Shown here: piece after piece, positions 1 to 64,000 of the stretch
How positions within the stretch are numbered: the stretch's first letter is position 1
Layout of the letters: each line of letters begins with the position of its first letter
Origin: Achromobacter denitrificans NBRC 15125
GTDB lineage: Bacteria; Pseudomonadota; Gammaproteobacteria; Burkholderiales; Burkholderiaceae_B
Reading direction: 5' to 3'
Assembly (NCBI RefSeq): GCF_001571365.1
Contig: NZ_BCTQ01000007.1
Coordinates: 1-64,000, forward strand
DNA length: 64,000 bases
The notes under the pieces: model-generated
Seen by the model: only the letters and a program-made list of their open reading frames with translations
Told to the model about the DNA's origin: nothing
Databases searched by the model: none
Made by a program: the position numbers and the translations under genes

Positions 1-345
1 TCACGACGCAAGACACCGCGTAAGCCTCGGGCCAGCCGCCCGCGCGGCCGGCCCGAGGCGGGCCCCGCAAGATCCTCCACCCCCCGCCACCCGGGGCGAG
101 AACCCCAAGCACCCAACCCTCCCCAGCGACCGCCAGGTTTCAACCACCAGAGCCCGTCGCGTCGGGGGCCTGGGGTGCGCGGGGCGTCGATAAGCCCGAG
201 GGAATCTGAAGGAACCGCCGCAGGCGGTGACGAAGATGACAAGGGGGCAGTCCGGAGCGAAGGCTCCGGACCGCAATCGTGGCCCCGCGCACCCCAGGCC
301 CCCGACGCGGCGGGCGTCTCAAGAACCCAAACCCACCGACCAACA
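1..345 (-). repeat. Dispersed non-coding repeat, copy A (cut by window start)
   Basis: This stretch is the reverse complement of the left half of the repeats at 6404-7054 and 19529-20143. Homology ends near 345, just before the stop codon of the LysR gene. It contains a G+C-rich palindrome near 28-59 and a perfect 28-bp inverted repeat (158-185 with 282-309). The enclosed 96-nt core carries two small hairpins, one of them tccggagc-gaag-gctccgga. Short open frames cross it on both strands but none resembles a protein, so I treat it as non-coding. Its start lies outside the window. Confidence 0.85.
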
Positions 346-353
346 TCCCACCC

Positions 354-1247
354 CTACCTCCCCCCGCCAGAAAACTCGCAACAACTCTCCGCCAACCCCG
401 CCACGCTCTCGCAAAACCCCACATCCGCATCCCTGCGGAACATCGCGCAATACACCGATTGCGGCGGCGCGAGGCTGGTGCGCGCGATAACGAGCTGCTT
501 CGCGCTCACCATGTCGGCGAAGTAATCGCGCGGCAGGCAGCTGACGCCGAACCCCGCCGCGGTCAGCCCGGCCATGGCGATCAGGCTGTTGATGGTGAAG
601 ATATTGCTGACCGGCGTATGCGGCCGCAGCCAGCCGTCGTAGATCATGTTCAGGCCCGACTCCCGGCTCTGCCGCAGCAACGGCAGAGCCGCGATATCCG
701 CCGGCGTGTAGACGCGGCTGGAATCGATCATGTCCGGGCTGCCCATCCAGGCGAACTCCAGGCGCTGCAGCGGCACTACCTGCACGTTCGGCTCCGCGAA
801 TTCCCCGTGCAGGAAGGCCATGTCCAGCTGGCCCGCCTGCAGGCGCTTGAGCAGGTCCCCGCCCAGGTCGATGTGCGGCTCCAGCGTGATGCGGGGGTAG
901 TGCGCCCGCAGCAGCCGGATCAGCGCCGGCAGCCACGTCATCGCGGTGATCTCGGTGATGCCGAAGCGGAACGTGCCGGTCAGCATGTGCTGGCCCTTCA
1001 GCCGCACCAGCAGCCGGTCGCGGTGGCCCAGCATTTCCTCGGCCAGGGCATAGACCTCATGGCCGCGCGCGGTCAGTTCCGCGCGATGGCCGGAGCGGTC
1101 GAACAGCGCGATGTCGAAGTCGGCCTCCAGCTCCTGGATGCGCTTCGTGATCGCGGACTGGGTGGTGTGGAGCTTTTGCGCCGACGCGGCAAACGTGCCC
1201 AGCCTGACCGTCCAGTACAGGGCTTCGATCTGTTTGAAGGTCAACAT
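354..1247 (-). CDS. LysR-family transcriptional regulator
   Basis: A 297-residue LysR-type regulator of typical family length. Residues 1-60 form the winged helix-turn-helix (start MLTFKQIEALYWTVRLGTFA, then TTQSAITKRIQELE), and the rest is a periplasmic-binding-protein-like effector domain. It is divergent from the RraA-like/aminotransferase/ABC operon across a 172-bp gap, the classic arrangement for a LysR protein controlling its neighbour. The effector is unknown; an amino acid or a keto acid derived from it would fit the operon (inference). The stop lies about 9 bp from the edge of repeat copy A, so the extreme C-terminus may have been altered by the repeat's arrival. Confidence 0.88.
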   Translation of the reverse strand: MLTFKQIEALYWTVRLGTFAASAQKLHTTQSAITKRIQELEADFDIALFDRSGHRAELTARGHEVYALAEEMLGHRDRLLVRLKGQHMLTGTFRFGITEITAMTWLPALIRLLRAHYPRITLEPHIDLGGDLLKRLQAGQLDMAFLHGEFAEPNVQVVPLQRLEFAWMGSPDMIDSSRVYTPADIAALPLLRQSRESGLNMIYDGWLRPHTPVSNIFTINSLIAMAGLTAAGFGVSCLPRDYFADMVSAKQLVIARTSLAPPQSVYCAMFRRDADVGFCESVAGLAESCCEFSGGGR

Positions 1248-1309
1248 CCGGCAGGGCCTCGCGAGTCGGTTTTCATTCCGAAATTTCCATTAAGGGCTAA
1301 CCCCTATAT

Positions 1310-1354
1310 TCCATAAAGTGATTGAGTTCGTAGAAATTTAATCCCTTTTATGGA
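1310..1354. promoter_or_regulatory. Candidate LysR operator in the divergent promoter region
   Basis: In the gap between the LysR gene and the RraA-like gene, tccataaa (1310-1317) and tttatgga (1347-1354) form an inverted repeat. A related ttccattaa lies upstream near 1285-1293. The region is A+T-rich compared with the flanking genes. The position suits the LysR regulator, but assignment is by location only. Confidence 0.4.
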
Positions 1355-1419
1355 TTTGCAAAAGCTCGCACCATGGCGCCTGCCCATTCAATCACCGACT
1401 CAGGATTTTGCAGACCGCC

Positions 1420-2094
1420 ATGGCCTCTATTCACACCGGCGCCCGGATATTGCCCGCTCCCCCCGTCGCTTCCGCTGCGGTTCTCCAGGCGCTGGCCGGC
1501 ATCGTCACGCCGCACCTCAGCGACAACCTCGCGCGCCGCGAAGGCATATCGGGCCTGCGCCGCTACCACGGCGCCGGCAAGCTGGTGGGCACGGCCCTGA
1601 CCGTCAAGACCCGCCCTGGCGACAACCTGCTCATCTACAAAGCCATGATGCTTGTGCAGCCCGGCCACGTGCTGGTGGTGGACGCCGGCGGCGACCTTTC
1701 CAACGCCGTGCTGGGCGAAATCATGAAGCGCTACCTCCAGGTCCATGGCTGCGCCGGCGTGGTGGTGGACGGCGCCATCCGCGACGTGGCCGCCTTCGAG
1801 GCCGACAGCTTTCCCTGCTACGCGCGCGGCCACATCCACCGCGGCCCCTACAAGGACGGCCCGGGCGAGGTCAACGTGCCCGTCTCGATCGGCGGTCAGG
1901 TGATCAACCCCGGCGACATCGTGGTGGGCGACGAGGACGGCCTGGTCAGCTTCGCGCCCGCCGAGGCCGACGCCCTGGTCGCGGCGGCGCAGGCGCACGC
2001 CGCCAAGGAAGAACGCATCATGGCCGAGATCGCCGGCGGCGCGAAGGCGCAAAGCTGGATGCAGGCCGCCTTCGCCGCGAAGGGGTTGGAATGA
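1420..2094 (+). CDS. RraA-like / 4-hydroxy-4-methyl-2-oxoglutarate aldolase family protein
   Basis: A 224-residue member of the RraA/HMG-CHA aldolase fold, which includes class II pyruvate aldolases and RNase E regulator homologues. Visible family motifs are VVVDGAIRD in the middle, with the conserved Arg-Asp pair, and GDIVVGDEDGLVSF towards the C-terminus. I chose the ATG at 1420, with aggA about 14 nt upstream; a TTG at 1408 in the same frame is less likely. It overlaps the aminotransferase by 4 bp (ATGA), indicating translational coupling. Beside an aminotransferase and an amino acid importer, a role in cleaving or decarboxylating a keto acid from the imported amino acid is plausible but inferred. 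Confidence 0.82.
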   Translation: MASIHTGARILPAPPVASAAVLQALAGIVTPHLSDNLARREGISGLRRYHGAGKLVGTALTVKTRPGDNLLIYKAMMLVQPGHVLVVDAGGDLSNAVLGEIMKRYLQVHGCAGVVVDGAIRDVAAFEADSFPCYARGHIHRGPYKDGPGEVNVPVSIGGQVINPGDIVVGDEDGLVSFAPAEADALVAAAQAHAAKEERIMAEIAGGAKAQSWMQAAFAAKGLE

Positions 2095-3308
2095 ACGCCG
2101 CCGCGAGCGAGTTCCTGGCCGACCGGGCCCGCGCCATCAAGCCCTCGCCCAGCATGGCGGCCAAGAGCCGCGTGGACCAGCTGCGCGCGCAGGGCAGGGA
2201 CATCATCGACTTCACCGTGGGCGAACCCGACCTGCCCACGCCCGCGCACATCGTGCAGGCCGGCATCGACGCGCTCAACAGCGGCGACATCCGCTACACC
2301 GCGTCCGCCGGCGCCAAGCCCTTGCTGGAAGCCGTGCGCGCCAAGTTCCAGCGCGAGAACGGGTTGGAGTACGCGCTGGACGAACTGATCGTCGGCGTGG
2401 GCGCCAAGCAACTCATCTTCACCGCGCTGGCCGCCACCGTGCAGGCCGGCGACGAGGTCATCATCCCCGCGCCGTACTGGGTGTCGTACCCGGACATGGT
2501 GCTGGTCAACGACGGCACGCCCGTCGTGGTCGCGTGCCCCGAATCCGACGGCTTCAAGCTCACGCCCGAGGCGCTGGAGCGCGCGATCACGCCGCGCACC
2601 AAGTGGCTGCTGCTGAACACGCCCGGCAATCCCACCGGCGCGATGTACGGCGCCGACGAACTGCGCGCGCTGGGCGACGTGCTGGCGCGGCATCCGCAGG
2701 TCTGGCTGATGACCGACGAAATCTACGAACACCTGGCTTACGGCGACGAGCGCCACCTGTCGCCCGCGGCGGCGGTGCCCGCGCTGGCCGGCCGCTGCCT
2801 CACCATCAACGGCGTATCCAAGGCCTATGCCATGACCGGCTGGCGCCTGGGCTACGCGGGCGGTCCGAAGGCGCTGATCAAGGCCATGTCCACGCTGATC
2901 TCGCAAAGCACCAGCTGCGTCAGCGCCATCAGCCAGTCCGCCGCCCGCGTGGCGCTCACCGCCGATCAGGGTTGCGTGCGCGAGGCCGCGGAGGTGTTCC
3001 ACGCGCGCCGCGACCGCATCGAGGCCTTGCTCGATGCGGTGCCCGGCATCCGCTGCCCGCGGCCGCAAGGCGCGTTCTACGTCTACCCGTCGGTGGAGGG
3101 CCTGCTGGGCAAGCGCACGGCAGACGGCCGCGAACTGCGGACCGACCTGGACGTCGTCATGTTCTTGCTGGACGACGCCGGCGTCGCGGTGCTGGACGGC
3201 GCGGCCTACGGCCTGTCGCCGTATCTGCGGCTGAGCTTCGCCACGTCGATGGAGAACATCGAGGAAGGCTGCCGACGCATCCGCGAGGCATGCGCCGGCT
3301 TGATTTGA
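2091..3308 (+). CDS. Class I/II pyridoxal-phosphate aminotransferase
   Basis: A 405-residue fold type I aminotransferase of the aspartate aminotransferase family. The NPTG motif is at 180-183, the cofactor-contacting D-E-I-Y near 209-212, and the Schiff-base lysine in SKAYAMTGWRLGYAG at K244. The carboxylate-binding arginine is in LRLSFATS near the end. It would move an amino group from an amino acid to a 2-oxo acid in the cytoplasm. It is coupled to the RraA-like gene by a 4-bp overlap and followed after 64 bp by an amino acid importer, so it probably starts catabolism of the imported amino acid. The substrate cannot be read from sequence. Confidence 0.9.
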   Translation: MNAAASEFLADRARAIKPSPSMAAKSRVDQLRAQGRDIIDFTVGEPDLPTPAHIVQAGIDALNSGDIRYTASAGAKPLLEAVRAKFQRENGLEYALDELIVGVGAKQLIFTALAATVQAGDEVIIPAPYWVSYPDMVLVNDGTPVVVACPESDGFKLTPEALERAITPRTKWLLLNTPGNPTGAMYGADELRALGDVLARHPQVWLMTDEIYEHLAYGDERHLSPAAAVPALAGRCLTINGVSKAYAMTGWRLGYAGGPKALIKAMSTLISQSTSCVSAISQSAARVALTADQGCVREAAEVFHARRDRIEALLDAVPGIRCPRPQGAFYVYPSVEGLLGKRTADGRELRTDLDVVMFLLDDAGVAVLDGAAYGLSPYLRLSFATSMENIEEGCRRIREACAGLI

Positions 3309-3372
3309 ACGCGGGCGGCCCCGGGGCCGTCCGCAACGGCAGTACCCATACCTACATTTCAGGGGAAATAGC

Positions 3373-4200
3373 ATGAAGACCACCATCGCTTCCTTCGTCG
3401 CCGCCGCCGGCCTGGCCGCCGCGCTGGCTCCCGGCGCCCACGCCGACACGCTGGCCGACATCAAGGCGCGCGGCAAGTTCATCTGCGGCACCATGGGCAC
3501 CGCCGAGCCGTTCAGCTTCCAGGACCCGAAGACCCGCGGCATCGTCGGCTACGAGGTCGACATGTGCCAGGCGGTCGCCGACAGCCTGGGCGTGCCCCTG
3601 GAGCTCAAGCTCATCGCCGTGGAAGCCCGCATCCCCGAACTGATCGCGGGCCGCGTCGACGTCGTGGCGGCCAACCTGGGCTGGAGCCCCGAGCGCGCGC
3701 AGCAGATCGACTATTCGCACCAGCATTTCGTGAGCCTGCAGAAAGTGCTGGCGCGCGATTCGGAGAAAGACCTGAAGGCGCCCGCCGACCTGGCCGGCAA
3801 GCGGGTCAGCGCGGTGCGCGGCTCGTCGTCCGAGCAGGGCGCCCGCAAGAACATCCCCAACGTCGAGCCCGTGACCTTCAAGGACCCCAGCGGCGCCTTC
3901 CTGGCGTTGCAGCAAGGCAAGGTCAGCGGCTTCGTGGCATCCGAACTCATGCTGGTCAAGCTCAAGCAGCAGGCCGCCGGCAGCGCCGTCCCGGTCAAGA
4001 TCCTGGAGCCCGCGCTCTTCGTCGAGCCCTGGGGCATGGGCGTGCGCAAGGGCGACAGCGCGATGCTGGAGCAGGTGAACAAGGTGCTCGACGGAATGGA
4101 AGCCTCGGGCCAGGCCGCCAAGACCTTCGACAAATGGTTCGGCGCCGGCACCCAGTTCGACATGAAGCGCGACTTCCGCATCGAAGCCATCAAGGGTTGA
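3373..4200 (+). CDS. Amino acid ABC transporter substrate-binding protein
   Basis: A 275-residue periplasmic binding protein of family 3 (polar amino acids). The signal peptide is about residues 1-24, with a likely cut after AHA. The mature part starts DTLADIKARGKFICG and holds the characteristic VGYEVDMCQAVADSLG segment. A good ribosome site (aggggA at 3361-3366) precedes the start. Two permeases and an ATPase follow on the same strand, completing the importer. The ligand is not predictable here, but the adjacent aminotransferase suggests an amino acid used as a carbon or nitrogen source. Confidence 0.9.
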   Translation: MKTTIASFVAAAGLAAALAPGAHADTLADIKARGKFICGTMGTAEPFSFQDPKTRGIVGYEVDMCQAVADSLGVPLELKLIAVEARIPELIAGRVDVVAANLGWSPERAQQIDYSHQHFVSLQKVLARDSEKDLKAPADLAGKRVSAVRGSSSEQGARKNIPNVEPVTFKDPSGAFLALQQGKVSGFVASELMLVKLKQQAAGSAVPVKILEPALFVEPWGMGVRKGDSAMLEQVNKVLDGMEASGQAAKTFDKWFGAGTQFDMKRDFRIEAIKG

Positions 4201-4228
4201 CGCGCCGCGCGCGCTGGAGCCTGGTTCG

Positions 4229-4930
4229 ATGCATTACGTTTTCGACTTCGGCGCCATCTTCCAGGGCGAGTATCCGGACTGGCTGCTCAGGGGCTTCATC
4301 ACGACCCTGGCGCTGGCCGGATTCGCCTGGATCCTGGCGTTCCTGGTGGGCAGCCTGCTGGCGGTGATCCGCCTGACGGGCTCGCCCGTGGCCAATGGGT
4401 TGATCGCGACCTACGTCGCTTTCCACCGCAACGTGCCCATGCTGGTGCACATTCTTTTCTGGTACTTCGGCGTGCCGGCATTGTTGCCGCAGGCCGCGAC
4501 CGACTGGCTCAACAGCCACGGCAGCGAATTCATCCTGTCCTGCATCGCGATCGGGCTGGTGATGTCCGCCTACGTCTGCGAAGACCTGCGCAGCGCGGTG
4601 CGGGGCATCCCGGCGGGACAGGTCGAGGCGGCGCGGGCGCTGGGCCTGGGCTTCCTGGCCACCATGCGCAAGGTCGTGCTGCCGCAGGCTTTCCGCATCG
4701 CGATCCCGCCCTTGCTCAACCAGACGCTGCTGCTCTTGAAGAACACCAGCCTGGCCATGGCCATCGGCGTGACCGAACTCACCGCCGCCGGCCGCGAGAT
4801 CGAGAACTACACGTTCCGCACTTTCGAGGCCTATGCCGTCGTCACCGTCATCTACCTGGTGCTGTCGTTCCTGATCATGGGGGGCGGCGCTCTCCTGCAA
4901 CGGCGCTACCGTCCGCTGGGAGCGCGCTGA
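4229..4930 (+). CDS. Amino acid ABC transporter permease
   Basis: A 233-residue inner-membrane permease of the HisM/GlnP type. It has about five hydrophobic segments and the cytoplasmic coupling loop ([19 protein letters not shown], ending [15 protein letters not shown]), the EAA motif that docks onto the ATPase. It lies 28 bp after the binding protein and 2 bp before a second permease of the same kind, so the two probably form a heterodimeric channel. Confidence 0.92.
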
Positions 4931-4932
4931 TC

Positions 4933-5649
4933 ATGTGGGGCATACTCAAGGACAACTGGCTGCTACTGCTCGTGGGGCAGTATCCGCACGGCCCGGTGGG
5001 CGGCCTGGCCGCCACGTTGGGGCTGGCCGCCGTCAGCCTGGCGCTGGCGCTGCCTTGCGGCGTGCTGCTGGCGCTGGGCCGGATCAGCCCCTACCGGGTC
5101 TTCTACTGGCCGGCGTCGGCCGTGGTCTACCTGGTGCGCGGCCTGCCGTTGCTGATGTTCATCTTCTGGGCGTATTTCTTCGTGCCGCTCATCATCGGCC
5201 GCCCGGTGGCCGGCACCACCACCATGGTGGTGGCGCTGGTCTGCTACGAAAGCGCCTACCTGGCCGAGATCATCCGAGCCGGCATCCAGGCGCTGCCGCC
5301 GGGGCAGCAGGAAGCCAGCCGCGCGCTGGGCCTGTCGTACATGCAGACCATGCGGCGCGTGATCCTGCCGCAGGCGCTCTACAACATGCTGCCCAGCATG
5401 CTCAGCCAGTTCGTTTCCACGGTGAAGGAAACCTCGCTGGCCTACGTCATCAGCGTCCAGGAGCTCACCTACGCGGCCAACCAGATCAACAGCGTGCTGC
5501 TGACCAAGCCTTTCGAGGTCTTCGGGCTGCTGGCGCTGACCTATTTCATCCTGAATTTCGGGCTGAGCTCATTGGTGCACCTGACCGAACGCCGTATCGG
5601 CAGGCGCCGCGCCGGGCTCATGCCTGCTCCTCGCGCGGTGCCGACATGA
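4933..5649 (+). CDS. Amino acid ABC transporter permease
   Basis: A 238-residue second HisM/GlnP-type permease. Its EAA loop reads [20 protein letters not shown] followed by [15 protein letters not shown]. It is the partner of the preceding permease. Its stop codon overlaps the ATPase start by 4 bp (ATGA), so translation of the importer subunits is coupled. Confidence 0.92.
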
Positions 5650-6371
5650 TCCGATTTTCCGAAGTGCAGAAGTGGTATGGCCAATACCAGGCGTTGTCCG
5701 ATGTGACGGCGCGGGTGGGGCAGGGCGAAGTGGTGGTGGTGTGCGGCCCCTCCGGGTCGGGCAAGTCCACGCTGATTCGCACGGTCAACCGGCTGGAACC
5801 CATCCAGAAAGGCGTGATCGAGGTCGACGGCCAGGACATCTATGGCCCCAAGGTGCACCTGGACACCCTGCGCAGCCATATCGGCTTCGTATTCCAGCAG
5901 TTCAACCTGTTCCCGCACCTGTCGGTGCTGGAAAACCTGATGCTGGCCCCGCTGCAACTCAAGCGCGCCCGCCGCCCCGAGGCGCGCGAACGCGCCCTGC
6001 AACTGCTGGAACGGGTGGGCCTGACACACAAGGCCGAGGCCTATCCCGCGCAGTTGTCGGGCGGCCAGCAGCAACGCGTCGCCATCGCCCGGGCGCTGGC
6101 CATGAACCCGCCCGTCATGCTGTTCGACGAGCCCACCAGCGCGCTGGACCCGGAGATGGTGGGCGAGGTGCTGCAAGTGATGAAGGGCCTGGCCAAGGAC
6201 GGCATGACCATGGTCTGCGTGACCCACGAAATGGGCTTCGCGCGCGAGGTCGCGGATCGGGTGTGGTTCATGGACGCGGGGCGGATCGTCGAAACCGGAA
6301 CGCCGGAAGAGTTCTTCACCCGGCCGGGGACGGCGCGGGCGCAGAAGTTTTTGGCGGAGATCCGGCATTGA
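5646..6371 (+). CDS. Amino acid ABC transporter ATP-binding protein
   Basis: A 241-residue ATPase of the GlnQ/HisP family. Walker A is GPSGSGKST (about 34-42), the Q-loop [10 protein letters not shown], the signature [15 protein letters not shown], Walker [15 protein letters not shown], and the switch histidine lies in CVTHEMGFA. The start at 5646 overlaps the permease stop. It is the last gene of the operon, and the long repeat begins about 33 bp after its stop. Confidence 0.94.
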
Positions 6372-6403
6372 AGGGCTTGTGCGGGGCTTGGTCCCGGGGC
6401 GGT

Positions 6404-7054
6404 CGGTGGGTTTGGGTTCTTGAGACGCCCGCCGCGTCGGGGGCCTGGGGGTGCGCGGGGCCACGATTGCGGTCCGGAGCCTTCGCTCCGGACTTGCCTC
6501 GGCGGCCCCCCCCCCTCGTCATCCTCGTTGTCGCCTGCGGCGACTGCCTTCGGATTCCCTCGGGCTTATCGACGCCCCGCGCACCCCAGGCCCCCGACGC
6601 GACGGGCTCTGGTGGTTGAAACCTGGCGGTCGCCGGGGAGGATCAGGTGCTTAGGGTTCTTGCCCCGGGTGGTGGGGTGGTGGAGGATCTTGCGGGGCCC
6701 GCCTCGGGCCGGCCGCGCGGGCGGCTGGCCCGAGGCTTACGCGGTGTCTTGCGTCGTGATGGGGGCGCTGCGCGATTGTGGACGGGATGCTGGTGCCTGA
6801 TACCTGCGATGCCTGATACCTGTGTGAGATGACGGTCCCTGTGTGAGATGACGGTCCGTCTCGTCACTTGAACCCCGCCGCCGGATGGGTGGCGCGCGTA
6901 CGGGTCTGCATGCGCAAGCGGCTGCTCAACGCGCGCCACCCATCACCGCTCCCCCCCCAAACGCTGGGGCGGCCTTCAGCACACCACCCTCCGCATGCGC
7001 GAAAGCGCACACCGACCCGACGCCCACCACCGCGTATGCCGTTCTCGGCCGCCC
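6404..7054 (+). repeat. Dispersed non-coding repeat, copy B
   Basis: About 650 bp that match 19529-20143 nearly base for base in the same orientation; the left half also matches copy A in inverted orientation. Modules in order: inverted repeat arms 6433-6461 and 6574-6601 around a hairpin core; a G+C palindrome near 6684-6740; two copies of a tgtgagatgacggtcc unit near 6827-6866; and a 16-bp inverted repeat (6884-6899 with 6929-6944). No plausible protein is encoded. Together with copy A it brackets the 0.35-6.4 kb gene block as inverted copies. Confidence 0.88.
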
Positions 7055-7068
7055 GGGCGGCCGAGAAC
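7041..7068. repeat. Perfect 28-bp palindrome
   Basis: The two 14-base halves, starting gttctcggc and ending gccgagaac, are exact reverse complements with no loop. The palindrome sits where copies B and C diverge: copy C keeps the left half and then jumps to the sequence seen at 7297. It is followed by cgggccccgcaaga, which also follows the different palindrome in copy A. Confidence 0.85.
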
Positions 7069-7133
7069 GGCGGGCCCCGCAAGACTCGTCAATGAACACC
7101 GCTCTAGCAGCGCGGCAAGCGTAGACACGCGTA

Positions 7134-7297
7134 GCCCGTCGGCGCGGGCGTCGCGGACGCGAGCAACCTCGATGCGCCCGAGGGAATCTGAAGGAACCGC
7201 CGCAGGCGGTGACGAAGATGACGACGGGGCAGTCCGGAGCGAAGGCTCCGGACCGCAATCGTGGGCGCGAGCGGCCGCGGCGCCCGCGCCGACGGGC
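7134..7297 (+). repeat. Palindromic element: conserved core with different arms
   Basis: The core at 7165-7264 is nearly identical to the core of copy A (186-281) and is the reverse complement of the cores in copies B and C. Here it is flanked by arms unrelated to those of the other copies: 7134-7164 and 7265-7297, which are imperfect reverse complements of each other. Self-pairing arms of different sequence around the same core argue for a structured or palindromic element rather than simple duplication. Confidence 0.75.
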
Positions 7298-7300
7298 GAC

Positions 7301-7393
7301 CTACGAAAACACTAGACGCCCACGAAAACACAGACGCCCACGAAAACACAGACGCCTACGAAAACACTAGACGCCTACGAAGACACAAGATGC
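7301..7393. repeat. Five 18-19 bp tandem repeats
   Basis: Five head-to-tail units of the form c(c/t)acgaaaacac(t)agacgc begin at 7301, 7320, 7338, 7356 and 7375; the last is the most degenerate. The array ends 25 bp before the apaH stop codon. A single related unit ends repeat copy C near 20147. There are no unique spacers, so it is not a CRISPR array. Confidence 0.85.
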
Positions 7394-7417
7394 CCATGAA
7401 TCCCACGTCCCCAAAAA

Positions 7418-8251
7418 CTACTCGGACAACGGATCCTGAAACTGCGAACACTTAACCTGCACCAGCTTCCGATCCTGCAACCGCAATGCCGTCAACGACC
7501 CCCCCCATACGCATCCGGTGTCCAGGCAGATCACGTCCGGCCGCTGCAGCAGCCCCAGCGTCGACCAGTGGCCGAAAACCGTCGTGACGTTCCGCGTTGC
7601 GCGGTTCGGCACGTCGAACCACGGCACCAGCCCCGGGGGCCAGGCGCCGGGAGTCACCTTGGTGGCGAACTCCATGTGGCCGTTGGGCGTGCACAGGCGG
7701 ATGCGCGTCAGCGCATTGATGATCACCCGCATCCGCTTGCCGCCCTTGTGGTCTTCCTTCCAGGTGGCCGGCTCGTTGCCATACATCTTCTGCAGCGCTT
7801 TTTGCCAGTTCGGGCCGCGCAAGGCGTCCTGGACCTCGCCGGCCAAGGCCAGCGTTTTGGCGACGTCCCATTTGGCCAGCGTGCCGGCGTGGACCAGCAG
7901 GTGGCCCTGCTCGAAATGGGCCAGGGGCCGGAACCGCAGCCAGTTGATCAGCTCGGCCGCGTCCGGCGCCCGCAGCACGTCGTCGAGCGTGTCCGACTTG
8001 GACGGCTTGCGCACGCCGGCGGCCGTGGCCAGCAGGTGCAGGTCATGGTTGCCGAGCACCGAGGTGGCGCGGTCGCCCAGGTCGATGATGCGACGCAGGG
8101 TTTCCAGCGACTCCGGGCCGCGATTGACCAGGTCCCCGGCGAACCAGAAGCGCGACTTGGGGTCGCCGACCAGGTCGGGGTGGGACAGCAAACGATCCAG
8201 CGGCGAGCAGCAACCCTGCACGTCGCCGATCATCCAGATACTGCCGTTCAT
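7418..8251 (-). CDS. apaH: Symmetrical bis(5'-nucleosyl)-tetraphosphatase ApaH
   Basis: A 277-residue calcineurin-like phosphoesterase that hydrolyses Ap4A to two ADP in the cytoplasm; ApaH of this class can also remove Np4-type RNA caps. The metal-binding motifs are in order: IGDVQGC near residue 8, [10 protein letters not shown] near 40, GNHDLHLL near 67, and VHAG and FGHWS histidines further on. Length matches the family. The start overlaps the lptG stop by 4 bp, so it is the last gene of the tonB-like/aroE/mtgA/lptG/apaH run. Confidence 0.95.
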
Positions 8252-9426
8252 GCGGGACTCTTACTCCAAGGCCAGCGTTGTTGGACGATGCGGGTGATGG
8301 TGTGGCGGTATTCCATGTAGCTCATGGCGCCCAGCGCCAGGATCACGGCGCCCAGGTTCGGGCCCAGCGCCGTCAGCCAGGGCGGCCACTTGCCCAGCAT
8401 GCCTACGTTCAGGGCCAGCTGGTTGAGCATGAAGAAGGCCACGCCGAGCAGGATGCCCAGGAAGACCTTGGCTCCCACGCCGCCGCGGCGCGTCTGCATC
8501 AAGCCGATGGGGGCGGCGATGGTGATCATGACCAGCAGGGTGAACGGATACGCCAGTTTGCGCCACAAGGCGACGACCTGTCGACCATATTGCAGCTGGT
8601 TGTTGCGCAAATAATCCACATAGTCCAGCAGGGTAACGATGGACATGCGTTCCGGAGTCAGCACGCGGGCCAGCAGGCGCTCGGCGCTGAGCGTGGTGTC
8701 CACCGTGCGTTCCGGCACCTTGACGACGGTGGCGGGGGGGTTCTTGGGCGGGCGCGCGTCGGCCAGGGCCTCGGCGGCGTTCTCGTCCAGGCGGGTTTCG
8801 GAGACGTCCTTCAGCACCAGGTCGCCGTGCGTGAACAGGCCGGTGGGCGCGGTCGACAGGACCGAGAGCGTCAGGTCTTTCTTGAATTCGTAGAGGGTCA
8901 CGGCGTTGACCTGGCCGTCGCCTTTCAGCTCGCCGATGTTGATGATGCGGGTGCCGCCGTTGGCGGTGGGCTCCTTGAACCAGTATCCGCTCTTGAGGCG
9001 GTCGCCGCCGGCCTTGCCGCGGAACATCAGGTTGGCTTCGCCGGACTTGATTTCGGCCCAGGGGGTGACGTACTCGGACAGCAGCCCCGCGCCTATCATC
9101 AGCGGAATAGTGACGATCCAGAGCATGCGCAGCAGTTTCATGCCGCTCACGCCCGAGACCCGCAGGATCACCAGCTCATTGCGCTGGGCGAGCCCGGCCA
9201 GCGCCAGGATGGCGCCGATCAGCAGGCCGATGGGCAGGAGATCGTACAGGCGGGTGGGAATGGCGAGCGCCTGCATGTAGAGCAGGGCCATCATGGAGAA
9301 CTTGTCACCCACGTTGTCCAGATCGTCCACTAGCGCGAAGAACGTGAAAAGGCCCAGCAGGGCCATGAGGACCACTGCGCAAGAGCGATAGATCTCGCGG
9401 GCCAGGTAGCGACGTGCGGTACGCAT
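8248..9426 (-). CDS. lptG: LPS export ABC transporter permease LptG
   Basis: An LptF/LptG family inner-membrane protein of the complex that extracts LPS from the inner membrane. I chose the start [12 protein letters not shown] (392 residues); an upstream ATG would add 13 residues. It has three N-terminal hydrophobic segments, the [20 protein letters not shown] coupling region, a periplasmic middle domain, and three C-terminal membrane segments. [17 protein letters not shown] resembles the LptG rather than the LptF periplasmic domain. No lptF is adjacent, although the two are usually paired. The stop overlaps apaH by 4 bp. Confidence 0.88.
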
Positions 9427-9516
9427 GTAGGAAAGAGGGGGCGCGTAAACGTGAAAGCTTAACAAATCCTGCCGTTCGGGTCCGGCCTCCCGGGAGGGAA
9501 GTCTCCGGCCCCGGTA

Positions 9517-10239
9517 TCAGGGGATGTCGACCATCTGCATGCGGCGCGTCAGGACGCCGACCCGGGAGTTCAGGTACCGGGAATTGCGGTGGCTGTCGTA
9601 GAAGCGCGGATTGGGCAGCATGGCGGCCAGCCGGGCCGACTGGCTGGCGCCCAGGCTGGCGGCGGACGTATTGAAATAGTGCCGGGCGGCGGCCTCGGCG
9701 CCGAATACGCCCACGCCCCATTCCGCCACGTTCAGATACAGTTCCAGGATCCGCTCCTTGCTCATGACGTGTTCGATCATGTAGGTCAGGACGAGTTCCT
9801 GCCCCTTGCGGAGGTAGCTGCGAGAGCTGGACAGGAACAGGTTCTTGGCCAGCTGCTGGGTGATGGTGGAGCCGCCGCGCATCTTGCTGCGGCCCGCCTC
9901 CTGCTGTTTCTGGTTGTATTCCCAGGCCTTGCGGATGGCGTCCCACTCGACGCCGTCGTGCTCGGTGAACTTGGAGTCCTCGGACGCCACCACCGCGCGC
10001 TTGAGCGTGCGGTTGATCTTGTCGTAGGGCACCCATTCGTACTTCAGTTCCAGCGCGGGGTTGTCCTCGCGCAGGCGGGACAGCTCTTCGCGCATGACCG
10101 CGCTGCTGCCCGGGTCCCGGTAGTTGTACCAGACGACCTGGGAGAACAGCCAGAACTGATAGAGCAGGACGGCGCACACCAGCGCCATCAGCACGCCGGT
10201 GACGATCCGGAACCAGGAGCGGCCCTTGCGCGTCGCCAT
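9517..10239 (-). CDS. mtgA: Monofunctional biosynthetic peptidoglycan transglycosylase
   Basis: A 240-residue glycosyltransferase family 51 enzyme that polymerises lipid II into glycan strands at the outer face of the inner membrane. One N-terminal membrane anchor (about 12-36) is followed by the catalytic motif VASEDSKFTEHDG with the donor-activating glutamate, GGSTITQQLAKNLFLS, and the second catalytic region KERILELYLNVAEWG. There is no transpeptidase domain, which defines MtgA. It starts 5 bp after the aroE stop on the same strand. Confidence 0.95.
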   Translation of the reverse strand: MATRKGRSWFRIVTGVLMALVCAVLLYQFWLFSQVVWYNYRDPGSSAVMREELSRLREDNPALELKYEWVPYDKINRTLKRAVVASEDSKFTEHDGVEWDAIRKAWEYNQKQQEAGRSKMRGGSTITQQLAKNLFLSSSRSYLRKGQELVLTYMIEHVMSKERILELYLNVAEWGVGVFGAEAAARHYFNTSAASLGASQSARLAAMLPNPRFYDSHRNSRYLNSRVGVLTRRMQMVDIP

Positions 10240-10244
10240 GCCGC

Positions 10245-11108
10245 TCAGTGGCCGGCCGCGAGATCCGCGCGCAGCGCCGCGAGGACCGGCGCGGGATCGG
10301 GCCGCAAGCCGTGCCAGATGAAGAAGCTTTCCGCGGCCTGGCCGACCAGCATGCCCAGGCCGTCGGCCGTGAGCGCGGCGCCGTCGGCCTCGGCCTGCTT
10401 CATGAACGCGGTGGGCTGGGCGCCGTACATCATGTCGTAGGCGGCCGCGCCGGGCGCGTACAGGCCCGGGGGCAGGTCGGGGGCGGCGTCCCGCAGGCCG
10501 CTGGCGGTGGCATTTACCACCAGGTCCCAGCCGCCGGGCTGGGCGGCATCGGCCAGGCCGCCGGCCGTGACCTGGGTTTGCGGCGACACGCCGCTCTGGC
10601 GCCAGGCTTCGGCCAGCTCCAGGGCGCGGGCGGCCGTGCGGTTGACGATGTGGATGCGGGCGCAGCCGGCCTCGGCCAGCGGCTGCAGCACGCCGCGCGC
10701 CGCGCCGCCGGCGCCCACGAGCAGCACGGACGCGCCGCTCAGGCGCCTGCCCAGGCGCAGCAGGTCGGAAACCAGGCCCACGCCGTCGGTGTTGCAGCCG
10801 TGCCAGGCGCCGTCGCGCCAGGACAAGGTGTTGACCGCGCCGGCCAGCCGGGCACGGGCGGAGAGGCGGCCGGCGGCCAGGGCGTAGGCGTCCAGCTTGA
10901 AGGGCACCGTGACGTTCAGCCCGACCCCGCCCTCGGCCACGAAGGCCGCCACCGCCTCGGCGAAGCCGTCCACCGGCGCGAGCAGCCGGTCGTAGCGCAG
11001 CGGCTTGCCCGTCTGGCGGGAGAACATGGCGTGGATCTGAGGCGAGCGGCTATGCGCAATGGGGTTGCCGATGACGGCATATCGGGCAAGAGGGGACGCC
11101 TCGGTCAT
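10245..11108 (-). CDS. aroE: Shikimate dehydrogenase
   Basis: A 287-residue NADP-dependent shikimate dehydrogenase of the chorismate pathway. Substrate-binding SRSPQIH is near residue 19, catalytic lysine in NVTVPFK near 66, catalytic aspartate in NTDGVGL near 107, and the dinucleotide-binding glycine loop VGAGGAARG near 132. Its start overlaps the stop of the TonB-like gene by 4 bp. Coupling to a TonB-like gene and mtgA is a common chromosomal arrangement in related betaproteobacteria (recalled, not checked). Confidence 0.95.
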   Translation of the reverse strand: MTEASPLARYAVIGNPIAHSRSPQIHAMFSRQTGKPLRYDRLLAPVDGFAEAVAAFVAEGGVGLNVTVPFKLDAYALAAGRLSARARLAGAVNTLSWRDGAWHGCNTDGVGLVSDLLRLGRRLSGASVLLVGAGGAARGVLQPLAEAGCARIHIVNRTAARALELAEAWRQSGVSPQTQVTAGGLADAAQPGGWDLVVNATASGLRDAAPDLPPGLYAPGAAAYDMMYGAQPTAFMKQAEADGAALTADGLGMLVGQAAESFFIWHGLRPDPAPVLAALRADLAAGH

Positions 11109-12046
11109 GGGGCTTGGGTTTCCAGGGTGTCGTTGACGAAATGCCAGGTGCGGGTAATGACCAGCACGTCGGTGTCGCGCGCGATGTCGGGCGGGAACGG
11201 CGGGAAGGGCGCCGCCAGCTGCACGATGCGGCGGGCGGCCTGGTTCAGCACGGCGTGCTGCGAGGGCTGGTCGATTTCGACGTTGGCGATGCTGCCGTCG
11301 GCGCGCACCGACACCGTGATGCGCAACGAGCCGTAGATGCGTCCGCGCGCTTCATCGGGGTAGTGCTGGGTGCCGACCGTTTCGATGCGGGTGCGCCAGG
11401 CGTCCAGGTAGGCGGCGTAGCGCGAGGCTTCGGCGGAGGGCGCCACGAATTGCTTGCGGGGCTCGGCGCTGTACTGCTGGACGCGGGCCGCCAGGGCGGC
11501 CACCTGGGCGCTCTGGATGACGCTGGCCTGGTCCTCGGCGTCCCGGCCGAGGTCGGCGCCGTCCGGCCAGGGGTTGACCGCCTGGCGCTCGGCGCCGGCC
11601 TTGTCGGCCGAGCGCAGCTGGGTCATCAGGCGGGTCTGCTCGGCTTCGAGCTGCACCTGGCGGCGGCGCATGGCTTCCAGCACGATGGTTTCGGCCGATT
11701 CGCCGGTGCGGGGCAGGGGGGTGGTGGACAGGCCGTGCTCGGCGTTGCCGCCGCCGCTCATCTGGTTCTGCGCCTGGGCCCGGGGGGTATCCGGCGGCGT
11801 CTCGCTGCGCGCATTGAGCAGCACGATCTCCAGGCTGGTGACCGGCGGGCGCGAGGGCGCGGACGTGCCGAAGCGCCACGCCAGGGCGCCGGCGTGCACC
11901 AACAGCGATATCGCGATGCCGATGCGCAGGTAGTGTTGGGCAGGTGCACCCAGCCACCAGAGGTAACGGCTCAGCGTAGAGGAAGAGTCAGGGCGTTGCA
12001 CGAACGCATTGTAGAGCGAGTCCACGTCCGCTGCGCGCGCCGGCAT
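11105..12046 (-). CDS. TonB C-terminal domain protein
   Basis: A 313-residue single-pass protein. A short cytoplasmic N-terminus is followed by a membrane segment at about 41-58 (YLRIGIAISLLVHAGALAW), a charged, partly coiled-coil spacer (about 130-190) and a C-terminal TonB-like domain (YPDEARGRIYGSLRITVSV, then VRADGSIANVEI). It lacks the long Pro-Glu/Pro-Lys spacer of classical TonB, and no exbB/exbD is nearby, so a structural or cell-wall role is as likely as energising receptors. Coupled to aroE by a 4-bp overlap. Confidence 0.8.
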   Translation of the reverse strand: MPARAADVDSLYNAFVQRPDSSSTLSRYLWWLGAPAQHYLRIGIAISLLVHAGALAWRFGTSAPSRPPVTSLEIVLLNARSETPPDTPRAQAQNQMSGGGNAEHGLSTTPLPRTGESAETIVLEAMRRRQVQLEAEQTRLMTQLRSADKAGAERQAVNPWPDGADLGRDAEDQASVIQSAQVAALAARVQQYSAEPRKQFVAPSAEASRYAAYLDAWRTRIETVGTQHYPDEARGRIYGSLRITVSVRADGSIANVEIDQPSQHAVLNQAARRIVQLAAPFPPFPPDIARDTDVLVITRTWHFVNDTLETQAP

Positions 12047-12082
12047 GCCCTGTAACAGGCCATGCCGGCGCCCTGGGGCGGA

Positions 12083-13163
<1,081 letters not shown>

Positions 13164-13171
<8 letters not shown>

Positions 13172-14942
13172 GAAGTTTGACTCCGAATCGCAGGGCGATG
13201 CCCAGGCCGATCACGACCAGAACGATATTGATGAAGGAAAGCGCGGCCACGATATCGATGGCGCCCGAGGCCCACAGCGACACCAGCATGGACCCGATGG
13301 TCTCGGTGCCGGGCGACAGCAGGTACACGCCGGTGGAGTATTCGCGCTCGAAGATCAGGAACATCAGCAGCCAGGAGCCGATAAGGCCATACTTGGCCAG
13401 CGGCACGGTGACGTGGCGGGTGATCTGGCCGCGGCGCGCGCCCGCGCTGCGGGCGGCCTCTTCCAGCTCGGGGCCGACCTGCAGCAGGGTCGAGGAAATG
13501 AGCCGCAGGCCATAGGCCATCCACACCACCGTATAGGCCAGCCACACGCTGAAGATGGTGCTGCGCATGGCGCGCAGCCATTCGATGAAGTTCTCGCGCA
13601 GCCATTCGGCGAAGGGCAGGGCCGACAGCCAGCCGTTTTCGTCCACGTCCAGCGCGTTGTCCAGCCACATCGGCACGAACAGGAACACCCACAGGAAGGC
13701 CAGGCCGGCCAGCAGGCCCGGCACCGCGCGCGGCACCAGCACGCTGTAGTCCATGAAGCGGGTGACGTTGTCGGGCTTGCGGTGCATGGCCAGGCCCACG
13801 AACATGTAGCACATCACCGCCAGCGCGCCGCCGAACACGCCGATCGCGACCGAGTTGACGATGGCGCGCAGCAGGTTGGGCTGGGCGAACACCGTGCGGA
13901 ACGCGTCCAGCGACAGCACGTCCAGCAGCGACACCCCCATGCCCCAGTTGGACACGAACGCGCGCAGCAGCACGCCCATCAGCGGCACCACGATGGTGAC
14001 CAGCAGCCACAGGGCCACCACGGCGCCCGCCACCCAGCGCCACTTGCCCAGCGGCAGGGGCCGGGCGCGCGAGGCCTTGCCCTTCACGGTGACGAAGCGG
14101 TTGGCGCTGCGCATCAGGCGGCGTTGCAGCATCACCAGCGGGATGGTCATGCAGATCAGCACCACGGCCACGGCGGCCATCAGGTGGTACGAGGGTATGC
14201 CCAGCTTGTTGGTGAGCTTGTAGAGATAGGTGGCCAGCACCAGGTTGCCTTCCGGGTCGCCCAGCACCAGCACCAGGCCGAACACCTCCAGGCCCAGGAA
14301 GAACAGCAGCACGGTGGCGTACAGCATGGCCGGGCGCACCATCGGCAGGCTGACCGACACCATCACGCGCAGCGGCGTGGCGCCGGCCACGCGGGCGGCT
14401 TCCTCCACGTCCGAACCCATGCTGCGCAACGCCGACGAGATGTACAGGTAGGCGTGCGGCACGTGCGTGAGGCCGGCGATGATGACGATGCTGGTCAGCG
14501 AATAGACGTTCCAGGGAACGAAGCCCAGGATGTTCTGCGCCCAGGTCGAGAAGAAGCCCACCGGGCCCGCGGCCACCACGTAGCCGAAGCCCAGCACCAT
14601 GGGCGACACGAACACGGGCACCAGGATCAGCGGCTCGATCCAGCGGCGGCCGGGCAGGTCCGTGCGTATCATCAGGAAGGCCAGCATGCCGCCCAGCGGG
14701 ATGGCGATGATGGCCAGGCCGAAGGCCAGGATGAAGCCGCTTTTCAGCGCCTTGTAGAAATCGGGGTCCGCGAAGATGAAGCGGAACGCGTCCAGGCTGA
14801 AGGTCTTGGACGGGGAAAAGAAGGGCGCGGAGAGAAAGCTCTGGACGATGATGAACGACAGCGGCACGTAGATGGCCAGGGCTGTGATCAGCACCACCAC
14901 GCCGCGCGGCAGGGACTGCCATTTTCTGCGCAATGACTGCAT
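13164..14942 (-). CDS. ABC transporter permease, duplicated FbpB/AfuB type
   Basis: A 592-residue inner-membrane protein containing two permease halves in one chain, as in FbpB/AfuB. Each half has about six hydrophobic segments and an EAA-type coupling loop: one near 180-205 (SMGSDVEEAARVAGATPLRV), the other near 490-515 (VGPELEEAARSAGARRGQI). The fused form makes a second permease gene unnecessary. It lies between the binding protein gene and the ATPase gene, overlapping the latter by 8 bp. Confidence 0.9.
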
Positions 14943-15059
14943 GGGGAAATCCTGTTGACTCGAATGGCGCGGAGCCGGGAGGCGCCCGCGGCGGCCGGCG
15001 CCGCGCGGGCGGCCCGCGCCAGGCCGGGACGCGCGGCGCAGTCCCGGGGCCGGGGGGCT

Positions 15060-16157
15060 TTACTTGCCCGTCGCGGCGCGCCAGTCCTTGATGAACTGCA
15101 GGCGCTTGTTCTGCTCCAGGTAATCCAGCAGCGTTTCGTCGACCGGGATGGGCTTGAGCGAGGCGCCCAGCTTCTTGGTCATGCCGTCCACGTCGTTATC
15201 GCCTTCGATGTCGTCGCGCACGGAGGCCAGGTCGGCCTGGTTGGCCATGATCCCCTGGCCCTTCTGGGACAGCAGGTAGTCCATCCACAGCTTGGCGGCG
15301 TTCTTGTTCTTGGCCTTCTTGCTGATGAAGGCCACGCGCGACAGCACCAGCGCGTAGTCGGTGGGGTAGGCCACGCCCAGCGAGGGATCGGTCTTGGCGC
15401 GGGTTTCGGCGTAGGAGCCCAGGATGTTGTAGCCGATCAGGTTCTCGCCGGAGGACACGCGTTCCATCATGGTGCCGGTGGACGATTGCACGATCAGGCC
15501 GCCCGAGCCGATGCCCTTGAGCGTTTCGAAGTACTTGGGATCGTTGGCCTTGTCCTGCACCGCCAGCATGAAGCCGACCGCCGATTTCTCGATGTCGTAG
15601 GTGGTGACCTTGTTCTTGAACTTGTCCGGCTGGCTGGAAACCAGCTGGGCCAGCGCGGCGTGCGTGGTCGGCACTTCGTTGGCGGGGATCAGGCGCTTGT
15701 TGTAGATGAACACGGCCGGCTCGTACGTGGTGCCGTAGGCCGAGTCCTTCCAGACGGCCCAGGCCGGCAGCTTGCCGGATTCGGGCGACTTGTACTTCAG
15801 GGCGTAGTCCGTGGCCAGCTTCAGCGCCGAGTCCATCGACGAGCTCCAGACGATGTCGCCGCTGCCGCCGCCCGCCGCCTGTTCGCTGATGTAGCGGTTG
15901 TAGAGCTCGGTGCTGTTCATGTCGTTGTATTCGACCTTGACGCCCGGATACAGCGCTTCGAAGCCCTTGATGATGGGGCCGGCTGCCTTGGTATCGGTGG
16001 TCGAGTAAATGACGACCTTGCCTTCCTTCTTGGCGCCGTCCAGGATCTTCTGGTAGTCGGCCGGATAACCTGCCGGCACTTGCTGCGCGAAGGCGCTGCC
16101 GGTGGCGATGGCGAATGCAGCGGCGCAGGCGGCCGCCAGTTGGGACTTGGCAAGCAT
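15060..16157 (-). CDS. ABC transporter substrate-binding protein (AfuA/FbpA-like)
   Basis: A 365-residue periplasmic solute-binding protein with a signal peptide ending AFA-Q near residue 24. I chose the ATG at 16157 because ggagacaac precedes it; a longer frame to 16247 would put 30 polar residues before the signal sequence. Motifs such as VVIYSTTDTKA, YEPAVFIYNKR, TTYDIEKSAVGF and GYNILGSYA are shared with the C-terminal domain of the kinase encoded just upstream, so the two are paralogues. The family includes ferric iron and organophosphate binders (AfuA, PgtC, HptA); the ligand is not evident. Confidence 0.9.
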   Translation of the reverse strand: MLAKSQLAAACAAAFAIATGSAFAQQVPAGYPADYQKILDGAKKEGKVVIYSTTDTKAAGPIIKGFEALYPGVKVEYNDMNSTELYNRYISEQAAGGGSGDIVWSSSMDSALKLATDYALKYKSPESGKLPAWAVWKDSAYGTTYEPAVFIYNKRLIPANEVPTTHAALAQLVSSQPDKFKNKVTTYDIEKSAVGFMLAVQDKANDPKYFETLKGIGSGGLIVQSSTGTMMERVSSGENLIGYNILGSYAETRAKTDPSLGVAYPTDYALVLSRVAFISKKAKNKNAAKLWMDYLLSQKGQGIMANQADLASVRDDIEGDNDVDGMTKKLGASLKPIPVDETLLDYLEQNKRLQFIKDWRAATGK

Positions 16158-16262
16158 GGATGTTGTCTCCGATGAGATAGTCAGAAGCCGGATCTCGGTC
16201 CAGCCTGCGGCCATCTTAGGAGCCGGCGTCTGTCGTCGTCCTGTCATGGCGACAGGACGGGT

Positions 16263-18755
16263 CTAGGGGTAATCCCTGGCGGGCGTGTCCGTGACCAGCC
16301 GGATCCAGTTCTGCACGAAGCGCGAATGCCGGCGCTGGTCCAGGCCGACCAGCAGCGCGGGGCTCAGCACCACCGGCTGCACGATGCCCTGCGAGCGCGC
16401 CAGGACCGCCTCCGAGGTCCAGCGCCCGGGCGTGTCTTCCATGATGGAGCCGAGCGCCGCATGGCTGGACGCCACCTGCTGGCCGGCGGGCGACAGCAGC
16501 CAGTCCACCAGCGCGCGTCCCAGGTCGGGGTTGGGCGCGGTGCGCGCGATCAGCACCGAGCGCGCCAGCACCAGCACGTAGTCCTGCGGGAACACCACGC
16601 CTATCGGGCTGCCCGCGGCCTGGCGCGACAGGGCGTAGGAGCCGAGGATGTTGTAGCCGATGTCGATGTCGTCGTTCTCGATGGCGTCCAGGATCTCGGC
16701 GCTGGTGGCCGACAGCCGCACGCCCACCTGGCCCATCGCGTTGGCCAGCCCCCAGAAGTTCGACGAAACCAGCTCGTCCTGCTCGGCCAGCAGGTAGCCC
16801 ACGCTGCTGGCGGAGATGTCGTAGGTGCCGACGCGGCCGTGCAGCCGGGCCGGGTCCCGCTCCAGCAGGCGCAGCAGGTCCTGGCGGGAGCGCGGCACGG
16901 TGGCTTCGGTAAAGCGCTTGGGGTTGTAGACGATGACGGCGGGCTCGAAGGTGAATCCGTAGACCTCGTGGCGCCAGATCGCCCAGGAGGGCAACTTGGC
17001 GGCATAGGGCGAGGCATAGCTGAGCGCGTAGCCGTCGTTGGCCAGCCGGATCTGCAGATCGGACGCCGAGCTCATCAGCACGTCCACGTCTTTCAGGCGC
17101 CCTTCGATCGCGGCCTCGTAGAGCTCGCGGCTGCCCATCTCGCGATACACCACGGAGACGTCCGGCCGCTGCGACTGGAACCCCTGGATCAGCGGCGCGA
17201 CCACCGGCGTGTCGGTGGGGCCGGCGATGGTCAGGATCCGCGAGGAGGGCTGGGGCGCCGGATAACGCGTGACGATCTCGGCGAAGTCGGCGGCGCGCAC
17301 CGGGGCGGGCGCCGCCGCCAGCAGCAGTCCGGCGATGCACAGCGCGCCCAGGCCGGCGGCGGCCGCGCGCCACGGCGCCGAGCGCGCCAGCGGCAGGATG
17401 ATGCGCGCCGTCAGGCCGCCGCCGGGACGGTCCTGCAGCCACAGCGAACCGCCGTGCGCCACGGCCACCGAGCGCACGATGGCCAGCCCCAGGCCGGAGC
17501 CGGGCTGCGCGTCGCCGGCCCGTCCGCGCACGAAGCGCTGCTGCACGGCGTCCTTCTCGTCGTCGGCCACGCCGGGGCCGCGGTCCGACACGGTGAGGGC
17601 CACGCGGAACCCCGCCACCGGCGTTGCCTGGATGTCCACCGGGCCTTCCGGCGCGTAGCGCAGGGCGTTGTCCACCAGGTTGCGCAGCATTTCGCGCAGG
17701 GCGACGCGATCGCCGGCGATCCGGGCCCGGCGCACGCCGGGCGCGATCTCGATGCGCAGCCGTTGCGCTTCCAGCGGACCGATGCGGCGCCGCGTTTCGT
17801 TGATGGTCTCCGCCACGCCCACCAGGGTGCGGGCGCCTTTGCCGAGGCGGTGCGTGATGGTGGCGTCCATCAGGAGTTGATTGATCAGCTGGCTGGCGTG
17901 GGTGGCGTTCTGGTGGATGCGTTCCAGCCGCGCATGCAGCCGTTGCGGATCGGTTTCGTCCAGGGCCACCTCGGCCTGCGCGCGCAGCGAGGCCAGCGGG
18001 GTGCGGACCTGGTGCGCCGCGTCGGCGACCAGGGTATTCAAGGTGTCCATGATGCCGGACAGGCGTTGCATGAAAGCGTTCAGGGCTTCGGCCAGCCGCT
18101 TTACCTCGCGGGGCACGGGCGTCGCGAGCGGCGCCAGGTCGTCCGGCGCGCGGCTGCGCAATTCGCGTTCGACCGCGCCCAGAGGCGCGAAGGCGCGTTG
18201 CACGCCGAACCACAGCAGGCCCAGGGCGACCAGCGATACGACGACCAGCGGCAGCACGCTGCGGCCCAGGATCTCGTCGGCCAGCGCCGCGCGCGAGCCC
18301 AGCGTCTCGGCCACCCGCACGGTGACCCATCCCGCGTGCTGGCTGGCGGACACCAGGCGCCCGACGGTGGCCACGCGCACGGGCTCGTCGTGATAGCGCA
18401 GGTAGGCGAATACCGGCGTGGCCGATTGGGCCAGCGGCAGGCCCGGCGCCAGGTCGTCGTAGCCGGTGATGAGCCGGCCGTTGGACGCGCGCGCTTCGTA
18501 GAACACGCGCTCGCCGCCCGACAGCATGGCCAGCGACGACACCGGCGGCTCCACGGTCACGTTGTTGTCCTCGATCTGCACCGAGCCCGCGATGGTCAGC
18601 GCGGAAGCGGCCAGCAGCCGGTCGAACGCCTGCTCCGCCGCGCGCTGGGCGTAGCCGCGCAGGAAGAACACCAGCCCGATCAGCGCGCAGGCCAGCAGCA
18701 GCACGCCCAGCGTGAAGACGCGGCGGCGGATGGAGAAGCTTTCAGGGATGCTCAT
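16263..18755 (-). CDS. Sensor histidine kinase fused to a periplasmic solute-binding domain
   Basis: An 830-residue hybrid read in one uninterrupted frame. Residues 1-455 are a TctE-like sensor kinase: membrane helix about 14-32, periplasmic domain, second helix about 166-184, linker, H-box ADAAHQVRTPLASLRAQ with H248, N-box LRNLVDNALRYAPEG with N363, and G-boxes SDRGPGV and GSGLGLAIV. Residues 458-489 are a positively charged then hydrophobic stretch ending APAPVRAAD, like a signal peptide or third membrane helix. Residues 490-830 are a complete AfuA/FbpA-type binding domain (FEPAVIVYNPKRF, GTYDISASSVGYL, GYNILGSYALS), paralogous to the adjacent transporter binding protein. Predicted topology puts this domain in the periplasm. 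It overlaps the response regulator gene by 14 bp. It could sense the transported solute directly, or be cut into kinase and binding protein. PgtB/PgtC and HptS/HptA are split analogues. Confidence 0.92.
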   Translation of the reverse strand: MSIPESFSIRRRVFTLGVLLLACALIGLVFFLRGYAQRAAEQAFDRLLAASALTIAGSVQIEDNNVTVEPPVSSLAMLSGGERVFYEARASNGRLITGYDDLAPGLPLAQSATPVFAYLRYHDEPVRVATVGRLVSASQHAGWVTVRVAETLGSRAALADEILGRSVLPLVVVSLVALGLLWFGVQRAFAPLGAVERELRSRAPDDLAPLATPVPREVKRLAEALNAFMQRLSGIMDTLNTLVADAAHQVRTPLASLRAQAEVALDETDPQRLHARLERIHQNATHASQLINQLLMDATITHRLGKGARTLVGVAETINETRRRIGPLEAQRLRIEIAPGVRRARIAGDRVALREMLRNLVDNALRYAPEGPVDIQATPVAGFRVALTVSDRGPGVADDEKDAVQQRFVRGRAGDAQPGSGLGLAIVRSVAVAHGGSLWLQDRPGGGLTARIILPLARSAPWRAAAAGLGALCIAGLLLAAAPAPVRAADFAEIVTRYPAPQPSSRILTIAGPTDTPVVAPLIQGFQSQRPDVSVVYREMGSRELYEAAIEGRLKDVDVLMSSASDLQIRLANDGYALSYASPYAAKLPSWAIWRHEVYGFTFEPAVIVYNPKRFTEATVPRSRQDLLRLLERDPARLHGRVGTYDISASSVGYLLAEQDELVSSNFWGLANAMGQVGVRLSATSAEILDAIENDDIDIGYNILGSYALSRQAAGSPIGVVFPQDYVLVLARSVLIARTAPNPDLGRALVDWLLSPAGQQVASSHAALGSIMEDTPGRWTSEAVLARSQGIVQPVVLSPALLVGLDQRRHSRFVQNWIRLVTDTPARDYP

Positions 18756-19413
18756 GGTTGCGGGCCTGGTAGCCGACGCCGCGCACCGTGACGATATCGA
18801 TGGAGGCGCCCGCCAGCTTCTTGCGCAGCCGCGAGATCAGCAGCTCCAGCGCGTTGAGCGATCCGTCGTCCAGGTCGAAGAGCTGGTTCATCAGGCGTTC
18901 CTTGGCGACGGTCTGGCCCAGCCTGCCCACCAGGATCTCCAGCAGGCGGAATTCGCGCCGCCCCAACTCCAGCGGCGTGCCCGCCAGGCTCACGTGGCGG
19001 TTCGCCAGGTCGAGGCTGAGGTTGCCGTAGGCGGTGACGCTGGTGGTCTGGCCGGTCGGACGGCGCATCAGGGCGCGAAGCCGGGCTTCGAGTTCGCGCA
19101 GGTCGAAGGGCTTGACCAGATAATCGTCCGCGCCCAGGTCGAGCATGTCGATCTTGTCCTCGATCTCGGAGCGCGCGGTCATGACCAGCACGGGCGCCTC
19201 CAGCCCGGCGGCGCGCAATTCGCGGATGACGGTGAAGCCATCCTTGCCTGGCAGGTTGATGTCCAGGACGAGCGCGTCCCAGGTCTCGTCCAGCCCCCAC
19301 CGCAGCGCCGCCACGCCGTCGCGCACCCATTGCACGCTGTGCCCGGCCGAGCGCAGCTTGCTTTCCACGGCATCGCCGAGGTCGAGATTGTCCTCGACCA
19401 GCAGAATGCGCAT
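18742..19413 (-). CDS. OmpR/TctD-family response regulator
   Basis: A 223-residue two-component regulator. The receiver domain (1-115) begins MRILLVEDNLDLGDAV, has the phosphoacceptor aspartate in DALVLDINLPGKDG (D51) and the lysine in DDYLVKPFDLREL. A C-terminal winged-helix DNA-binding domain follows (LELGRREFRLLEILV and LISRLRKKL). It is the first gene of the kinase/ABC importer cluster and overlaps the kinase by 14 bp. It likely activates the downstream importer operon (inference from position). Confidence 0.93.
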   Translation of the reverse strand: MRILLVEDNLDLGDAVESKLRSAGHSVQWVRDGVAALRWGLDETWDALVLDINLPGKDGFTVIRELRAAGLEAPVLVMTARSEIEDKIDMLDLGADDYLVKPFDLRELEARLRALMRRPTGQTTSVTAYGNLSLDLANRHVSLAGTPLELGRREFRLLEILVGRLGQTVAKERLMNQLFDLDDGSLNALELLISRLRKKLAGASIDIVTVRGVGYQARNHEHP

Positions 19414-19528
19414 GTCGCTCCTCCATGTCGTTGTGGTTTTGGGGGGAGTTTAAGGGGTTCCCGAGGGGAGGGATGTGGCTCGTGTGGATTTGGGGGTGTT
19501 TTGAGGGGCTGTTGTTTGAGTGCTTTCG

Positions 19529-20143
19529 ACGTTTGAGTTCTTGAGACGCCCGCCGCGTCGGGGGCCTGGGGTGCGCGGGGCCACGATTGCGGCCCGGAGC
19601 CTTCGCTCCGGACTGCCCCCTCGTCATCCTCGTTGTCGCCTGCGGCGACTGCCTTCGGATTCCCTCGGGCTTATCGACGCCCCGCGCACCCCAGGCCCCC
19701 GACGCGACGGGCTCTGGTGGTTGAAACCTGGCGGTCGCCGGGGAGGATCAGGTGCTTAGGGTTCTTGTCCCGGGTGGTGGGGTGGTGAAGGATCTTGCGG
19801 GGCCCGCCTCGGGCCGGCCGCGCGGGCGGCTGGCCCGAGGCTTACGCGGTGTTTTGCGTCGTGATGGGGGCGCTGCGCGATTGTGGACGGGGTGCTGGTG
19901 CCTGATACCTGCGATGCCTGATACCTGTGTGAGATGACGGTCCGTCTCGTCACTTGAACCCCGCCGCTGGATGGGTGGCGCGCGCCAGGGTGCGCATGCG
20001 CAAGCGGCTGCTCAACGCGCGCCACCCATCACCGCTCCCCCCCCCAAACGCTGGGCGGCCTTCAGCACACCACCCTTCGCATACGCGAAAGCGCACACCG
20101 ACCCGACGCCCACCACCGCGTATGCCGTTCTCGGCCGCCCGGG
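19529..20143 (+). repeat. Dispersed non-coding repeat, copy C
   Basis: Nearly identical to 6404-7054 and in the same orientation. It has the same modules: 28-bp perfect inverted repeat arms (19554-19581 with 19679-19706) around the hairpin core, the G+C palindrome, and a 15-bp inverted repeat (19970-19984 with 20016-20030). Compared with copy B it lacks one of the two gatgacggtcc units and all of the segment corresponding to 7055-7296. It fills the gap between the response regulator start and the RNase stop; no gene is seen in 19414-20177. Confidence 0.88.
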
Positions 20144-20177
20144 CGACCTACGAAAACACCGCTCGCCCTATAAAAAA

Positions 20178-22082
20178 CTAAGCTTCCCCGCCCACAGCAG
20201 GACTAATCTCCCCCACGTACCGGCAATCCAGTTCCAGGGACAACTCGTCCATGCCCAGGATATCCAGTTCCACCGCCGTCCCCCGCTCCAGCTCCGGCAT
20301 TCCGCCGATTCGCGTGACCAGGGGCGCATTGGCGAAACGGACGAGATCCTCGCGCAGGACGTGCGCGACCGTGCGGGTCACGTTGTGCTGTTTCAGCCAG
20401 CGCAGGCACCAGTAGCGTTCCATCGCGCTCTGGAATTCCGCCCAGGCGGCGTATTGCGCGTCGAAGGCGCCGATGATGGCGAACAGGTCGGCATCGCGCG
20501 GCTTGAAGGGGGCCACCAGGCGCGCGGACACGCCGTGCTCGACCGCGGCGATCAGCTGCCACTGGTTGACCAGGTCCACGTAGCGCCGCAGGGGCGAGGT
20601 GCTCCAGGCGTATTGCGGCACGCCGATGGCTTCGTGCGGCAGCGCCTGCGTGCTCATGCGCACGCGGCCGGCCTGCTGCGAACGGTAGATGCCCGGCACG
20701 CCGTGCTGGTGCAGCAGGCCGCCCCACAGGTTGTTCGCCAGGATCATGTATTCGGCCACCATGCGGTCCAGCGGCGCGTTGCGCTGGCGCGGGACCAGGC
20801 GCACCGGGGTGTCGGGATCGTCGGGGTCGCCGTCCAGGTAGAAGCTGTATTCGACGCGCGAATTGTTCTCGGGCTTGCCGCGCACGTTCTCGCGCTGGGC
20901 CGACAGGGCCTGCGCCAGCTTCCACAGCGGGCGCAGCCAGTGGCCGTAGGGCAGCTCGGCGGACGGATCCGACAGGCTGGCTTCGGTGACCTGGGCATCG
21001 AGCATGTTGTGGCGCAGGTTCTCGCGCACCACGATGCGTTCCAGGCGGGTTTCCGATTCGATGACTTCGCCGGTTTCCGGATCGGCCACGACGTACAGCG
21101 ACAGCACCGGCACTTCGCGGCCGGCGTCCAGCGAGAAGGCCTGGATGACGTTGTCCGGCTGCATCGGGATCTTGTCGCCCGGCATGTAGACGGTGGACAG
21201 GCGCGCGCGGGCCAGCTTGTCGAACTCGCTGTCGCGCGTCACGGTCAGGCCGGGGGCGGCCACGTGCACGCCGACGCGCACCCGGCCGTCCGGCAGGGAG
21301 GTGACGGACAGCGCGTCGTCGATTTCGGTGGTGGTGACGTCGTCGACCGAATAGATTTCGGCGTCCGAGAGCGGCAGCTCGCGGTCGATGGGGGGCAGTT
21401 CCAGGTCGGGGAAGGCCAGGCCGCGCGGGAAGTTGGTCGCCAGGAAACGGCGCTTGTGCAGCGCCAGCGCGTGCGGCCACGCGCCCAGTTCCAGCAGCAG
21501 GCGGTCGGGGCTCTTGCCCAGCTTGGCGCAGGCGGCGTCCAGCGCCTTCCATTGCTGCGAATTCTTGTCGGGGCGGATCAGCAGGGATTCCGCGGCCTGG
21601 GCGATCGGCTCGGGCAGGCGTCCGGCGGCCATTTCGTCCACCCATTCCTGCTGCTGCTCGGCCTGGCGCTGCTTTTTCTCAAGCGCGGCCAGAGCGGCGG
21701 CCAGGATGTCGGGCGGCGCCGGGCGGTAACGGCCCTTGCCGCGACGGTGGAAGTAGGCGGGCGCGCCGTGCAGGCGCATCAGCAGGGCGGCGTGTTCCAC
21801 CGGCGTGGGGGCATGGCCGAAGTAGTCGGCGGCCAGGGCGGGCGCGTCGAATTCCTCCTGCGGCGCGCATTCCCACAGGAACTGCAGGTCCAGGGCCTCG
21901 GCCGCCTCGGCGGCCTGGCTCATCAGCGCGGCCGGCTCGGGCGCGGCGAAGTTGAACAGCGTGTTCGCGCGCTTGATCTTGCTGCGCTTGCCGGACTCCG
22001 ACTCCACCTGCAGGCTGGCGTCGGTCTCCGACAGGATATGGCCGGCCTTGAAGCTGCCGTCGTCTTCGTAAAACACATACAT
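20178..22082 (-). CDS. RNase II/RNase R family (RNB domain) exoribonuclease
   Basis: A 634-residue RNB-domain protein; start MYVFYEDDGSFK chosen over an upstream in-frame ATG with no resemblance to the family. The catalytic metal-binding cluster reads SVDDVTTTEIDDAL and the catalytic arginine region TSPLRRYVDLVNQWQ. In E. coli RNase II the corresponding cluster has Asp at 201, 207, 209 and 210; the second position is Glu here. The N-terminal part has no obvious cold-shock domain and is family-specific. It probably degrades RNA 3' to 5' in the cytoplasm. Upstream on the same strand are yqiA and mpl. Confidence 0.88.
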   Translation of the reverse strand: MYVFYEDDGSFKAGHILSETDASLQVESESGKRSKIKRANTLFNFAAPEPAALMSQAAEAAEALDLQFLWECAPQEEFDAPALAADYFGHAPTPVEHAALLMRLHGAPAYFHRRGKGRYRPAPPDILAAALAALEKKQRQAEQQQEWVDEMAAGRLPEPIAQAAESLLIRPDKNSQQWKALDAACAKLGKSPDRLLLELGAWPHALALHKRRFLATNFPRGLAFPDLELPPIDRELPLSDAEIYSVDDVTTTEIDDALSVTSLPDGRVRVGVHVAAPGLTVTRDSEFDKLARARLSTVYMPGDKIPMQPDNVIQAFSLDAGREVPVLSLYVVADPETGEVIESETRLERIVVRENLRHNMLDAQVTEASLSDPSAELPYGHWLRPLWKLAQALSAQRENVRGKPENNSRVEYSFYLDGDPDDPDTPVRLVPRQRNAPLDRMVAEYMILANNLWGGLLHQHGVPGIYRSQQAGRVRMSTQALPHEAIGVPQYAWSTSPLRRYVDLVNQWQLIAAVEHGVSARLVAPFKPRDADLFAIIGAFDAQYAAWAEFQSAMERYWCLRWLKQHNVTRTVAHVLREDLVRFANAPLVTRIGGMPELERGTAVELDILGMDELSLELDCRYVGEISPAVGGEA

Positions 22083-22155
22083 GGTGGGGATCGTCCTGGG
22101 CGGCGCGCACGCGCCGCCTTGCGCAGCTATATAGAGTGTTGAGGTCTGAAACTGA

Positions 22156-22758
22156 TTATTGGGGGCGAACCTGCTTGTCGCCAAGGGCGAATTCAAGCAC
22201 CTCGGGCATCCAGTCCGCGAAGTCGGACAGGCCGTGGTCGCTGCCTTGCACGATGCGCTGGCGGCAATCCGCGTACCGGTCGCGCATTTCCCGCCAATCC
22301 AGCACCTCGTCGCCGGTCGCCGCCACCAGGAAGTACCGGTCGGGCTGGGTGATGCGGGGCACGTGGATCGCGGCCAGTTCGTCCACGTATCCGGGCAGGA
22401 AGGCGAACGGCGCGTCGGAATGATACATGCGGTGCTCGCCGACCTGGGTGGCGAGGTCGCGCGCGGCCTCCACGGCGGGGTTGAGCAGCACCGCCTTGCA
22501 GCCGAGCTGCTCGGCCAGCCAGGTGGCGTAGAACCCGCCCAGGGACGAGCCGATCACCGTCAGCGCCCGAGGGGAGGCGGCGCCGTCGAGCTGGCGCCGG
22601 GCAATGCCCATCGCCAGGTCGATGGCTTCCCGCGGGCTGGCGGGCAACTGCGGGCAGGCCCAGGCCGCGGACAGGCCGCGCGCGGCCATGGCGTCGGCCA
22701 TCATCCGGGCCTTGAACGAGGTCGGCGAGGAACGGAAACCGTGCAGGTAGAGGATCAT
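22156..22758 (-). CDS. YqiA/YcfP-family alpha/beta-hydrolase esterase
   Basis: A 200-residue compact alpha/beta-hydrolase of the YqiA (UPF0227) family. It starts MILYLHGFRSSPTSFKA, has the nucleophile elbow GSSLGGFYA (serine about 71), an acid in ATGDEVLDW and a histidine in GSDHGLSDF. YqiA has esterase activity on acyl substrates; the natural substrate is unknown. It lies 30 bp after mpl and 73 bp before the RNase gene on the same strand. Confidence 0.88.
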   Translation of the reverse strand: MILYLHGFRSSPTSFKARMMADAMAARGLSAAWACPQLPASPREAIDLAMGIARRQLDGAASPRALTVIGSSLGGFYATWLAEQLGCKAVLLNPAVEAARDLATQVGEHRMYHSDAPFAFLPGYVDELAAIHVPRITQPDRYFLVAATGDEVLDWREMRDRYADCRQRIVQGSDHGLSDFADWMPEVLEFALGDKQVRPQ

Positions 22759-22788
22759 GTCTCGCCTTTGCCAGGGGTGTGCGGTAGA

Positions 22789-24159
22789 TCAGGCGCGGGC
22801 CCGCAGGGCGTCGAGCAGCTTGCCGTGCACGCCGCCGAAGCCGCCGTTGCTCATGACCAGCACCTGGTCGCCCGGGCGGGCGGCGCCCGCCACCGCGGCC
22901 ACGAGCGCGTCGAGGTCATCGTAGCTCGACGCGCGGTCTCCCAGGGGGGCGAGCACTTCCGCGGGGTTCCAGCCCAGGGCGTGCTTGCCGGAATGGGCGC
23001 CGAAGCAGAACACCAGGTCGGCGTCGGCCAGGGCCTCGGGCAGGCGGGCCGCCATCGTGCCCAGCTTCATGGTGTTCGAACGCGGTTCCAGCACGGCCAG
23101 GATGCGGGCCGGGCCCACTTGGCGGCGCAGCCCTTCCAGCGTGGTGGCGATTGCGGTGGGGTGGTGCGCGAAATCGTCGTAGACCTTGACGCCGCCGACC
23201 GTGCCGCGCAGCTCCATGCGGCGCTTCACGCCCGCGAAGCGGCTCAGGGCCTCGATGCCTTGCTCCGCCGGCACGCCCGCGTGCTCGGCGGCGGCCAGCG
23301 CGGCCAGCGCGTTCATCCGGTTGTGTTCGCCGCTCAAGGTCCAGCGCACGGTGCCGATTTCCGCGCCCTCGCGCAGCACGCCGAATGCGCCGTCCGCGTC
23401 GGGCGGGCTCGCCTGCCAGGCGCCATCGGCGCCGAACGTGACGGTTTCCGACCAGCAACCGCGCGCAATCACGCGGTCCAGCGCGGCGCAATGCGCCGGC
23501 CGCACGATGCGTCCCGAGCCGGGGATCGTGCGCACCAGGTGATGGAATTGGGTTTCGATCGCCGCCAGATCGGGGAAGATGTCGGCGTGATCGTATTCAA
23601 GATTGTTCAGGATGGCCGTGCGGGGGCGGTAATGGACGAACTTGGACCGCTTGTCGAAGAATGCCGTGTCGTATTCGTCCGCCTCGATCACGAAAGGGCG
23701 CCGGGCGGGATCGTAGCGGGCGGACACCCGCAGGTCCTGCGCCACGCCGCCGATCAGGAAGTTGGGCGCCAGGCCCGCGGCTTCGAGCACCCAGGCCAGC
23801 ATCGAGCTGGTGGTGGTCTTGCCGTGCGTGCCTGCCACCGCCAGCACGTGCGCGCCGGGCAGAATGTTGTCGCCCAGCCATTGGGGGCCGGACACGTAGC
23901 GCGCGCCCGATTCCAGGATGGCTTCCATCAGCGGATTGCCGCGGCTGACCACGTTGCCGATCACGTAGAGATCGGGCTTGAGCGCCAGTTGCTCGGCGCC
24001 GAAGCCTTCGATCAGTTCGATTCCCTGTTCGGCCAGTTGCGTGCTCATGGGCGGATACACGCCCGCGTCGCAACCAGTGACCTTGTGGCCGGCCGCGCGC
24101 GCGATCAGCGCCAGGCCGCCCATGAACGTACCGCAGATGCCTAGAATGTGCAGGTGCAT
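22789..24159 (-). CDS. mpl: UDP-N-acetylmuramate:L-alanyl-gamma-D-glutamyl-meso-diaminopimelate ligase
   Basis: A 456-residue Mur-ligase family enzyme that recycles cell-wall tripeptide by ligating it to UDP-MurNAc. The start MHLHILGICGTFMGGLALIARA is chosen because ggagag lies 7 nt upstream; the frame extends further but without a signal. The ATP loop is AGTHGKTTTSSML near 110, with further Mur motifs EADEYDTAFFD, GEHNRMNALAA and YDDFAHHPTA. The G-x-C-G-T-F-M-G-G N-terminal loop distinguishes Mpl from MurC. Confidence 0.95.
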   Translation of the reverse strand: MHLHILGICGTFMGGLALIARAAGHKVTGCDAGVYPPMSTQLAEQGIELIEGFGAEQLALKPDLYVIGNVVSRGNPLMEAILESGARYVSGPQWLGDNILPGAHVLAVAGTHGKTTTSSMLAWVLEAAGLAPNFLIGGVAQDLRVSARYDPARRPFVIEADEYDTAFFDKRSKFVHYRPRTAILNNLEYDHADIFPDLAAIETQFHHLVRTIPGSGRIVRPAHCAALDRVIARGCWSETVTFGADGAWQASPPDADGAFGVLREGAEIGTVRWTLSGEHNRMNALAALAAAEHAGVPAEQGIEALSRFAGVKRRMELRGTVGGVKVYDDFAHHPTAIATTLEGLRRQVGPARILAVLEPRSNTMKLGTMAARLPEALADADLVFCFGAHSGKHALGWNPAEVLAPLGDRASSYDDLDALVAAVAGAARPGDQVLVMSNGGFGGVHGKLLDALRARA

Positions 24160-24299
24160 TGAAAACTCTCCTGTCCTGCATTGTATATATAGCGGCGGCC
24201 GGACTTGCCGCCCCGGGCGCGCCGGGGGCGGCCGTCCCTGGGCGTTCGCCTTGACGCCGGCCAACGACAAAACGCGGCGCCTGCGGTTATGATCGCGCC

Positions 24300-24833
24300 A
24301 TGAATCGACGTCTACTCCTTTCCGCCGGGGTGGCCATAGCCGCCACCGTCGCGGGCGGTTATACGCTGATGGGCCGCAAGGCTCCGGCGCCTGCCGCGCC
24401 GGCCGATGCCGGCGATCCCGTCGCCGCCTTGATGCAGTTGCAGCTTCCGGACTTGGGCGGGGCTTCCCATACGCTTTCCGGCTGGAAAGGCCAGCCTATC
24501 GTGGTCAATTTCTGGGCAACGTGGTGCGCGCCCTGCGTCCGCGAAATGCCCGAGCTCGACGCTTTGCAGAAAAAGTACCCGCAGGTGCGGTTTGTCGGCA
24601 TCGGCGTCGATTCGGCGGCGAATATGCAAAAATTCGTCGAGAAAGTGCAGGTTTCCTACCCGCTTTGGGTTATCGGCGCCGGCGCGATCGATACGTTGCG
24701 CAAGCTGGGAAATCCCAGTGGAGGCTTGCCTTTTACTATTGTTTTCAACGCAGATGGCGGCATTAACCGGAAGATATTGGGTGAAATCCAACCCGATGAC
24801 CTGGACCGCACTTTATCTGGTTTAAAGGCGTAA
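24300..24833 (+). CDS. TlpA-like thioredoxin-fold protein
   Basis: A 177-residue periplasmic thiol:disulfide oxidoreductase of the TlpA/ResA family. An N-terminal signal anchor (about 5-24) is followed by an Ala/Pro-rich linker and a thioredoxin fold with the active site [16 protein letters not shown]. The cis-proline region is GGLPFTIVF. It probably reduces disulfides, for instance in cytochrome c maturation, but no such genes are adjacent. Codon use from about 24,600 to 24,900 is more A+T-rich than the surroundings. Confidence 0.9.
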
Positions 24834-24922
24834 GTCTGTTGGACAAATAGTAGGAATTGGCGTAAAAAGCTGGTTTATCGGCTGTTTTGCCAACAATTGG
24901 CAAACCACTCATTGGCAAGCGC

Positions 24923-25357
24923 ATGGCGCAAAACATACTGGTATTGCATGGCCCGAACCTAAACCTGCTCGGCACCCGGGAACCTCATATCTACGGCAGC
25001 CTCACGCTGCAGCAGATCAACGAGGGGCTGGAGCTGCTCGCAGGCGAACTGGGCGCCACGCTGACAGCGTGGCAAGGCAATCACGAAGGCGCGCTGGTTG
25101 ACCGCATTCAGGCGGCCCGGCAAGACGGCACAGACTTCATCATCATCAACGCGGCGGCATATACGCACACCAGCGTCGCGGTTCGCGATGCGCTGGCCGG
25201 GGTCGCGATCCCATTTATTGAAGTACATTTGTCCAATCTGTATAAGCGAGAGCCCTTCAGGCATCACTCTTACCTGTCCGACCTGGCGGTAGGCCTCATC
25301 AGCGGCCTCGGCGCGGACGGCTACGAGGCGGCTCTCCGTTACGCAGTGCGGCACTGA
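24923..25357 (+). CDS. aroQ: Type II 3-dehydroquinate dehydratase
   Basis: A 144-residue type II dehydroquinase of the shikimate pathway. It starts [20 protein letters not shown], which contains the catalytic-lid arginine. [16 protein letters not shown] carries the asparagine-alanine substrate motif, and the catalytic histidine lies in [17 protein letters not shown]. An in-frame TTG at 24887 would add 12 residues but lacks support. It sits just upstream of accB-accC, an association seen widely in proteobacteria. Confidence 0.95.
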
Positions 25358-25443
25358 TCTCGCACCAACTCACAGCATCTACATCTTTACGGCGCGGACC
25401 CGACGCTGGGACGTCGCCGACACTATCTCGGGAAGCAGCTTCT

Positions 25444-25899
25444 ATGGACCTCCGAAAACTCAAAACCCTGATCGACCTGGTGGCTGAATCGGGTATCGCC
25501 GAGCTGGAAATCACCGAAGGCGAAGGCAAAGTGAGGATCGTCAAGTTCTCGCAAACCTTGCAGCCGGTGGCCTACCACCATCCCGAAGCCGGCGTGCCCG
25601 TCGCGCCCGTGGCCCCGGCCGCCGCCCCGGCCGCTCCCGCCGCCGAAGCCGCGCCGGTCATCCAGGGCCACGTCGTGAAGGCCCCCATGGTGGGCACCTT
25701 CTACCGTTCGCCGAATCCGGGCGCCGCGCCCTTCGTCGACGTCGGCGCGACCGTCAAGGAAGGCGATCCGCTCTGCATCATTGAAGCCATGAAGCTGCTC
25801 AATGAAATCGAAGCCGACAAGTCCGGCGTCATCAAAGAAATCCTGGTCGAAAACGGTGAGCCCGTCGAGTACGGTCAACCCCTGTTCGTCATTGGCTGA
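25444..25899 (+). CDS. accB: Biotin carboxyl carrier protein of acetyl-CoA carboxylase
   Basis: A 151-residue BCCP, the swinging biotin carrier for the first step of fatty acid synthesis. An N-terminal domain (1-45), an Ala/Pro-rich linker (about 55-75) and a C-terminal biotinyl domain are visible. The biotinylation motif reads [12 protein letters not shown]; the residue after the target lysine is Leu rather than the more common Met. It is followed 9 bp later by accC, its partner. Confidence 0.96.
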
Positions 25900-25908
25900 T
25901 AGCTGAAA

Positions 25909-27255
25909 ATGTTCGAAAAAATCCTGATCGCCAATCGGGGCGAAATCGCCCTGCGCATTCAGCGCGCTTGCCGCGAGCTGGGCATCAAGACCGTGGTCGT
26001 GCACTCCGAGGCCGACCGCGAAGCCAAGTACGTGCGCCTGGCCGATGAATCCGTGTGCATCGGGCCCGCGCCGTCGCGTGAAAGCTACCTGAACATGCCG
26101 GCCATCATCTCGGCCGCCGAAGTCACCGATTCCGAGGCTATCCACCCGGGTTACGGCTTCCTGTCCGAGAACGCCGATTTCGCCGACCGCGTCGAAAAGA
26201 GCGGTTTCGTGTTCATCGGCCCGCGTCCCGACACCATCCGCCTGATGGGCGACAAGGTCAGCGCCAAGCACGCCATGATCGAAGCCGGCGTGCCGGTGGT
26301 GCCGGGTTCGGAAGGCGCTTTGCCCGACGATCCGCAGGAAATCATCCGCGTTGCGCGCGAAGTCGGCTATCCGGTCATCATCAAGGCCGCGGGCGGCGGC
26401 GGTGGCCGCGGTATGCGCGTGGTCTACACCGAGGCCGCGCTGCTGAACGCCGTCACCATGACGCGTTCGGAAGCGGGCGCCGCGTTCAACAACCCGGAAG
26501 TCTATATGGAGAAGTTCCTTGAGAACCCGCGCCATATCGAAATCCAGGTGCTGGCCGATGGCGGCCGCAACGCCGTCTGGCTGGGCGAGCGCGACTGCTC
26601 CATGCAGCGCCGCCACCAGAAAGTCATCGAAGAAGCGCCGGCTCCGGGCATCGCGCGCCGCCTGATCGAGCGCATCGGCGACCGCTGCGCCGACGCCTGC
26701 CGCAAGATGGGCTACCGCGGCGCCGGCACGTTCGAATTCCTGTATGAAAACGGCGAGTTCTATTTCATCGAAATGAACACCCGCATCCAGGTCGAACACC
26801 CGGTCACCGAACTGATCACCGGCATCGACCTGGTGCAGCAGCAGATCCTGATTGCCGCCGGCGAAAAGTTCACCCTGCGCCAACGCGACGTCGGCTTCAA
26901 GGGCCATGCGATCGAGTGCCGCATCAACGCGGAAGATCCGTTCCGCTTCGTGCCCAGCCCCGGCCGCATCACCAACTGGCATACGCCGGGCGGCCCGGGC
27001 GTGCGCATCGATTCGCACGCGTTCAACGGTTATTTCGTGCCGCCGAACTACGATTCGATGATCGCCAAGGTCATTACCTACGGCGATACGCGCGACCAGG
27101 CGCTGGCCCGCATGCGCATCGCGCTGTCGGAAATGGTGGTGGAAGGCATTTCCACCAACATCCCGCTGCACCGGGAATTGCTGCAGGATTCCCGTTTCGT
27201 CGAAGGCGGCACCAGCATCCACTATCTGGAAAACAAGTTGGCGCAGCGTCCCTGA
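25909..27255 (+). CDS. accC: Biotin carboxylase subunit of acetyl-CoA carboxylase
   Basis: A 448-residue ATP-grasp enzyme that carboxylates biotin on AccB with ATP and bicarbonate. The N-terminus [20 protein letters not shown] is typical, as is the glycine-rich ATP loop [12 protein letters not shown] near 160. ATP-grasp metal ligands are in [18 protein letters not shown], and [10 protein letters not shown] holds the bicarbonate-site residues. Two intrinsic terminators follow, so the aroQ-accB-accC unit ends here. Confidence 0.97.
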
Positions 27256-27266
27256 CCAACGACCCT

Positions 27267-27287
27267 GGGGCCTGACGGCCCCTTTTT
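27267..27287 (+). terminator. Intrinsic terminator after accC
   Basis: The stem ggggcc/ggcccc with loop tgac is followed by five T residues, 11 bp after the accC stop. Confidence 0.85.
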
Positions 27288-27300
27288 GCTCCTGGGAAGA

Positions 27301-27320
27301 AGCCCTCTCGGGGCTTTTTC
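27301..27320 (+). terminator. Second intrinsic terminator after accC
   Basis: The stem agccc/gggct with a five-base loop is followed by ttttc, directly behind the first terminator. Confidence 0.75.
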
Positions 27321-27331
27321 TAAAGCGATAC

Positions 27332-27369
27332 GGCCGACGGGCCGCGGCATGCGCCGCGGCCCGTCGGCC
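27332..27369. promoter_or_regulatory. Perfect 17-bp stem-loop just upstream of prmA
   Basis: Arms 27332-27348 and 27353-27369 are exact reverse complements around a 4-nt atgc loop and are almost wholly G+C. The hairpin ends 5 nt before the ggaagaa ribosome site of prmA. It has no T-run, so it is not a simple terminator; it may shield or regulate the prmA leader, or protect a 3' end from decay. Confidence 0.7.
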
Positions 27370-27386
27370 AGATGGAAGAATCAATC

Positions 27387-28316
27387 ATGCGTGAACTCGT
27401 GCTCCATTGCCTGGAGGCTCAGGCCGAGGCCCTGTCGGACGCGCTGCTCGAAGCGGGCGTGCTGTCGGTGTCCGTCGAAGACGCCGACCTGGGCACCGAT
27501 GACGAGCGCCCCTTGTTTGGCGAACCGGGCACCGAGCCCGACGTGCAGGCCTGGGACCGCAACCGCGTCGTCGCCCTGCTGCCCGATGGAGCCGACCCGG
27601 CGCAGATCATGGCGGAGGCCGCCGAGGCCGGCGGACTGGATCCGGCGCTGTTCGCGGGCTGGAGCCTGCGCGACGTGCCCGACGCCGACTGGGTGCGCCT
27701 GACGCAATCGCAATTCGGCCCCATCCACATCGCCGAGCGGCTGTGGATCGTGCCCAGCTGGCACCGCGACAATCCCGACGTGCCCGGTTTCGAGCCCGAC
27801 GCGCCCGTGCAGGACGGCGCGATCCACATCGAACTCGATCCCGGCCTGGCGTTCGGCACGGGCAGCCATCCCACGACCCACCTCTGCCTGGCCTGGCTCG
27901 AAGCCGAGCTGCCGCAAGGCGCCACGCTGCTGGACTACGGTTGCGGCTCCGGCATTCTCGCCATCGCCGCGCGCAAGCTGGGCGCCGGGCCGACCCTGGC
28001 CGTCGATATCGATGCCCAGGCCGTCCAGAGCACGGCCTTCAATGCCCAGGTGAACCAGGTCGAGCTCCAGGCCATGCTGCCCGACGCGCTGCCGGAAGGC
28101 ACGTTCGGCGTGGTGGTGGCCAACATCCTGTCCAATCCGCTGAAGGTGCTGGCGCCCATGCTGGCCGGCCGCGTCGCCGAGGGCGGCCATCTGGTGCTGT
28201 CGGGCGTGCTGGAGCGCCAGGCCGAGGAAGTGGCCGCCGCCTATGCGCCCTGGATCGCCATGTCGGTCTGGCGCGCGCGCGACGGCTGGGTCTGCCTGCA
28301 CGGCCAGAAGGCCTGA
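27387..28316 (+). CDS. prmA: Ribosomal protein L11 methyltransferase
   Basis: A 309-residue methyltransferase that trimethylates several residues of ribosomal protein L11. The N-terminal L11-binding domain (1-100) begins [16 protein letters not shown]. The SAM-binding domain has [18 protein letters not shown] near 166 and the substrate motif [27 protein letters not shown] is a PrmA hallmark. I prefer the ATG at 27387, with ggaagaa 6 nt upstream, to the ATG at 27372. Confidence 0.94.
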
Positions 28317-28340
28317 GCGTCTACGCTGCACGATCGCGCC

Positions 28341-29597
28341 ATGGCCCTGACCACCCGCTGCCCGCAGTGCGGCACCTCCTTCAAGGTCGTGCCTGACCAG
28401 CTCCGGGTCCGCAATGGCCTCGTGCGCTGCGGCGCCTGCTCGACCGTGTTCGACGGCCGCGCCTGCCTGGTGCCCGAAAGCGGCCAACCCACCGCGCGCG
28501 CGCCGGTTGCGCCTCCCGCGCCGGTGGCGCCGAGCGCGCCCATCCCGCCGGCCGCGTCCTGGTCGGGCGCCAATCCCGCCCCGGTCCTGGCGACGCCCGC
28601 GGCATCCGTTCCTCCCTGGGAGGACGAGCCCGAGGCGCCCGCCGCCGCCGCGCCGTCCGGTTACCCGCCGGCCGTGCTGCGCGGGCGCGACGATATCCGC
28701 CGGCGCGCCGAGCCCGAGGCTGCCGCGCCCGGCTACGAGGACGAGGAAGACGGCCTGGAGGACGACGCCGCGGCGGTCGAGCCGCCGCGCTGGGCCGAAC
28801 CCGTCCTGCCGCCATCGGCCACCCGTCGCGCCGATCCGGTGTTCGCGGATGCCGGATCCGCCGGCGACGCTCGCCGCCGTGCCGACGCGCCCGCCGAGCC
28901 GTCGATCGCCCCGGCCGGCGATTACCGGCACGTCGATGTGCGCGATGACGCGCGCGACGACGAATACGATGACGAATACGCGCCCGACCGCGAGGATCCG
29001 CAGGAGCCGGTGCTGGGCGACACGCGCACGCGCTATTCCAGCGCGACCGACGTGGGCCGCGCGCCGCCCGAGTTCCTGGACCAGGACCGCGCGGAGCGCC
29101 GCGGCCTGATCAACCGGCTCTGGGCCGGCGCCTGCCTGGCGGGCCTGATCGCGCTGGGCCTGCAATTGCTGTATGTGTACCGCAGCGACATCGCCAATTC
29201 CGTGCCGGCCCTGCGTCCGGTGCTGGAAGCCGCGTGCCGGCCCCTGGATTGCGCCGTGGGCTACGCGCGCCGCCTGGAGCGCATCGCGATTTCCTCTTCG
29301 TCGCTGCAGCCGCCGACCGGCGCCGCTGCGATCGACGACGGTCGCAGCCGGCTGGTGTTGAACCTGGTGCTGCGCAACCGCTACGACAAGCCGCAGCACT
29401 GGCCCGCGCTGGTGCTGGACCTGACCGACCTGTCGGACACGGTGGTCGTGCGCCGCGTGCTGATGCCCGAAAACTACCTCACCCCCGAACAGTTGCGCGG
29501 CCCCTTCGCGCCCGCCGGGGAGCTGAAGATCTCGGTGCCCATTGAAGTGACCGGCGTCCAGGTCAATGGCTACCAAATCGATAAATTCTTTCCTTAA
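28341..29597 (+). CDS. Zinc-ribbon DUF3426 membrane protein
   Basis: A 418-residue protein. An N-terminal MJ0042-type zinc ribbon (TRCPQCGTSFKVVPDQLRV, then VRCGACSTVFDG) has the two C-x-x-C pairs. A long Pro/Ala- and Asp/Glu-rich, probably disordered region follows (about 50-245), then one membrane helix near 260-280 and a C-terminal domain of the DUF3426 type. It usually follows prmA in betaproteobacteria (recalled). Function unknown; the layout suggests a cytoplasmic zinc ribbon tethered to a periplasmic domain. Confidence 0.85.
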   Translation: MALTTRCPQCGTSFKVVPDQLRVRNGLVRCGACSTVFDGRACLVPESGQPTARAPVAPPAPVAPSAPIPPAASWSGANPAPVLATPAASVPPWEDEPEAPAAAAPSGYPPAVLRGRDDIRRRAEPEAAAPGYEDEEDGLEDDAAAVEPPRWAEPVLPPSATRRADPVFADAGSAGDARRRADAPAEPSIAPAGDYRHVDVRDDARDDEYDDEYAPDREDPQEPVLGDTRTRYSSATDVGRAPPEFLDQDRAERRGLINRLWAGACLAGLIALGLQLLYVYRSDIANSVPALRPVLEAACRPLDCAVGYARRLERIAISSSSLQPPTGAAAIDDGRSRLVLNLVLRNRYDKPQHWPALVLDLTDLSDTVVVRRVLMPENYLTPEQLRGPFAPAGELKISVPIEVTGVQVNGYQIDKFFP

Positions 29598-29609
29598 AGG
29601 ATGACAAAC

Positions 29610-30551
29610 ATGGCGACCCCCGTTCTGGTCTGCGGTTCGATGGCGTTCGACACCATCGCGGTGTTCGACGGACGTTTCAAGGAACACATCCTTGCCGACC
29701 GCATCCAATCCCTGAGCGTGTCGTTCCTGGTGCCCAGCATGCGCAAGGAATACGGCGGCTGCTCGGGCAACATCGCCTACAACATGAACCTGCTGGGCGG
29801 CAAGCCGGTGCCGGTGGCTACCGTGGGCGAAGACGCCGGCGAATACCTGGCTCGCCTGGAGGGCCTGGGCATCGACGTCAGCCGCGTGAAGGTCATCCCG
29901 GACACCTTCACCGCGCAGTGCTTCATCACGACCGACCTGGACGACAACCAGATCACGGCCTTCCACCCGGGCGCCATGTCGTTCGCCGCCGACAACGATC
30001 TCAGCGACGCCGACGCGGCCTGGGCCATCGTCGCGCCCGACGCGAAGGAGGGCATGTTCGCCCACGCCGAACGCCTGCACCGGCGCGGCATCCCCTTCAT
30101 CTTCGACCTGGGCCAGGCCATGCCGCTGTTCGACGGCGCCGACCTGGAGCGCATGCTCAAGCTGGCGCAGGCGCTGACGGTGAACGACTACGAAGCGGGC
30201 GTGGTCGAGCAGCGCACGGGCCGCAGCGTGGCCGACATCGCCCGCACGCTGCAAGCCGTGGTGGTGACGCGCGGCGGCGAAGGCGCCACGCTGCTGACCG
30301 GCGGCCAGACCATCCAGATCGAGCCGGTGCGCGCCGCGCAAGTGGTGGACCCGACCGGTTGCGGCGATGCGCAGCGCGGCGGCCTGCTCTACGGCCTGAC
30401 CAGCGGCTGGAACTGGGAAGACAGCTGCCGCCTGGGCAACGTCATGGGCGCCATCAAGATCGCTTCGCGCGGCCCGCAGAACCACGCGCCGTCGCGCGCC
30501 GAGATCGACGCGATCCTGCACGCCAGTTACGGCATCCATCTCCCCGCCTGA
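29610..30551 (+). CDS. PfkB-family carbohydrate/nucleoside kinase
   Basis: A 313-residue ribokinase-like sugar or nucleoside kinase, close in style to adenosine kinase-like members. It starts MATPVLVCGSMAFDTIAVFD; I chose this ATG because aaagga lies 8 nt upstream, whereas the ATG at 29601 abuts it. The PfkB signature 1 region is YGGCSGNIAYNMNLLGG, and signature 2 is DPTGCGDAQRGGL with the catalytic base aspartate; the usual G-A-G-D is G-C-G-D. The phosphate acceptor is not predictable. Confidence 0.88.
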   Translation: MATPVLVCGSMAFDTIAVFDGRFKEHILADRIQSLSVSFLVPSMRKEYGGCSGNIAYNMNLLGGKPVPVATVGEDAGEYLARLEGLGIDVSRVKVIPDTFTAQCFITTDLDDNQITAFHPGAMSFAADNDLSDADAAWAIVAPDAKEGMFAHAERLHRRGIPFIFDLGQAMPLFDGADLERMLKLAQALTVNDYEAGVVEQRTGRSVADIARTLQAVVVTRGGEGATLLTGGQTIQIEPVRAAQVVDPTGCGDAQRGGLLYGLTSGWNWEDSCRLGNVMGAIKIASRGPQNHAPSRAEIDAILHASYGIHLPA

Positions 30552-30757
30552 CCGTCTCCGGTTCGCGGGGAACCTCGGGCCGCCGGCCTGGTCGAATCGC
30601 CGCCAGGCCGACGCGCCGCGGCCGGCCCCGCGGCGGCCGCGGCAGCGCTCTTTGCAGCTTTTGGCCTTGCGTTTCAGGATGTTGCTGCTCCGCCAGCCAC
30701 CCCCGCCGGGCAGAGTATGATCAAGAAGTCGTCGGCATTGCCGATCGAGGAGTCCTA

Positions 30758-31261
30758 ATGAACCAAAGCAAATCTATTTCCCTGGTGACGCCGCGCGCCG
30801 GCCGCTGGCTGGCCATCGCCGCCGTCGTCACGTCGATGGCGGTGCTGGGCGGCTGCGCCAACCGCAGCGCTTCCAGCGGCGTGTACAGCTATGACCAGGC
30901 CCAGCGCGAGCAGATCGTCCGCACGGGCACGGTCACGGGCGTGCGTCCCATCGTGATCCAGAACGACAAATCCAGCGGCGTCGGCATGGTGGCCGGCGGC
31001 GCGCTCGGCGGCGTGGCCGGCAACGCCATCGGCGGCGGCACCGGCCGCACCATCGCCACGGTCGGCGGCGTCATCCTGGGCGCCCTGGCAGGCAATGCCG
31101 TCGAGAACCAGGTCGGCAAGAATTCCGGCTATGAAATCACCGTGCGTCTCGACAACGGTGAAACCCGCGTCGTCGCGCAGGAAGCGGATGTGCCCATCAG
31201 CGTGGGCCAGCGCGTCCAGGTGATCAGCGGCTCCGGCCCGACCCGCGTCACGCCCATGTGA
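30758..31261 (+). CDS. Glycine-zipper outer-membrane lipoprotein (SlyB/Pcp-like)
   Basis: A 167-residue protein with a lipoprotein signal (AVLGGCANRS, cysteine near 32) and a glycine-zipper segment GGALGGVAGNAIGGGTGRT followed by GGVILGALAGNAVENQVG. A C-terminal beta-rich domain (YEITVRLDNGETRVV) matches SlyB/Pcp-type envelope lipoproteins. The start has gagg-ag 6 nt upstream. It is monocistronic and followed by a terminator. Probably outer-membrane anchored; exact role unknown. Confidence 0.88.
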   Translation: MNQSKSISLVTPRAGRWLAIAAVVTSMAVLGGCANRSASSGVYSYDQAQREQIVRTGTVTGVRPIVIQNDKSSGVGMVAGGALGGVAGNAIGGGTGRTIATVGGVILGALAGNAVENQVGKNSGYEITVRLDNGETRVVAQEADVPISVGQRVQVISGSGPTRVTPM

Positions 31262-31313
31262 TCGCGGCAGGCTCCCGGGAAGGCAAGTCTTCCCGGGCCG
31301 GCCAGTCCTGAAG

Positions 31314-31337
31314 ATGCCCGCGCAAGCGGGCATTTTC
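31314..31337 (+). terminator. Intrinsic terminator of the glycine-zipper lipoprotein gene
   Basis: The stem atgcccgc/gcgggcat with loop gcaa is followed by a short T-run. A second hairpin without T-run (cccgggaa/ttcccggg, 31274-31297) precedes it. The rest of the 428-bp gap up to dltC holds only the candidate promoter region described separately. Confidence 0.8.
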
Positions 31338-31591
31338 TTGCCTGTTCCGCTTGCGCGAACCGGGGCCGGAACCAGGCGGGGAAGCGGCCCCGAAAATATG
31401 TCGCTCCGTCGCAACGCGGCACCCAGGGACTTACCCTCAGGCGTTACGTTTTCCAGCCTTTTCTCGCCATTTCCTCCAAAAGTTTCATGGCGATTCGACG
31501 AGCGAAGTGACATGATTGCGCCTGCGATCGGCGTCGCGCCGCGAATATCGTGTAACCAAGTGCATCGCGACGTCGTTCTGGTCGGCTGGAA

Positions 31592-31638
31592 TTTCAGTTC
31601 GGTTTCAGCATTTTCTCAGTATTCTCATCGCTCTTAAT
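31592..31638 (+). promoter_or_regulatory. Candidate activator-dependent promoter of the dlt operon
   Basis: Three direct repeats of tttcag, tttcag and tctcag begin at 31592, 31603 and 31614, exactly 11 bp apart. That spacing is typical of OmpR/PhoP-class response regulator half-sites. A cttaat element at 31633-31638 could serve as -10 without a good -35, fitting activator dependence. The dltC start is 52 bp further on. Inferred from pattern alone. Confidence 0.45.
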
Positions 31639-31689
31639 CCCGGGGCGGGGGATGTTTTGCCGACAAGGCAACATAACGCTGTACGAGCT

Positions 31690-31929
31690 ATGCATTCCGA
31701 GCAAGAACTCCACACCAAGATCGGCGAGATCGTCGAGTCGATCGTCATGAAGAAAGTCACTCCCGATACGCAGCTGATCGCTACCGGCCTGGTCGATTCC
31801 CTGGCCGCCGTGGACATCACGCTGGCGGTCGAATCGGAGTACGGTTGCAGCATCCCGGCTCCCGAGATCGCGGAGCACCTACAGTCGGTCCGCACGCTTG
31901 CCGGCTATGTCGCTGCCCATACTGCGTAA
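31690..31929 (+). CDS. dltC: D-alanyl carrier protein (DltC-like acyl carrier protein)
   Basis: A 79-residue acyl carrier protein. The phosphopantetheine-attachment motif is GLVDSLAAVD with S37. It would carry D-alanine as a thioester, loaded by the DltA-like ligase encoded at the end of the operon. The start at 31690 gives normal carrier-protein length; the frame is open further upstream without coding signs. Its 3' end overlaps the DltD-like gene by 23 bp. Confidence 0.9.
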   Translation: MHSEQELHTKIGEIVESIVMKKVTPDTQLIATGLVDSLAAVDITLAVESEYGCSIPAPEIAEHLQSVRTLAGYVAAHTA

Positions 31930-33097
31930 TTCCCAGCTGTTGTCCCACGTCGCGGCCGCCGCGACGGCGGTGGCGCTGGCGGTCGGGGCCTATTGCGGCG
32001 CCGACGACCTGCTCAGCCGCATCGTGAATCCCATGCAGCCGACCGCGGCGAGCGCCGCGGCCAGCAACAGCAATTACCTGCCCAACCTGGGGCCGGACTG
32101 GGGCACGCAGCACGTCAACCTGAACCGCCTGGGCAATGCCCTGAGCGACGGCACGCTGGTCGTGCTGGGCTCGTCCGAGTTGTCCAGCCATGACCTGCGC
32201 TTCGTTCCCTACCGCTTCTTCCCGGAAGAACTGAAGGTGCCGACGCTGGCCTACGGCCACGCCATGTTCCAGTCCTACGGCATTGTCAGCGTGCTGGAGT
32301 CGGTGGCGGATTCGCTCACGCCCAACACGCGGCTGGTGATCATGGTGTCGCCCGCCTGGTTCGCCTCGGGCGGGCAGCTGCCGCGCAGCGCGTTCGCGGA
32401 ACACGTGACCGGCCCGGTCTGGGATCGCCTCTGGGACCAGCCCAGCACGCGCGAGCAGATGCAGACCTGGATCACCGACAACGCCAACTGGGGCCTGCTG
32501 TGGCTCATCGCCAACGGCCAGGTCGCCGAGCTGAAAGACAAGCTGTCGATGTGGTGGCAGGCGCGCAAGGCTCCGGCGCCCGACCGGCCGCGCAGCAAGC
32601 TGTCCGTGCCCGCGCACCGCTTCGTGTCCTGGCCGTCGGCGGCTCGCCTCGACCCGGGCCAGTGGGCGCGCTTGACGCACCAGGCCCGCGAGGCCGAACG
32701 CGATCTGGGCGGCCACAACCCCTACGACGTGCGCGACGACTACTACAAGCAGTACCTGGCGCCCCTGTATTCGCCGGCGCGCAATGAGTTCGCCGACGTC
32801 GATCCCATCACCCGCGCCGAACTGGGCGACCTGTCGCGCGTCATGGCCTTGCTGCAAAAGCGCAAGGTCCGCGCCTATTTCGTCATCCAGCCGTTCAATC
32901 CCAAGCTCATTCTCGACGTCGAGCGCTTCGATCCGGTGGTGGCCGCCATCACCGGCATGTGCGCGCGCTATCAGATGGGCTGCCTGGACCTCTACAGCAT
33001 CCCGTTCGAGCCGGGCATGCTGCGCGACGACATGCACCTGGCCGAACTCGGCTGGGCGCTCGCCGACCAGGGCATTGCGGAGTACTTTTCCCGATGA
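31907..33097 (+). CDS. dltD: DltD-like D-alanyl transfer protein
   Basis: A 396-residue SGNH-like DltD family protein. An N-terminal hydrophobic anchor (about 11-30) is followed by a periplasmic domain. The nucleophile motif is VLGSSELSSHD near residue 85 and the acid/base motif DDMHLAELGWAL near the C-terminus. In Gram-positive bacteria DltD transfers D-alanine to teichoic acids outside the membrane; in this Gram-negative the acceptor must be another envelope polymer. It overlaps dltC by 23 bp and the next small gene by 4 bp. Confidence 0.9.
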   Translation: MSLPILRNSQLLSHVAAAATAVALAVGAYCGADDLLSRIVNPMQPTAASAAASNSNYLPNLGPDWGTQHVNLNRLGNALSDGTLVVLGSSELSSHDLRFVPYRFFPEELKVPTLAYGHAMFQSYGIVSVLESVADSLTPNTRLVIMVSPAWFASGGQLPRSAFAEHVTGPVWDRLWDQPSTREQMQTWITDNANWGLLWLIANGQVAELKDKLSMWWQARKAPAPDRPRSKLSVPAHRFVSWPSAARLDPGQWARLTHQAREAERDLGGHNPYDVRDDYYKQYLAPLYSPARNEFADVDPITRAELGDLSRVMALLQKRKVRAYFVIQPFNPKLILDVERFDPVVAAITGMCARYQMGCLDLYSIPFEPGMLRDDMHLAELGWALADQGIAEYFSR

Positions 33098-33300
33098 GCA
33101 AATTGTTCGCTTGGATCCGGCCGCGGGCCGGCGGCGAGGCCGAAGGGCAGGAGGTCCGCAAGGCCGCCGCCTGGGGGCGCCGCTTTTTCTGGCATCTGTG
33201 CCTGTACATCGGGGTGATCCTGGTCTTCGTGCTGCAAGCGCAGCCCACGACGGGCAGCGGCGGACCGATCAAGGTCGAATTCCAATACCAACAGTTCTGA
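33094..33300 (+). CDS. DltX-like membrane microprotein with C-terminal FxYxxF motif
   Basis: A 68-residue protein too short for most annotation. The start ATG overlaps the dltD stop by 4 bp and the stop is 7 bp before dltB. A basic N-terminal region with a charged stretch is followed by one membrane helix at about 33-48 (FWHLCLYIGVILVFVLQA), then a short tail ending VEFQYQQF. The last six residues fit F-x-Y-x-x-F. In Gram-positive DltX that C-terminal motif's tyrosine was reported to take D-alanine from DltB and pass it to DltD (established knowledge, from memory). The location between dltD and dltB and the motif make a DltX equivalent likely. Confidence 0.85.
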   Translation: MSKLFAWIRPRAGGEAEGQEVRKAAAWGRRFFWHLCLYIGVILVFVLQAQPTTGSGGPIKVEFQYQQF

Positions 33301-33307
33301 CCGCAGC

Positions 33308-34435
33308 ATGGAATTGTTCGCAAGCTTGAGCTTTTTCGGCGGCGCCCTGTTCGGCGGCCTGGGCCTGTTGGCGTACCGCTCCTTCGGGACGCCGCTGCGC
33401 ATCGGCTACCGGCACGTCATCGGCGTAATCTGCCTGGGCGTCTGGATGGCGGTGTTCTGGACGCGGCCCTATCAACCGATCGCGCTGATCGCGATTTCCG
33501 GCAGCGCGCTGTGGGCCGTGCGGCGCGGCTACATCCCGACCTGGCTGGGCGTGATCATCACGATGGCGCCGTTGCTGCTGGTGAAGACGGGCGTGTCGCA
33601 CCTGGGCGCCATGCTGGGCCTGTCGTTCGCCACCTTCCGCGCCGTCGACGTGCTGCTGTTCGCGCAGCGCAACGAGCGCGTCTCGCCCCTGGATTACTTC
33701 ATCTACCTGTTCTTCCCGCTGACGCTCCTGGCCGGCCCCATGTACCGGTGGCGCAATTTCCAGGCGGACCTGAAGCGCGGCTATGAAGGCGTGAACCTGA
33801 ACACCTGGCTCAGCGGCCTGGAGCTCATCATGCTCGGCGTCATCCAGAAGTTCGGCCTGGCCGAGCTGATCTGGCGCTACGGCCTGGCGACGCTGGACGC
33901 GCACGACTATTCGTTCACCGGCGTGGCGCTCAACGCGTCGCTCTACAGCGCCTATCTGTTCTTCGACTTCGCCGGCTACTCGACCATGGCGATCGGCATC
34001 GGCATGCTGTTCGGCTTCACCCTGCCCATCAATTTCCGCAATCCGCTGGCCACGCTGAACCCGCAGGATTTCTGGCGGCGCTGGCACATCAGCCTGTCGG
34101 AGTGGCTGCGCGACGTGGTCTTCATGCCGATCTACAAGGCGCTGAGCAAGACCGCATACTTCTCGCGCCACCGCCTGGCCGCGCAGAACATCGGCATCTT
34201 CGCGACCCTGCTGGCCATGGGCGTGTGGAACGGCCTGTCGCTGCACTACATCGTCAGCGGCCTGATGTTCGGCGCGTATTCGGTGGGCCACAACATGCTG
34301 GTCAACGCCGCGCGCACCCGCCCGGCCCTGCAGGCCGCGATGGCGCGGCCCGCCATGCGCTTTCTCGGGCGCGTGCTCACCCTGATCCTGGCCGCGCTGG
34401 CGCTCTACGTGTTCAGCGGCCGCAGCCCCATCTGA
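33308..34435 (+). CDS. dltB: DltB-like membrane-bound O-acyltransferase
   Basis: A 375-residue polytopic MBOAT protein, the channel that passes D-alanine from the carrier protein to the outside. Motifs: PLTLLAGPMYRWRNF in the middle, SAYLFFDFAGYSTMAIGIG, and FWRRWHISLSEWLRDVVF. The segment where MBOAT proteins usually have W-H-G reads AMGVWNGLSLHYIVSG, so Asn replaces the expected histidine and a histidine occurs five residues later. It lies 7 bp after the FxYxxF microprotein and 16 bp before dltA. Confidence 0.9.
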   Translation: MELFASLSFFGGALFGGLGLLAYRSFGTPLRIGYRHVIGVICLGVWMAVFWTRPYQPIALIAISGSALWAVRRGYIPTWLGVIITMAPLLLVKTGVSHLGAMLGLSFATFRAVDVLLFAQRNERVSPLDYFIYLFFPLTLLAGPMYRWRNFQADLKRGYEGVNLNTWLSGLELIMLGVIQKFGLAELIWRYGLATLDAHDYSFTGVALNASLYSAYLFFDFAGYSTMAIGIGMLFGFTLPINFRNPLATLNPQDFWRRWHISLSEWLRDVVFMPIYKALSKTAYFSRHRLAAQNIGIFATLLAMGVWNGLSLHYIVSGLMFGAYSVGHNMLVNAARTRPALQAAMARPAMRFLGRVLTLILAALALYVFSGRSPI

Positions 34436-34451
34436 CGCCGGGAGTTTCGGC

Positions 34452-35903
34452 ATGCGTTTCGACCTGAAGTCCTTCCGGTTCACGGATACCGATGTCGCCC
34501 CCGACGCGCTGGCGGTCGCCGCCGCCGATCGCAGCCTGACGTGGGCGCAGCTGCGCGACGAAGCCGGCGCCTGGGCCGAGGAGGCGCGCCGCCATGGCGT
34601 CGCGCCCGACGTGCCGGTGGCCATCTACGGCCACAAAGAAGCGTCGTTCTTCGTCGCCATGGTCGGCGCCTTGCTGATCGGCGCGCCGTTCGTGCCGGTC
34701 GACACCATCTATCCGGCCGAACGCCTGCGCCGCATCGTCGAGATCGTGCGCTCCGCCGCCGTCTATGACGCGGCCTCCGGCACGTTCACGCCGGGCGAGG
34801 GGGCGATGCTGGCCGAGCGCGGCCTGGCCTACGTCATGTTCACCTCCGGCAGCACGGGCGATCCCAAGGGCGTGCAGATCGGCCGCGAAAGCGTGGGCCT
34901 GCTGGGCGACTGGATGCTGGGCAGTTTCGGCCTGGGCGAGGCGCCCGTCTTCATGAACCAGGCGCCGTTCAGCTTCGACCTTTCCATGTACGAGGTGTTC
35001 GCCACCCTGGCTTCGGGCGGCAGCTGCGTGCTGAATGCGCGCGAGCAGATCGCGGCGGCCGGCACCTGGATTCCCCGCCTGGCGGAACACGGCGTGACCG
35101 TATGGGTCTCCACACCGTCGTTCGCCCACCAGCAGCTGGCCAACCGCGACTTCTCGCCGGCCACGCTGCCCAGCTTGCGCACATTCCTCTTCTGCGGCGA
35201 GCCCCTGCCGGCGGCGCTGGCCAGGAAACTGCGCCAGCGCTTTCCGGGCGCGGTCATCCTCAACACCTACGGTCCGACCGAGGCCACCGTGGCCACCACC
35301 TGGATCGAAGTCACCGACGCCGTGCTGGCCGCGCACGATCCGCTGCCGGTCGGCCATGCCAAGCCGGACAGCGTGCTGGTGGTGGACGAGGGCGGCGAGA
35401 TCTGCATCGTGGGCGACCATGTCATGCGCGGCTACCTGAACCGCGCCGACCTGAACGAGGCCAAGCTCTACACCTACGTCGACGGCCGCCGGGCTTTCCG
35501 CACCGGCGACCTGGGGCAGATGGGCGAGGGCGGGCTGCTGTTCTGCCGCGGCCGGATCGACGACCAGATCAAGCTGAACGGCTACCGCATCGAATTGGCC
35601 GAGATCGACGAGGCGCTGCATGGCCTGCCGGGGGTGGAAGGGGGCGCCTGCGCGGTGCTGCGCCGGCCCGATGGCACGGCGGTCCGCCTGATCGGCTTCG
35701 TGGCGGGCGCCGCGGCGCCGGACGTGCCGCCGGGCCTGCTGGCGCCGGAGGCGCTGGAGGGTTGGAAGGCGCGGCTGGCGCAGCGCCTGCCGCCTTACAT
35801 GGTGCCGTCCGAGCTGGTGGCCTGCCCGGCGCTGCCCATGTCGAACAATCACAAGATCGACCGCAAGAAGCTGGTCGAGATCTACACCGCCATTCCGGTG
35901 TAG
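34452..35903 (+). CDS. dltA: D-alanine--carrier protein ligase (DltA-like)
   Basis: A 483-residue ANL-superfamily adenylating enzyme that activates D-alanine and loads it on the carrier protein. The phosphate loop is YVMFTSGSTGDPKGV near 130-145. Further adenylation motifs are NQAPFSFDLSMYEVF, NTYGPTEAT, FRTGDLGQM and GRIDDQIKLNGYRIE. The C-terminal catalytic lysine is in NNHKIDRKKL. It is last in an operon ordered C-D-X-B-A, with carrier first and ligase last. The nearest gene downstream is convergent yggT. Confidence 0.92.
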   Translation: MRFDLKSFRFTDTDVAPDALAVAAADRSLTWAQLRDEAGAWAEEARRHGVAPDVPVAIYGHKEASFFVAMVGALLIGAPFVPVDTIYPAERLRRIVEIVRSAAVYDAASGTFTPGEGAMLAERGLAYVMFTSGSTGDPKGVQIGRESVGLLGDWMLGSFGLGEAPVFMNQAPFSFDLSMYEVFATLASGGSCVLNAREQIAAAGTWIPRLAEHGVTVWVSTPSFAHQQLANRDFSPATLPSLRTFLFCGEPLPAALARKLRQRFPGAVILNTYGPTEATVATTWIEVTDAVLAAHDPLPVGHAKPDSVLVVDEGGEICIVGDHVMRGYLNRADLNEAKLYTYVDGRRAFRTGDLGQMGEGGLLFCRGRIDDQIKLNGYRIELAEIDEALHGLPGVEGGACAVLRRPDGTAVRLIGFVAGAAAPDVPPGLLAPEALEGWKARLAQRLPPYMVPSELVACPALPMSNNHKIDRKKLVEIYTAIPV

Positions 35904-35931
35904 GAGCGGGCGGGGCGCGGCCCCGCGCGCC

Positions 35932-36504
35932 TTACACGCCCATCATGCCGTAGCTCAGGCGTGCCAGGACCATCAGCACGATCTGCGCCACGATCAGCAG
36001 CACCAGCGGCGAGAAGTCGATCGAGGTGCGGGGCAGGATGCGGCGGATGGGGTTGAGCATCGGGTCGGTCAGCGCCTGCAGCAGCGGCATCATGGGCGCC
36101 ATGGGGTTGACCCACGACAGCACCGCCTGGATCAGCGTCAGCCACACCACCAGGTTCAGCGCCCATTTGGCGGCCATGATCAGGGCCGAGCCCATGGCCG
36201 CGGGCAGCAGTTCGACGGGAATCAGCGCGCCGATCGCCACCAGCCAGATCAGCACCAGATAGATCAGCGCGGCCAGCCACGCGGCGACCAGGCTCGTCCA
36301 GTCGATCTTGTTGCCGGCGGGAATGATCTTGCGCAGGGGCAGCACCAGCCAGTTGGTGGCTTGGTAGACCGCGCGGGCAAGCGGGTTGAAGGGGTGCAGC
36401 CGTATCGCGTGCATCCAGGCGCGGGCAATCAGCGCCGCTCCGAACAGCGTGAACACGATTTCGAGAAGGAAGCGGAAGATTTCACCGAGCATGGACACGT
36501 TCAC
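35932..36504 (-). CDS. YggT-family integral membrane protein
   Basis: A 190-residue protein with two YggT repeats, each a pair of hydrophobic helices followed by NPLARAVYQATNWLVLPLRKIIPA in the first and TDPMLNPIRRILPRTSID in the second. YggT proteins are found in osmotic or division-related contexts but have no settled function. It is convergent with dltA, 28 bp apart. Confidence 0.88.
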   Translation of the reverse strand: MNVSMLGEIFRFLLEIVFTLFGAALIARAWMHAIRLHPFNPLARAVYQATNWLVLPLRKIIPAGNKIDWTSLVAAWLAALIYLVLIWLVAIGALIPVELLPAAMGSALIMAAKWALNLVVWLTLIQAVLSWVNPMAPMMPLLQALTDPMLNPIRRILPRTSIDFSPLVLLIVAQIVLMVLARLSYGMMGV

Positions 36505-36651
36505 CCTGAAAAAGAGGAGTCAATTGTCGCACGCTAAAGCGTGAAAAAAGCACCTCGCCGGGGCGGCCATCCGCCCTAGGTCGTAGTCCGGGACGAAAGC
36601 GCTTGGGGGGAGGCGACCCGGCGGCGCGGCGGGCGCGCGTCACGCGGGCGC

Positions 36652-36681
36652 AAAAAAGCCGCCTGGCCTGGGCCAGGCGGC
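36652..36681 (-). terminator. Intrinsic terminator of the histone H1-like gene
   Basis: An 11-bp perfect stem (gccgcctggcc at 36658-36668 with ggccaggcggc at 36671-36681) is followed on the minus strand by six T residues. It lies 33 bp beyond the stop codon. Confidence 0.9.
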
Positions 36682-36713
36682 TCTCGCGAAGCTAAGGCTT
36701 CGAACCGTCCTGA

Positions 36714-37403
36714 TTAGGGACGGCCACCGGTCGGGAACGGCCACGACGCGGCGGGGTTCAGCGCGGTCTTCGCGCCCGGGGCGGCAGCCGTGGACGGCGG
36801 CGTTACGGGCTTCTTCGGAGCGGCTTTCTTCGCGGCAGGCTTCTTTGCAGCGGCCGGCTTCTTGGCAGCAGCAGGCTTGGCGGCAGCGGGGGCCTTCTTG
36901 GCGGCGGGAGCCTTCTTGGCAACGGCCTTCTTGGCAGCAGGCGCCTTCTTGGCGGCCGGAGCCTTCTTGGCAACGGCCTTCTTGGCGGCCGGAGCCTTCT
37001 TGGCAACGGCCTTCTTGGCGACGGCCTTCTTGGCAACCGCCTTCTTGGCGACGACCTTCTTGGCTACCGCTTTCTTGGCGACGGCCTTCTTGGCGACGAC
37101 CTTCTTGGCTACTGCCTTCTTGGCGACGGCTTTCTTGGCGACGGCCTTTTTGGCGACTGCCTTCTTGGCAACGGCCTTCTTGGCGACGACCTTCTTGGCT
37201 ACCGCTTTCTTGGCGACGGCCTTCTTGACTGCCGGCTTTTTGGCGGCAACCTTCTTCACTGCCGGTTTCTTGGCGGCGGCGACTTTCTTGACGGCTACCT
37301 TCTTGACGGCAGCTTTCTTGGCCGGAGCGGCCTTCTTCGCTACTGCCTTCTTGGCGGCGGGCTTTTTCACCGCTTTCTTTACGGCTTTCTTGGCTGTTGC
37401 CAT
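36714..37403 (-). CDS. Histone H1-like DNA-binding protein (lysine/alanine repeats)
   Basis: A 229-residue extremely basic protein built almost wholly from [10 protein letters not shown] and KKVA-type five-residue repeats, resembling the eukaryotic H1 tail and the known Bordetella histone H1 homologue BpH1. The C-terminus leaves the repeat ([21 protein letters not shown]). Start at 37403 chosen because aaggag lies 7 nt upstream; an ATG two codons earlier is too close to it. It probably condenses DNA non-specifically. Repeat count in such genes varies between strains, so length may be unstable. Confidence 0.92.
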
Positions 37404-37553
37404 GGTCATGCTCCTTAGGTTCAGGGGTCCCAGAACTTAAACCCGTGCCCCGACCCGCCAACAAGGCGGACCGTGCCCGGGCTATTCATCGGCGCAAGCC
37501 GCTGTTCTGTGCGAGCAACAGCTACTACGGTTTGCGCTAATGAATTCGGCACA

Positions 37554-37635
37554 GCCATTTGATATGGCCCCCGCTCCTTTGGCGCGAGCCATTTCAAATG
37601 GCGCCGGTCGGCGCCTGATCACAGGCTGCCGACCG
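37554..37635. repeat. Two inverted repeats in the histone/nrdB gap
   Basis: In the 354-bp gap between the histone gene start and the nrdB stop, gccatttgatatggc (37554-37568) and gccatttcaaatggc (37588-37602) are near-exact inverted copies. Right next to them a strong hairpin occupies 37605-37635 (cggtcggc, gcctg, loop atca, caggc, gccgaccg). No T-run follows on either strand. A structured leader or small RNA is possible; no gene is seen in the gap. Confidence 0.6.
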
Positions 37636-37757
37636 CTTGTTCTACGTGTTCGAAATACCAGAACACCCTGACCGAGGAGAGCGCCATCAAGCCTGTCGCG
37701 AACGCGACGCCCTTTCGTGCAAGGGCGTGCCCGCGCCGGGCTCGATGGCGAACTGCG

Positions 37758-38957
37758 TTACTCCCAGCTCAGCGTGCCACCGGTTTGGTATTCGATCACG
37801 CGAGTTTCAAAAAAGTTGCGTTCCTTTTTAAGGTCGATCATTTCCGCCATCCACGGGAAGGGATTTTCTTCCTGCGGGAACAGCGGCTCGATACCGATTT
37901 GCTGGCAACGACGGTTCGCGATGAAGCGCAGATAGGACTTGAACATGGGGGCGTTCAGGCCCAGCACGCCGCGCGGCATCGTGTCTTCGGCGTAAGCGTA
38001 TTCGAGTTCGACCGCTTTGCGGAAGAGTTCTCGAATTTCTTCGCGGAATTCCGGCGTCCACAGATGCGGATTTTCCAGCTTGACGGTGTTGATCAGGTCG
38101 ATGCCGAAGTTGCAGTGCATGGATTCATCGCGAAGGATGTACATGTACTGCTCGGCGGCGCCGGTCATCTTGTTCTGGCGGCCCAGCGCCAGGATCTGCG
38201 TGAAGCCAACGTAGAAGAACAGGCCTTCCATCAGGCACGCGAAGACGATCAGCGACTTCAGCAGCGTCTGGTCGGCTTCGGGAGTGCCCGTCTTGAAGTT
38301 GGGGTCCGCGATCGCGTCGATGAACGGGATCAGGAACTCGTCCTTGGCGCGGATGGACGGAACTTCGTTGTAGGCGTTGAAGATCTCCGCCTCGTCCAGG
38401 TCCAGGCTTTCGACGATGTACTGATAGGCGTGCGTGTGGATCGCTTCCTCGAACGCCTGGCGCAGCAGGAACTGGCGGCACTCGGGCGCCGTGATGTGGC
38501 GGTAGGTGCCCAGCACGATGTTGTTCGCGGCCAGCGAGTCGGCCGTGACGAAGAAGCCCAGGTTGCGCTTGACGATGCGGCGCTCGTCCTCGGTGAGCCC
38601 GTTCGGGTTCTTCCAGAGGGCGATGTCGCGCGACATATTGATCTCTTGCGGCATCCAGTGGTTGGCGCAAGTCGCCAGGTACTTCTCCCATGCCCACTTG
38701 TACTTGAAGGGCACGAGCTGATTGACGTCCGTCTGGCCGTTGATGATGCGCTTGTCGGCGACCTTCACGCGTTGCGAGGTGGCGGAGCCGCTGACGGCCA
38801 GGCCGGCCGCGTGTTCAGGCGCTGCGGGCGTGGGCAGGGCGGCATCGCCGAATACGCCGGTGGCTGCGCGAGCCGCGGGCGCAGCCTGCCCGCCCGCCGC
38901 GGAGGCGGGCGATTGCGCAGGTTGCGTGGCGATGTTGTCGTCTTCCCAATTAATCAT
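37758..38957 (-). CDS. nrdB: Ribonucleoside-diphosphate reductase beta subunit, class Ia
   Basis: A 399-residue radical-generating subunit of aerobic ribonucleotide reductase. The diiron-site helix reads [21 protein letters not shown]: glutamate, then histidine three residues on, and the radical tyrosine four after that, as in E. coli E115/H118/Y122. A second ligand helix is [15 protein letters not shown]. The C-terminal tail ends [10 protein letters not shown], the segment that docks into NrdA. It follows nrdA by 20 bp and shares its NrdR-controlled promoter. Confidence 0.96.
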
Positions 38958-38977
38958 GATTCATTCTCCGGAGGCGG

Positions 38978-41905
<2,928 letters not shown>

Positions 41906-42046
41906 GGAAGCTCCTGTGCGAAAAGCGCGTAGATAACGACATGACGGAGTCATGTCCGGTACGAAATCGGGTCTTTTGAGGGGAATCGCGACGCCTGGAC
42001 GGCCTAGTCCAAAGGGCGTGGCTGACGGGAATCAGCGCTTAGGCGA

Positions 42047-42062
42047 CCACAACATATAGTGT
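42047..42062. promoter_or_regulatory. NrdR box 1 upstream of nrdA
   Basis: The 16-mer ccacaacatatagtgt matches the NrdR consensus acacwatatwtwgtgt at 14 of 16 positions by my count. It lies 142 bp before the nrdA start. NrdR represses ribonucleotide reductase genes when dATP is plentiful. Confidence 0.85.
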
Positions 42063-42077
42063 AGCATCCCTCGATGG

Positions 42078-42093
42078 ACACTAATTCTAGTGA
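42078..42093. promoter_or_regulatory. NrdR box 2 upstream of nrdA
   Basis: The 16-mer acactaattctagtga matches the consensus at 12 of 16 positions and is itself palindromic (cacta/tagtg). It starts exactly 31 bp from box 1, three helical turns, as expected for tandem NrdR sites. The nrdA promoter should overlap these boxes; the rest of the 41906-42208 gap shows only the terminator below. Confidence 0.8.
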
Positions 42094-42156
42094 TCGTGTA
42101 CGACACGGACAAGAAGAAGATAAGACGAAGTTCACAAAAGTTTGTTACTAAATGCA

Positions 42157-42184
42157 CTAGGCGCGCCCAGCAAGGCGCGCCTAG
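42157..42184 (-). terminator. Probable terminator of the indolepyruvate oxidoreductase gene
   Basis: A perfect 11-bp stem (ctaggcgcgcc/ggcgcgcctag) with a 6-nt cagcaa loop lies 25 bp past the stop codon. On the minus strand the following sequence is only moderately T-rich (tgcatttag), so efficiency is uncertain. Confidence 0.6.
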
Positions 42185-42208
42185 GACGGTGCCGCTCAGA
42201 GCGAATGT

Positions 42209-45200
42209 TTATGCGGTTTTCCGCAGGGGCATATCGCGCGGGGCAGGCGCCGTATAGCTTTGCATCAAGCGGCTCAACTCCGTCCGATACTTCTCGACGC
42301 TTGCCGCCTTCACGTGGCCGAAGCCGCGGATGGTTTCTGCAAGGGCGGCGATTGTAGCCGCTTGCGCAAGGTTGTCCCGGTTCAACCCCGCGAGCAGCTG
42401 GTCTATGGTCTGGCGGTATTCGCGGATCAGCGACCGTTCCATCTTGCGTTCGGCGGTGTGGCCGAAGGGATCGAACCAGGTGCCGCGCAAGCCCTTGAGG
42501 CGGGCCAGCGCCTTCAGCGCGGTCATGGTGCGCGGACCCAGCGTCATCTTGCGCGGCACGCCGGTGCGCGGATCCTTGCGGGCGAAGATCGGCGGCGCCA
42601 TATGGAAGCGCAGGCTGTAGTCGCCTTCGAACTGGCCCTTCAACTGCGCCTGGAACGACTCGCCGGTGTAGAGCCTGGCCACCTCGTACTCGTCCTTGTA
42701 GGCCATGAGCTTGAAGAGGCCGCGCGCCACCGCCATCGCCAGGCGCGGGGTCCGGGCGTCGGGCGCCAGTTCGCGCTCGCGGGCCGCCACGGCTTCGACG
42801 GTTTCCTGGAACGTCCGGGCGTAGGCCGCGTCCTGGTAGGCGGTCAGGTCTTCGATGCGGCGCGCCACGGCGCGCTCGAAGGTCTCGGGCACGTGTAGTT
42901 GCACCACCTGGGCCCGGGGCCGCAGCGCGTCTTCCAGCGCGTCGGGCTGGTGGGCGGCCAGGCGGCCGCTGTCGAACGCGGCGCGGTTGGCGGCCACGGC
43001 CACGCCGTTGAGCTCGATGGCGCGGTAGATGGCGGCCTGCGACAGCGGCACGCCGCCGCGCTGCCACGCATAGCCCAGCATGAACATATTGGAGAGGATG
43101 CTGTCGCCGAACAGCGCCAGTGCCGCGGCGTGCGCGTCGATCTCCGCGGTGCTGGACTCGCCCGCGGCGTGGCGGATCTTGGCCAGCAGGGCCTCGGGCC
43201 GCATCGCGGCGTCCGGGTTCCGCGTGAACTCGGAAACGGGCGCCACATAGGTGTTGACGGTGACCTGCGTATGGCCGCGGCGCAGCGCGCCCAGGGAATC
43301 CGGCGCCACGGAGGCCACGGGATCGCACAGGATCGCCGCGTCCGCCTGCTGCCAGTCCAGTCGCACGGGACCGTCCGGCGCGCCGGCAGGCGCCAGCCGG
43401 ATGTGGCTGACCACCGTCCCGCCCTTCTGCGCCAGGCCGGTCAGGTCCAGCACGGCGGCCGACAGGCCTTCCAGGTGCGCCGCCATCGACACGATGGCAC
43501 CGATGGTGATGACGCCGGTGCCCCCCATGCCCGCCACCAGCAGGCGGTACGGATGGTCCAGCGCGGGCGCGGCCGGCAGCGGCAATCGCGCGATCAGCTG
43601 CTGCAGGCGCTCCTGGTCGGCCTTGGGCGCCGCGCTCTTCCTGGGCTTGCCGCCCATGACCGAGACGAAGCTGGGGCAGAAGCCGTCCACGCAGGAATAA
43701 TCCTTGTTGCAGCTCGACTGGTCGATGGCGCGCTTGCGGCCGTAGGGCGTTTCCAGCGGCACCACCGACAGGCAGTTCGACTGCACGCCGCAGTCGCCGC
43801 AGCCTTCGCAGACGGCGCTGTTGATCAGCATGCGGCGCGCCGGGTCGGGGAATTGGTTCTTCTTGCGGCGGCGGCGCTTTTCGGCGGCGCAGGTCTGGTC
43901 GTGGATCAGCACGGTCACGCCGGGAATCTCGCGCAGCTCGCGCTGCAGGGCGTCCAGTTCGCGGCGGTGGTGCACCTTGATGCCGGGGCCCAGATCCACG
44001 CCCTGGTACTTTTCGGGCTCGTCCGTGGTGACGACGATGCGCGTCACGTTTTCGCCGCGCAATTGCTGGCAGATGCTGGGCACCGAGATCGGGCCGTCGA
44101 TGGGTTGGCCGCCCGTCATGGCCGTGGCGTCGTTGAACAGGATCTTGTAGGTGATGTTGGCCTTGGCCGCCACGGCCTGGCGGATGGCAAGATAGCCGGA
44201 GTGGTAGTAGGTGCCTTCTCCCATGTTCTGGAAGATGTGCGGCATCTTGGTGTAGCGCGACAGGCCGATCCAGTCCACGCCTTCGCCGCCCATCTGCGTC
44301 AGGCCGCCGGTGTCGCGGTCCATCCAGGCGGCCATGTAGTGGCAGCCCACGCCCGACAGGGCCTGGCTGCCTTCCGGCACCTTGGTCGAAGTGCTGTGCG
44401 GACAGCCCGAACAGAAGTAGGGGCGGCGGCGCATGCCGTCGGCGTCATTGGACAGCGGGGCCTGGCAGGCGAACGCGGCCAGGTCCACCGCCAGCGGCAG
44501 GCCGGCGGCGCGGCTGAGCCAGGCGGCGAGCGGCTGCGCCAGCAGGGACGGGCGCAATTGGCCGGCGGAGGGCACCAGCGGCTCGCCGTCCAGGCCCTTC
44601 TTGCCGATGACGGTGGGACGCTCCGGCAGATTGAACAGCAGATCCTTGATCTGGCTTTCGACCACCGCGCCCTTTTCCTCGATCACCAGAATGTGCGAGA
44701 GGCCGCGCGCGAAGTCCTGCAGGCGGCCGGCGTCCAGCGGCCAGGTCAGGCCGGGCTTGTAGATTCGGACCGGCGCGTTCGCGGTGACGGTGTCCACGCC
44801 CAGGCGCGCCAGCGCTTCCATCGTGTCCAGGTGCGCCTTGCCCACCGTGACGATGCCGACGGCGGCCTTGGGCGCCGGACAGGCCAGGCGGTCGATGCTG
44901 TGGCGCCGCGCGAACGCGGCGACCGCCTTCATGCGCAGGTTCATGCGCGTCTCGACGGCCAGGGAGAGGAAGTCGCGCGCGGAGTATTCCAGCGATTCGG
45001 GCGGGAGGTCCGGATCGTCCGGCATGTCGTACGAGGCCAGCGGCGCCGGCGTGAACGAGTGCCCGCTTTCGATGGTTTCCGACACCGCCTTGAAGGCGAC
45101 CCAGGTGCCCGAGTAGCGCGACAGGGCCCAGCCCCACAGCGCGAAGGTTTCGTATTCGTCGATGGAGGCGGGATGCACGATGGGCATCTGCCAGCCGATC

Positions 45201-45715
45201 AGCGAGGCCTCGCTGGCGTGCGGGATCGAAGACGAGACGGCGGTGTGGTCGTCGCCCACCACCACCAGCACGCCGCCCTGGCGCGATGCCCCCGCGGCAT
45301 TGCCGTGATGCAGCGCGTCGCCGGCCCGGTCCACGCCCGGGCCCTTGCCGTACCACATCGCGAACACGCCATCGACGTTGCGGTCGGACCGCAAGCCGGC
45401 CTGCTGCGTGCCCATGACGGCGGTGGCCGCCATGTCTTCGTTGATGCCGGGCAGAAAGCTGATCTGGTTGGCGTCCAGCGCCTTCTGGGCCTTCCACATG
45501 GCCATGTCCACCCCGCCCAGCGGGGAGCCGCGGTAGCCCGACACGAAGCCGGCCGTGTTCAGGCCGCGCTCGCGGTCGCGCCGGCGCTGGGTGAGCATAA
45601 TGCGCACCAGCGCCTGCGTGCCGGTGAGGAAGATGCGCCCGGATGTCCGGGTGAGGTTGTCGGCCAGCTGGTAGTCGAGATCCAGCTCGGGTTCGGGGGC
45701 GGGGGTGCCGTCCAT
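42209..45715 (-). CDS. Fused indolepyruvate:ferredoxin oxidoreductase
   Basis: A 1168-residue fusion of the IorA-like and IorB-like subunits, oxidatively decarboxylating aryl or branched-chain 2-oxo acids to acyl-CoA. The N-terminal half contains the pyrimidine and thiamine-diphosphate domains (SGYRGSPLGGVDMAMW, then GGEGVDWIGLS and NDATAMTGGQPIDG). A cysteine-rich iron-sulfur segment (CEGCGDCGVQSNC) lies in the middle, and the gamma-type catalytic domain begins RLLVAGMGGTGVITIG. Start MDGTPAPEPELDL follows aggag by 8 nt. It probably handles deaminated amino acids. Divergent Lrp/AsnC regulator, 128 bp away. Confidence 0.93.
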   Translation of the reverse strand: MDGTPAPEPELDLDYQLADNLTRTSGRIFLTGTQALVRIMLTQRRRDRERGLNTAGFVSGYRGSPLGGVDMAMWKAQKALDANQISFLPGINEDMAATAVMGTQQAGLRSDRNVDGVFAMWYGKGPGVDRAGDALHHGNAAGASRQGGVLVVVGDDHTAVSSSIPHASEASLIGWQMPIVHPASIDEYETFALWGWALSRYSGTWVAFKAVSETIESGHSFTPAPLASYDMPDDPDLPPESLEYSARDFLSLAVETRMNLRMKAVAAFARRHSIDRLACPAPKAAVGIVTVGKAHLDTMEALARLGVDTVTANAPVRIYKPGLTWPLDAGRLQDFARGLSHILVIEEKGAVVESQIKDLLFNLPERPTVIGKKGLDGEPLVPSAGQLRPSLLAQPLAAWLSRAAGLPLAVDLAAFACQAPLSNDADGMRRRPYFCSGCPHSTSTKVPEGSQALSGVGCHYMAAWMDRDTGGLTQMGGEGVDWIGLSRYTKMPHIFQNMGEGTYYHSGYLAIRQAVAAKANITYKILFNDATAMTGGQPIDGPISVPSICQQLRGENVTRIVVTTDEPEKYQGVDLGPGIKVHHRRELDALQRELREIPGVTVLIHDQTCAAEKRRRRKKNQFPDPARRMLINSAVCEGCGDCGVQSNCLSVVPLETPYGRKRAIDQSSCNKDYSCVDGFCPSFVSVMGGKPRKSAAPKADQERLQQLIARLPLPAAPALDHPYRLLVAGMGGTGVITIGAIVSMAAHLEGLSAAVLDLTGLAQKGGTVVSHIRLAPAGAPDGPVRLDWQQADAAILCDPVASVAPDSLGALRRGHTQVTVNTYVAPVSEFTRNPDAAMRPEALLAKIRHAAGESSTAEIDAHAAALALFGDSILSNMFMLGYAWQRGGVPLSQAAIYRAIELNGVAVAANRAAFDSGRLAAHQPDALEDALRPRAQVVQLHVPETFERAVARRIEDLTAYQDAAYARTFQETVEAVAARERELAPDARTPRLAMAVARGLFKLMAYKDEYEVARLYTGESFQAQLKGQFEGDYSLRFHMAPPIFARKDPRTGVPRKMTLGPRTMTALKALARLKGLRGTWFDPFGHTAERKMERSLIREYRQTIDQLLAGLNRDNLAQAATIAALAETIRGFGHVKAASVEKYRTELSRLMQSYTAPAPRDMPLRKTA

Positions 45716-45793
45716 GATAAATGCTCCTGGTTTCGGCACCATGATAGGTTCGCGAGGCATCAGGTTTATTGCGTTTTTGGATCGTGCTATCCC

Positions 45794-45816
45794 TATAATT
45801 CGAAATAAACGTTTCG
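45794..45816 (+). promoter_or_regulatory. Candidate Lrp-gene promoter and operator
   Basis: A consensus -10 hexamer tataat lies at 45794-45799, with ttgcgt (45769-45774) as a weak -35 at 19 bp spacing. Directly after it, cgaaa (45801-45805) and tttcg (45812-45816) form an inverted repeat. It lies in the shared region between the Lrp gene and the oxidoreductase, so autoregulation is plausible. Confidence 0.5.
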
Positions 45817-45843
45817 TACTCGTCAAAACCAGGAGACAAAGTG

Positions 45844-46293
45844 ATGGACAAGACCGATATCGGCATCCTTAAGGCGTTGCAGGAGGATGGCCGGGCCTCG
45901 GCGCAGCAGCTGTCGGAGAAGGTCGGCCTGTCGGCCGCGCCGGTGTGGCGGCGGGTGAAGGCGATGGAAGCGAGCGGCGTGATCCAGGGGTACAGCGCCC
46001 AGGTGGACCGCAGCAAGGTGGGGCTGGGCTGCATGTTCGCGCAGATCAGCCTGGAGCGGCATTCCGCGAACACGGTGGAGAACTTCGAGCGTTCGGTGCG
46101 CGACGCGCCCGAGATCCTGGAGTGCTACGCGGTGACCGGGGATTCGGACTTCCTCCTGAAGATCCTGGTCGAAAGCCCCGAGGCCTACGACCGCTTCCTG
46201 CACCGGTTCCTCTTCAATATGCCGGGCATCCGCCAGACGCGCACCATCGTGGCGCTGCGCGAAATCAAGCACGAGCAGCGCCTGCCGCTCTAG
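45844..46293 (+). CDS. Lrp/AsnC-family transcriptional regulator
   Basis: A 149-residue feast/famine regulator. The N-terminal helix-turn-helix (DKTDIGILKALQEDGRASAQ, then LSAAPVWRRVKAME) is followed by the ligand-binding RAM domain (ECYAVTGDSDFLLKILV). A GTG one codon upstream (45841) is an alternative start. Divergent from the indolepyruvate oxidoreductase, which it most likely controls in response to an amino acid. Confidence 0.93.
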   Translation: MDKTDIGILKALQEDGRASAQQLSEKVGLSAAPVWRRVKAMEASGVIQGYSAQVDRSKVGLGCMFAQISLERHSANTVENFERSVRDAPEILECYAVTGDSDFLLKILVESPEAYDRFLHRFLFNMPGIRQTRTIVALREIKHEQRLPL

Positions 46294-46351
46294 GCGGCGC
46301 GCGCCTTCCCTATCTATATAGAGAAGGCGCGTCCGGCGGCGGGCGGGCGGT

Positions 46352-47317
46352 TTATTGGGGTTGGATGCCCGAGATGCGGATCCACTCCTTCCAGCGCGCG
46401 GTGTCTTCCTTCACGAAGGCATCGAAGCGCGCCACGTCCATCGATTCGGGCGTCAGGCCGAGCGCGCGCAGTTTGCCGGCCGTGGCGTCGTCCTTGACCG
46501 CCGCCTGCAGGTAGGCGTTCATCTTCTCCACGATGTCCGACGGCGTGCCCGCGGGAGCGGACAGGCCCAGCCAGCCGGCCACGACGAAATCCGGATAGTA
46601 GGTCGCCATGGTCGGCACGTCGGGCCAGGCTGCTTGCGGCTGCGCGCCCGTGACGGCGATGGGGATCAGCCCCTTGCCGTCGATCTGGCCCATGGCGGTC
46701 AGGTAGTCCACGAAGGCGAAACTGATCTGCTTGCTGCGCAGGTCGGTGATGATCTGCGTGATGTTCTTGTAGGCCGCGCCGGTGATTTCGATGCCGGCGC
46801 GCTGCTTGAACAGTTCCGAGGGCACCTGGGAGGACGAGCTGTAGTAGCCGAAGAAGACTTCGCCGGGATGCTTCCTGGCGTATTCGACCAGCTCGGGCAC
46901 GCTGCGGTACGGGCTGCCCGGCGCCACCACGCCCACCGTGCCGAAGGTGCCCAGCAGGCCGACCTGCCGGAAATCCTTCTGCGCGTCGTAGGGCAGGCTT
47001 TTGTACAGGAACTGGTTGGCGGCGTGGGTGGAGTTCGTGGACAAGAGGAAGGTATAGCCGTCCGGGGCCGCATTGCGGGCGGCGTTGGTGCCGACGATGC
47101 CGCCGGCGCCGGGGCGGTCCTCGACCACCACGGTCTGCCCTGTCTTTTCGCCGAGGAACTGGGCGAAGGTGCGGGCGGTCAGGTCGGCGGCGCCGCCGGC
47201 GGCCGACGGCACGATGAGCGTCACGGGCTTCTCGGGCCAGCCGGCAGCCTGCGCCGAGGCGGCCAGCAGCAGGCCGGCGCCGATCAGCGCCGGACGGAGT
47301 AGGCGGGAAATGGACAT
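46352..47317 (-). CDS. Bug-family tripartite tricarboxylate transporter receptor
   Basis: A 321-residue periplasmic solute receptor. The signal peptide is about 1-24 (ASAQA-A), followed by Bug family motifs WPEKPVTLIVPSAAGGAADLTARTFA, the DRPGAGG loop and NSTHAANQFL. The family is greatly expanded in Bordetella and relatives, and many members are orphans without membrane subunits; none is adjacent here. It is downstream of, and probably cotranscribed with, the alpha/beta-hydrolase gene. Confidence 0.93.
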   Translation of the reverse strand: MSISRLLRPALIGAGLLLAASAQAAGWPEKPVTLIVPSAAGGAADLTARTFAQFLGEKTGQTVVVEDRPGAGGIVGTNAARNAAPDGYTFLLSTNSTHAANQFLYKSLPYDAQKDFRQVGLLGTFGTVGVVAPGSPYRSVPELVEYARKHPGEVFFGYYSSSSQVPSELFKQRAGIEITGAAYKNITQIITDLRSKQISFAFVDYLTAMGQIDGKGLIPIAVTGAQPQAAWPDVPTMATYYPDFVVAGWLGLSAPAGTPSDIVEKMNAYLQAAVKDDATAGKLRALGLTPESMDVARFDAFVKEDTARWKEWIRISGIQPQ

Positions 47318-47364
47318 GCTTGTCTCCTGTTGCGTTCTTGCGCGTTCTTGCGCTGTTGTCGTTG

Positions 47365-48213
47365 TCAGCCGAATTGCGCGCGATGCCAGGCCAGGATGGC
47401 GTCGGCGCTTGCTTGCCAGTTGTCCGCGTACATCATGCAGTGCGGCTGCCGGGCAAGCACGGCATGGGAAAAGCCAAAGCGCCGGGCGATCGCCCGGTCC
47501 TGTCCCGGCGGATGCCGGTCATGGGTGTCCAGGCCGGCCTCCAGGCACAGGCCGGGCGCGCCAATGGGAGCATCCCCGAGCGCCACGCGCAGCAGATACC
47601 GGTCGTTGAGCACCTGCGGGCTTTCGGCGCGCAGGCGGCGGACCACGGCGTCGACGTCGCGGTCGGGCGCGGTGGCGAGGAAGCGGGCGCGGATCTCGGC
47701 GGCACCCGGCGGTTGGCGGGGCGCCAAGAGGGGAACGGGCGGCAGGGCCAGCGCACCGGGCAGGTCGCCGGGAGGCGAGGGCGCCAGCAGCACGACGCCG
47801 GCCACCGGCCGCCGGCGCGCGGCCAGCAGCGCCGGCAGGGCGCCCATGCTGTGGCCGACCACCACGACGGGGCCCGCCAGCGCGTCCAGCGCGTCGGCCA
47901 CGTCCTGGCCCAGGTCGGCGATGGTGGTGGACGGGAAGGTCGCGTCCTGCGCCAACGCGCCATGGCCGCGCACGTCCAGGGCCGCGCAGGCCAGGCCGGC
48001 GGCGGCGAAGTACGCCAGGTAATGCGCGTAGCACCAGGCGCCGTGGTAGGCGCCCGGCACGAACAGCAGGCCGGGCCGGCCGTCCGGCGGCGCGGCGCCC
48101 AGGACCAGGCGGCCGCGGCCGGCGGGGAGGGCGGGCAGGCTGTCGGCCAGGCTGAAGTCCAGCGGATCCGCGCTGGCGTCGAGGAGGGGGATGCGGGGGG
48201 CGGCGGTGTTCAT
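47365..48213 (-). CDS. Alpha/beta-hydrolase
   Basis: A 282-residue soluble alpha/beta-hydrolase. The oxyanion-hole region is FVPGAYHGAWCYAHYLAYF, the nucleophile elbow VVGHSMGALPALLAA (serine about 119), and a late histidine occurs in ARQPHCMMY. The substrate is unknown. It precedes a Bug receptor gene on the same strand and is divergent from a LysR gene, so it probably belongs to a small inducible ester or lactone pathway. Confidence 0.88.
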   Translation of the reverse strand: MNTAAPRIPLLDASADPLDFSLADSLPALPAGRGRLVLGAAPPDGRPGLLFVPGAYHGAWCYAHYLAYFAAAGLACAALDVRGHGALAQDATFPSTTIADLGQDVADALDALAGPVVVVGHSMGALPALLAARRRPVAGVVLLAPSPPGDLPGALALPPVPLLAPRQPPGAAEIRARFLATAPDRDVDAVVRRLRAESPQVLNDRYLLRVALGDAPIGAPGLCLEAGLDTHDRHPPGQDRAIARRFGFSHAVLARQPHCMMYADNWQASADAILAWHRAQFG

Positions 48214-48298
48214 CTTGCGGCCATCTTAAGTGCCGGCCTATGATCAGAAAACTTTATTTTTCCTATGCTTCGATAAGCTTTTCAAATCAGGCCCTCGC

Positions 48299-49198
48299 AT
48301 GGCTTCCTTGCCCGACCTGTCCATCGCGCACTACCGGCATTTCCTGCTCGTGGCCGAACTGCGCAGTTTCCGCGCGGCGGCGGCGCGCGCGTTCCGTTCG
48401 CAGCCGGCGCTGTCCCTGTCCATCCGCGAAATGGAGCAGCGGCTGGGCCAGCCGCTGTTCGAGCGCGGCAACCGCAATACGCTGACGCGCTTCGGCCAGG
48501 ATTGCCTGCCGCTGGCGCGCGAACTGGTGGAGCACCACGATCGCGTGGCCGGCGCGCTCGCGGGGCTGGCCAGCAGCGGCGCGGGCACGCTGGCGATGGC
48601 CTCGGTCGCCACCGTGGCCACCCACTGGCTGCCCGAACTGGTGGCCGCCTACCGCGAACGCTATCCGGCGGTGGCCTTGCGCCTGTTCGACGACAACTCC
48701 GAAGGCGTCGAGCGCATGGTGTTGGCCGGCGAGGCCGAACTGGGCGTGTGCAGCCAGGTATCGCGGGACCGTCGGCTGGCGTTCGAACCTCTGCTGCGCG
48801 ACGCGTTCGGGCTGGTGTGCCACCGCGGCCATCCGCTGGCCGCGCGCAAGTCCGTGACGTGGCGCGAGATCGCGGACCTGCCGCTGGTGGGCACCATCGC
48901 GCACCGCCAGCTTGCCGGCTATCCGCAAGCCGCCTTCATGCTGGACCGGCAGGTGTTCGTGTCCAACATGATGTCGCTGCTGGCGATGCTGGAGCGAGGC
49001 GTGGGCGTGACCGTGCTGGCGCGGCTGGGCGTGCCGCCCGACTCGCCCGGGCTGGCGTTCGTGCCGCTGGCGCGGCCGCGCATCGAGCGCGAACTGGGCA
49101 TCCTCCGGCTGGCCGGCCGCAGCCTGTCGCCGGCGGCCGCGCGCATGGAGGAAATGCTGCGCGCGAAGGCGTCCCGCAGCGGACGCGGTGTCGCTTGA
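48299..49198 (+). CDS. LysR-family transcriptional regulator
   Basis: A 299-residue LysR protein. The helix-turn-helix region reads LSIAHYRHFLLVAELRSFRA and RSQPALSLSIREMEQRLG, and the effector-binding domain follows. Divergent from the hydrolase/Bug operon across an 85-bp A+T-rich gap, which suggests it is the local regulator. The start at 48299 fits family length; the frame extends upstream without a ribosome site. Confidence 0.92.
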   Translation: MASLPDLSIAHYRHFLLVAELRSFRAAAARAFRSQPALSLSIREMEQRLGQPLFERGNRNTLTRFGQDCLPLARELVEHHDRVAGALAGLASSGAGTLAMASVATVATHWLPELVAAYRERYPAVALRLFDDNSEGVERMVLAGEAELGVCSQVSRDRRLAFEPLLRDAFGLVCHRGHPLAARKSVTWREIADLPLVGTIAHRQLAGYPQAAFMLDRQVFVSNMMSLLAMLERGVGVTVLARLGVPPDSPGLAFVPLARPRIERELGILRLAGRSLSPAAARMEEMLRAKASRSGRGVA

Positions 49199-49387
49199 AA
49201 CCAACGCATTTTTGCGGTTTACAGCGCTAAAGCCGGCCCTTTCCGGCGCGGACTGTTGCGCAAATGCACTTCGCGCGGATCGCCGTTGATTCTTCCCTAT
49301 CGGCTCTTTAGAGTGCGGAGTGTTTGCTGCGCGAGGAAGGTGCCGGTGTGATCGGCGCGGCGCGTCGACAGACGTGTTGAGGAAGTC

Positions 49388-49894
49388 ATGAGCAGTGTGT
49401 ATTTGCGTTCGGCGGGCATCGCCTGCGCCGTTCTGATCCTGGCAGGCTGCGCCGCCAGGAAGTCCGCCACCATCACCGAGGCCCAGCCGGCCGAGCCCCC
49501 CAAACCGCTGGCATGCGTGCCCGCCAAGGGCGGCGATCCGATGGTAGGCACCTGGCTTTCGAATTCGAAGCCGCGCGACGTCAGCGGCGAATTCCAGGCG
49601 CTGACGATCCTGTCGGCCGACGGCTCGATGTCCTACGAAACCCAGTTGAAGATCGGCCGCAAGACGCGCCCCGCGCTGCGTGAGACGGGGTGCTGGAGCG
49701 TGGTGGATGGCGTCTACACGATGCAGACTACCAAGTCCAACGGCGAGCTCGTCGACACCAAGGACCCGATCTATCTCAACCGCTACCGCGTCGAGCGCGT
49801 GGAGCAGGCCAAGCTGACGCTGCGCGAAATGAAATCCGGCGGCCAGCTCGTGACCGCCCGCCGCATGCCGGCGGGCTATCGGCTGCCGTACTGA
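49388..49894 (+). CDS. Putative lipoprotein of unknown function
   Basis: A 168-residue protein with a lipoprotein signal: hydrophobic segment 9-20 and lipobox LAGC with cysteine 22. The mature part contains GTWLSNSKPRDVSGEFQALT and ETGCWSVVDGVYTMQT, which look like a small beta-barrel fold. Three cysteines remain besides the lipidated one. I do not recognise the family. A ribosome site (gaggaag) precedes the start. It stands alone between a LysR and an MFS gene. Confidence 0.8.
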   Translation: MSSVYLRSAGIACAVLILAGCAARKSATITEAQPAEPPKPLACVPAKGGDPMVGTWLSNSKPRDVSGEFQALTILSADGSMSYETQLKIGRKTRPALRETGCWSVVDGVYTMQTTKSNGELVDTKDPIYLNRYRVERVEQAKLTLREMKSGGQLVTARRMPAGYRLPY

Positions 49895-49992
49895 CAGGCG
49901 CGCCAGGCGGACACTTCGCCCGGCGGTTTCGCCAAGTCGGCCGGGCTGCGGTAAGGTGCGGTCTTCGCCCATTGACCTGCTGCCGGTAATCC

Positions 49993-51177
49993 ATGCCCGC
50001 CCTGTCCTCCGAAGCGCGCGCCATCGCGCTGCTTGCCCTGGCCGCCTTCGTCAGCGCCAGCGCGTTCCGCATTTGTGATCCCATGTTGCCGCAGCTGGCG
50101 GCGGAATTCGGCACCACCACGGGGCAGGCCGCGCGCGCCGTGACCGCGTTCGCCGTGGCCTACGGCGTGCTCCAGATGTTTTTCGGCCCGCTGGGCGACC
50201 GCTACGGCAAGTACCGCGTCGTCAGCGTGGCGACCTTCGCCTGCGCGCTGGGCAGCGCCGGCGCCGTGGTGGCCGGATCCCTGGACGTGCTGGTGTTCTG
50301 CCGCGTGCTGTCGGGCGCGGCGGGGGCCGGCATCGTGCCGCTGTCGATGGCCTGGATCGGCGACAACGTGCCGTACGAGCGCCGCCAGGCCACCCTGGCG
50401 CGCTTCCTGACCGGCACTATCCTGGGCATGTCGGCCGGCCAGCTGGCCGGCGGCCTGTTCGCCGACACGGTGGGCTGGCGCTGGGCGTTCGCCGCGCTGG
50501 TCTGCGGTTACCTGATAGTGGGCGTGCTGCTGCTGATGGAAGTGCGGCGCCAGCGTGCCTCGGGCCTGGGGCAGGTCGATCCGGGCGCGGCGAAGCAGGG
50601 CTTCGTGGCGCAGGCGCGGCTGGTGCTGGGCACGCCCTGGGCGCGCGTGGTGCTGGCGACCGTCTTCGTCGAGGGCCTGCTGGTCTTCGGCGCCCTGGCT
50701 TTCGCGCCGTCCTACCTGCATGAGCGCTTCGGCATCTCGCTCACCGCCGCTGGCGCCCTGGTGGCCGTCTACGCGGTGGGCGGCCTGATCTACACGGTCG
50801 TGGCCGGGCGCATCCTGAAGCGCCTGGGCGAACGCGGCCTGGCGATCGCCGGCGGCCTGGTCCTGGGCGTGGCGTTCCTGTCGTATCTGCTCGGGCCGGT
50901 CTGGATGTGGAGCCTGCTGGCCAGCGTGCTGGCCGGCTTCGGCTATTACCTGCTGCACGCCACCCTGCAGACCAATGCGACCCAGATGGTGCCCTCGGCG
51001 CGGGGCACGGCGGTGGCCTGGTTCGCGTCCTGCCTCTTCATGGGCCAGGCGGCCGGCGTGGCCCTGGCCGGCGCGGTGGTCGATGAGATCGGGCCGCCCG
51101 CGTTGTTCGGCGGCTCGGCCGTGCTGCTGCCGCTGCTAGGCGGCTTCTTCGCGGGCGCGTTGAAACGCCGCCCGTAG
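49993..51177 (+). CDS. Major facilitator superfamily transporter
   Basis: A 394-residue twelve-helix MFS protein, DHA1-like. The A-motif between helices 2 and 3 is GPLGDRYGKYRVV, and the C-motif-like segment RVLSGAAGAGIVPLSMAWIGD is typical of drug exporters. The stop codon lies inside the left arm of a large palindrome, so its terminator or 3' end is probably formed by that structure. Confidence 0.9.
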   Translation: MPALSSEARAIALLALAAFVSASAFRICDPMLPQLAAEFGTTTGQAARAVTAFAVAYGVLQMFFGPLGDRYGKYRVVSVATFACALGSAGAVVAGSLDVLVFCRVLSGAAGAGIVPLSMAWIGDNVPYERRQATLARFLTGTILGMSAGQLAGGLFADTVGWRWAFAALVCGYLIVGVLLLMEVRRQRASGLGQVDPGAAKQGFVAQARLVLGTPWARVVLATVFVEGLLVFGALAFAPSYLHERFGISLTAAGALVAVYAVGGLIYTVVAGRILKRLGERGLAIAGGLVLGVAFLSYLLGPVWMWSLLASVLAGFGYYLLHATLQTNATQMVPSARGTAVAWFASCLFMGQAAGVALAGAVVDEIGPPALFGGSAVLLPLLGGFFAGALKRRP

Positions 51178-51358
51178 GATGGGTGGAGCGCGAGAGTTCT
51201 TAACCAAGAACTCAAGTATCCAGCGCGCGAAACCCATGCGGCCGCAAGAGGATGTTTTCCGGCCGGCGCTGGGCACTGTCTGCCCACGGCCGCATGGGTT
51301 TCGCGCGCTGGATGTCAACGTTCTAGCTTAAGAACTCTCGCGCTCCACCCATCCTACG
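51173..51358. repeat. Large two-tier palindrome (possible repeat element/bidirectional terminator)
   Basis: Outer arms 51173-51203 and 51328-51358 are perfect 31-bp reverse complements; inner arms 51220-51244 and 51287-51311 are perfect 25-bp reverse complements. The tip adds tgggca/tgccca. The outer arm begins within the stop of the MFS gene. The gtaggatgggtggagcgcg ends resemble the gatgggtggcgcgcg inverted repeats inside the long repeats at 6884 and 19970, so they may be one family. It sits between convergent MFS and gltX genes. Confidence 0.9.
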
Positions 51359-51427
51359 AATCGCGCATACGAGCGTCGCGCAATCGCGCATGCAAGCGTC
51401 GCGCAATCACGCATACGAACGTCGCGC
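51359..51427. repeat. Three 23-bp tandem repeats before the gltX stop
   Basis: Three head-to-tail 23-nt units of the form aatcgcgcata-gagcgtcgcgc (51359-51381, 51382-51404, 51405-51427) with a few substitutions run from the edge of the palindrome to within 5 bp of the gltX stop codon. Confidence 0.85.
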
Positions 51428-51431
51428 TTGC

Positions 51432-52838
51432 CTAGATCGCCGCCAGGCGCTTGAGCACCGTCTGCTTGCCCAGCAGGGCCAGCACGGCGTCGACCGCGGG
51501 GGTCTGGGTCTGGCCGGTGACGGCCACGCGCAGGGGGATGGCCAGTTGCGGCATCTTCATGCCGCGGTCGGCCAGCACCGCCTTGATCAGCGCCGACAGG
51601 GCCTCGCGGGTCCAGTCGATGTCCTGGGCGCGCTGGGCGAAGTCGGCCAGCGCTTCGCGCGCGGCGGCCGTCAGGTGCTGCTCCGCCAGGTCGGCGGGGG
51701 CGCCCTTGAATTCGCCGCAGAACAGCATGGCGCCGTCGGCCAGCTGTTCCAGGGTTTCGGCGCGGTCCTTCAGCAGGCCCATGATGCCCGGCAGGTCGAT
51801 CTTTTCCGGGTGGCCGCCGCGGGTGGCGACGCGCGGCGCCACGCGTTCGGCCAGCTCGGCGTTGTCCATCTGCTTGATGTAGTGGGCGTTGACCCAGTTC
51901 AGCTTCTTCGGATCCCATTGCGAAGCCGATTTGGACAGGTGCCGGGTGTCGAACCACGACACCAGCTGCTCGCGGCTGAAGAGCTCGTCGTCGCCGTGGC
52001 TCCAGCCCAGGCGGGCCAGGTAGTTGACCATAGCCTCGGGCAGGTAGCCCTCGTTGTCGTACTCCATCACATTGACGGCGCCGTGGCGCTTGGACAGCTT
52101 TTCGCCGTCCGGGCCCAGGATCATCGGCACGTGGCCGTATTCGGGCAGCGTGGCGCCGAGCGCGCGCAGGATGTTGATCTGGCGGGGCGTGTTGTTGACG
52201 TGGTCGTCGCCGCGCAGCACGTGGGTGATGCCCATGTCCCAGTCGTCGACCACGACGCAGAAGTTGTAGGTGGGCGTGCCGTCCGGGCGCGCGATGATCA
52301 GGTCGTCGAGCTCGGTGTTGTCGAAGCTGATCGTGCCCTTGACCATGTCGTTCCAGGAGGTTGCGCCTTCCTGGGGATTCTTGAAGCGCACGACGGGCTT
52401 GCGGCCTTCCGGGATGGCGGGCAGCGTCTTGCCGGGCTCGGGGCGCCAGGTGCCGTCGTAGCGCGGCTTGTCGCCGCGCGCGCGCGCGGCTTCGCGCATG
52501 GCTTCCACTTCCTCGGGCGAGCTGTAGCAATGGTAGGCGGTGCCGGCGGCCAGCATCTGCCCGACCACTTCGCGGTAGCGGTCCATGCGCTGCATCTGGT
52601 AGAACGGACCTTCATCGGGCTGCATGCCCAGCCAGTCCATGCTGTCCAGGATGGCCTGGACCGCTTCCGGCGTGGAGCGCTCGACGTCCGTGTCTTCGAT
52701 GCGCAGGACGAAGGTGCCCTGGTGGTGGCGCGCGAAGGCCCAGGAGAACAGCGCCGTGCGGGCGCCGCCCAGATGCAGGAAACCCGTGGGCGAAGGCGCG
52801 AAGCGGGTACGAATGGGGGAGGAGGCGTTGGAAGTCAT
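51432..52838 (-). CDS. gltX: Glutamyl-tRNA synthetase
   Basis: A 468-residue class I aminoacyl-tRNA synthetase. Start [20 protein letters not shown] chosen over an in-frame ATG ten codons upstream. The HIGH equivalent is [12 protein letters not shown], and the KMSKS equivalent is [13 protein letters not shown]. The C-terminal half is the anticodon-binding helical domain. A discriminating enzyme is expected from length, but that cannot be settled here. Confidence 0.96.
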
Positions 52839-52958
52839 AGATGGCAATGATAGCGGCTGCGACGCCACAAAACGGCGCCAGGCTGGGCCCGCATCAAGCG
52901 GATGGCGGGTTTGTCTTGTTACGATGAACGGTATTTTAGATTAGCGACCGCGACCCCT

Positions 52959-55400
52959 ATGCTGCGACACGCTCTCGCCTCGATGTTCGAACCCAGTTCG
53001 CTGGTGATCGTCGCCGACCGGCCCCTGCCGGCGGCGGGTTCGCTATCGCCCGCGCTCAAGGCGAAAACCACCGTGGTGGCGTGCGAGGCGGGCGCCGCGC
53101 CGGATCTCCCGGACCGCCTGGAGGGGCTGGCGCCGGGGGAGCGGCCTGATCTGGCCCTGGTTTGCGTGTCGCCGGCGGTCCTGCCGGAGACGCTGCGCCG
53201 CCTGTCGCCGCTGGCGCCCCGTTCGGTGATCCTGCTGCCGCACGAACTCCCCGACCCCTATCCGCGCGGCACGCTGGCGCTGTGCCGGGCCTGGGCCGAG
53301 GAAAACCGCTGCGAACTGCTGGGCCCGCGCTCGTTCGGCGCCCAGCGTCCCCATGCCGGCCTGAACCTGAGCCAGCACCCCGTGCTGGCGCGCGCCGGCC
53401 GCGTGGCGCTGCTGGCGCAGTCGCGCTCCATCATGGCCGCGGTCATGGACTGGGCAGAAGACGTGCACATCGGCTTTTCCACCGCCGTGTCGCTGGGCGA
53501 CGAGGCGGTAGTGGGCCTGCCCAAGGTGCTGGACTACCTGGCGAGCGATCCGCGCACAGACAGCATCGTGCTCTATCTGGAGGATGTGGGCCCGGCCCGA
53601 GAATTCATGAGCACGCTGCGCGCGGCGGCCTCCGTCAAGCCGGTGATCGTGCTCAAGGCGGGCCGGTCCGACACCGACAGCGGCGACGCCATCTTCGACG
53701 CCGCCCTGCGCCGCGCCGGCGCGGTGCGGGTGCGCTACTTCGTGCAGCTGTTCTCGGCAGTGAAGGTGCTGGGCTATACGCGGCGGCCCAAGGGCCGGCG
53801 CGTGGCGCTGATCTCCAACGGCAGCGGGCCTCCCCAGCTGGCCATGGACCTGATCGGCCCCGACGCGGCGGTGCTGCGCGCCGAACTCGCGCCCGCCACC
53901 CAGCGCGCCCTGGCGGCCATGCTGGAGCCGGACGCGGCCAGCGCCAACCCCGTCATCACCTTCACCCCGCTGACGCCGGAGCGCATCCGCGCCATCCTGG
54001 ACGCGGTGCTGGACGATCCCGGCGTGGACGGCGTGCTGGTGCTGCTGGCGCCCGATGCGCTGGCCGACATGCCGGCCGTGGCGCGCGAGCTGGCGCAGAT
54101 CGCGCCCAAGGCGAAAAAGCCGGTGGTGACCTGTTTCATGGGCGACGCCGGCATGCGGCCCCTGCGGCGCATGCTGGACGACGCGGGCACGTCGGCGTTC
54201 CGCACGCCCGAATCGGCGGCCGACGCATTCGGCGTGCTGGCGACCCACTACTACAACCAGCAGTTGCTGCTGCAGACGCAACCGCCGGAACCCGCCACCC
54301 ACGTGCCGGACCTGACGGCGGCCCGCGAGGTGGTGGCGCGGGTGCGCGCCGATTGCCGGCGCGAACTCACCAGCTCCGAAATCCGGACCCTGCTGGCCCT
54401 GTTCTACGTGCCGCTGCGCGACATGCCCATGGACGTGGCGGCCGCCGAACCCGAATCCCGCCCCATGGCGATCCGGGTGCGGCGCGATCCGCAGTTCGGC
54501 CCGGTCATCCGCTTCGGCGCGGGCGGGCCGGACGCGGTGCTGTCGCTGGCCGATCGGGGCGTGGACCTGCCGCCGCTCAACGGCTTCCTGGCCCGCCAGC
54601 TGATCGAGCGCAGCCGGCTGTGGCGCCGGGTGCTGGCGCCGCGCATCGGCCACATGGCGGCCGAGGCGCTGCAGCAGGCGCTGGTGCTGGTGTCCGAGCT
54701 GGTCTCGGAACTGCCCGACATCGAAACCCTGGATATCGATCCGCTCTACGCCGGCGAGACGCACCTGCGCGCCGGCGGCCTGCGGATGACGCTGACCGAA
54801 AAGCCGGGCTGCGAATCGCCCCAGGCCGCCGGCTATCCGCACATGGCGATCCATCCCTATCCGGCCCGGCTGGTGCAGGTGCGGCGCTTCGCGGACGGCA
54901 TTCCCTGGGTGCTGCGGCCCATTCGCCCCGAGGACGCCGAGCCGCTGCAGGAATTCATCCGCGGCCTGTCCGAGCGTTCGCGCTACATGCGCTTCGTGTC
55001 CATGATGCGCGAACTGACGCCGCGCATGGTGTCGCGCTACACCCAGGTCGACTACCACCGCGAACTCGCGCTGGTGGCGGCCACGCAAGTGCCGAACCCG
55101 GCCAACCGCGGCCATCCGCGCGAGGTGCTGGTGGGGTTCGCGCACTACCTGCGCAATCCGGACGGCCGGGGGGCGGAGTACGCGCTGGTGATCGGGGACG
55201 ACTGGCAGCGGCGCGGCCTGGGCCGCCAGCTGATGACGGCCCTGATCGACGCGGCGCGCGAGCAGGGCCTGGAATACATCGACGGCCTGGTCCTCTCGAC
55301 CAACCGGCCCATGCTGGCGCTGATGACCAGCCTGGGCTTCACCAACGACGCGGATCCGGAGGATCCGACGATGCGGCGGGTCTGGCTCAACCTGACCTGA
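52959..55400 (+). CDS. Pat/YfiQ-like protein acetyltransferase (acyl-CoA synthetase domain plus GNAT)
   Basis: An 813-residue protein. Residues 1 to about 635 resemble an ADP-forming acyl-CoA synthetase, including GRVALLAQSRSIMAAVMDWA and an ATP-grasp-like section. Residues about 645-813 form a GNAT domain (IPWVLRPIRPEDAEPLQEFI, and the acetyl-CoA loop DDWQRRGLGRQLM). The catalytic-histidine segment of true synthetases (S-H-T-G-A) is not seen; the region reads SGDAIFDAALRRAGA. That fits Pat, where the large domain is regulatory and the GNAT domain acetylates lysines, classically of acetyl-CoA synthetase. Start MLRHALASMFEP preferred over an upstream frame. Confidence 0.88.
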   Translation: MLRHALASMFEPSSLVIVADRPLPAAGSLSPALKAKTTVVACEAGAAPDLPDRLEGLAPGERPDLALVCVSPAVLPETLRRLSPLAPRSVILLPHELPDPYPRGTLALCRAWAEENRCELLGPRSFGAQRPHAGLNLSQHPVLARAGRVALLAQSRSIMAAVMDWAEDVHIGFSTAVSLGDEAVVGLPKVLDYLASDPRTDSIVLYLEDVGPAREFMSTLRAAASVKPVIVLKAGRSDTDSGDAIFDAALRRAGAVRVRYFVQLFSAVKVLGYTRRPKGRRVALISNGSGPPQLAMDLIGPDAAVLRAELAPATQRALAAMLEPDAASANPVITFTPLTPERIRAILDAVLDDPGVDGVLVLLAPDALADMPAVARELAQIAPKAKKPVVTCFMGDAGMRPLRRMLDDAGTSAFRTPESAADAFGVLATHYYNQQLLLQTQPPEPATHVPDLTAAREVVARVRADCRRELTSSEIRTLLALFYVPLRDMPMDVAAAEPESRPMAIRVRRDPQFGPVIRFGAGGPDAVLSLADRGVDLPPLNGFLARQLIERSRLWRRVLAPRIGHMAAEALQQALVLVSELVSELPDIETLDIDPLYAGETHLRAGGLRMTLTEKPGCESPQAAGYPHMAIHPYPARLVQVRRFADGIPWVLRPIRPEDAEPLQEFIRGLSERSRYMRFVSMMRELTPRMVSRYTQVDYHRELALVAATQVPNPANRGHPREVLVGFAHYLRNPDGRGAEYALVIGDDWQRRGLGRQLMTALIDAAREQGLEYIDGLVLSTNRPMLALMTSLGFTNDADPEDPTMRRVWLNLT

Positions 55401-55422
55401 GGCGCCGTCGGCGCCGGCCCGT

Positions 55423-56115
55423 TCAGGCGGCTTTTTCGGCTGGCTGCGCGGGCCGCAGCCGCGCCGTCGCCTCGTCCACGGACAGCACGTCGCCGAAGAA
55501 CAGGATCCAGCCGTGCAGGGCGTTCTCGTGCTCGGCCGGCGTAACCGCCGCCAGCGCGTCATCGACCATGATGCTGCGGAAATCCCGCATCATCGCGTCG
55601 CGCGCGGTGGATTCGCAGCAGACGTTGGTGACCGTGCCGGCGATCAGCAGCGTGTCCACGCCGCGCCCGCGCAGCAGCGGCTCCAGCTCCGACGATCCCG
55701 GCGCCATGGCGCTGTAGAAGCGCTTGACCACCCGCAGGTCGGAATCGTGAGTCCGCAGGTCCGGATGCAGCGCGAAGCCGGGCGAATCGCGGCGCAGCGT
55801 CTCCAGGCGTTTCGCGCTGCGTTCGGGCGTCAGCATCACGTTGTGGTGGTGCGACCAGAACGAGTCGGCGTTGTCGGAGGCGGTCTGCACCCAGACCACC
55901 GTGCCGCCGGCGGCACGGACCGCGTCGCACAGGCGGTTGATGGGGCCGATCAGGCCGCGCGCCGGCGCGCATTCGCCCTGGTAGCCCGGCAGGGTGAAGT
56001 ACTGCTGCATATCGATCACCACCACGGCGAGGCGCGCGGCGGGCAGTTCGTCATAGGGGTGCAGGCGGCCCTGGCGGGCAACGACCCGGTCCCGTACCCA
56101 TTGGGGGAATTCCAT
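55423..56115 (-). CDS. Isochorismatase-family cysteine hydrolase
   Basis: A 230-residue cysteine hydrolase. The triad is visible: aspartate in LAVVVIDMQQYF, lysine in LRVVKRFYSAM, and cysteine in GTVTNVCCESTARDA. The family hydrolyses amides such as nicotinamide, ureidoacrylate, biuret or carbamoyl compounds. It follows an NMT1-type importer by 9 bp, so its substrate is probably what the importer brings in (inference); a nitrogen-containing heterocycle or ureide fits best. Confidence 0.88.
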   Translation of the reverse strand: MEFPQWVRDRVVARQGRLHPYDELPAARLAVVVIDMQQYFTLPGYQGECAPARGLIGPINRLCDAVRAAGGTVVWVQTASDNADSFWSHHHNVMLTPERSAKRLETLRRDSPGFALHPDLRTHDSDLRVVKRFYSAMAPGSSELEPLLRGRGVDTLLIAGTVTNVCCESTARDAMMRDFRSIMVDDALAAVTPAEHENALHGWILFFGDVLSVDEATARLRPAQPAEKAA

Positions 56116-56124
56116 GGCGGTTCC

Positions 56125-56961
56125 TTATCCGTAGCGCCGCGCGACGGCGGCTTCGATGCGATACACGGCCAGGTACATCACGCTGGAGATCACGGCCAGC
56201 ACGGCGATGGCGGTCATGACGATGTTCAGCTTGAACACCTGGCTGCCGTTCATGATGAGAAAGCCCAGGCCGGAGTCGGCCGACTGGAACTCGCCCACGA
56301 TGACGCCCACCAGCGCCAGGCCGATGTTCATCTTCACGGCGGCGATGAGCGTGGGCACGCTGCCCGGCAGCACCACCTTGGTCAGCACCTGCCAGCGGCT
56401 GGCGCCGAAGGTGTGGGCGAGCTTCACCTTGTTGAGGTCGATGCCGCGAAAGCCCGCGTAGACCACCATGATGGTCACGAACACCGCGATGGCCACGGCC
56501 ATGCCGTACACCGCGTAGTCCGACCCCAGCCACAGGTAGAAGATCGGCACGAAGGCGATCTTGGGCATGGCGTTGGCCACCACCAGGAAGGGGTCGATCA
56601 CCTTGTACAGGAAGTCCGACCACCACAGCGCGGCCGCCACCACGATGCCGATCGCCATGCTGAGGGTGAAGCCCACCAGCGTCGCGGAAAGCGTGGTCAT
56701 GATGTGCTTGCCCAGGCTGCCGTGGTTCCACAGTTCGAGGAACGTGGGCCAGAGCGCGCTGGGATAGCTGGTCAGCAGCGGGTTGAGCACGTGCATGCGC
56801 GGCAGGATTTCCCAGGCGCACAGGAAGACTGCGAGCAGCAGGACCTGCGCCACCCGCACCTGCCGGCGGCGAGCGCGGTCGCGGCGCAGGTAGGCCAGGT
56901 ACTTCTCGCTGGGCGCGCGCACGGGGCGCAGGGGGACGGTGTTGGCGATGGGCGCGTTCAT
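56125..56961 (-). CDS. ABC transporter permease (SsuC/TauC/ThiX type)
   Basis: A 278-residue permease with about six hydrophobic segments. The coupling loop near 190-210 reads VKLAHTFGASRWQVLTKVVL, typical of nitrate/sulfonate/taurine-type importers. It starts 3 bp after the ATPase gene and is followed 9 bp later by the hydrolase gene. Confidence 0.92.
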   Translation of the reverse strand: MNAPIANTVPLRPVRAPSEKYLAYLRRDRARRRQVRVAQVLLLAVFLCAWEILPRMHVLNPLLTSYPSALWPTFLELWNHGSLGKHIMTTLSATLVGFTLSMAIGIVVAAALWWSDFLYKVIDPFLVVANAMPKIAFVPIFYLWLGSDYAVYGMAVAIAVFVTIMVVYAGFRGIDLNKVKLAHTFGASRWQVLTKVVLPGSVPTLIAAVKMNIGLALVGVIVGEFQSADSGLGFLIMNGSQVFKLNIVMTAIAVLAVISSVMYLAVYRIEAAVARRYG

Positions 56962-56964
56962 GGG

Positions 56965-57783
56965 TCAACCCTCCACGTGGACGTCCAGTTCGTCCCAGAG
57001 CTGTTTGAAGTAGGTATTGAATTCCGGCCGCGAGCGCGCCTGGAAAGGCGTCGGCCGGACCTGGCCGTCCCCGTAGTGGATGCGGTACTGGCTCTTCAGG
57101 CGGCCCGGGCGGCGCGACAGCACGATCACGCGGTCCGTCATGGCGATGGCTTCGCCGATGTCGTGCGTGACCAGCACCACCGTCTTGCCCTCGCGGCGCA
57201 GGATGTCCACCACCTCGTCGGAGATCGCCAGCCGCGTCTGCGAATCCAGCGCGGAGAAGGGCTCGTCCAGGAGGATCACGTCCGGCTCCGTGACCAGGGT
57301 GCGGGCCAGCGCCGCGCGCTGGCGCATGCCGCCCGACAGCTGGCGCGGCGTATGCGACAGGAAGGCGCCCAGCCCGCATTTCTCCAGCAGGTGCACGGCG
57401 CGCGCTTCGCTGCGCGCATCGCGCCGGCCCTGGATCTCCGCGCCCAGCATGACGTTGTCCAGGATGCTGCGCCACTCGAACAGGTAGTCCTGCTGGAGCA
57501 TGTAGCCGATGCGCGGATTGGGCTTGGTCACGGCCTGGCCGTCTATCGTCACCGACCCCGAGGTGGGCGGGATAAGGCCCGCGATCAGGGAGAGCAGCGT
57601 GCTCTTGCCACAGCCGCTTTGCCCGATCAGGCTGACGAATTCGCCCGCGGCCAGCGCGAACGACACGTTCGACAGCGCCTCGGTCTCGCCTTCCTGGGTG
57701 AAGTACGACAGACAGACGTCGCGCAGCTCGATCTTGGCCGTGGCTGCGTCCGGCTTCAGGTTATGGACGACCGCGCCCATCAT
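56965..57783 (-). CDS. ABC transporter ATP-binding protein (SsuB/TauB type)
   Basis: A 272-residue ATPase. Walker [10 protein letters not shown] near 54, signature [15 protein letters not shown], Walker [15 protein letters not shown], switch histidine [12 protein letters not shown]. The first ATG overlaps the binding-protein stop by 4 bp; a second ATG follows directly. It serves the nitrate/sulfonate/thiamine-precursor class of importers. Confidence 0.93.
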
Positions 57784-58784
57784 TGCGCCTTCTTGGCGAA
57801 GTCCGCCACCACGACGTCTTCATACTTCACGCGCGCGCTGTCCTTCATGACGGCGCTGGCGATCAGCATGTCCTGCAGCTGCTTCATCGCCTCCGCCGTC
57901 ACCAGCGGCGAGCTCTTCCAGATCTGGTATTTCTTGTAGCGCTCGATGGCCTCGGTCACGGCGGCCTGGTCCATGCCCGGGAAGTAGGTCATGATCTGGG
58001 GCGTCAGCGCGGCCGCGGGCGTGTCCTGCACGTATTTCTCGGCGCGGGCCACCACGTTGGTCCAGGCCTGGATGGCCTTGGGATTGTCGCGGATGTATTT
58101 GTCGGTGGCCGTGAAGACGGTGTAGTCCACCTGGCCCACTTCGTGGCCGACCGAAGCCACGATATAACCCTTGCCGTTGCGCACCAGTTCGCCGGCCTCG
58201 GGTTCCAGGAAGATGCCGTACTCGCCCTGTCCCGCCATCCAGGCGCCGGCGCGCGCCGGGATGCCGATATTGTTCAGCAGCTTCACGTCCTTTTGCGGAT
58301 CCACGCCATGCTTGCGCAGCGCCGTCTCCAGGAACACGAGCGGGTTGGAACCCGGCCGGAAGCCGATGATCTCCTTGCCCTTGAGCATGGACCAGTCGAA
58401 CTTCTCCACCGGCTTGCGCGCCAGCAGGAAGAAGCCGTCGGTGGCGGTCAGCCCCGCGAAGATCTTGGGCTTGACCGGGGACTCGCTGTTCTGCACGTAG
58501 ATGGAGGCCTCGGGGCCGATCAGCACGATGTCGGCGCTGCCCGAAAGCAGGGCGGTCATGCCTTTGTCGGTGCCCTGGGAGGTCTTCATCGACACGTCCA
58601 GTCCCGCGTCCTTGAAGTAGCCCTGCGACAGCGCCACGTACTTGGGCACGTAGAGGATGGAACGCACCACCTCTTCGTAGCGGACCTTCACGGGGGGATT
58701 CAGGGCTTCGGCCTGGGCGGCCAGGGGGGCGAGCAGCGCGAGCAGCGCCGCGCCCGCCAGTCGGGGCGATGGCAAGGATTTCAC
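57780..58784 (-). CDS. ABC transporter substrate-binding protein (NMT1/THI5-like)
   Basis: A 334-residue periplasmic protein, probably starting at GTG 58784, with aggag 10 nt upstream, giving the signal peptide VKSLPSPRLAGAALLALLAP ending AQA-E. A longer frame to 58943 has no signal sequence. Motifs LYVPKYVALSQGYFKDAGLD and GTDKGMTALLSGSADIVLIG are typical of NMT1/THI5-like binders of pyrimidines, sulfonates or related solutes. It is the first gene of the importer-hydrolase operon. Confidence 0.9.
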   Translation of the reverse strand: MKSLPSPRLAGAALLALLAPLAAQAEALNPPVKVRYEEVVRSILYVPKYVALSQGYFKDAGLDVSMKTSQGTDKGMTALLSGSADIVLIGPEASIYVQNSESPVKPKIFAGLTATDGFFLLARKPVEKFDWSMLKGKEIIGFRPGSNPLVFLETALRKHGVDPQKDVKLLNNIGIPARAGAWMAGQGEYGIFLEPEAGELVRNGKGYIVASVGHEVGQVDYTVFTATDKYIRDNPKAIQAWTNVVARAEKYVQDTPAAALTPQIMTYFPGMDQAAVTEAIERYKKYQIWKSSPLVTAEAMKQLQDMLIASAVMKDSARVKYEDVVVADFAKKAQ

Positions 58785-58912
58785 GGGACTTTCTCCTGCG
58801 TCTTGGATGCCACGCCGATACCCGGCGCAACACACGGCCAATGGGAATGGGTCGACTGCAACAACAGGGAAGCCCGAGAACCTGCTTAGCCCGGGCCGGT
58901 AAGGCTTGGATC

Positions 58913-58933
58913 GAATACTATATTCAATACAAA
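58913..58933. promoter_or_regulatory. Candidate operator, copy 1, upstream of the NMT1-type operon
   Basis: The 21-mer starting gaatactatattcaatac shares 16 of 21 positions with the copy at 59010. Both lie upstream of the importer operon in an A+T-rich stretch. Confidence 0.45.
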
Positions 58934-59009
58934 CAGGCGACAAGCCTTTTTCTGATCGGCGTTTTTCTCTATGGACGAGCGCAAGCGCCGCCTTGAAAAT
59001 TCAAGGCTG

Positions 59010-59030
59010 GAATACTAGTTGGTATACAAA
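59010..59030. promoter_or_regulatory. Candidate operator, copy 2, GntR-like
   Basis: The sequence gaatactagttggtatac continues into aaa. The ggtatacaaaa part resembles the tgtataca-type sites of GntR/FCD regulators. A perfect 16-bp palindrome, ccttgaaaattcaagg, lies just upstream at 58991-59006. No GntR gene is in the window, so the regulator would be elsewhere. Confidence 0.45.
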
Positions 59031-59077
59031 ATGAGTTTTGCCGCCCGAGGCCGGGCGGCCGTCGGGCCGCCGTTGGC

Positions 59078-59755
59078 TCAGGCGAGCACGCCGCGCAGGA
59101 AGGTGGAGATGTCGGCCACTTCCTCGGCGCAAACCGAGTGCGGCATCGGGTAGGTGTGCCAGCGCACGTCGTAGCCCAGCCGCTGCAATTCGGCCAGCGA
59201 GGCCTGGGCCCGCGCCAGGGGCACCACGGGATCGTACTGGCCGTGGGCCAGGAAGATCGGCGTGTCCTGGTTGGCGCCGTGGCGTTCGGCCTCGGCCGTA
59301 TCCACCAGGGGCAGGTAGCCGGACAGGCCCATCATGCCCGCCAGTTTCTCGGGCAGGCGGATGCCGGTGTGCAGGGTCATGGCGCAGCCCTGCGAGAAAC
59401 CGGCAAGCACGATCTTCGAGGTCGGGATGCCGCGGGCGTTCTCGCGCGCGATCAGTTTGCGGATCGCGGCTTCCGAGGCGCGGATGCCCTGGCCGTCCTC
59501 GACGCGCACCAGGTCCATGACCAGGATGTCGTACCAGGAACGCATCGCCATGCCGTTGTTGATCGTCACGCGCTGCACCGGCGCGTTCGGGAACACGAAG
59601 CGCACGGCGGCGCCGTCGGGCAGGTCCAGCTCCGGGACGATGGGCGCGAAGTCGTTGCCGTCGGCGCCCAGGCCATGCAGCCAGATGACGGCATGGGTGG
59701 GGTTGGGGGCGGTTTCGATCTCGATGCAGTCGAGGAGGGCGGTCGTAGCGGTCAT
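59078..59755 (-). CDS. Carboxylesterase/phospholipase of the alpha/beta-hydrolase family
   Basis: A 225-residue carboxylesterase like Pseudomonas EstB and eukaryotic acyl-protein thioesterases. Oxyanion motif VIWLHGLGADGNDF, nucleophile elbow LAGFSQGCAMT (serine about 119), acid in AHGQYDPVVP, histidine in PMPHSVC. No signal peptide, so cytoplasmic. Substrates are likely short- to medium-chain esters. Confidence 0.92.
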   Translation of the reverse strand: MTATTALLDCIEIETAPNPTHAVIWLHGLGADGNDFAPIVPELDLPDGAAVRFVFPNAPVQRVTINNGMAMRSWYDILVMDLVRVEDGQGIRASEAAIRKLIARENARGIPTSKIVLAGFSQGCAMTLHTGIRLPEKLAGMMGLSGYLPLVDTAEAERHGANQDTPIFLAHGQYDPVVPLARAQASLAELQRLGYDVRWHTYPMPHSVCAEEVADISTFLRGVLA

Positions 59756-59774
59756 GGACGGCGGGCGATGGGAA

Positions 59775-60326
59775 TCAGGGGGTAAGGGACTTCAGGGCCT
59801 GGAACAGCGCGCGGTAGTGCTTTTTCTGCGGTTCCTGGCCCTGCAGCAGCGAGGCGTTGCCCAGCCGTTCCTTGCGGGCGGCGCGGATCAGGGCGCGCAG
59901 CTGCTGGGCATCCGCCTGGGGGTTGTTGGTGAGCAGCCGGGTCAGGACGTCGTCGTCGTCCAGCAGGCGGTCGCGCAGGGTTTCCAGCCGGTGCATGGCG
60001 GCGGTTTCCTCGCGCGAGCCATTTTCCCAGACGTCCAGCTGGGCGCGGATTTCGTCGGCGGGCGCGTCCCGCATCAGCTTGCCCACGAAGTGAACCTGGC
60101 GCCGGCGGCCTTCGCGCCCGGTGGTGCGCTGCGCCATGCGGATCGCCTCATAGAGACGCTCCGCCAGGGGCAGTTGCTTGAGGCGTTCGGGCGACAGTTC
60201 GATCAGCTGCTTGCCCAGGTCCAGCAAGGCATGCATTTCGCGCTTGACCTGGGACTTGCTGGGGCGGTCGTAGCCGTTCTCGTCGTAACCGTCGTCGACG
60301 GATTCTTCTTCAGGATGGGAATTCAT
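59775..60326 (-). CDS. darP: Ribosome biogenesis factor DarP (YjgA, DUF615)
   Basis: A 183-residue acidic/basic helical protein of the YjgA family, which associates with late 50S ribosomal precursors. Motifs [22 protein letters not shown] at the start and [17 protein letters not shown] are characteristic. It is divergent from pmbA, the widely conserved arrangement for this pair. Confidence 0.94.
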
Positions 60327-60384
60327 GGAAAACTGCGCAATGACAGACTTGGCTATGATAACCGTCTCTGCAAATTGGACTGCA

Positions 60385-61749
60385 ATGGTTAAATCCTCCT
60401 CATCCTTGCCGCTGGCGGCGAATCACGCGCGTTTTTCCGAACTCGTCGAACAAACCCTTGCCTATGCGCGCCAGATCGGCGCCTCGGACGCCGCGGCGGA
60501 GGTCTCCGAAAGCCTGGGCCTGTCGGTCTCCGTGCGCAAGAACGACATCGAAACCGTAGAGCAGACGCGCGACCGTTCGCTGGACCTGACGGTCTATGCG
60601 GGCCAGAGCCGCGGCTCCGCCTCGACCTCCGATTTTTCCGAAGCGGCGCTGCGCCAGACGGTGGAAGCCGCCTGGCATATCGCCCGCCACACCGCCGCCG
60701 ATCCGGCCGCCGGCCTGCCCGACGCCGACCAGCTGGCAACCGAATTCCCCGACCTGGACCTGCATCACGCCTGGACCGTGTCCACCGAAGAGGCGGCCGA
60801 GCTGGCGTTGCGCGCCGAGCGCGCCGCCCGCGAGGTCGACCCGCGCATCACCAACACCGATGGCGCGACCGTGGGCACCTACGAGGGCCAGTTCGTCATG
60901 GGCAACACCCGCGGCTTTCTCGGCGGCTATCCGTATTCGCGCCACAGCCTGTCGGTGGCGCCCATCGCCGGCCGCGGCAACGGCATGCAGCGCGACTACT
61001 GGTACAGCTCGGAGCGCGATCCGGCCAAGCTGGCCTCGCCCGAGGCCATCGGCCGCTACGCCGCCGAGCGCACGCTGTCGCGCCTGTCGGCGCGCCGCAT
61101 CCGCACCGGCAAGTTCCCGGTGCTGTTCGAGGCCCCGCTGGCGCTGGGCCTGGTGGGCGCGCTGACCCAGGCCGCCAATGGCGGCGCCCTGTACCGCAAG
61201 GCCAGCTTCCTGCTGGACGCGCTGGGCAAGCCGATCTTCCCCAAGCACATCAACCTGACCGAAGACCCGCACGTCCGCGGCGCCATGGGCAGCTCGCCCT
61301 TCGACGACGAAGGCGTGCGCACGCGCCCCCGCGACGTGGTCTCCGCCGGCGTGCTGGAAGGGTATTTCCTGTCCTCCTACACCGCCCGCAAACTGGGCAT
61401 GACGACCACCGGCAACGCCGGCGGCTCGCACAACCTGGTGTTCAGTTCCACCCTGACCCGCCGCGGCGACGACTTCGAAGCCATGCTCAAGAAGATGGGC
61501 ACGGGCTTCCTGGTGACCGAGCTCATCGGCCAGGGCGTCAACTACGTGACGGGCGACTACTCGCGCGGCGCGTTCGGCTACTGGGTGGAGAACGGCAAGA
61601 TCCAGCACGCGGTCCAGGAAGTCACCATCGCCGGCAACCTGGCCGATATGTTCAAGCAGATCGTCGCCATCGGCGCGGACACCATTTCGCGCGGCACCAA
61701 GACCACCGGCTCCATCCTGATCGAGGAAATGGCCATCGCCGGGATCTGA
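60385..61749 (+). CDS. pmbA: Metalloprotease PmbA (TldE)
   Basis: A 454-residue TldD/TldE family protein that, with TldD, processes peptides such as microcin precursors and degrades antitoxins. Conserved segments are [37 protein letters not shown] and [25 protein letters not shown]. Start [11 protein letters not shown] gives normal length; a longer frame from 60325 would overlap darP's start. The metal-binding H-E-x-x-H is in TldD, not here. Confidence 0.93.
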
Positions 61750-61909
61750 TCCCGATGGCGGCGGCGCCCGGCCGCCGCCGCGCCTCCTTTGCGGTCCGGT
61801 CTTTGCAATCCCTTACCGGATCGGGGCTTCCTCTCCGGCCCCCTCTCGGCGTGTAATATCCGGCGGGTATCGCTTGATGTCCCAGGTGTCGCTGTAAAGG
61901 AGCAAAGAG

Positions 61910-63007
61910 ATGCAACGACGTTCATTCTTGAAGCGCGCCGGGCTGGGCGCCGTCGCAACCGGAGCCGCCGTCAGCGCGCCCGCGTTCGCCCAGGACATGC
62001 CGTCCGTGAGCTGGCGCCTGGCGTCCGGCTTCCCCAGCCTCCTCGACCTGCGCATCGGCACCGGCGAGAGCTTCTGCAAGTTCGTCTCCGAAGCCACCGG
62101 CGGAAAATTCAACATCCGCCATTTCCCCGAAGGCGAGATCGTGCCCGCCGCGGACCTGATGGAAGCGGTGTCCACCAAGAAGGTGGAATGCGGCCACGCC
62201 TCTTCCCGCAGCTACTACGCCAAGAATCCCATCTTCTGCTTCGACGCTGCCGTGCCCTTCGGGCTGAACGCCAGGCAGATGAATGCCTGGATGAGCGAAG
62301 GCGGCGGCCTGCGCCTGACGCGCGAGCTCTTCAAGCCCGAGAAGATCATCAACTTCCCGCTGGGCAATACCGGCGCCCAGATGGGCGGCTGGTACGGCAA
62401 GGAAATCAAGCGCCCCGGCGACCTGAAGGACCTGAAGATGCGCGTGGGCGGCCTGGCCGGCGACGTGTTGGCGCGCCTGGGCGTGGTGGCCCAGCAGGCG
62501 GACCTGGCCAAGCTGGCCGAGGCCTTCGAGAAAGACGGCCTGCAGGCGGTGGCGGGGGCGGGCGCCTACGACGATGAGAAGCTCGGGCTGAATAAAGTAG
62601 CTAAGTATTACTACGCACCCGGATGGTGGGCCGGCGGCGAACAGCTGTCGCTCTACGTGAACGACGAGGCCTGGAACGCGCTGCCCAAGAACTACCAGGC
62701 CGTGGTCGAGGCCGCGGCCCAGGCCGCCCATGCCGCGGCGACTGCCCGCTACGACGCGCGCAACCCGGCGGCGCTGGCCCAACTGGCGGCCAATGGCGCC
62801 CAAGTGCGCGCATTTCCCCGTTCCGTCATGGACGTGGCATTCGAGGCCACGCAGCAGGTGTACCAGGACTTGGGCGCCAAAGACCCCAAGTTCAAGGCGA
62901 TGCACGATAGTTACATGGGTTTTCGCGACAGCGAGATGCCCTGGTTCCGCCTGACCGAAAGCGCTTACGGCCAGTACCTGGGCGTCGCGCTATCGGGCAG
63001 AATATAG
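61910..63007 (+). CDS. TRAP transporter solute receptor (DctP type), Tat-exported
   Basis: A 365-residue periplasmic receptor. The N-terminus MQRRSFLKRAGLGAVATGAA has the twin-arginine signal R-R-S-F-L-K, so it is exported folded by the Tat route. Family segments include GGKFNIRHFPEGEIVPAADLMEAVS, KNPIFCFDAAVPFGLNARQ and LKMRVGGLAGDVLARLGV. No TRAP membrane subunits are adjacent in the window. A strong ribosome site (aaaggag) precedes the start. Confidence 0.92.
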   Translation: MQRRSFLKRAGLGAVATGAAVSAPAFAQDMPSVSWRLASGFPSLLDLRIGTGESFCKFVSEATGGKFNIRHFPEGEIVPAADLMEAVSTKKVECGHASSRSYYAKNPIFCFDAAVPFGLNARQMNAWMSEGGGLRLTRELFKPEKIINFPLGNTGAQMGGWYGKEIKRPGDLKDLKMRVGGLAGDVLARLGVVAQQADLAKLAEAFEKDGLQAVAGAGAYDDEKLGLNKVAKYYYAPGWWAGGEQLSLYVNDEAWNALPKNYQAVVEAAAQAAHAAATARYDARNPAALAQLAANGAQVRAFPRSVMDVAFEATQQVYQDLGAKDPKFKAMHDSYMGFRDSEMPWFRLTESAYGQYLGVALSGRI

Positions 63008-63009
63008 GG

Positions 63010-63053
63010 CGTCGGCCGATGCTGAATGGCATTCGGTCGACGTTAGGGTTTTT
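63010..63053 (+). terminator. Probable terminator after the TRAP receptor gene
   Basis: cgtcggccga (63010-63019) pairs with tcggtcgacg (63033-63042) with one mismatch, and five T residues follow after six bases. The rest of the 63008-63263 gap is A+T-rich leader of the next gene. Confidence 0.55.
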
Positions 63054-63263
63054 GCTAGTAACCCCGCATTTTTTACAAAAAAATGGGCGGTTTGTAGGCT
63101 TTTGTTGAATGGCGTTCGAGTATCCGCCTGATACAAAGGAGTAATATCCCGGGTCTTGACGCGCAAACATGGCGCCTTTAGGCGGCATCCGACGTCAATC
63201 CGGCAGGATTACATCAGCCCGGATTACCAATATTCCGAGACAGACTTTAAGGTGGTACAAACC

Positions 63264-64000
63264 ATGCAATCCAAGACCAAGAAGCTGCTGGCCGCGCTGA
63301 TCGCCGCCGGTGTTGTCCCGGCTGCCCACGCAGCTGACATCAAGCTGGGCGTGGCGGAAGCCCTGTCCGGCGGCGCCGCCCAGTACGGCGTGTCGATCCG
63401 CAACGGTTTCCAGCTGGCCGCAGACGAAATCAACGCCGCCGGCGGGATCAACGGCAACAAGATCGTGCTCGTGATCGAAGACGAGCAAGGCAAGAAAGAA
63501 GAAGCGATCAACGTCTTCAAGAAGCTGATCTTCAAGGACAACGTCCTGATGGTCTTCGGCCCCACGCTGTCGAACTCGGCCCAGGCCGCCGACCCGATCG
63601 CCCAGGCCGCCAAGACGGTCGCCTTCGGCACCTCCAACACCGCCGACGGCATCACCTCCATCGGCAACTACGTGTTCCGCAACTCGGTCACGGAAGCCGA
63701 CGTGCTGCCGGCCACCATCTCCACCGTGAAGGCCAAGACCGGCCTGAAGAACGTGGCCGTCCTCTACGGCAACGACGACGTCTTCACCAAGAGCGGCTAC
63801 GACAACTTCAAGAAGGCCCTGGAAGACCAGAAGATCCCGGTCACCACGACCGAAACGTTCGCCAAGGGCGACGTGGACTTCAAGGCCCAGCTGACCAAGA
63901 TCAAGGGCACCAACCCCGACGCCATCGTGCTGTCCGCGCTGCTGGCCGAAGGCGCCCCGATCATGGTGCAGGCCCGCCAACTGGGCCTGAACGTGCCCGT
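63264..64000 (+). CDS. Branched-chain amino acid ABC transporter substrate-binding protein (partial)
   Basis: The first 245 residues of a LivJ/LivK-type periplasmic binding protein, open at the window end. The signal peptide is about 1-24 (HAA-D), then IKLGVAEALSGGAAQYG, NGFQLAADEINAAGGINGNK, EDEQGKKEEAINVFKKLI and AVLYGNDDVFTKSGYDNF. A ribosome site (aagg) precedes the ATG. Codon use is strongly biased, suggesting high expression. The permease and ATPase genes, if present, lie beyond 64000. Confidence 0.93.
   Translation, partial: MQSKTKKLLAALIAAGVVPAAHAADIKLGVAEALSGGAAQYGVSIRNGFQLAADEINAAGGINGNKIVLVIEDEQGKKEEAINVFKKLIFKDNVLMVFGPTLSNSAQAADPIAQAAKTVAFGTSNTADGITSIGNYVFRNSVTEADVLPATISTVKAKTGLKNVAVLYGNDDVFTKSGYDNFKKALEDQKIPVTTTETFAKGDVDFKAQLTKIKGTNPDAIVLSALLAEGAPIMVQARQLGLNVP

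Follow-up and report, generated by a model that had tools for sequence, protein, structure and literature searches.

A histidine kinase fused in frame to a solute-binding protein through a predicted internal signal peptide in Achromobacter denitrificans

A kinase and a solute-binding protein in one reading frame

In the window, by which we mean the whole 64,000-nucleotide stretch of Achromobacter denitrificans NBRC 15125 that was analyzed, one gene encodes a histidine kinase continued in frame by a complete solute-binding protein (SBP), and the joint between the two looks like a conserved internal signal peptide, cleavable, with a predicted cut between A488 and A489. Sensor kinases fed by SBPs are known; the better reading of the present variant, judging from its sequence, is that the SBP is fused to the kinase through an internal signal peptide that is predicted to be cleavable. 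We regard it as quite probable that the gene product is a polyprotein precursor belonging to a three-component sensor (regulator, kinase and sensor SBP), from which the SBP is freed by signal peptidase I. Among titles and abstract openings of the openly licensed literature, we found no description of an SBP placed behind a kinase catalytic domain. PMC4618731 tabulates SBP_bac_1 as an "input domain" of kinases, with a single entry for each of three Azospirillum strains out of four and no remark there on position; these kinases are possibly the same fusions as those reported below.

The fusion gene opens with an ATG at 18755 on the minus strand and closes with a stop at 16263-16265, with no stop in between (Table 1). 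Two membrane-spanning segments of the kinase half were placed by eye at approximately residues 14-33 (TM1) and 165-187 (TM2), and the catalytic residues H248, N359, N363, D391, G393, G419, G421 and G423 do not vary across the 51 orthologues aligned, a subset of 67 sequences from which near-copies were thinned. The SBP half (SBP1) matches SBP_bac_11 over residues 510-764 (4.3e-15) as well as SBP_bac_1, SBP_bac_8 and SBP_bac_6. An earlier, sequence-only reading had described one 830-residue frame running from kinase boxes through a hydrophobic stretch into a complete SBP, with the SBP behind the catalytic domain and a third membrane insertion needed to export it; open reading frame, Pfam and alignment all agree with this arrangement. 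Its AfuA/FbpA-type label was roughly right, but among solved structures 3c9h and the 7f6 series come nearest by sequence, and the match to HitA is weak. No ligand of SBP1 could be read by sequence from 3c9h or 7f6e, and literature searches on both structures yielded nothing on them among the papers listed. On the plus strand, an 821-aa open frame at 16326-18791 of the window lies antisense to the fusion gene and is probably a shadow typical of high GC.

Table 1. Location of the fusion gene, its parts and the adjacent genes in the window
Feature	Position	Strand	Basis
Fused histidine kinase::SBP, 830 aa	16263..18755	minus	ORF, Pfam, ortholog alignment
2CSK_N sensor domain, residues 23-162	18270..18689	minus	Pfam 1.2e-33
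HisKA dimerisation/phosphoacceptor domain, residues 239-301, phosphoacceptor H248	17853..18041	minus	Pfam, alignment
HATPase_c catalytic domain, residues 348-457	17385..17714	minus	Pfam, alignment
Linker, predicted internal signal peptide, residues 458-488	17292..17384	minus	motif/hydropathy
SBP1, mature SBP part, residues 489-830, predicted dedicated sensor	16266..17291	minus	Pfam, two-gene relatives
Response regulator of OmpR/TctD type, 223 aa, sharing 14 nt with the start of the kinase	18742..19413	minus	ORF, Pfam, NCBIfam
SBP2, separate transport-type SBP, own N-terminal signal peptide by eye	15060..16157	minus	ORF, Pfam
ABC permease, two BPD_transp_1 stretches, PhnU2-like	13164..14942	minus	profile match
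ABC ATPase, PhnT2/PotA-like	12083..13171	minus	profile match

The fusion stands second in a closely packed minus-strand gene set that runs from the regulator through the fusion, SBP2 and the permease to the ATPase. The best NCBIfam match of the regulator is TctD (1.1e-60), at a score under that model's cut-off. Similarly, SBP2, permease and ATPase genes come after the fusion in 40 loci of the family (L072-L111), as far as each stretch extends. At order level, outside the family, seven loci (L143, L146, L148, L149, L151, L152 and L160) carry an SBP2-permease-ATPase set opposite a TctDE-like regulator-kinase pair that lacks SBP1.

The fusion is conserved in the family and recurs outside it

The nearest named relatives of the window, at 97-98% identity, place it in Achromobacter. 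An open fusion was found in 38 of 43 Achromobacter genomes. In 36 of them the search returned a single full-length match free of stops, and inspection revealed full-length frames in two more (G003 and G033). The fusion is cut by contig ends in G014 and G018, no match was found at 1e-40 in G027, and in G032 and G036 a paralogue is present and the fusion absent. Among 268 family genomes, the genus included, a further 30 genomes from 9 other genera carry it, all as open frames, and openness is retained down to 42% identity. Altogether 93 fused ORFs were counted in 141 loci, some being the same gene counted twice, and 67 loci picked from the fused set gave 67 distinct sequences. A stop, a frameshift or an artefact at the joint had been named in advance as what would undo the fusion, as had homologues always encoded by two genes; instead, the frame is open in the intact orthologues, with the genus and family counts given above. 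Open fusions across 10 genera rule out a sequencing artefact or a recent loss of a stop codon. In one family locus (L091, genome G176, 2600-8150) frame disruptions affect all three of the kinase, SBP and permease genes in the orthologous operon, which suggests decay or poor sequence, and it is therefore no clean two-gene case.

Single full-length matches in an order sample of 399 genomes came from 4 genomes, all within the family. A profile search of a phylum sample (398 genomes) gave, among the matches listed, only the window's own full-length match, and the fusion is thus uncommon in that sample. Among 72,556 plasmid records, of which 319 matched, the best 60 included matches that span 94% or more of the query in one piece; these come from Peteryoungia, Azospirillum, Palleronia, Salipiger and Sulfitobacter. 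One of the plasmid fusions, L173, lies on plasmid ABSP7_p3 of Azospirillum brasilense Sp7. The same domain order thus recurs in the family, in Peteryoungia, in Azospirillum and in some Roseobacteraceae.

Two-gene relatives and repeated origins of the fusion

A scripted neighbor search returned 120 kinase-SBP neighbors, 72 fused and 48 not. Removing L091 and 6 repeats from the latter left 41, and with L204 and L206 added we obtained 43 two-gene loci. The link to separate kinase and SBP sensors made in the sequence-only reading thus holds, such relatives being common, and kinase and SBP genes are adjacent in many Pseudomonadota. The order regulator-kinase-SBP matches that of the fusion, a TctD-like regulator gene accompanies the kinase in all 43 loci, the SBP usually has a signal peptide, and its gene often overlaps that of the kinase by 4 to 31 bases. 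A processed polyprotein is expected to be one frame whose homologues are split into two genes, the second product having its own N-terminal signal peptide; this pattern is seen here. Kinase relatives without a neighboring SBP also occur (for example L127, L128 and L129).

One two-gene relative resides in the same genome as the fusion. This paralogous module (contig C1, L112) comprises an unfused regulator, a kinase (41%), an SBP (35%) and a divergent CitMHS carrier. A TctC-type SBP gene and the CitMHS carrier adjoin it (1759-2724 and 3482-4822), neighbors pointing to carboxylate sensing. In another locus (L150, genome G434, minus strand), the SBP that follows the kinase stop at 6569 seems by eye to have a twin-arginine-like signal peptide (SPTRRAFLAGLATAGAVPGARA).

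We built a tree of 79 kinase and SBP pairs (36 fused, 43 split) with the linker omitted and with approximate cut points for the last six pairs added. It needs three changes between fused and split states, at least two of them forced by well-supported branches, although in an unrooted tree three changes could equal one gain and two losses. With groups chosen after a first tree, the AU test ruled out a single clade of all fusions (p 2.4e-61) and weakly rejected one clade of the betaproteobacterial, Azospirillum and Peteryoungia fusions (p 0.0175). On this tree, the fusion arose at least twice, and since a single fusion clade is rejected, the Roseobacteraceae fusions are independent of the window's.

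The joint resembles an internal signal peptide

The linker between HATPase_c and the SBP varies in length and sequence among fused loci, and yet its anatomy recurs: a basic n-region, a mildly hydrophobic core, Pro at -6, Ala or Val at -3 and Ala at -1. In the 51 aligned orthologues, residue 488 (-1) is Ala in 50, -3 is Ala or Val in 47 and -6 is Pro in 41; apart from these sites, every column from 457 to 495 reaches at most 42/51. The Ala at 488 is encoded by each of the four possible codons (GCC 23, GCG 23, GCA 2, GCT 2). A strict [AV]xA motif closely follows the core in 68 of the 72 distinct linkers of fused proteins; for TM1 and TM2 of these proteins the counts are 11/72 and 1/72, and tails shuffled 500 times averaged 48.3 and never exceeded 58. 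A looser motif separates poorly (71/72 linkers, 58/72 TM1, 20/72 TM2). The evidence for a cleavage site is a motif and hydropathy test on Ala-rich linkers from 72 mutually related sequences. When representatives below 80% identity were taken, 17 of 21 passed the strict test, and the four that failed have sites by eye: LYA|Q (L076), SWA|H (L084), TQA|T (L090) and GVA|D (L201). In L086, L172 and L175, the strict match falls within the core or at its edge, and further plausible sites follow it.

A core of this kind could also anchor the SBP. If the linker were an uncut third transmembrane helix, the product would stay a tethered single chain, with the SBP held by the periplasmic domain of the kinase and its local concentration raised. 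The frame is uninterrupted in intact orthologues, the core is long enough to span a membrane, and charge is placed as in an anchor or a signal peptide alike: K/R residues average 1.92 ahead of the core and 0.16 past it in 76 linkers, 69 of which have a net positive excess on the cytoplasmic side. Two split relatives, L179 and L188, have SBP N-termini that by eye resemble long uncut membrane anchors, so there may be anchored sensor SBPs in the two-gene module, and in the tree no two-gene relative lies nearer to the Roseobacteraceae fusions than L188. Nevertheless, we consider permanent tethering unlikely. It has no need for Ala at -1 or Ala/Val at -3, and yet -1 is the best-kept position of the linker. 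The linker core is also less hydrophobic (2.50, SD 0.28) than TM1 (2.94) and TM2 (2.99); it lies near the N-termini of the two-gene SBPs (2.37, SD 0.34, n = 41), which are likewise hydrophobic and pass the strict test in 26 of 41 cases. Moreover, the independent Roseobacteraceae fusions end their cores in PGVA|D, AEA|D and AQA|E (sites by eye) directly ahead of the SBP. Repeated fusion with the site kept is what is expected if the joint is cut.

Because the joint bears this conserved signal-peptidase I signature, the chain is probably cut. Here we depart from the sequence-only reading, which proposed a lasting single chain with the kinase controlled from its far end.

The SBP as a probable dedicated sensor

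Carriers adjoin the two-gene loci in place of the window's ABC system. CitMHS genes are found beside 21 of the 43, TctA and/or TctC beside 18 and 2HCT beside 2, with none detected beside the remaining 2; an ABC permease of the window's type is absent near all 43 (by tblastn at 1e-10 in 41 loci and by annotation in the other two). No binding protein is known to serve CitMHS or 2HCT carriers, and the SBP of the module is therefore most simply a sensor. Given that relatives adjoin CitMHS, TctCBA or 2HCT genes without that permease, it is probably a dedicated one.

It could be argued that a freed SBP mainly serves uptake, be it through the adjacent ABC system or a different transporter, that the fusion is a neutral loss of a stop codon and that the kinase senses its ligand directly. 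SBP1 is indeed a full SBP, 33% identical to SBP2, and adjoining SBPs need not bind the kinase: in the results outlined in PMC11113362, binding of AgtS and AruS to their adjoining SBPs was not seen. We find this account improbable, since the operon's own SBP2 is present in the family loci, the two-gene relatives lack the ABC permease and kinase and SBP genes remain adjacent in many Pseudomonadota. Finally, overlapping or almost touching genes in two-gene relatives might suggest that the SBP is made separately by re-initiation within the gene, the fusion being merely apparent, which is highly improbable and nearly refuted for lineages such as L088, L173 and L175, whose linkers (among 17 checked) have no internal start codon, so that the SBP must be produced within the chain there; the single start in the window's linker, a GTG at codon 486 also present in L001, L044 and L056, lies past the core and could not yield an exported protein.

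Proposed maturation and signaling

We favor the cleaved precursor and propose the following course. The kinase half would enter the membrane through TM1 and TM2. The hydrophobic stretch past the ATPase domain, which would correspond to the N-terminal signal peptide of two-gene relatives minus its start codon, would then re-insert and take the SBP to the periplasm. Signal peptidase I would cut past A488, yielding a free 342-aa SBP, while the cut signal peptide would stay on the kinase as its third membrane anchor. It is fairly likely that the protein starts out as a single chain that signal peptidase I then matures, in a fusion that evolved at least twice, with SBP export coupled to kinase insertion and the third anchor kept. 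Through the fusion, kinase and SBP would be made in equal amounts and delivered to the same place.

The ABC transporter has its own SBP2, and SBP1 would act as the sensor instead of serving it. Its ligand is probably a di- or tricarboxylate or a metal complex thereof, as judged from neighboring CitMHS, TctCBA and 2HCT genes and from citrate lyase genes beside L175. Ligand-loaded SBP1 would dock on the N-terminal periplasmic 2CSK_N domain of the kinase, presumably the natural input route, and the kinase would phosphorylate the TctD-type regulator, which may switch the adjacent SBP2-permease-ATPase genes. Sensor domain and SBP co-diverge (partial Mantel r 0.44), but the catalytic domain co-diverges with the SBP more strongly (0.64), so the signal is not specific and co-evolution particular to the sensor domain is unsupported.

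Comparison with known systems

An SBP fold serves as sensor in BvgS/EvgS-type kinases, where the SBP domains are N-terminal and never released; in the fusion, by contrast, the SBP follows HATPase_c. The Bradyrhizobium FbcH cytochrome b/c1 precursor, in which two genes are fused in frame and an internal signal peptide is kept and cut, is a precedent for the joint, although it gives rise to respiratory proteins and not to a sensor. The fusion locus combines a 2CSK_N periplasmic sensor and a TctD-like regulator with an SBP encoded together with the kinase, and we take the Bordetella kinase BctE to have a 2CSK_N domain as well.

SBP-listening kinases are few, with about 10 characterized according to the count given in PMC9602780. 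Among them, citrate-loaded BctC is described as acting on BctE in Bordetella (PMC5812351, PMC9602780). As described there, BctC/BctDE resembles the fusion in joining a regulator, a kinase and an SBP that signals to the kinase's periplasmic domain, as we propose here. However, BctC is a TctC-family transport SBP from a separate gene, whereas in the fusion locus an SBP_bac_11/1/6-type SBP follows the catalytic domain and transport has another SBP of its own; in Pfam, SBP1 matches SBP_bac_11, 1, 8 and 6 and gave no TctC match. Similarly, in Ruminiclostridium cellulolyticum, CuaD is presented as a second, signaling SBP beside CuaSR, which control cuaABC (PMC10384115). By that account, CuaDSR/CuaABC shares with the fusion locus a sensor SBP that goes with a two-component system and a separate transport SBP that goes with an ABC transporter, but CuaD is an unfused, separate lipoprotein with cellobiose as ligand in a Gram-positive organism. 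The AgtS/AruS result and the non-specific co-divergence call for caution with the BctE and CuaDSR analogies. Nearest at hand is the paralogue L112, which has a homologous kinase and SBP in the same gene order and a signal peptide on the SBP, but separate genes and a divergent CitMHS instead of an ABC system.

If cut as predicted, the product would be a rare bacterial signaling polyprotein. The fusions identify the partner SBP of a kinase, making partner assignment, ligand screening and complex modeling directly testable, and they suggest that a three-gene sensor module is widespread in Pseudomonadota and has drawn little notice. They also hold a caution for annotation pipelines: nine plasmid fusions (L172-L176, L201-L203 and L205), each annotated as one coding sequence, are named for the SBP half alone ("extracellular solute-binding protein"), and the kinase half goes without a name.
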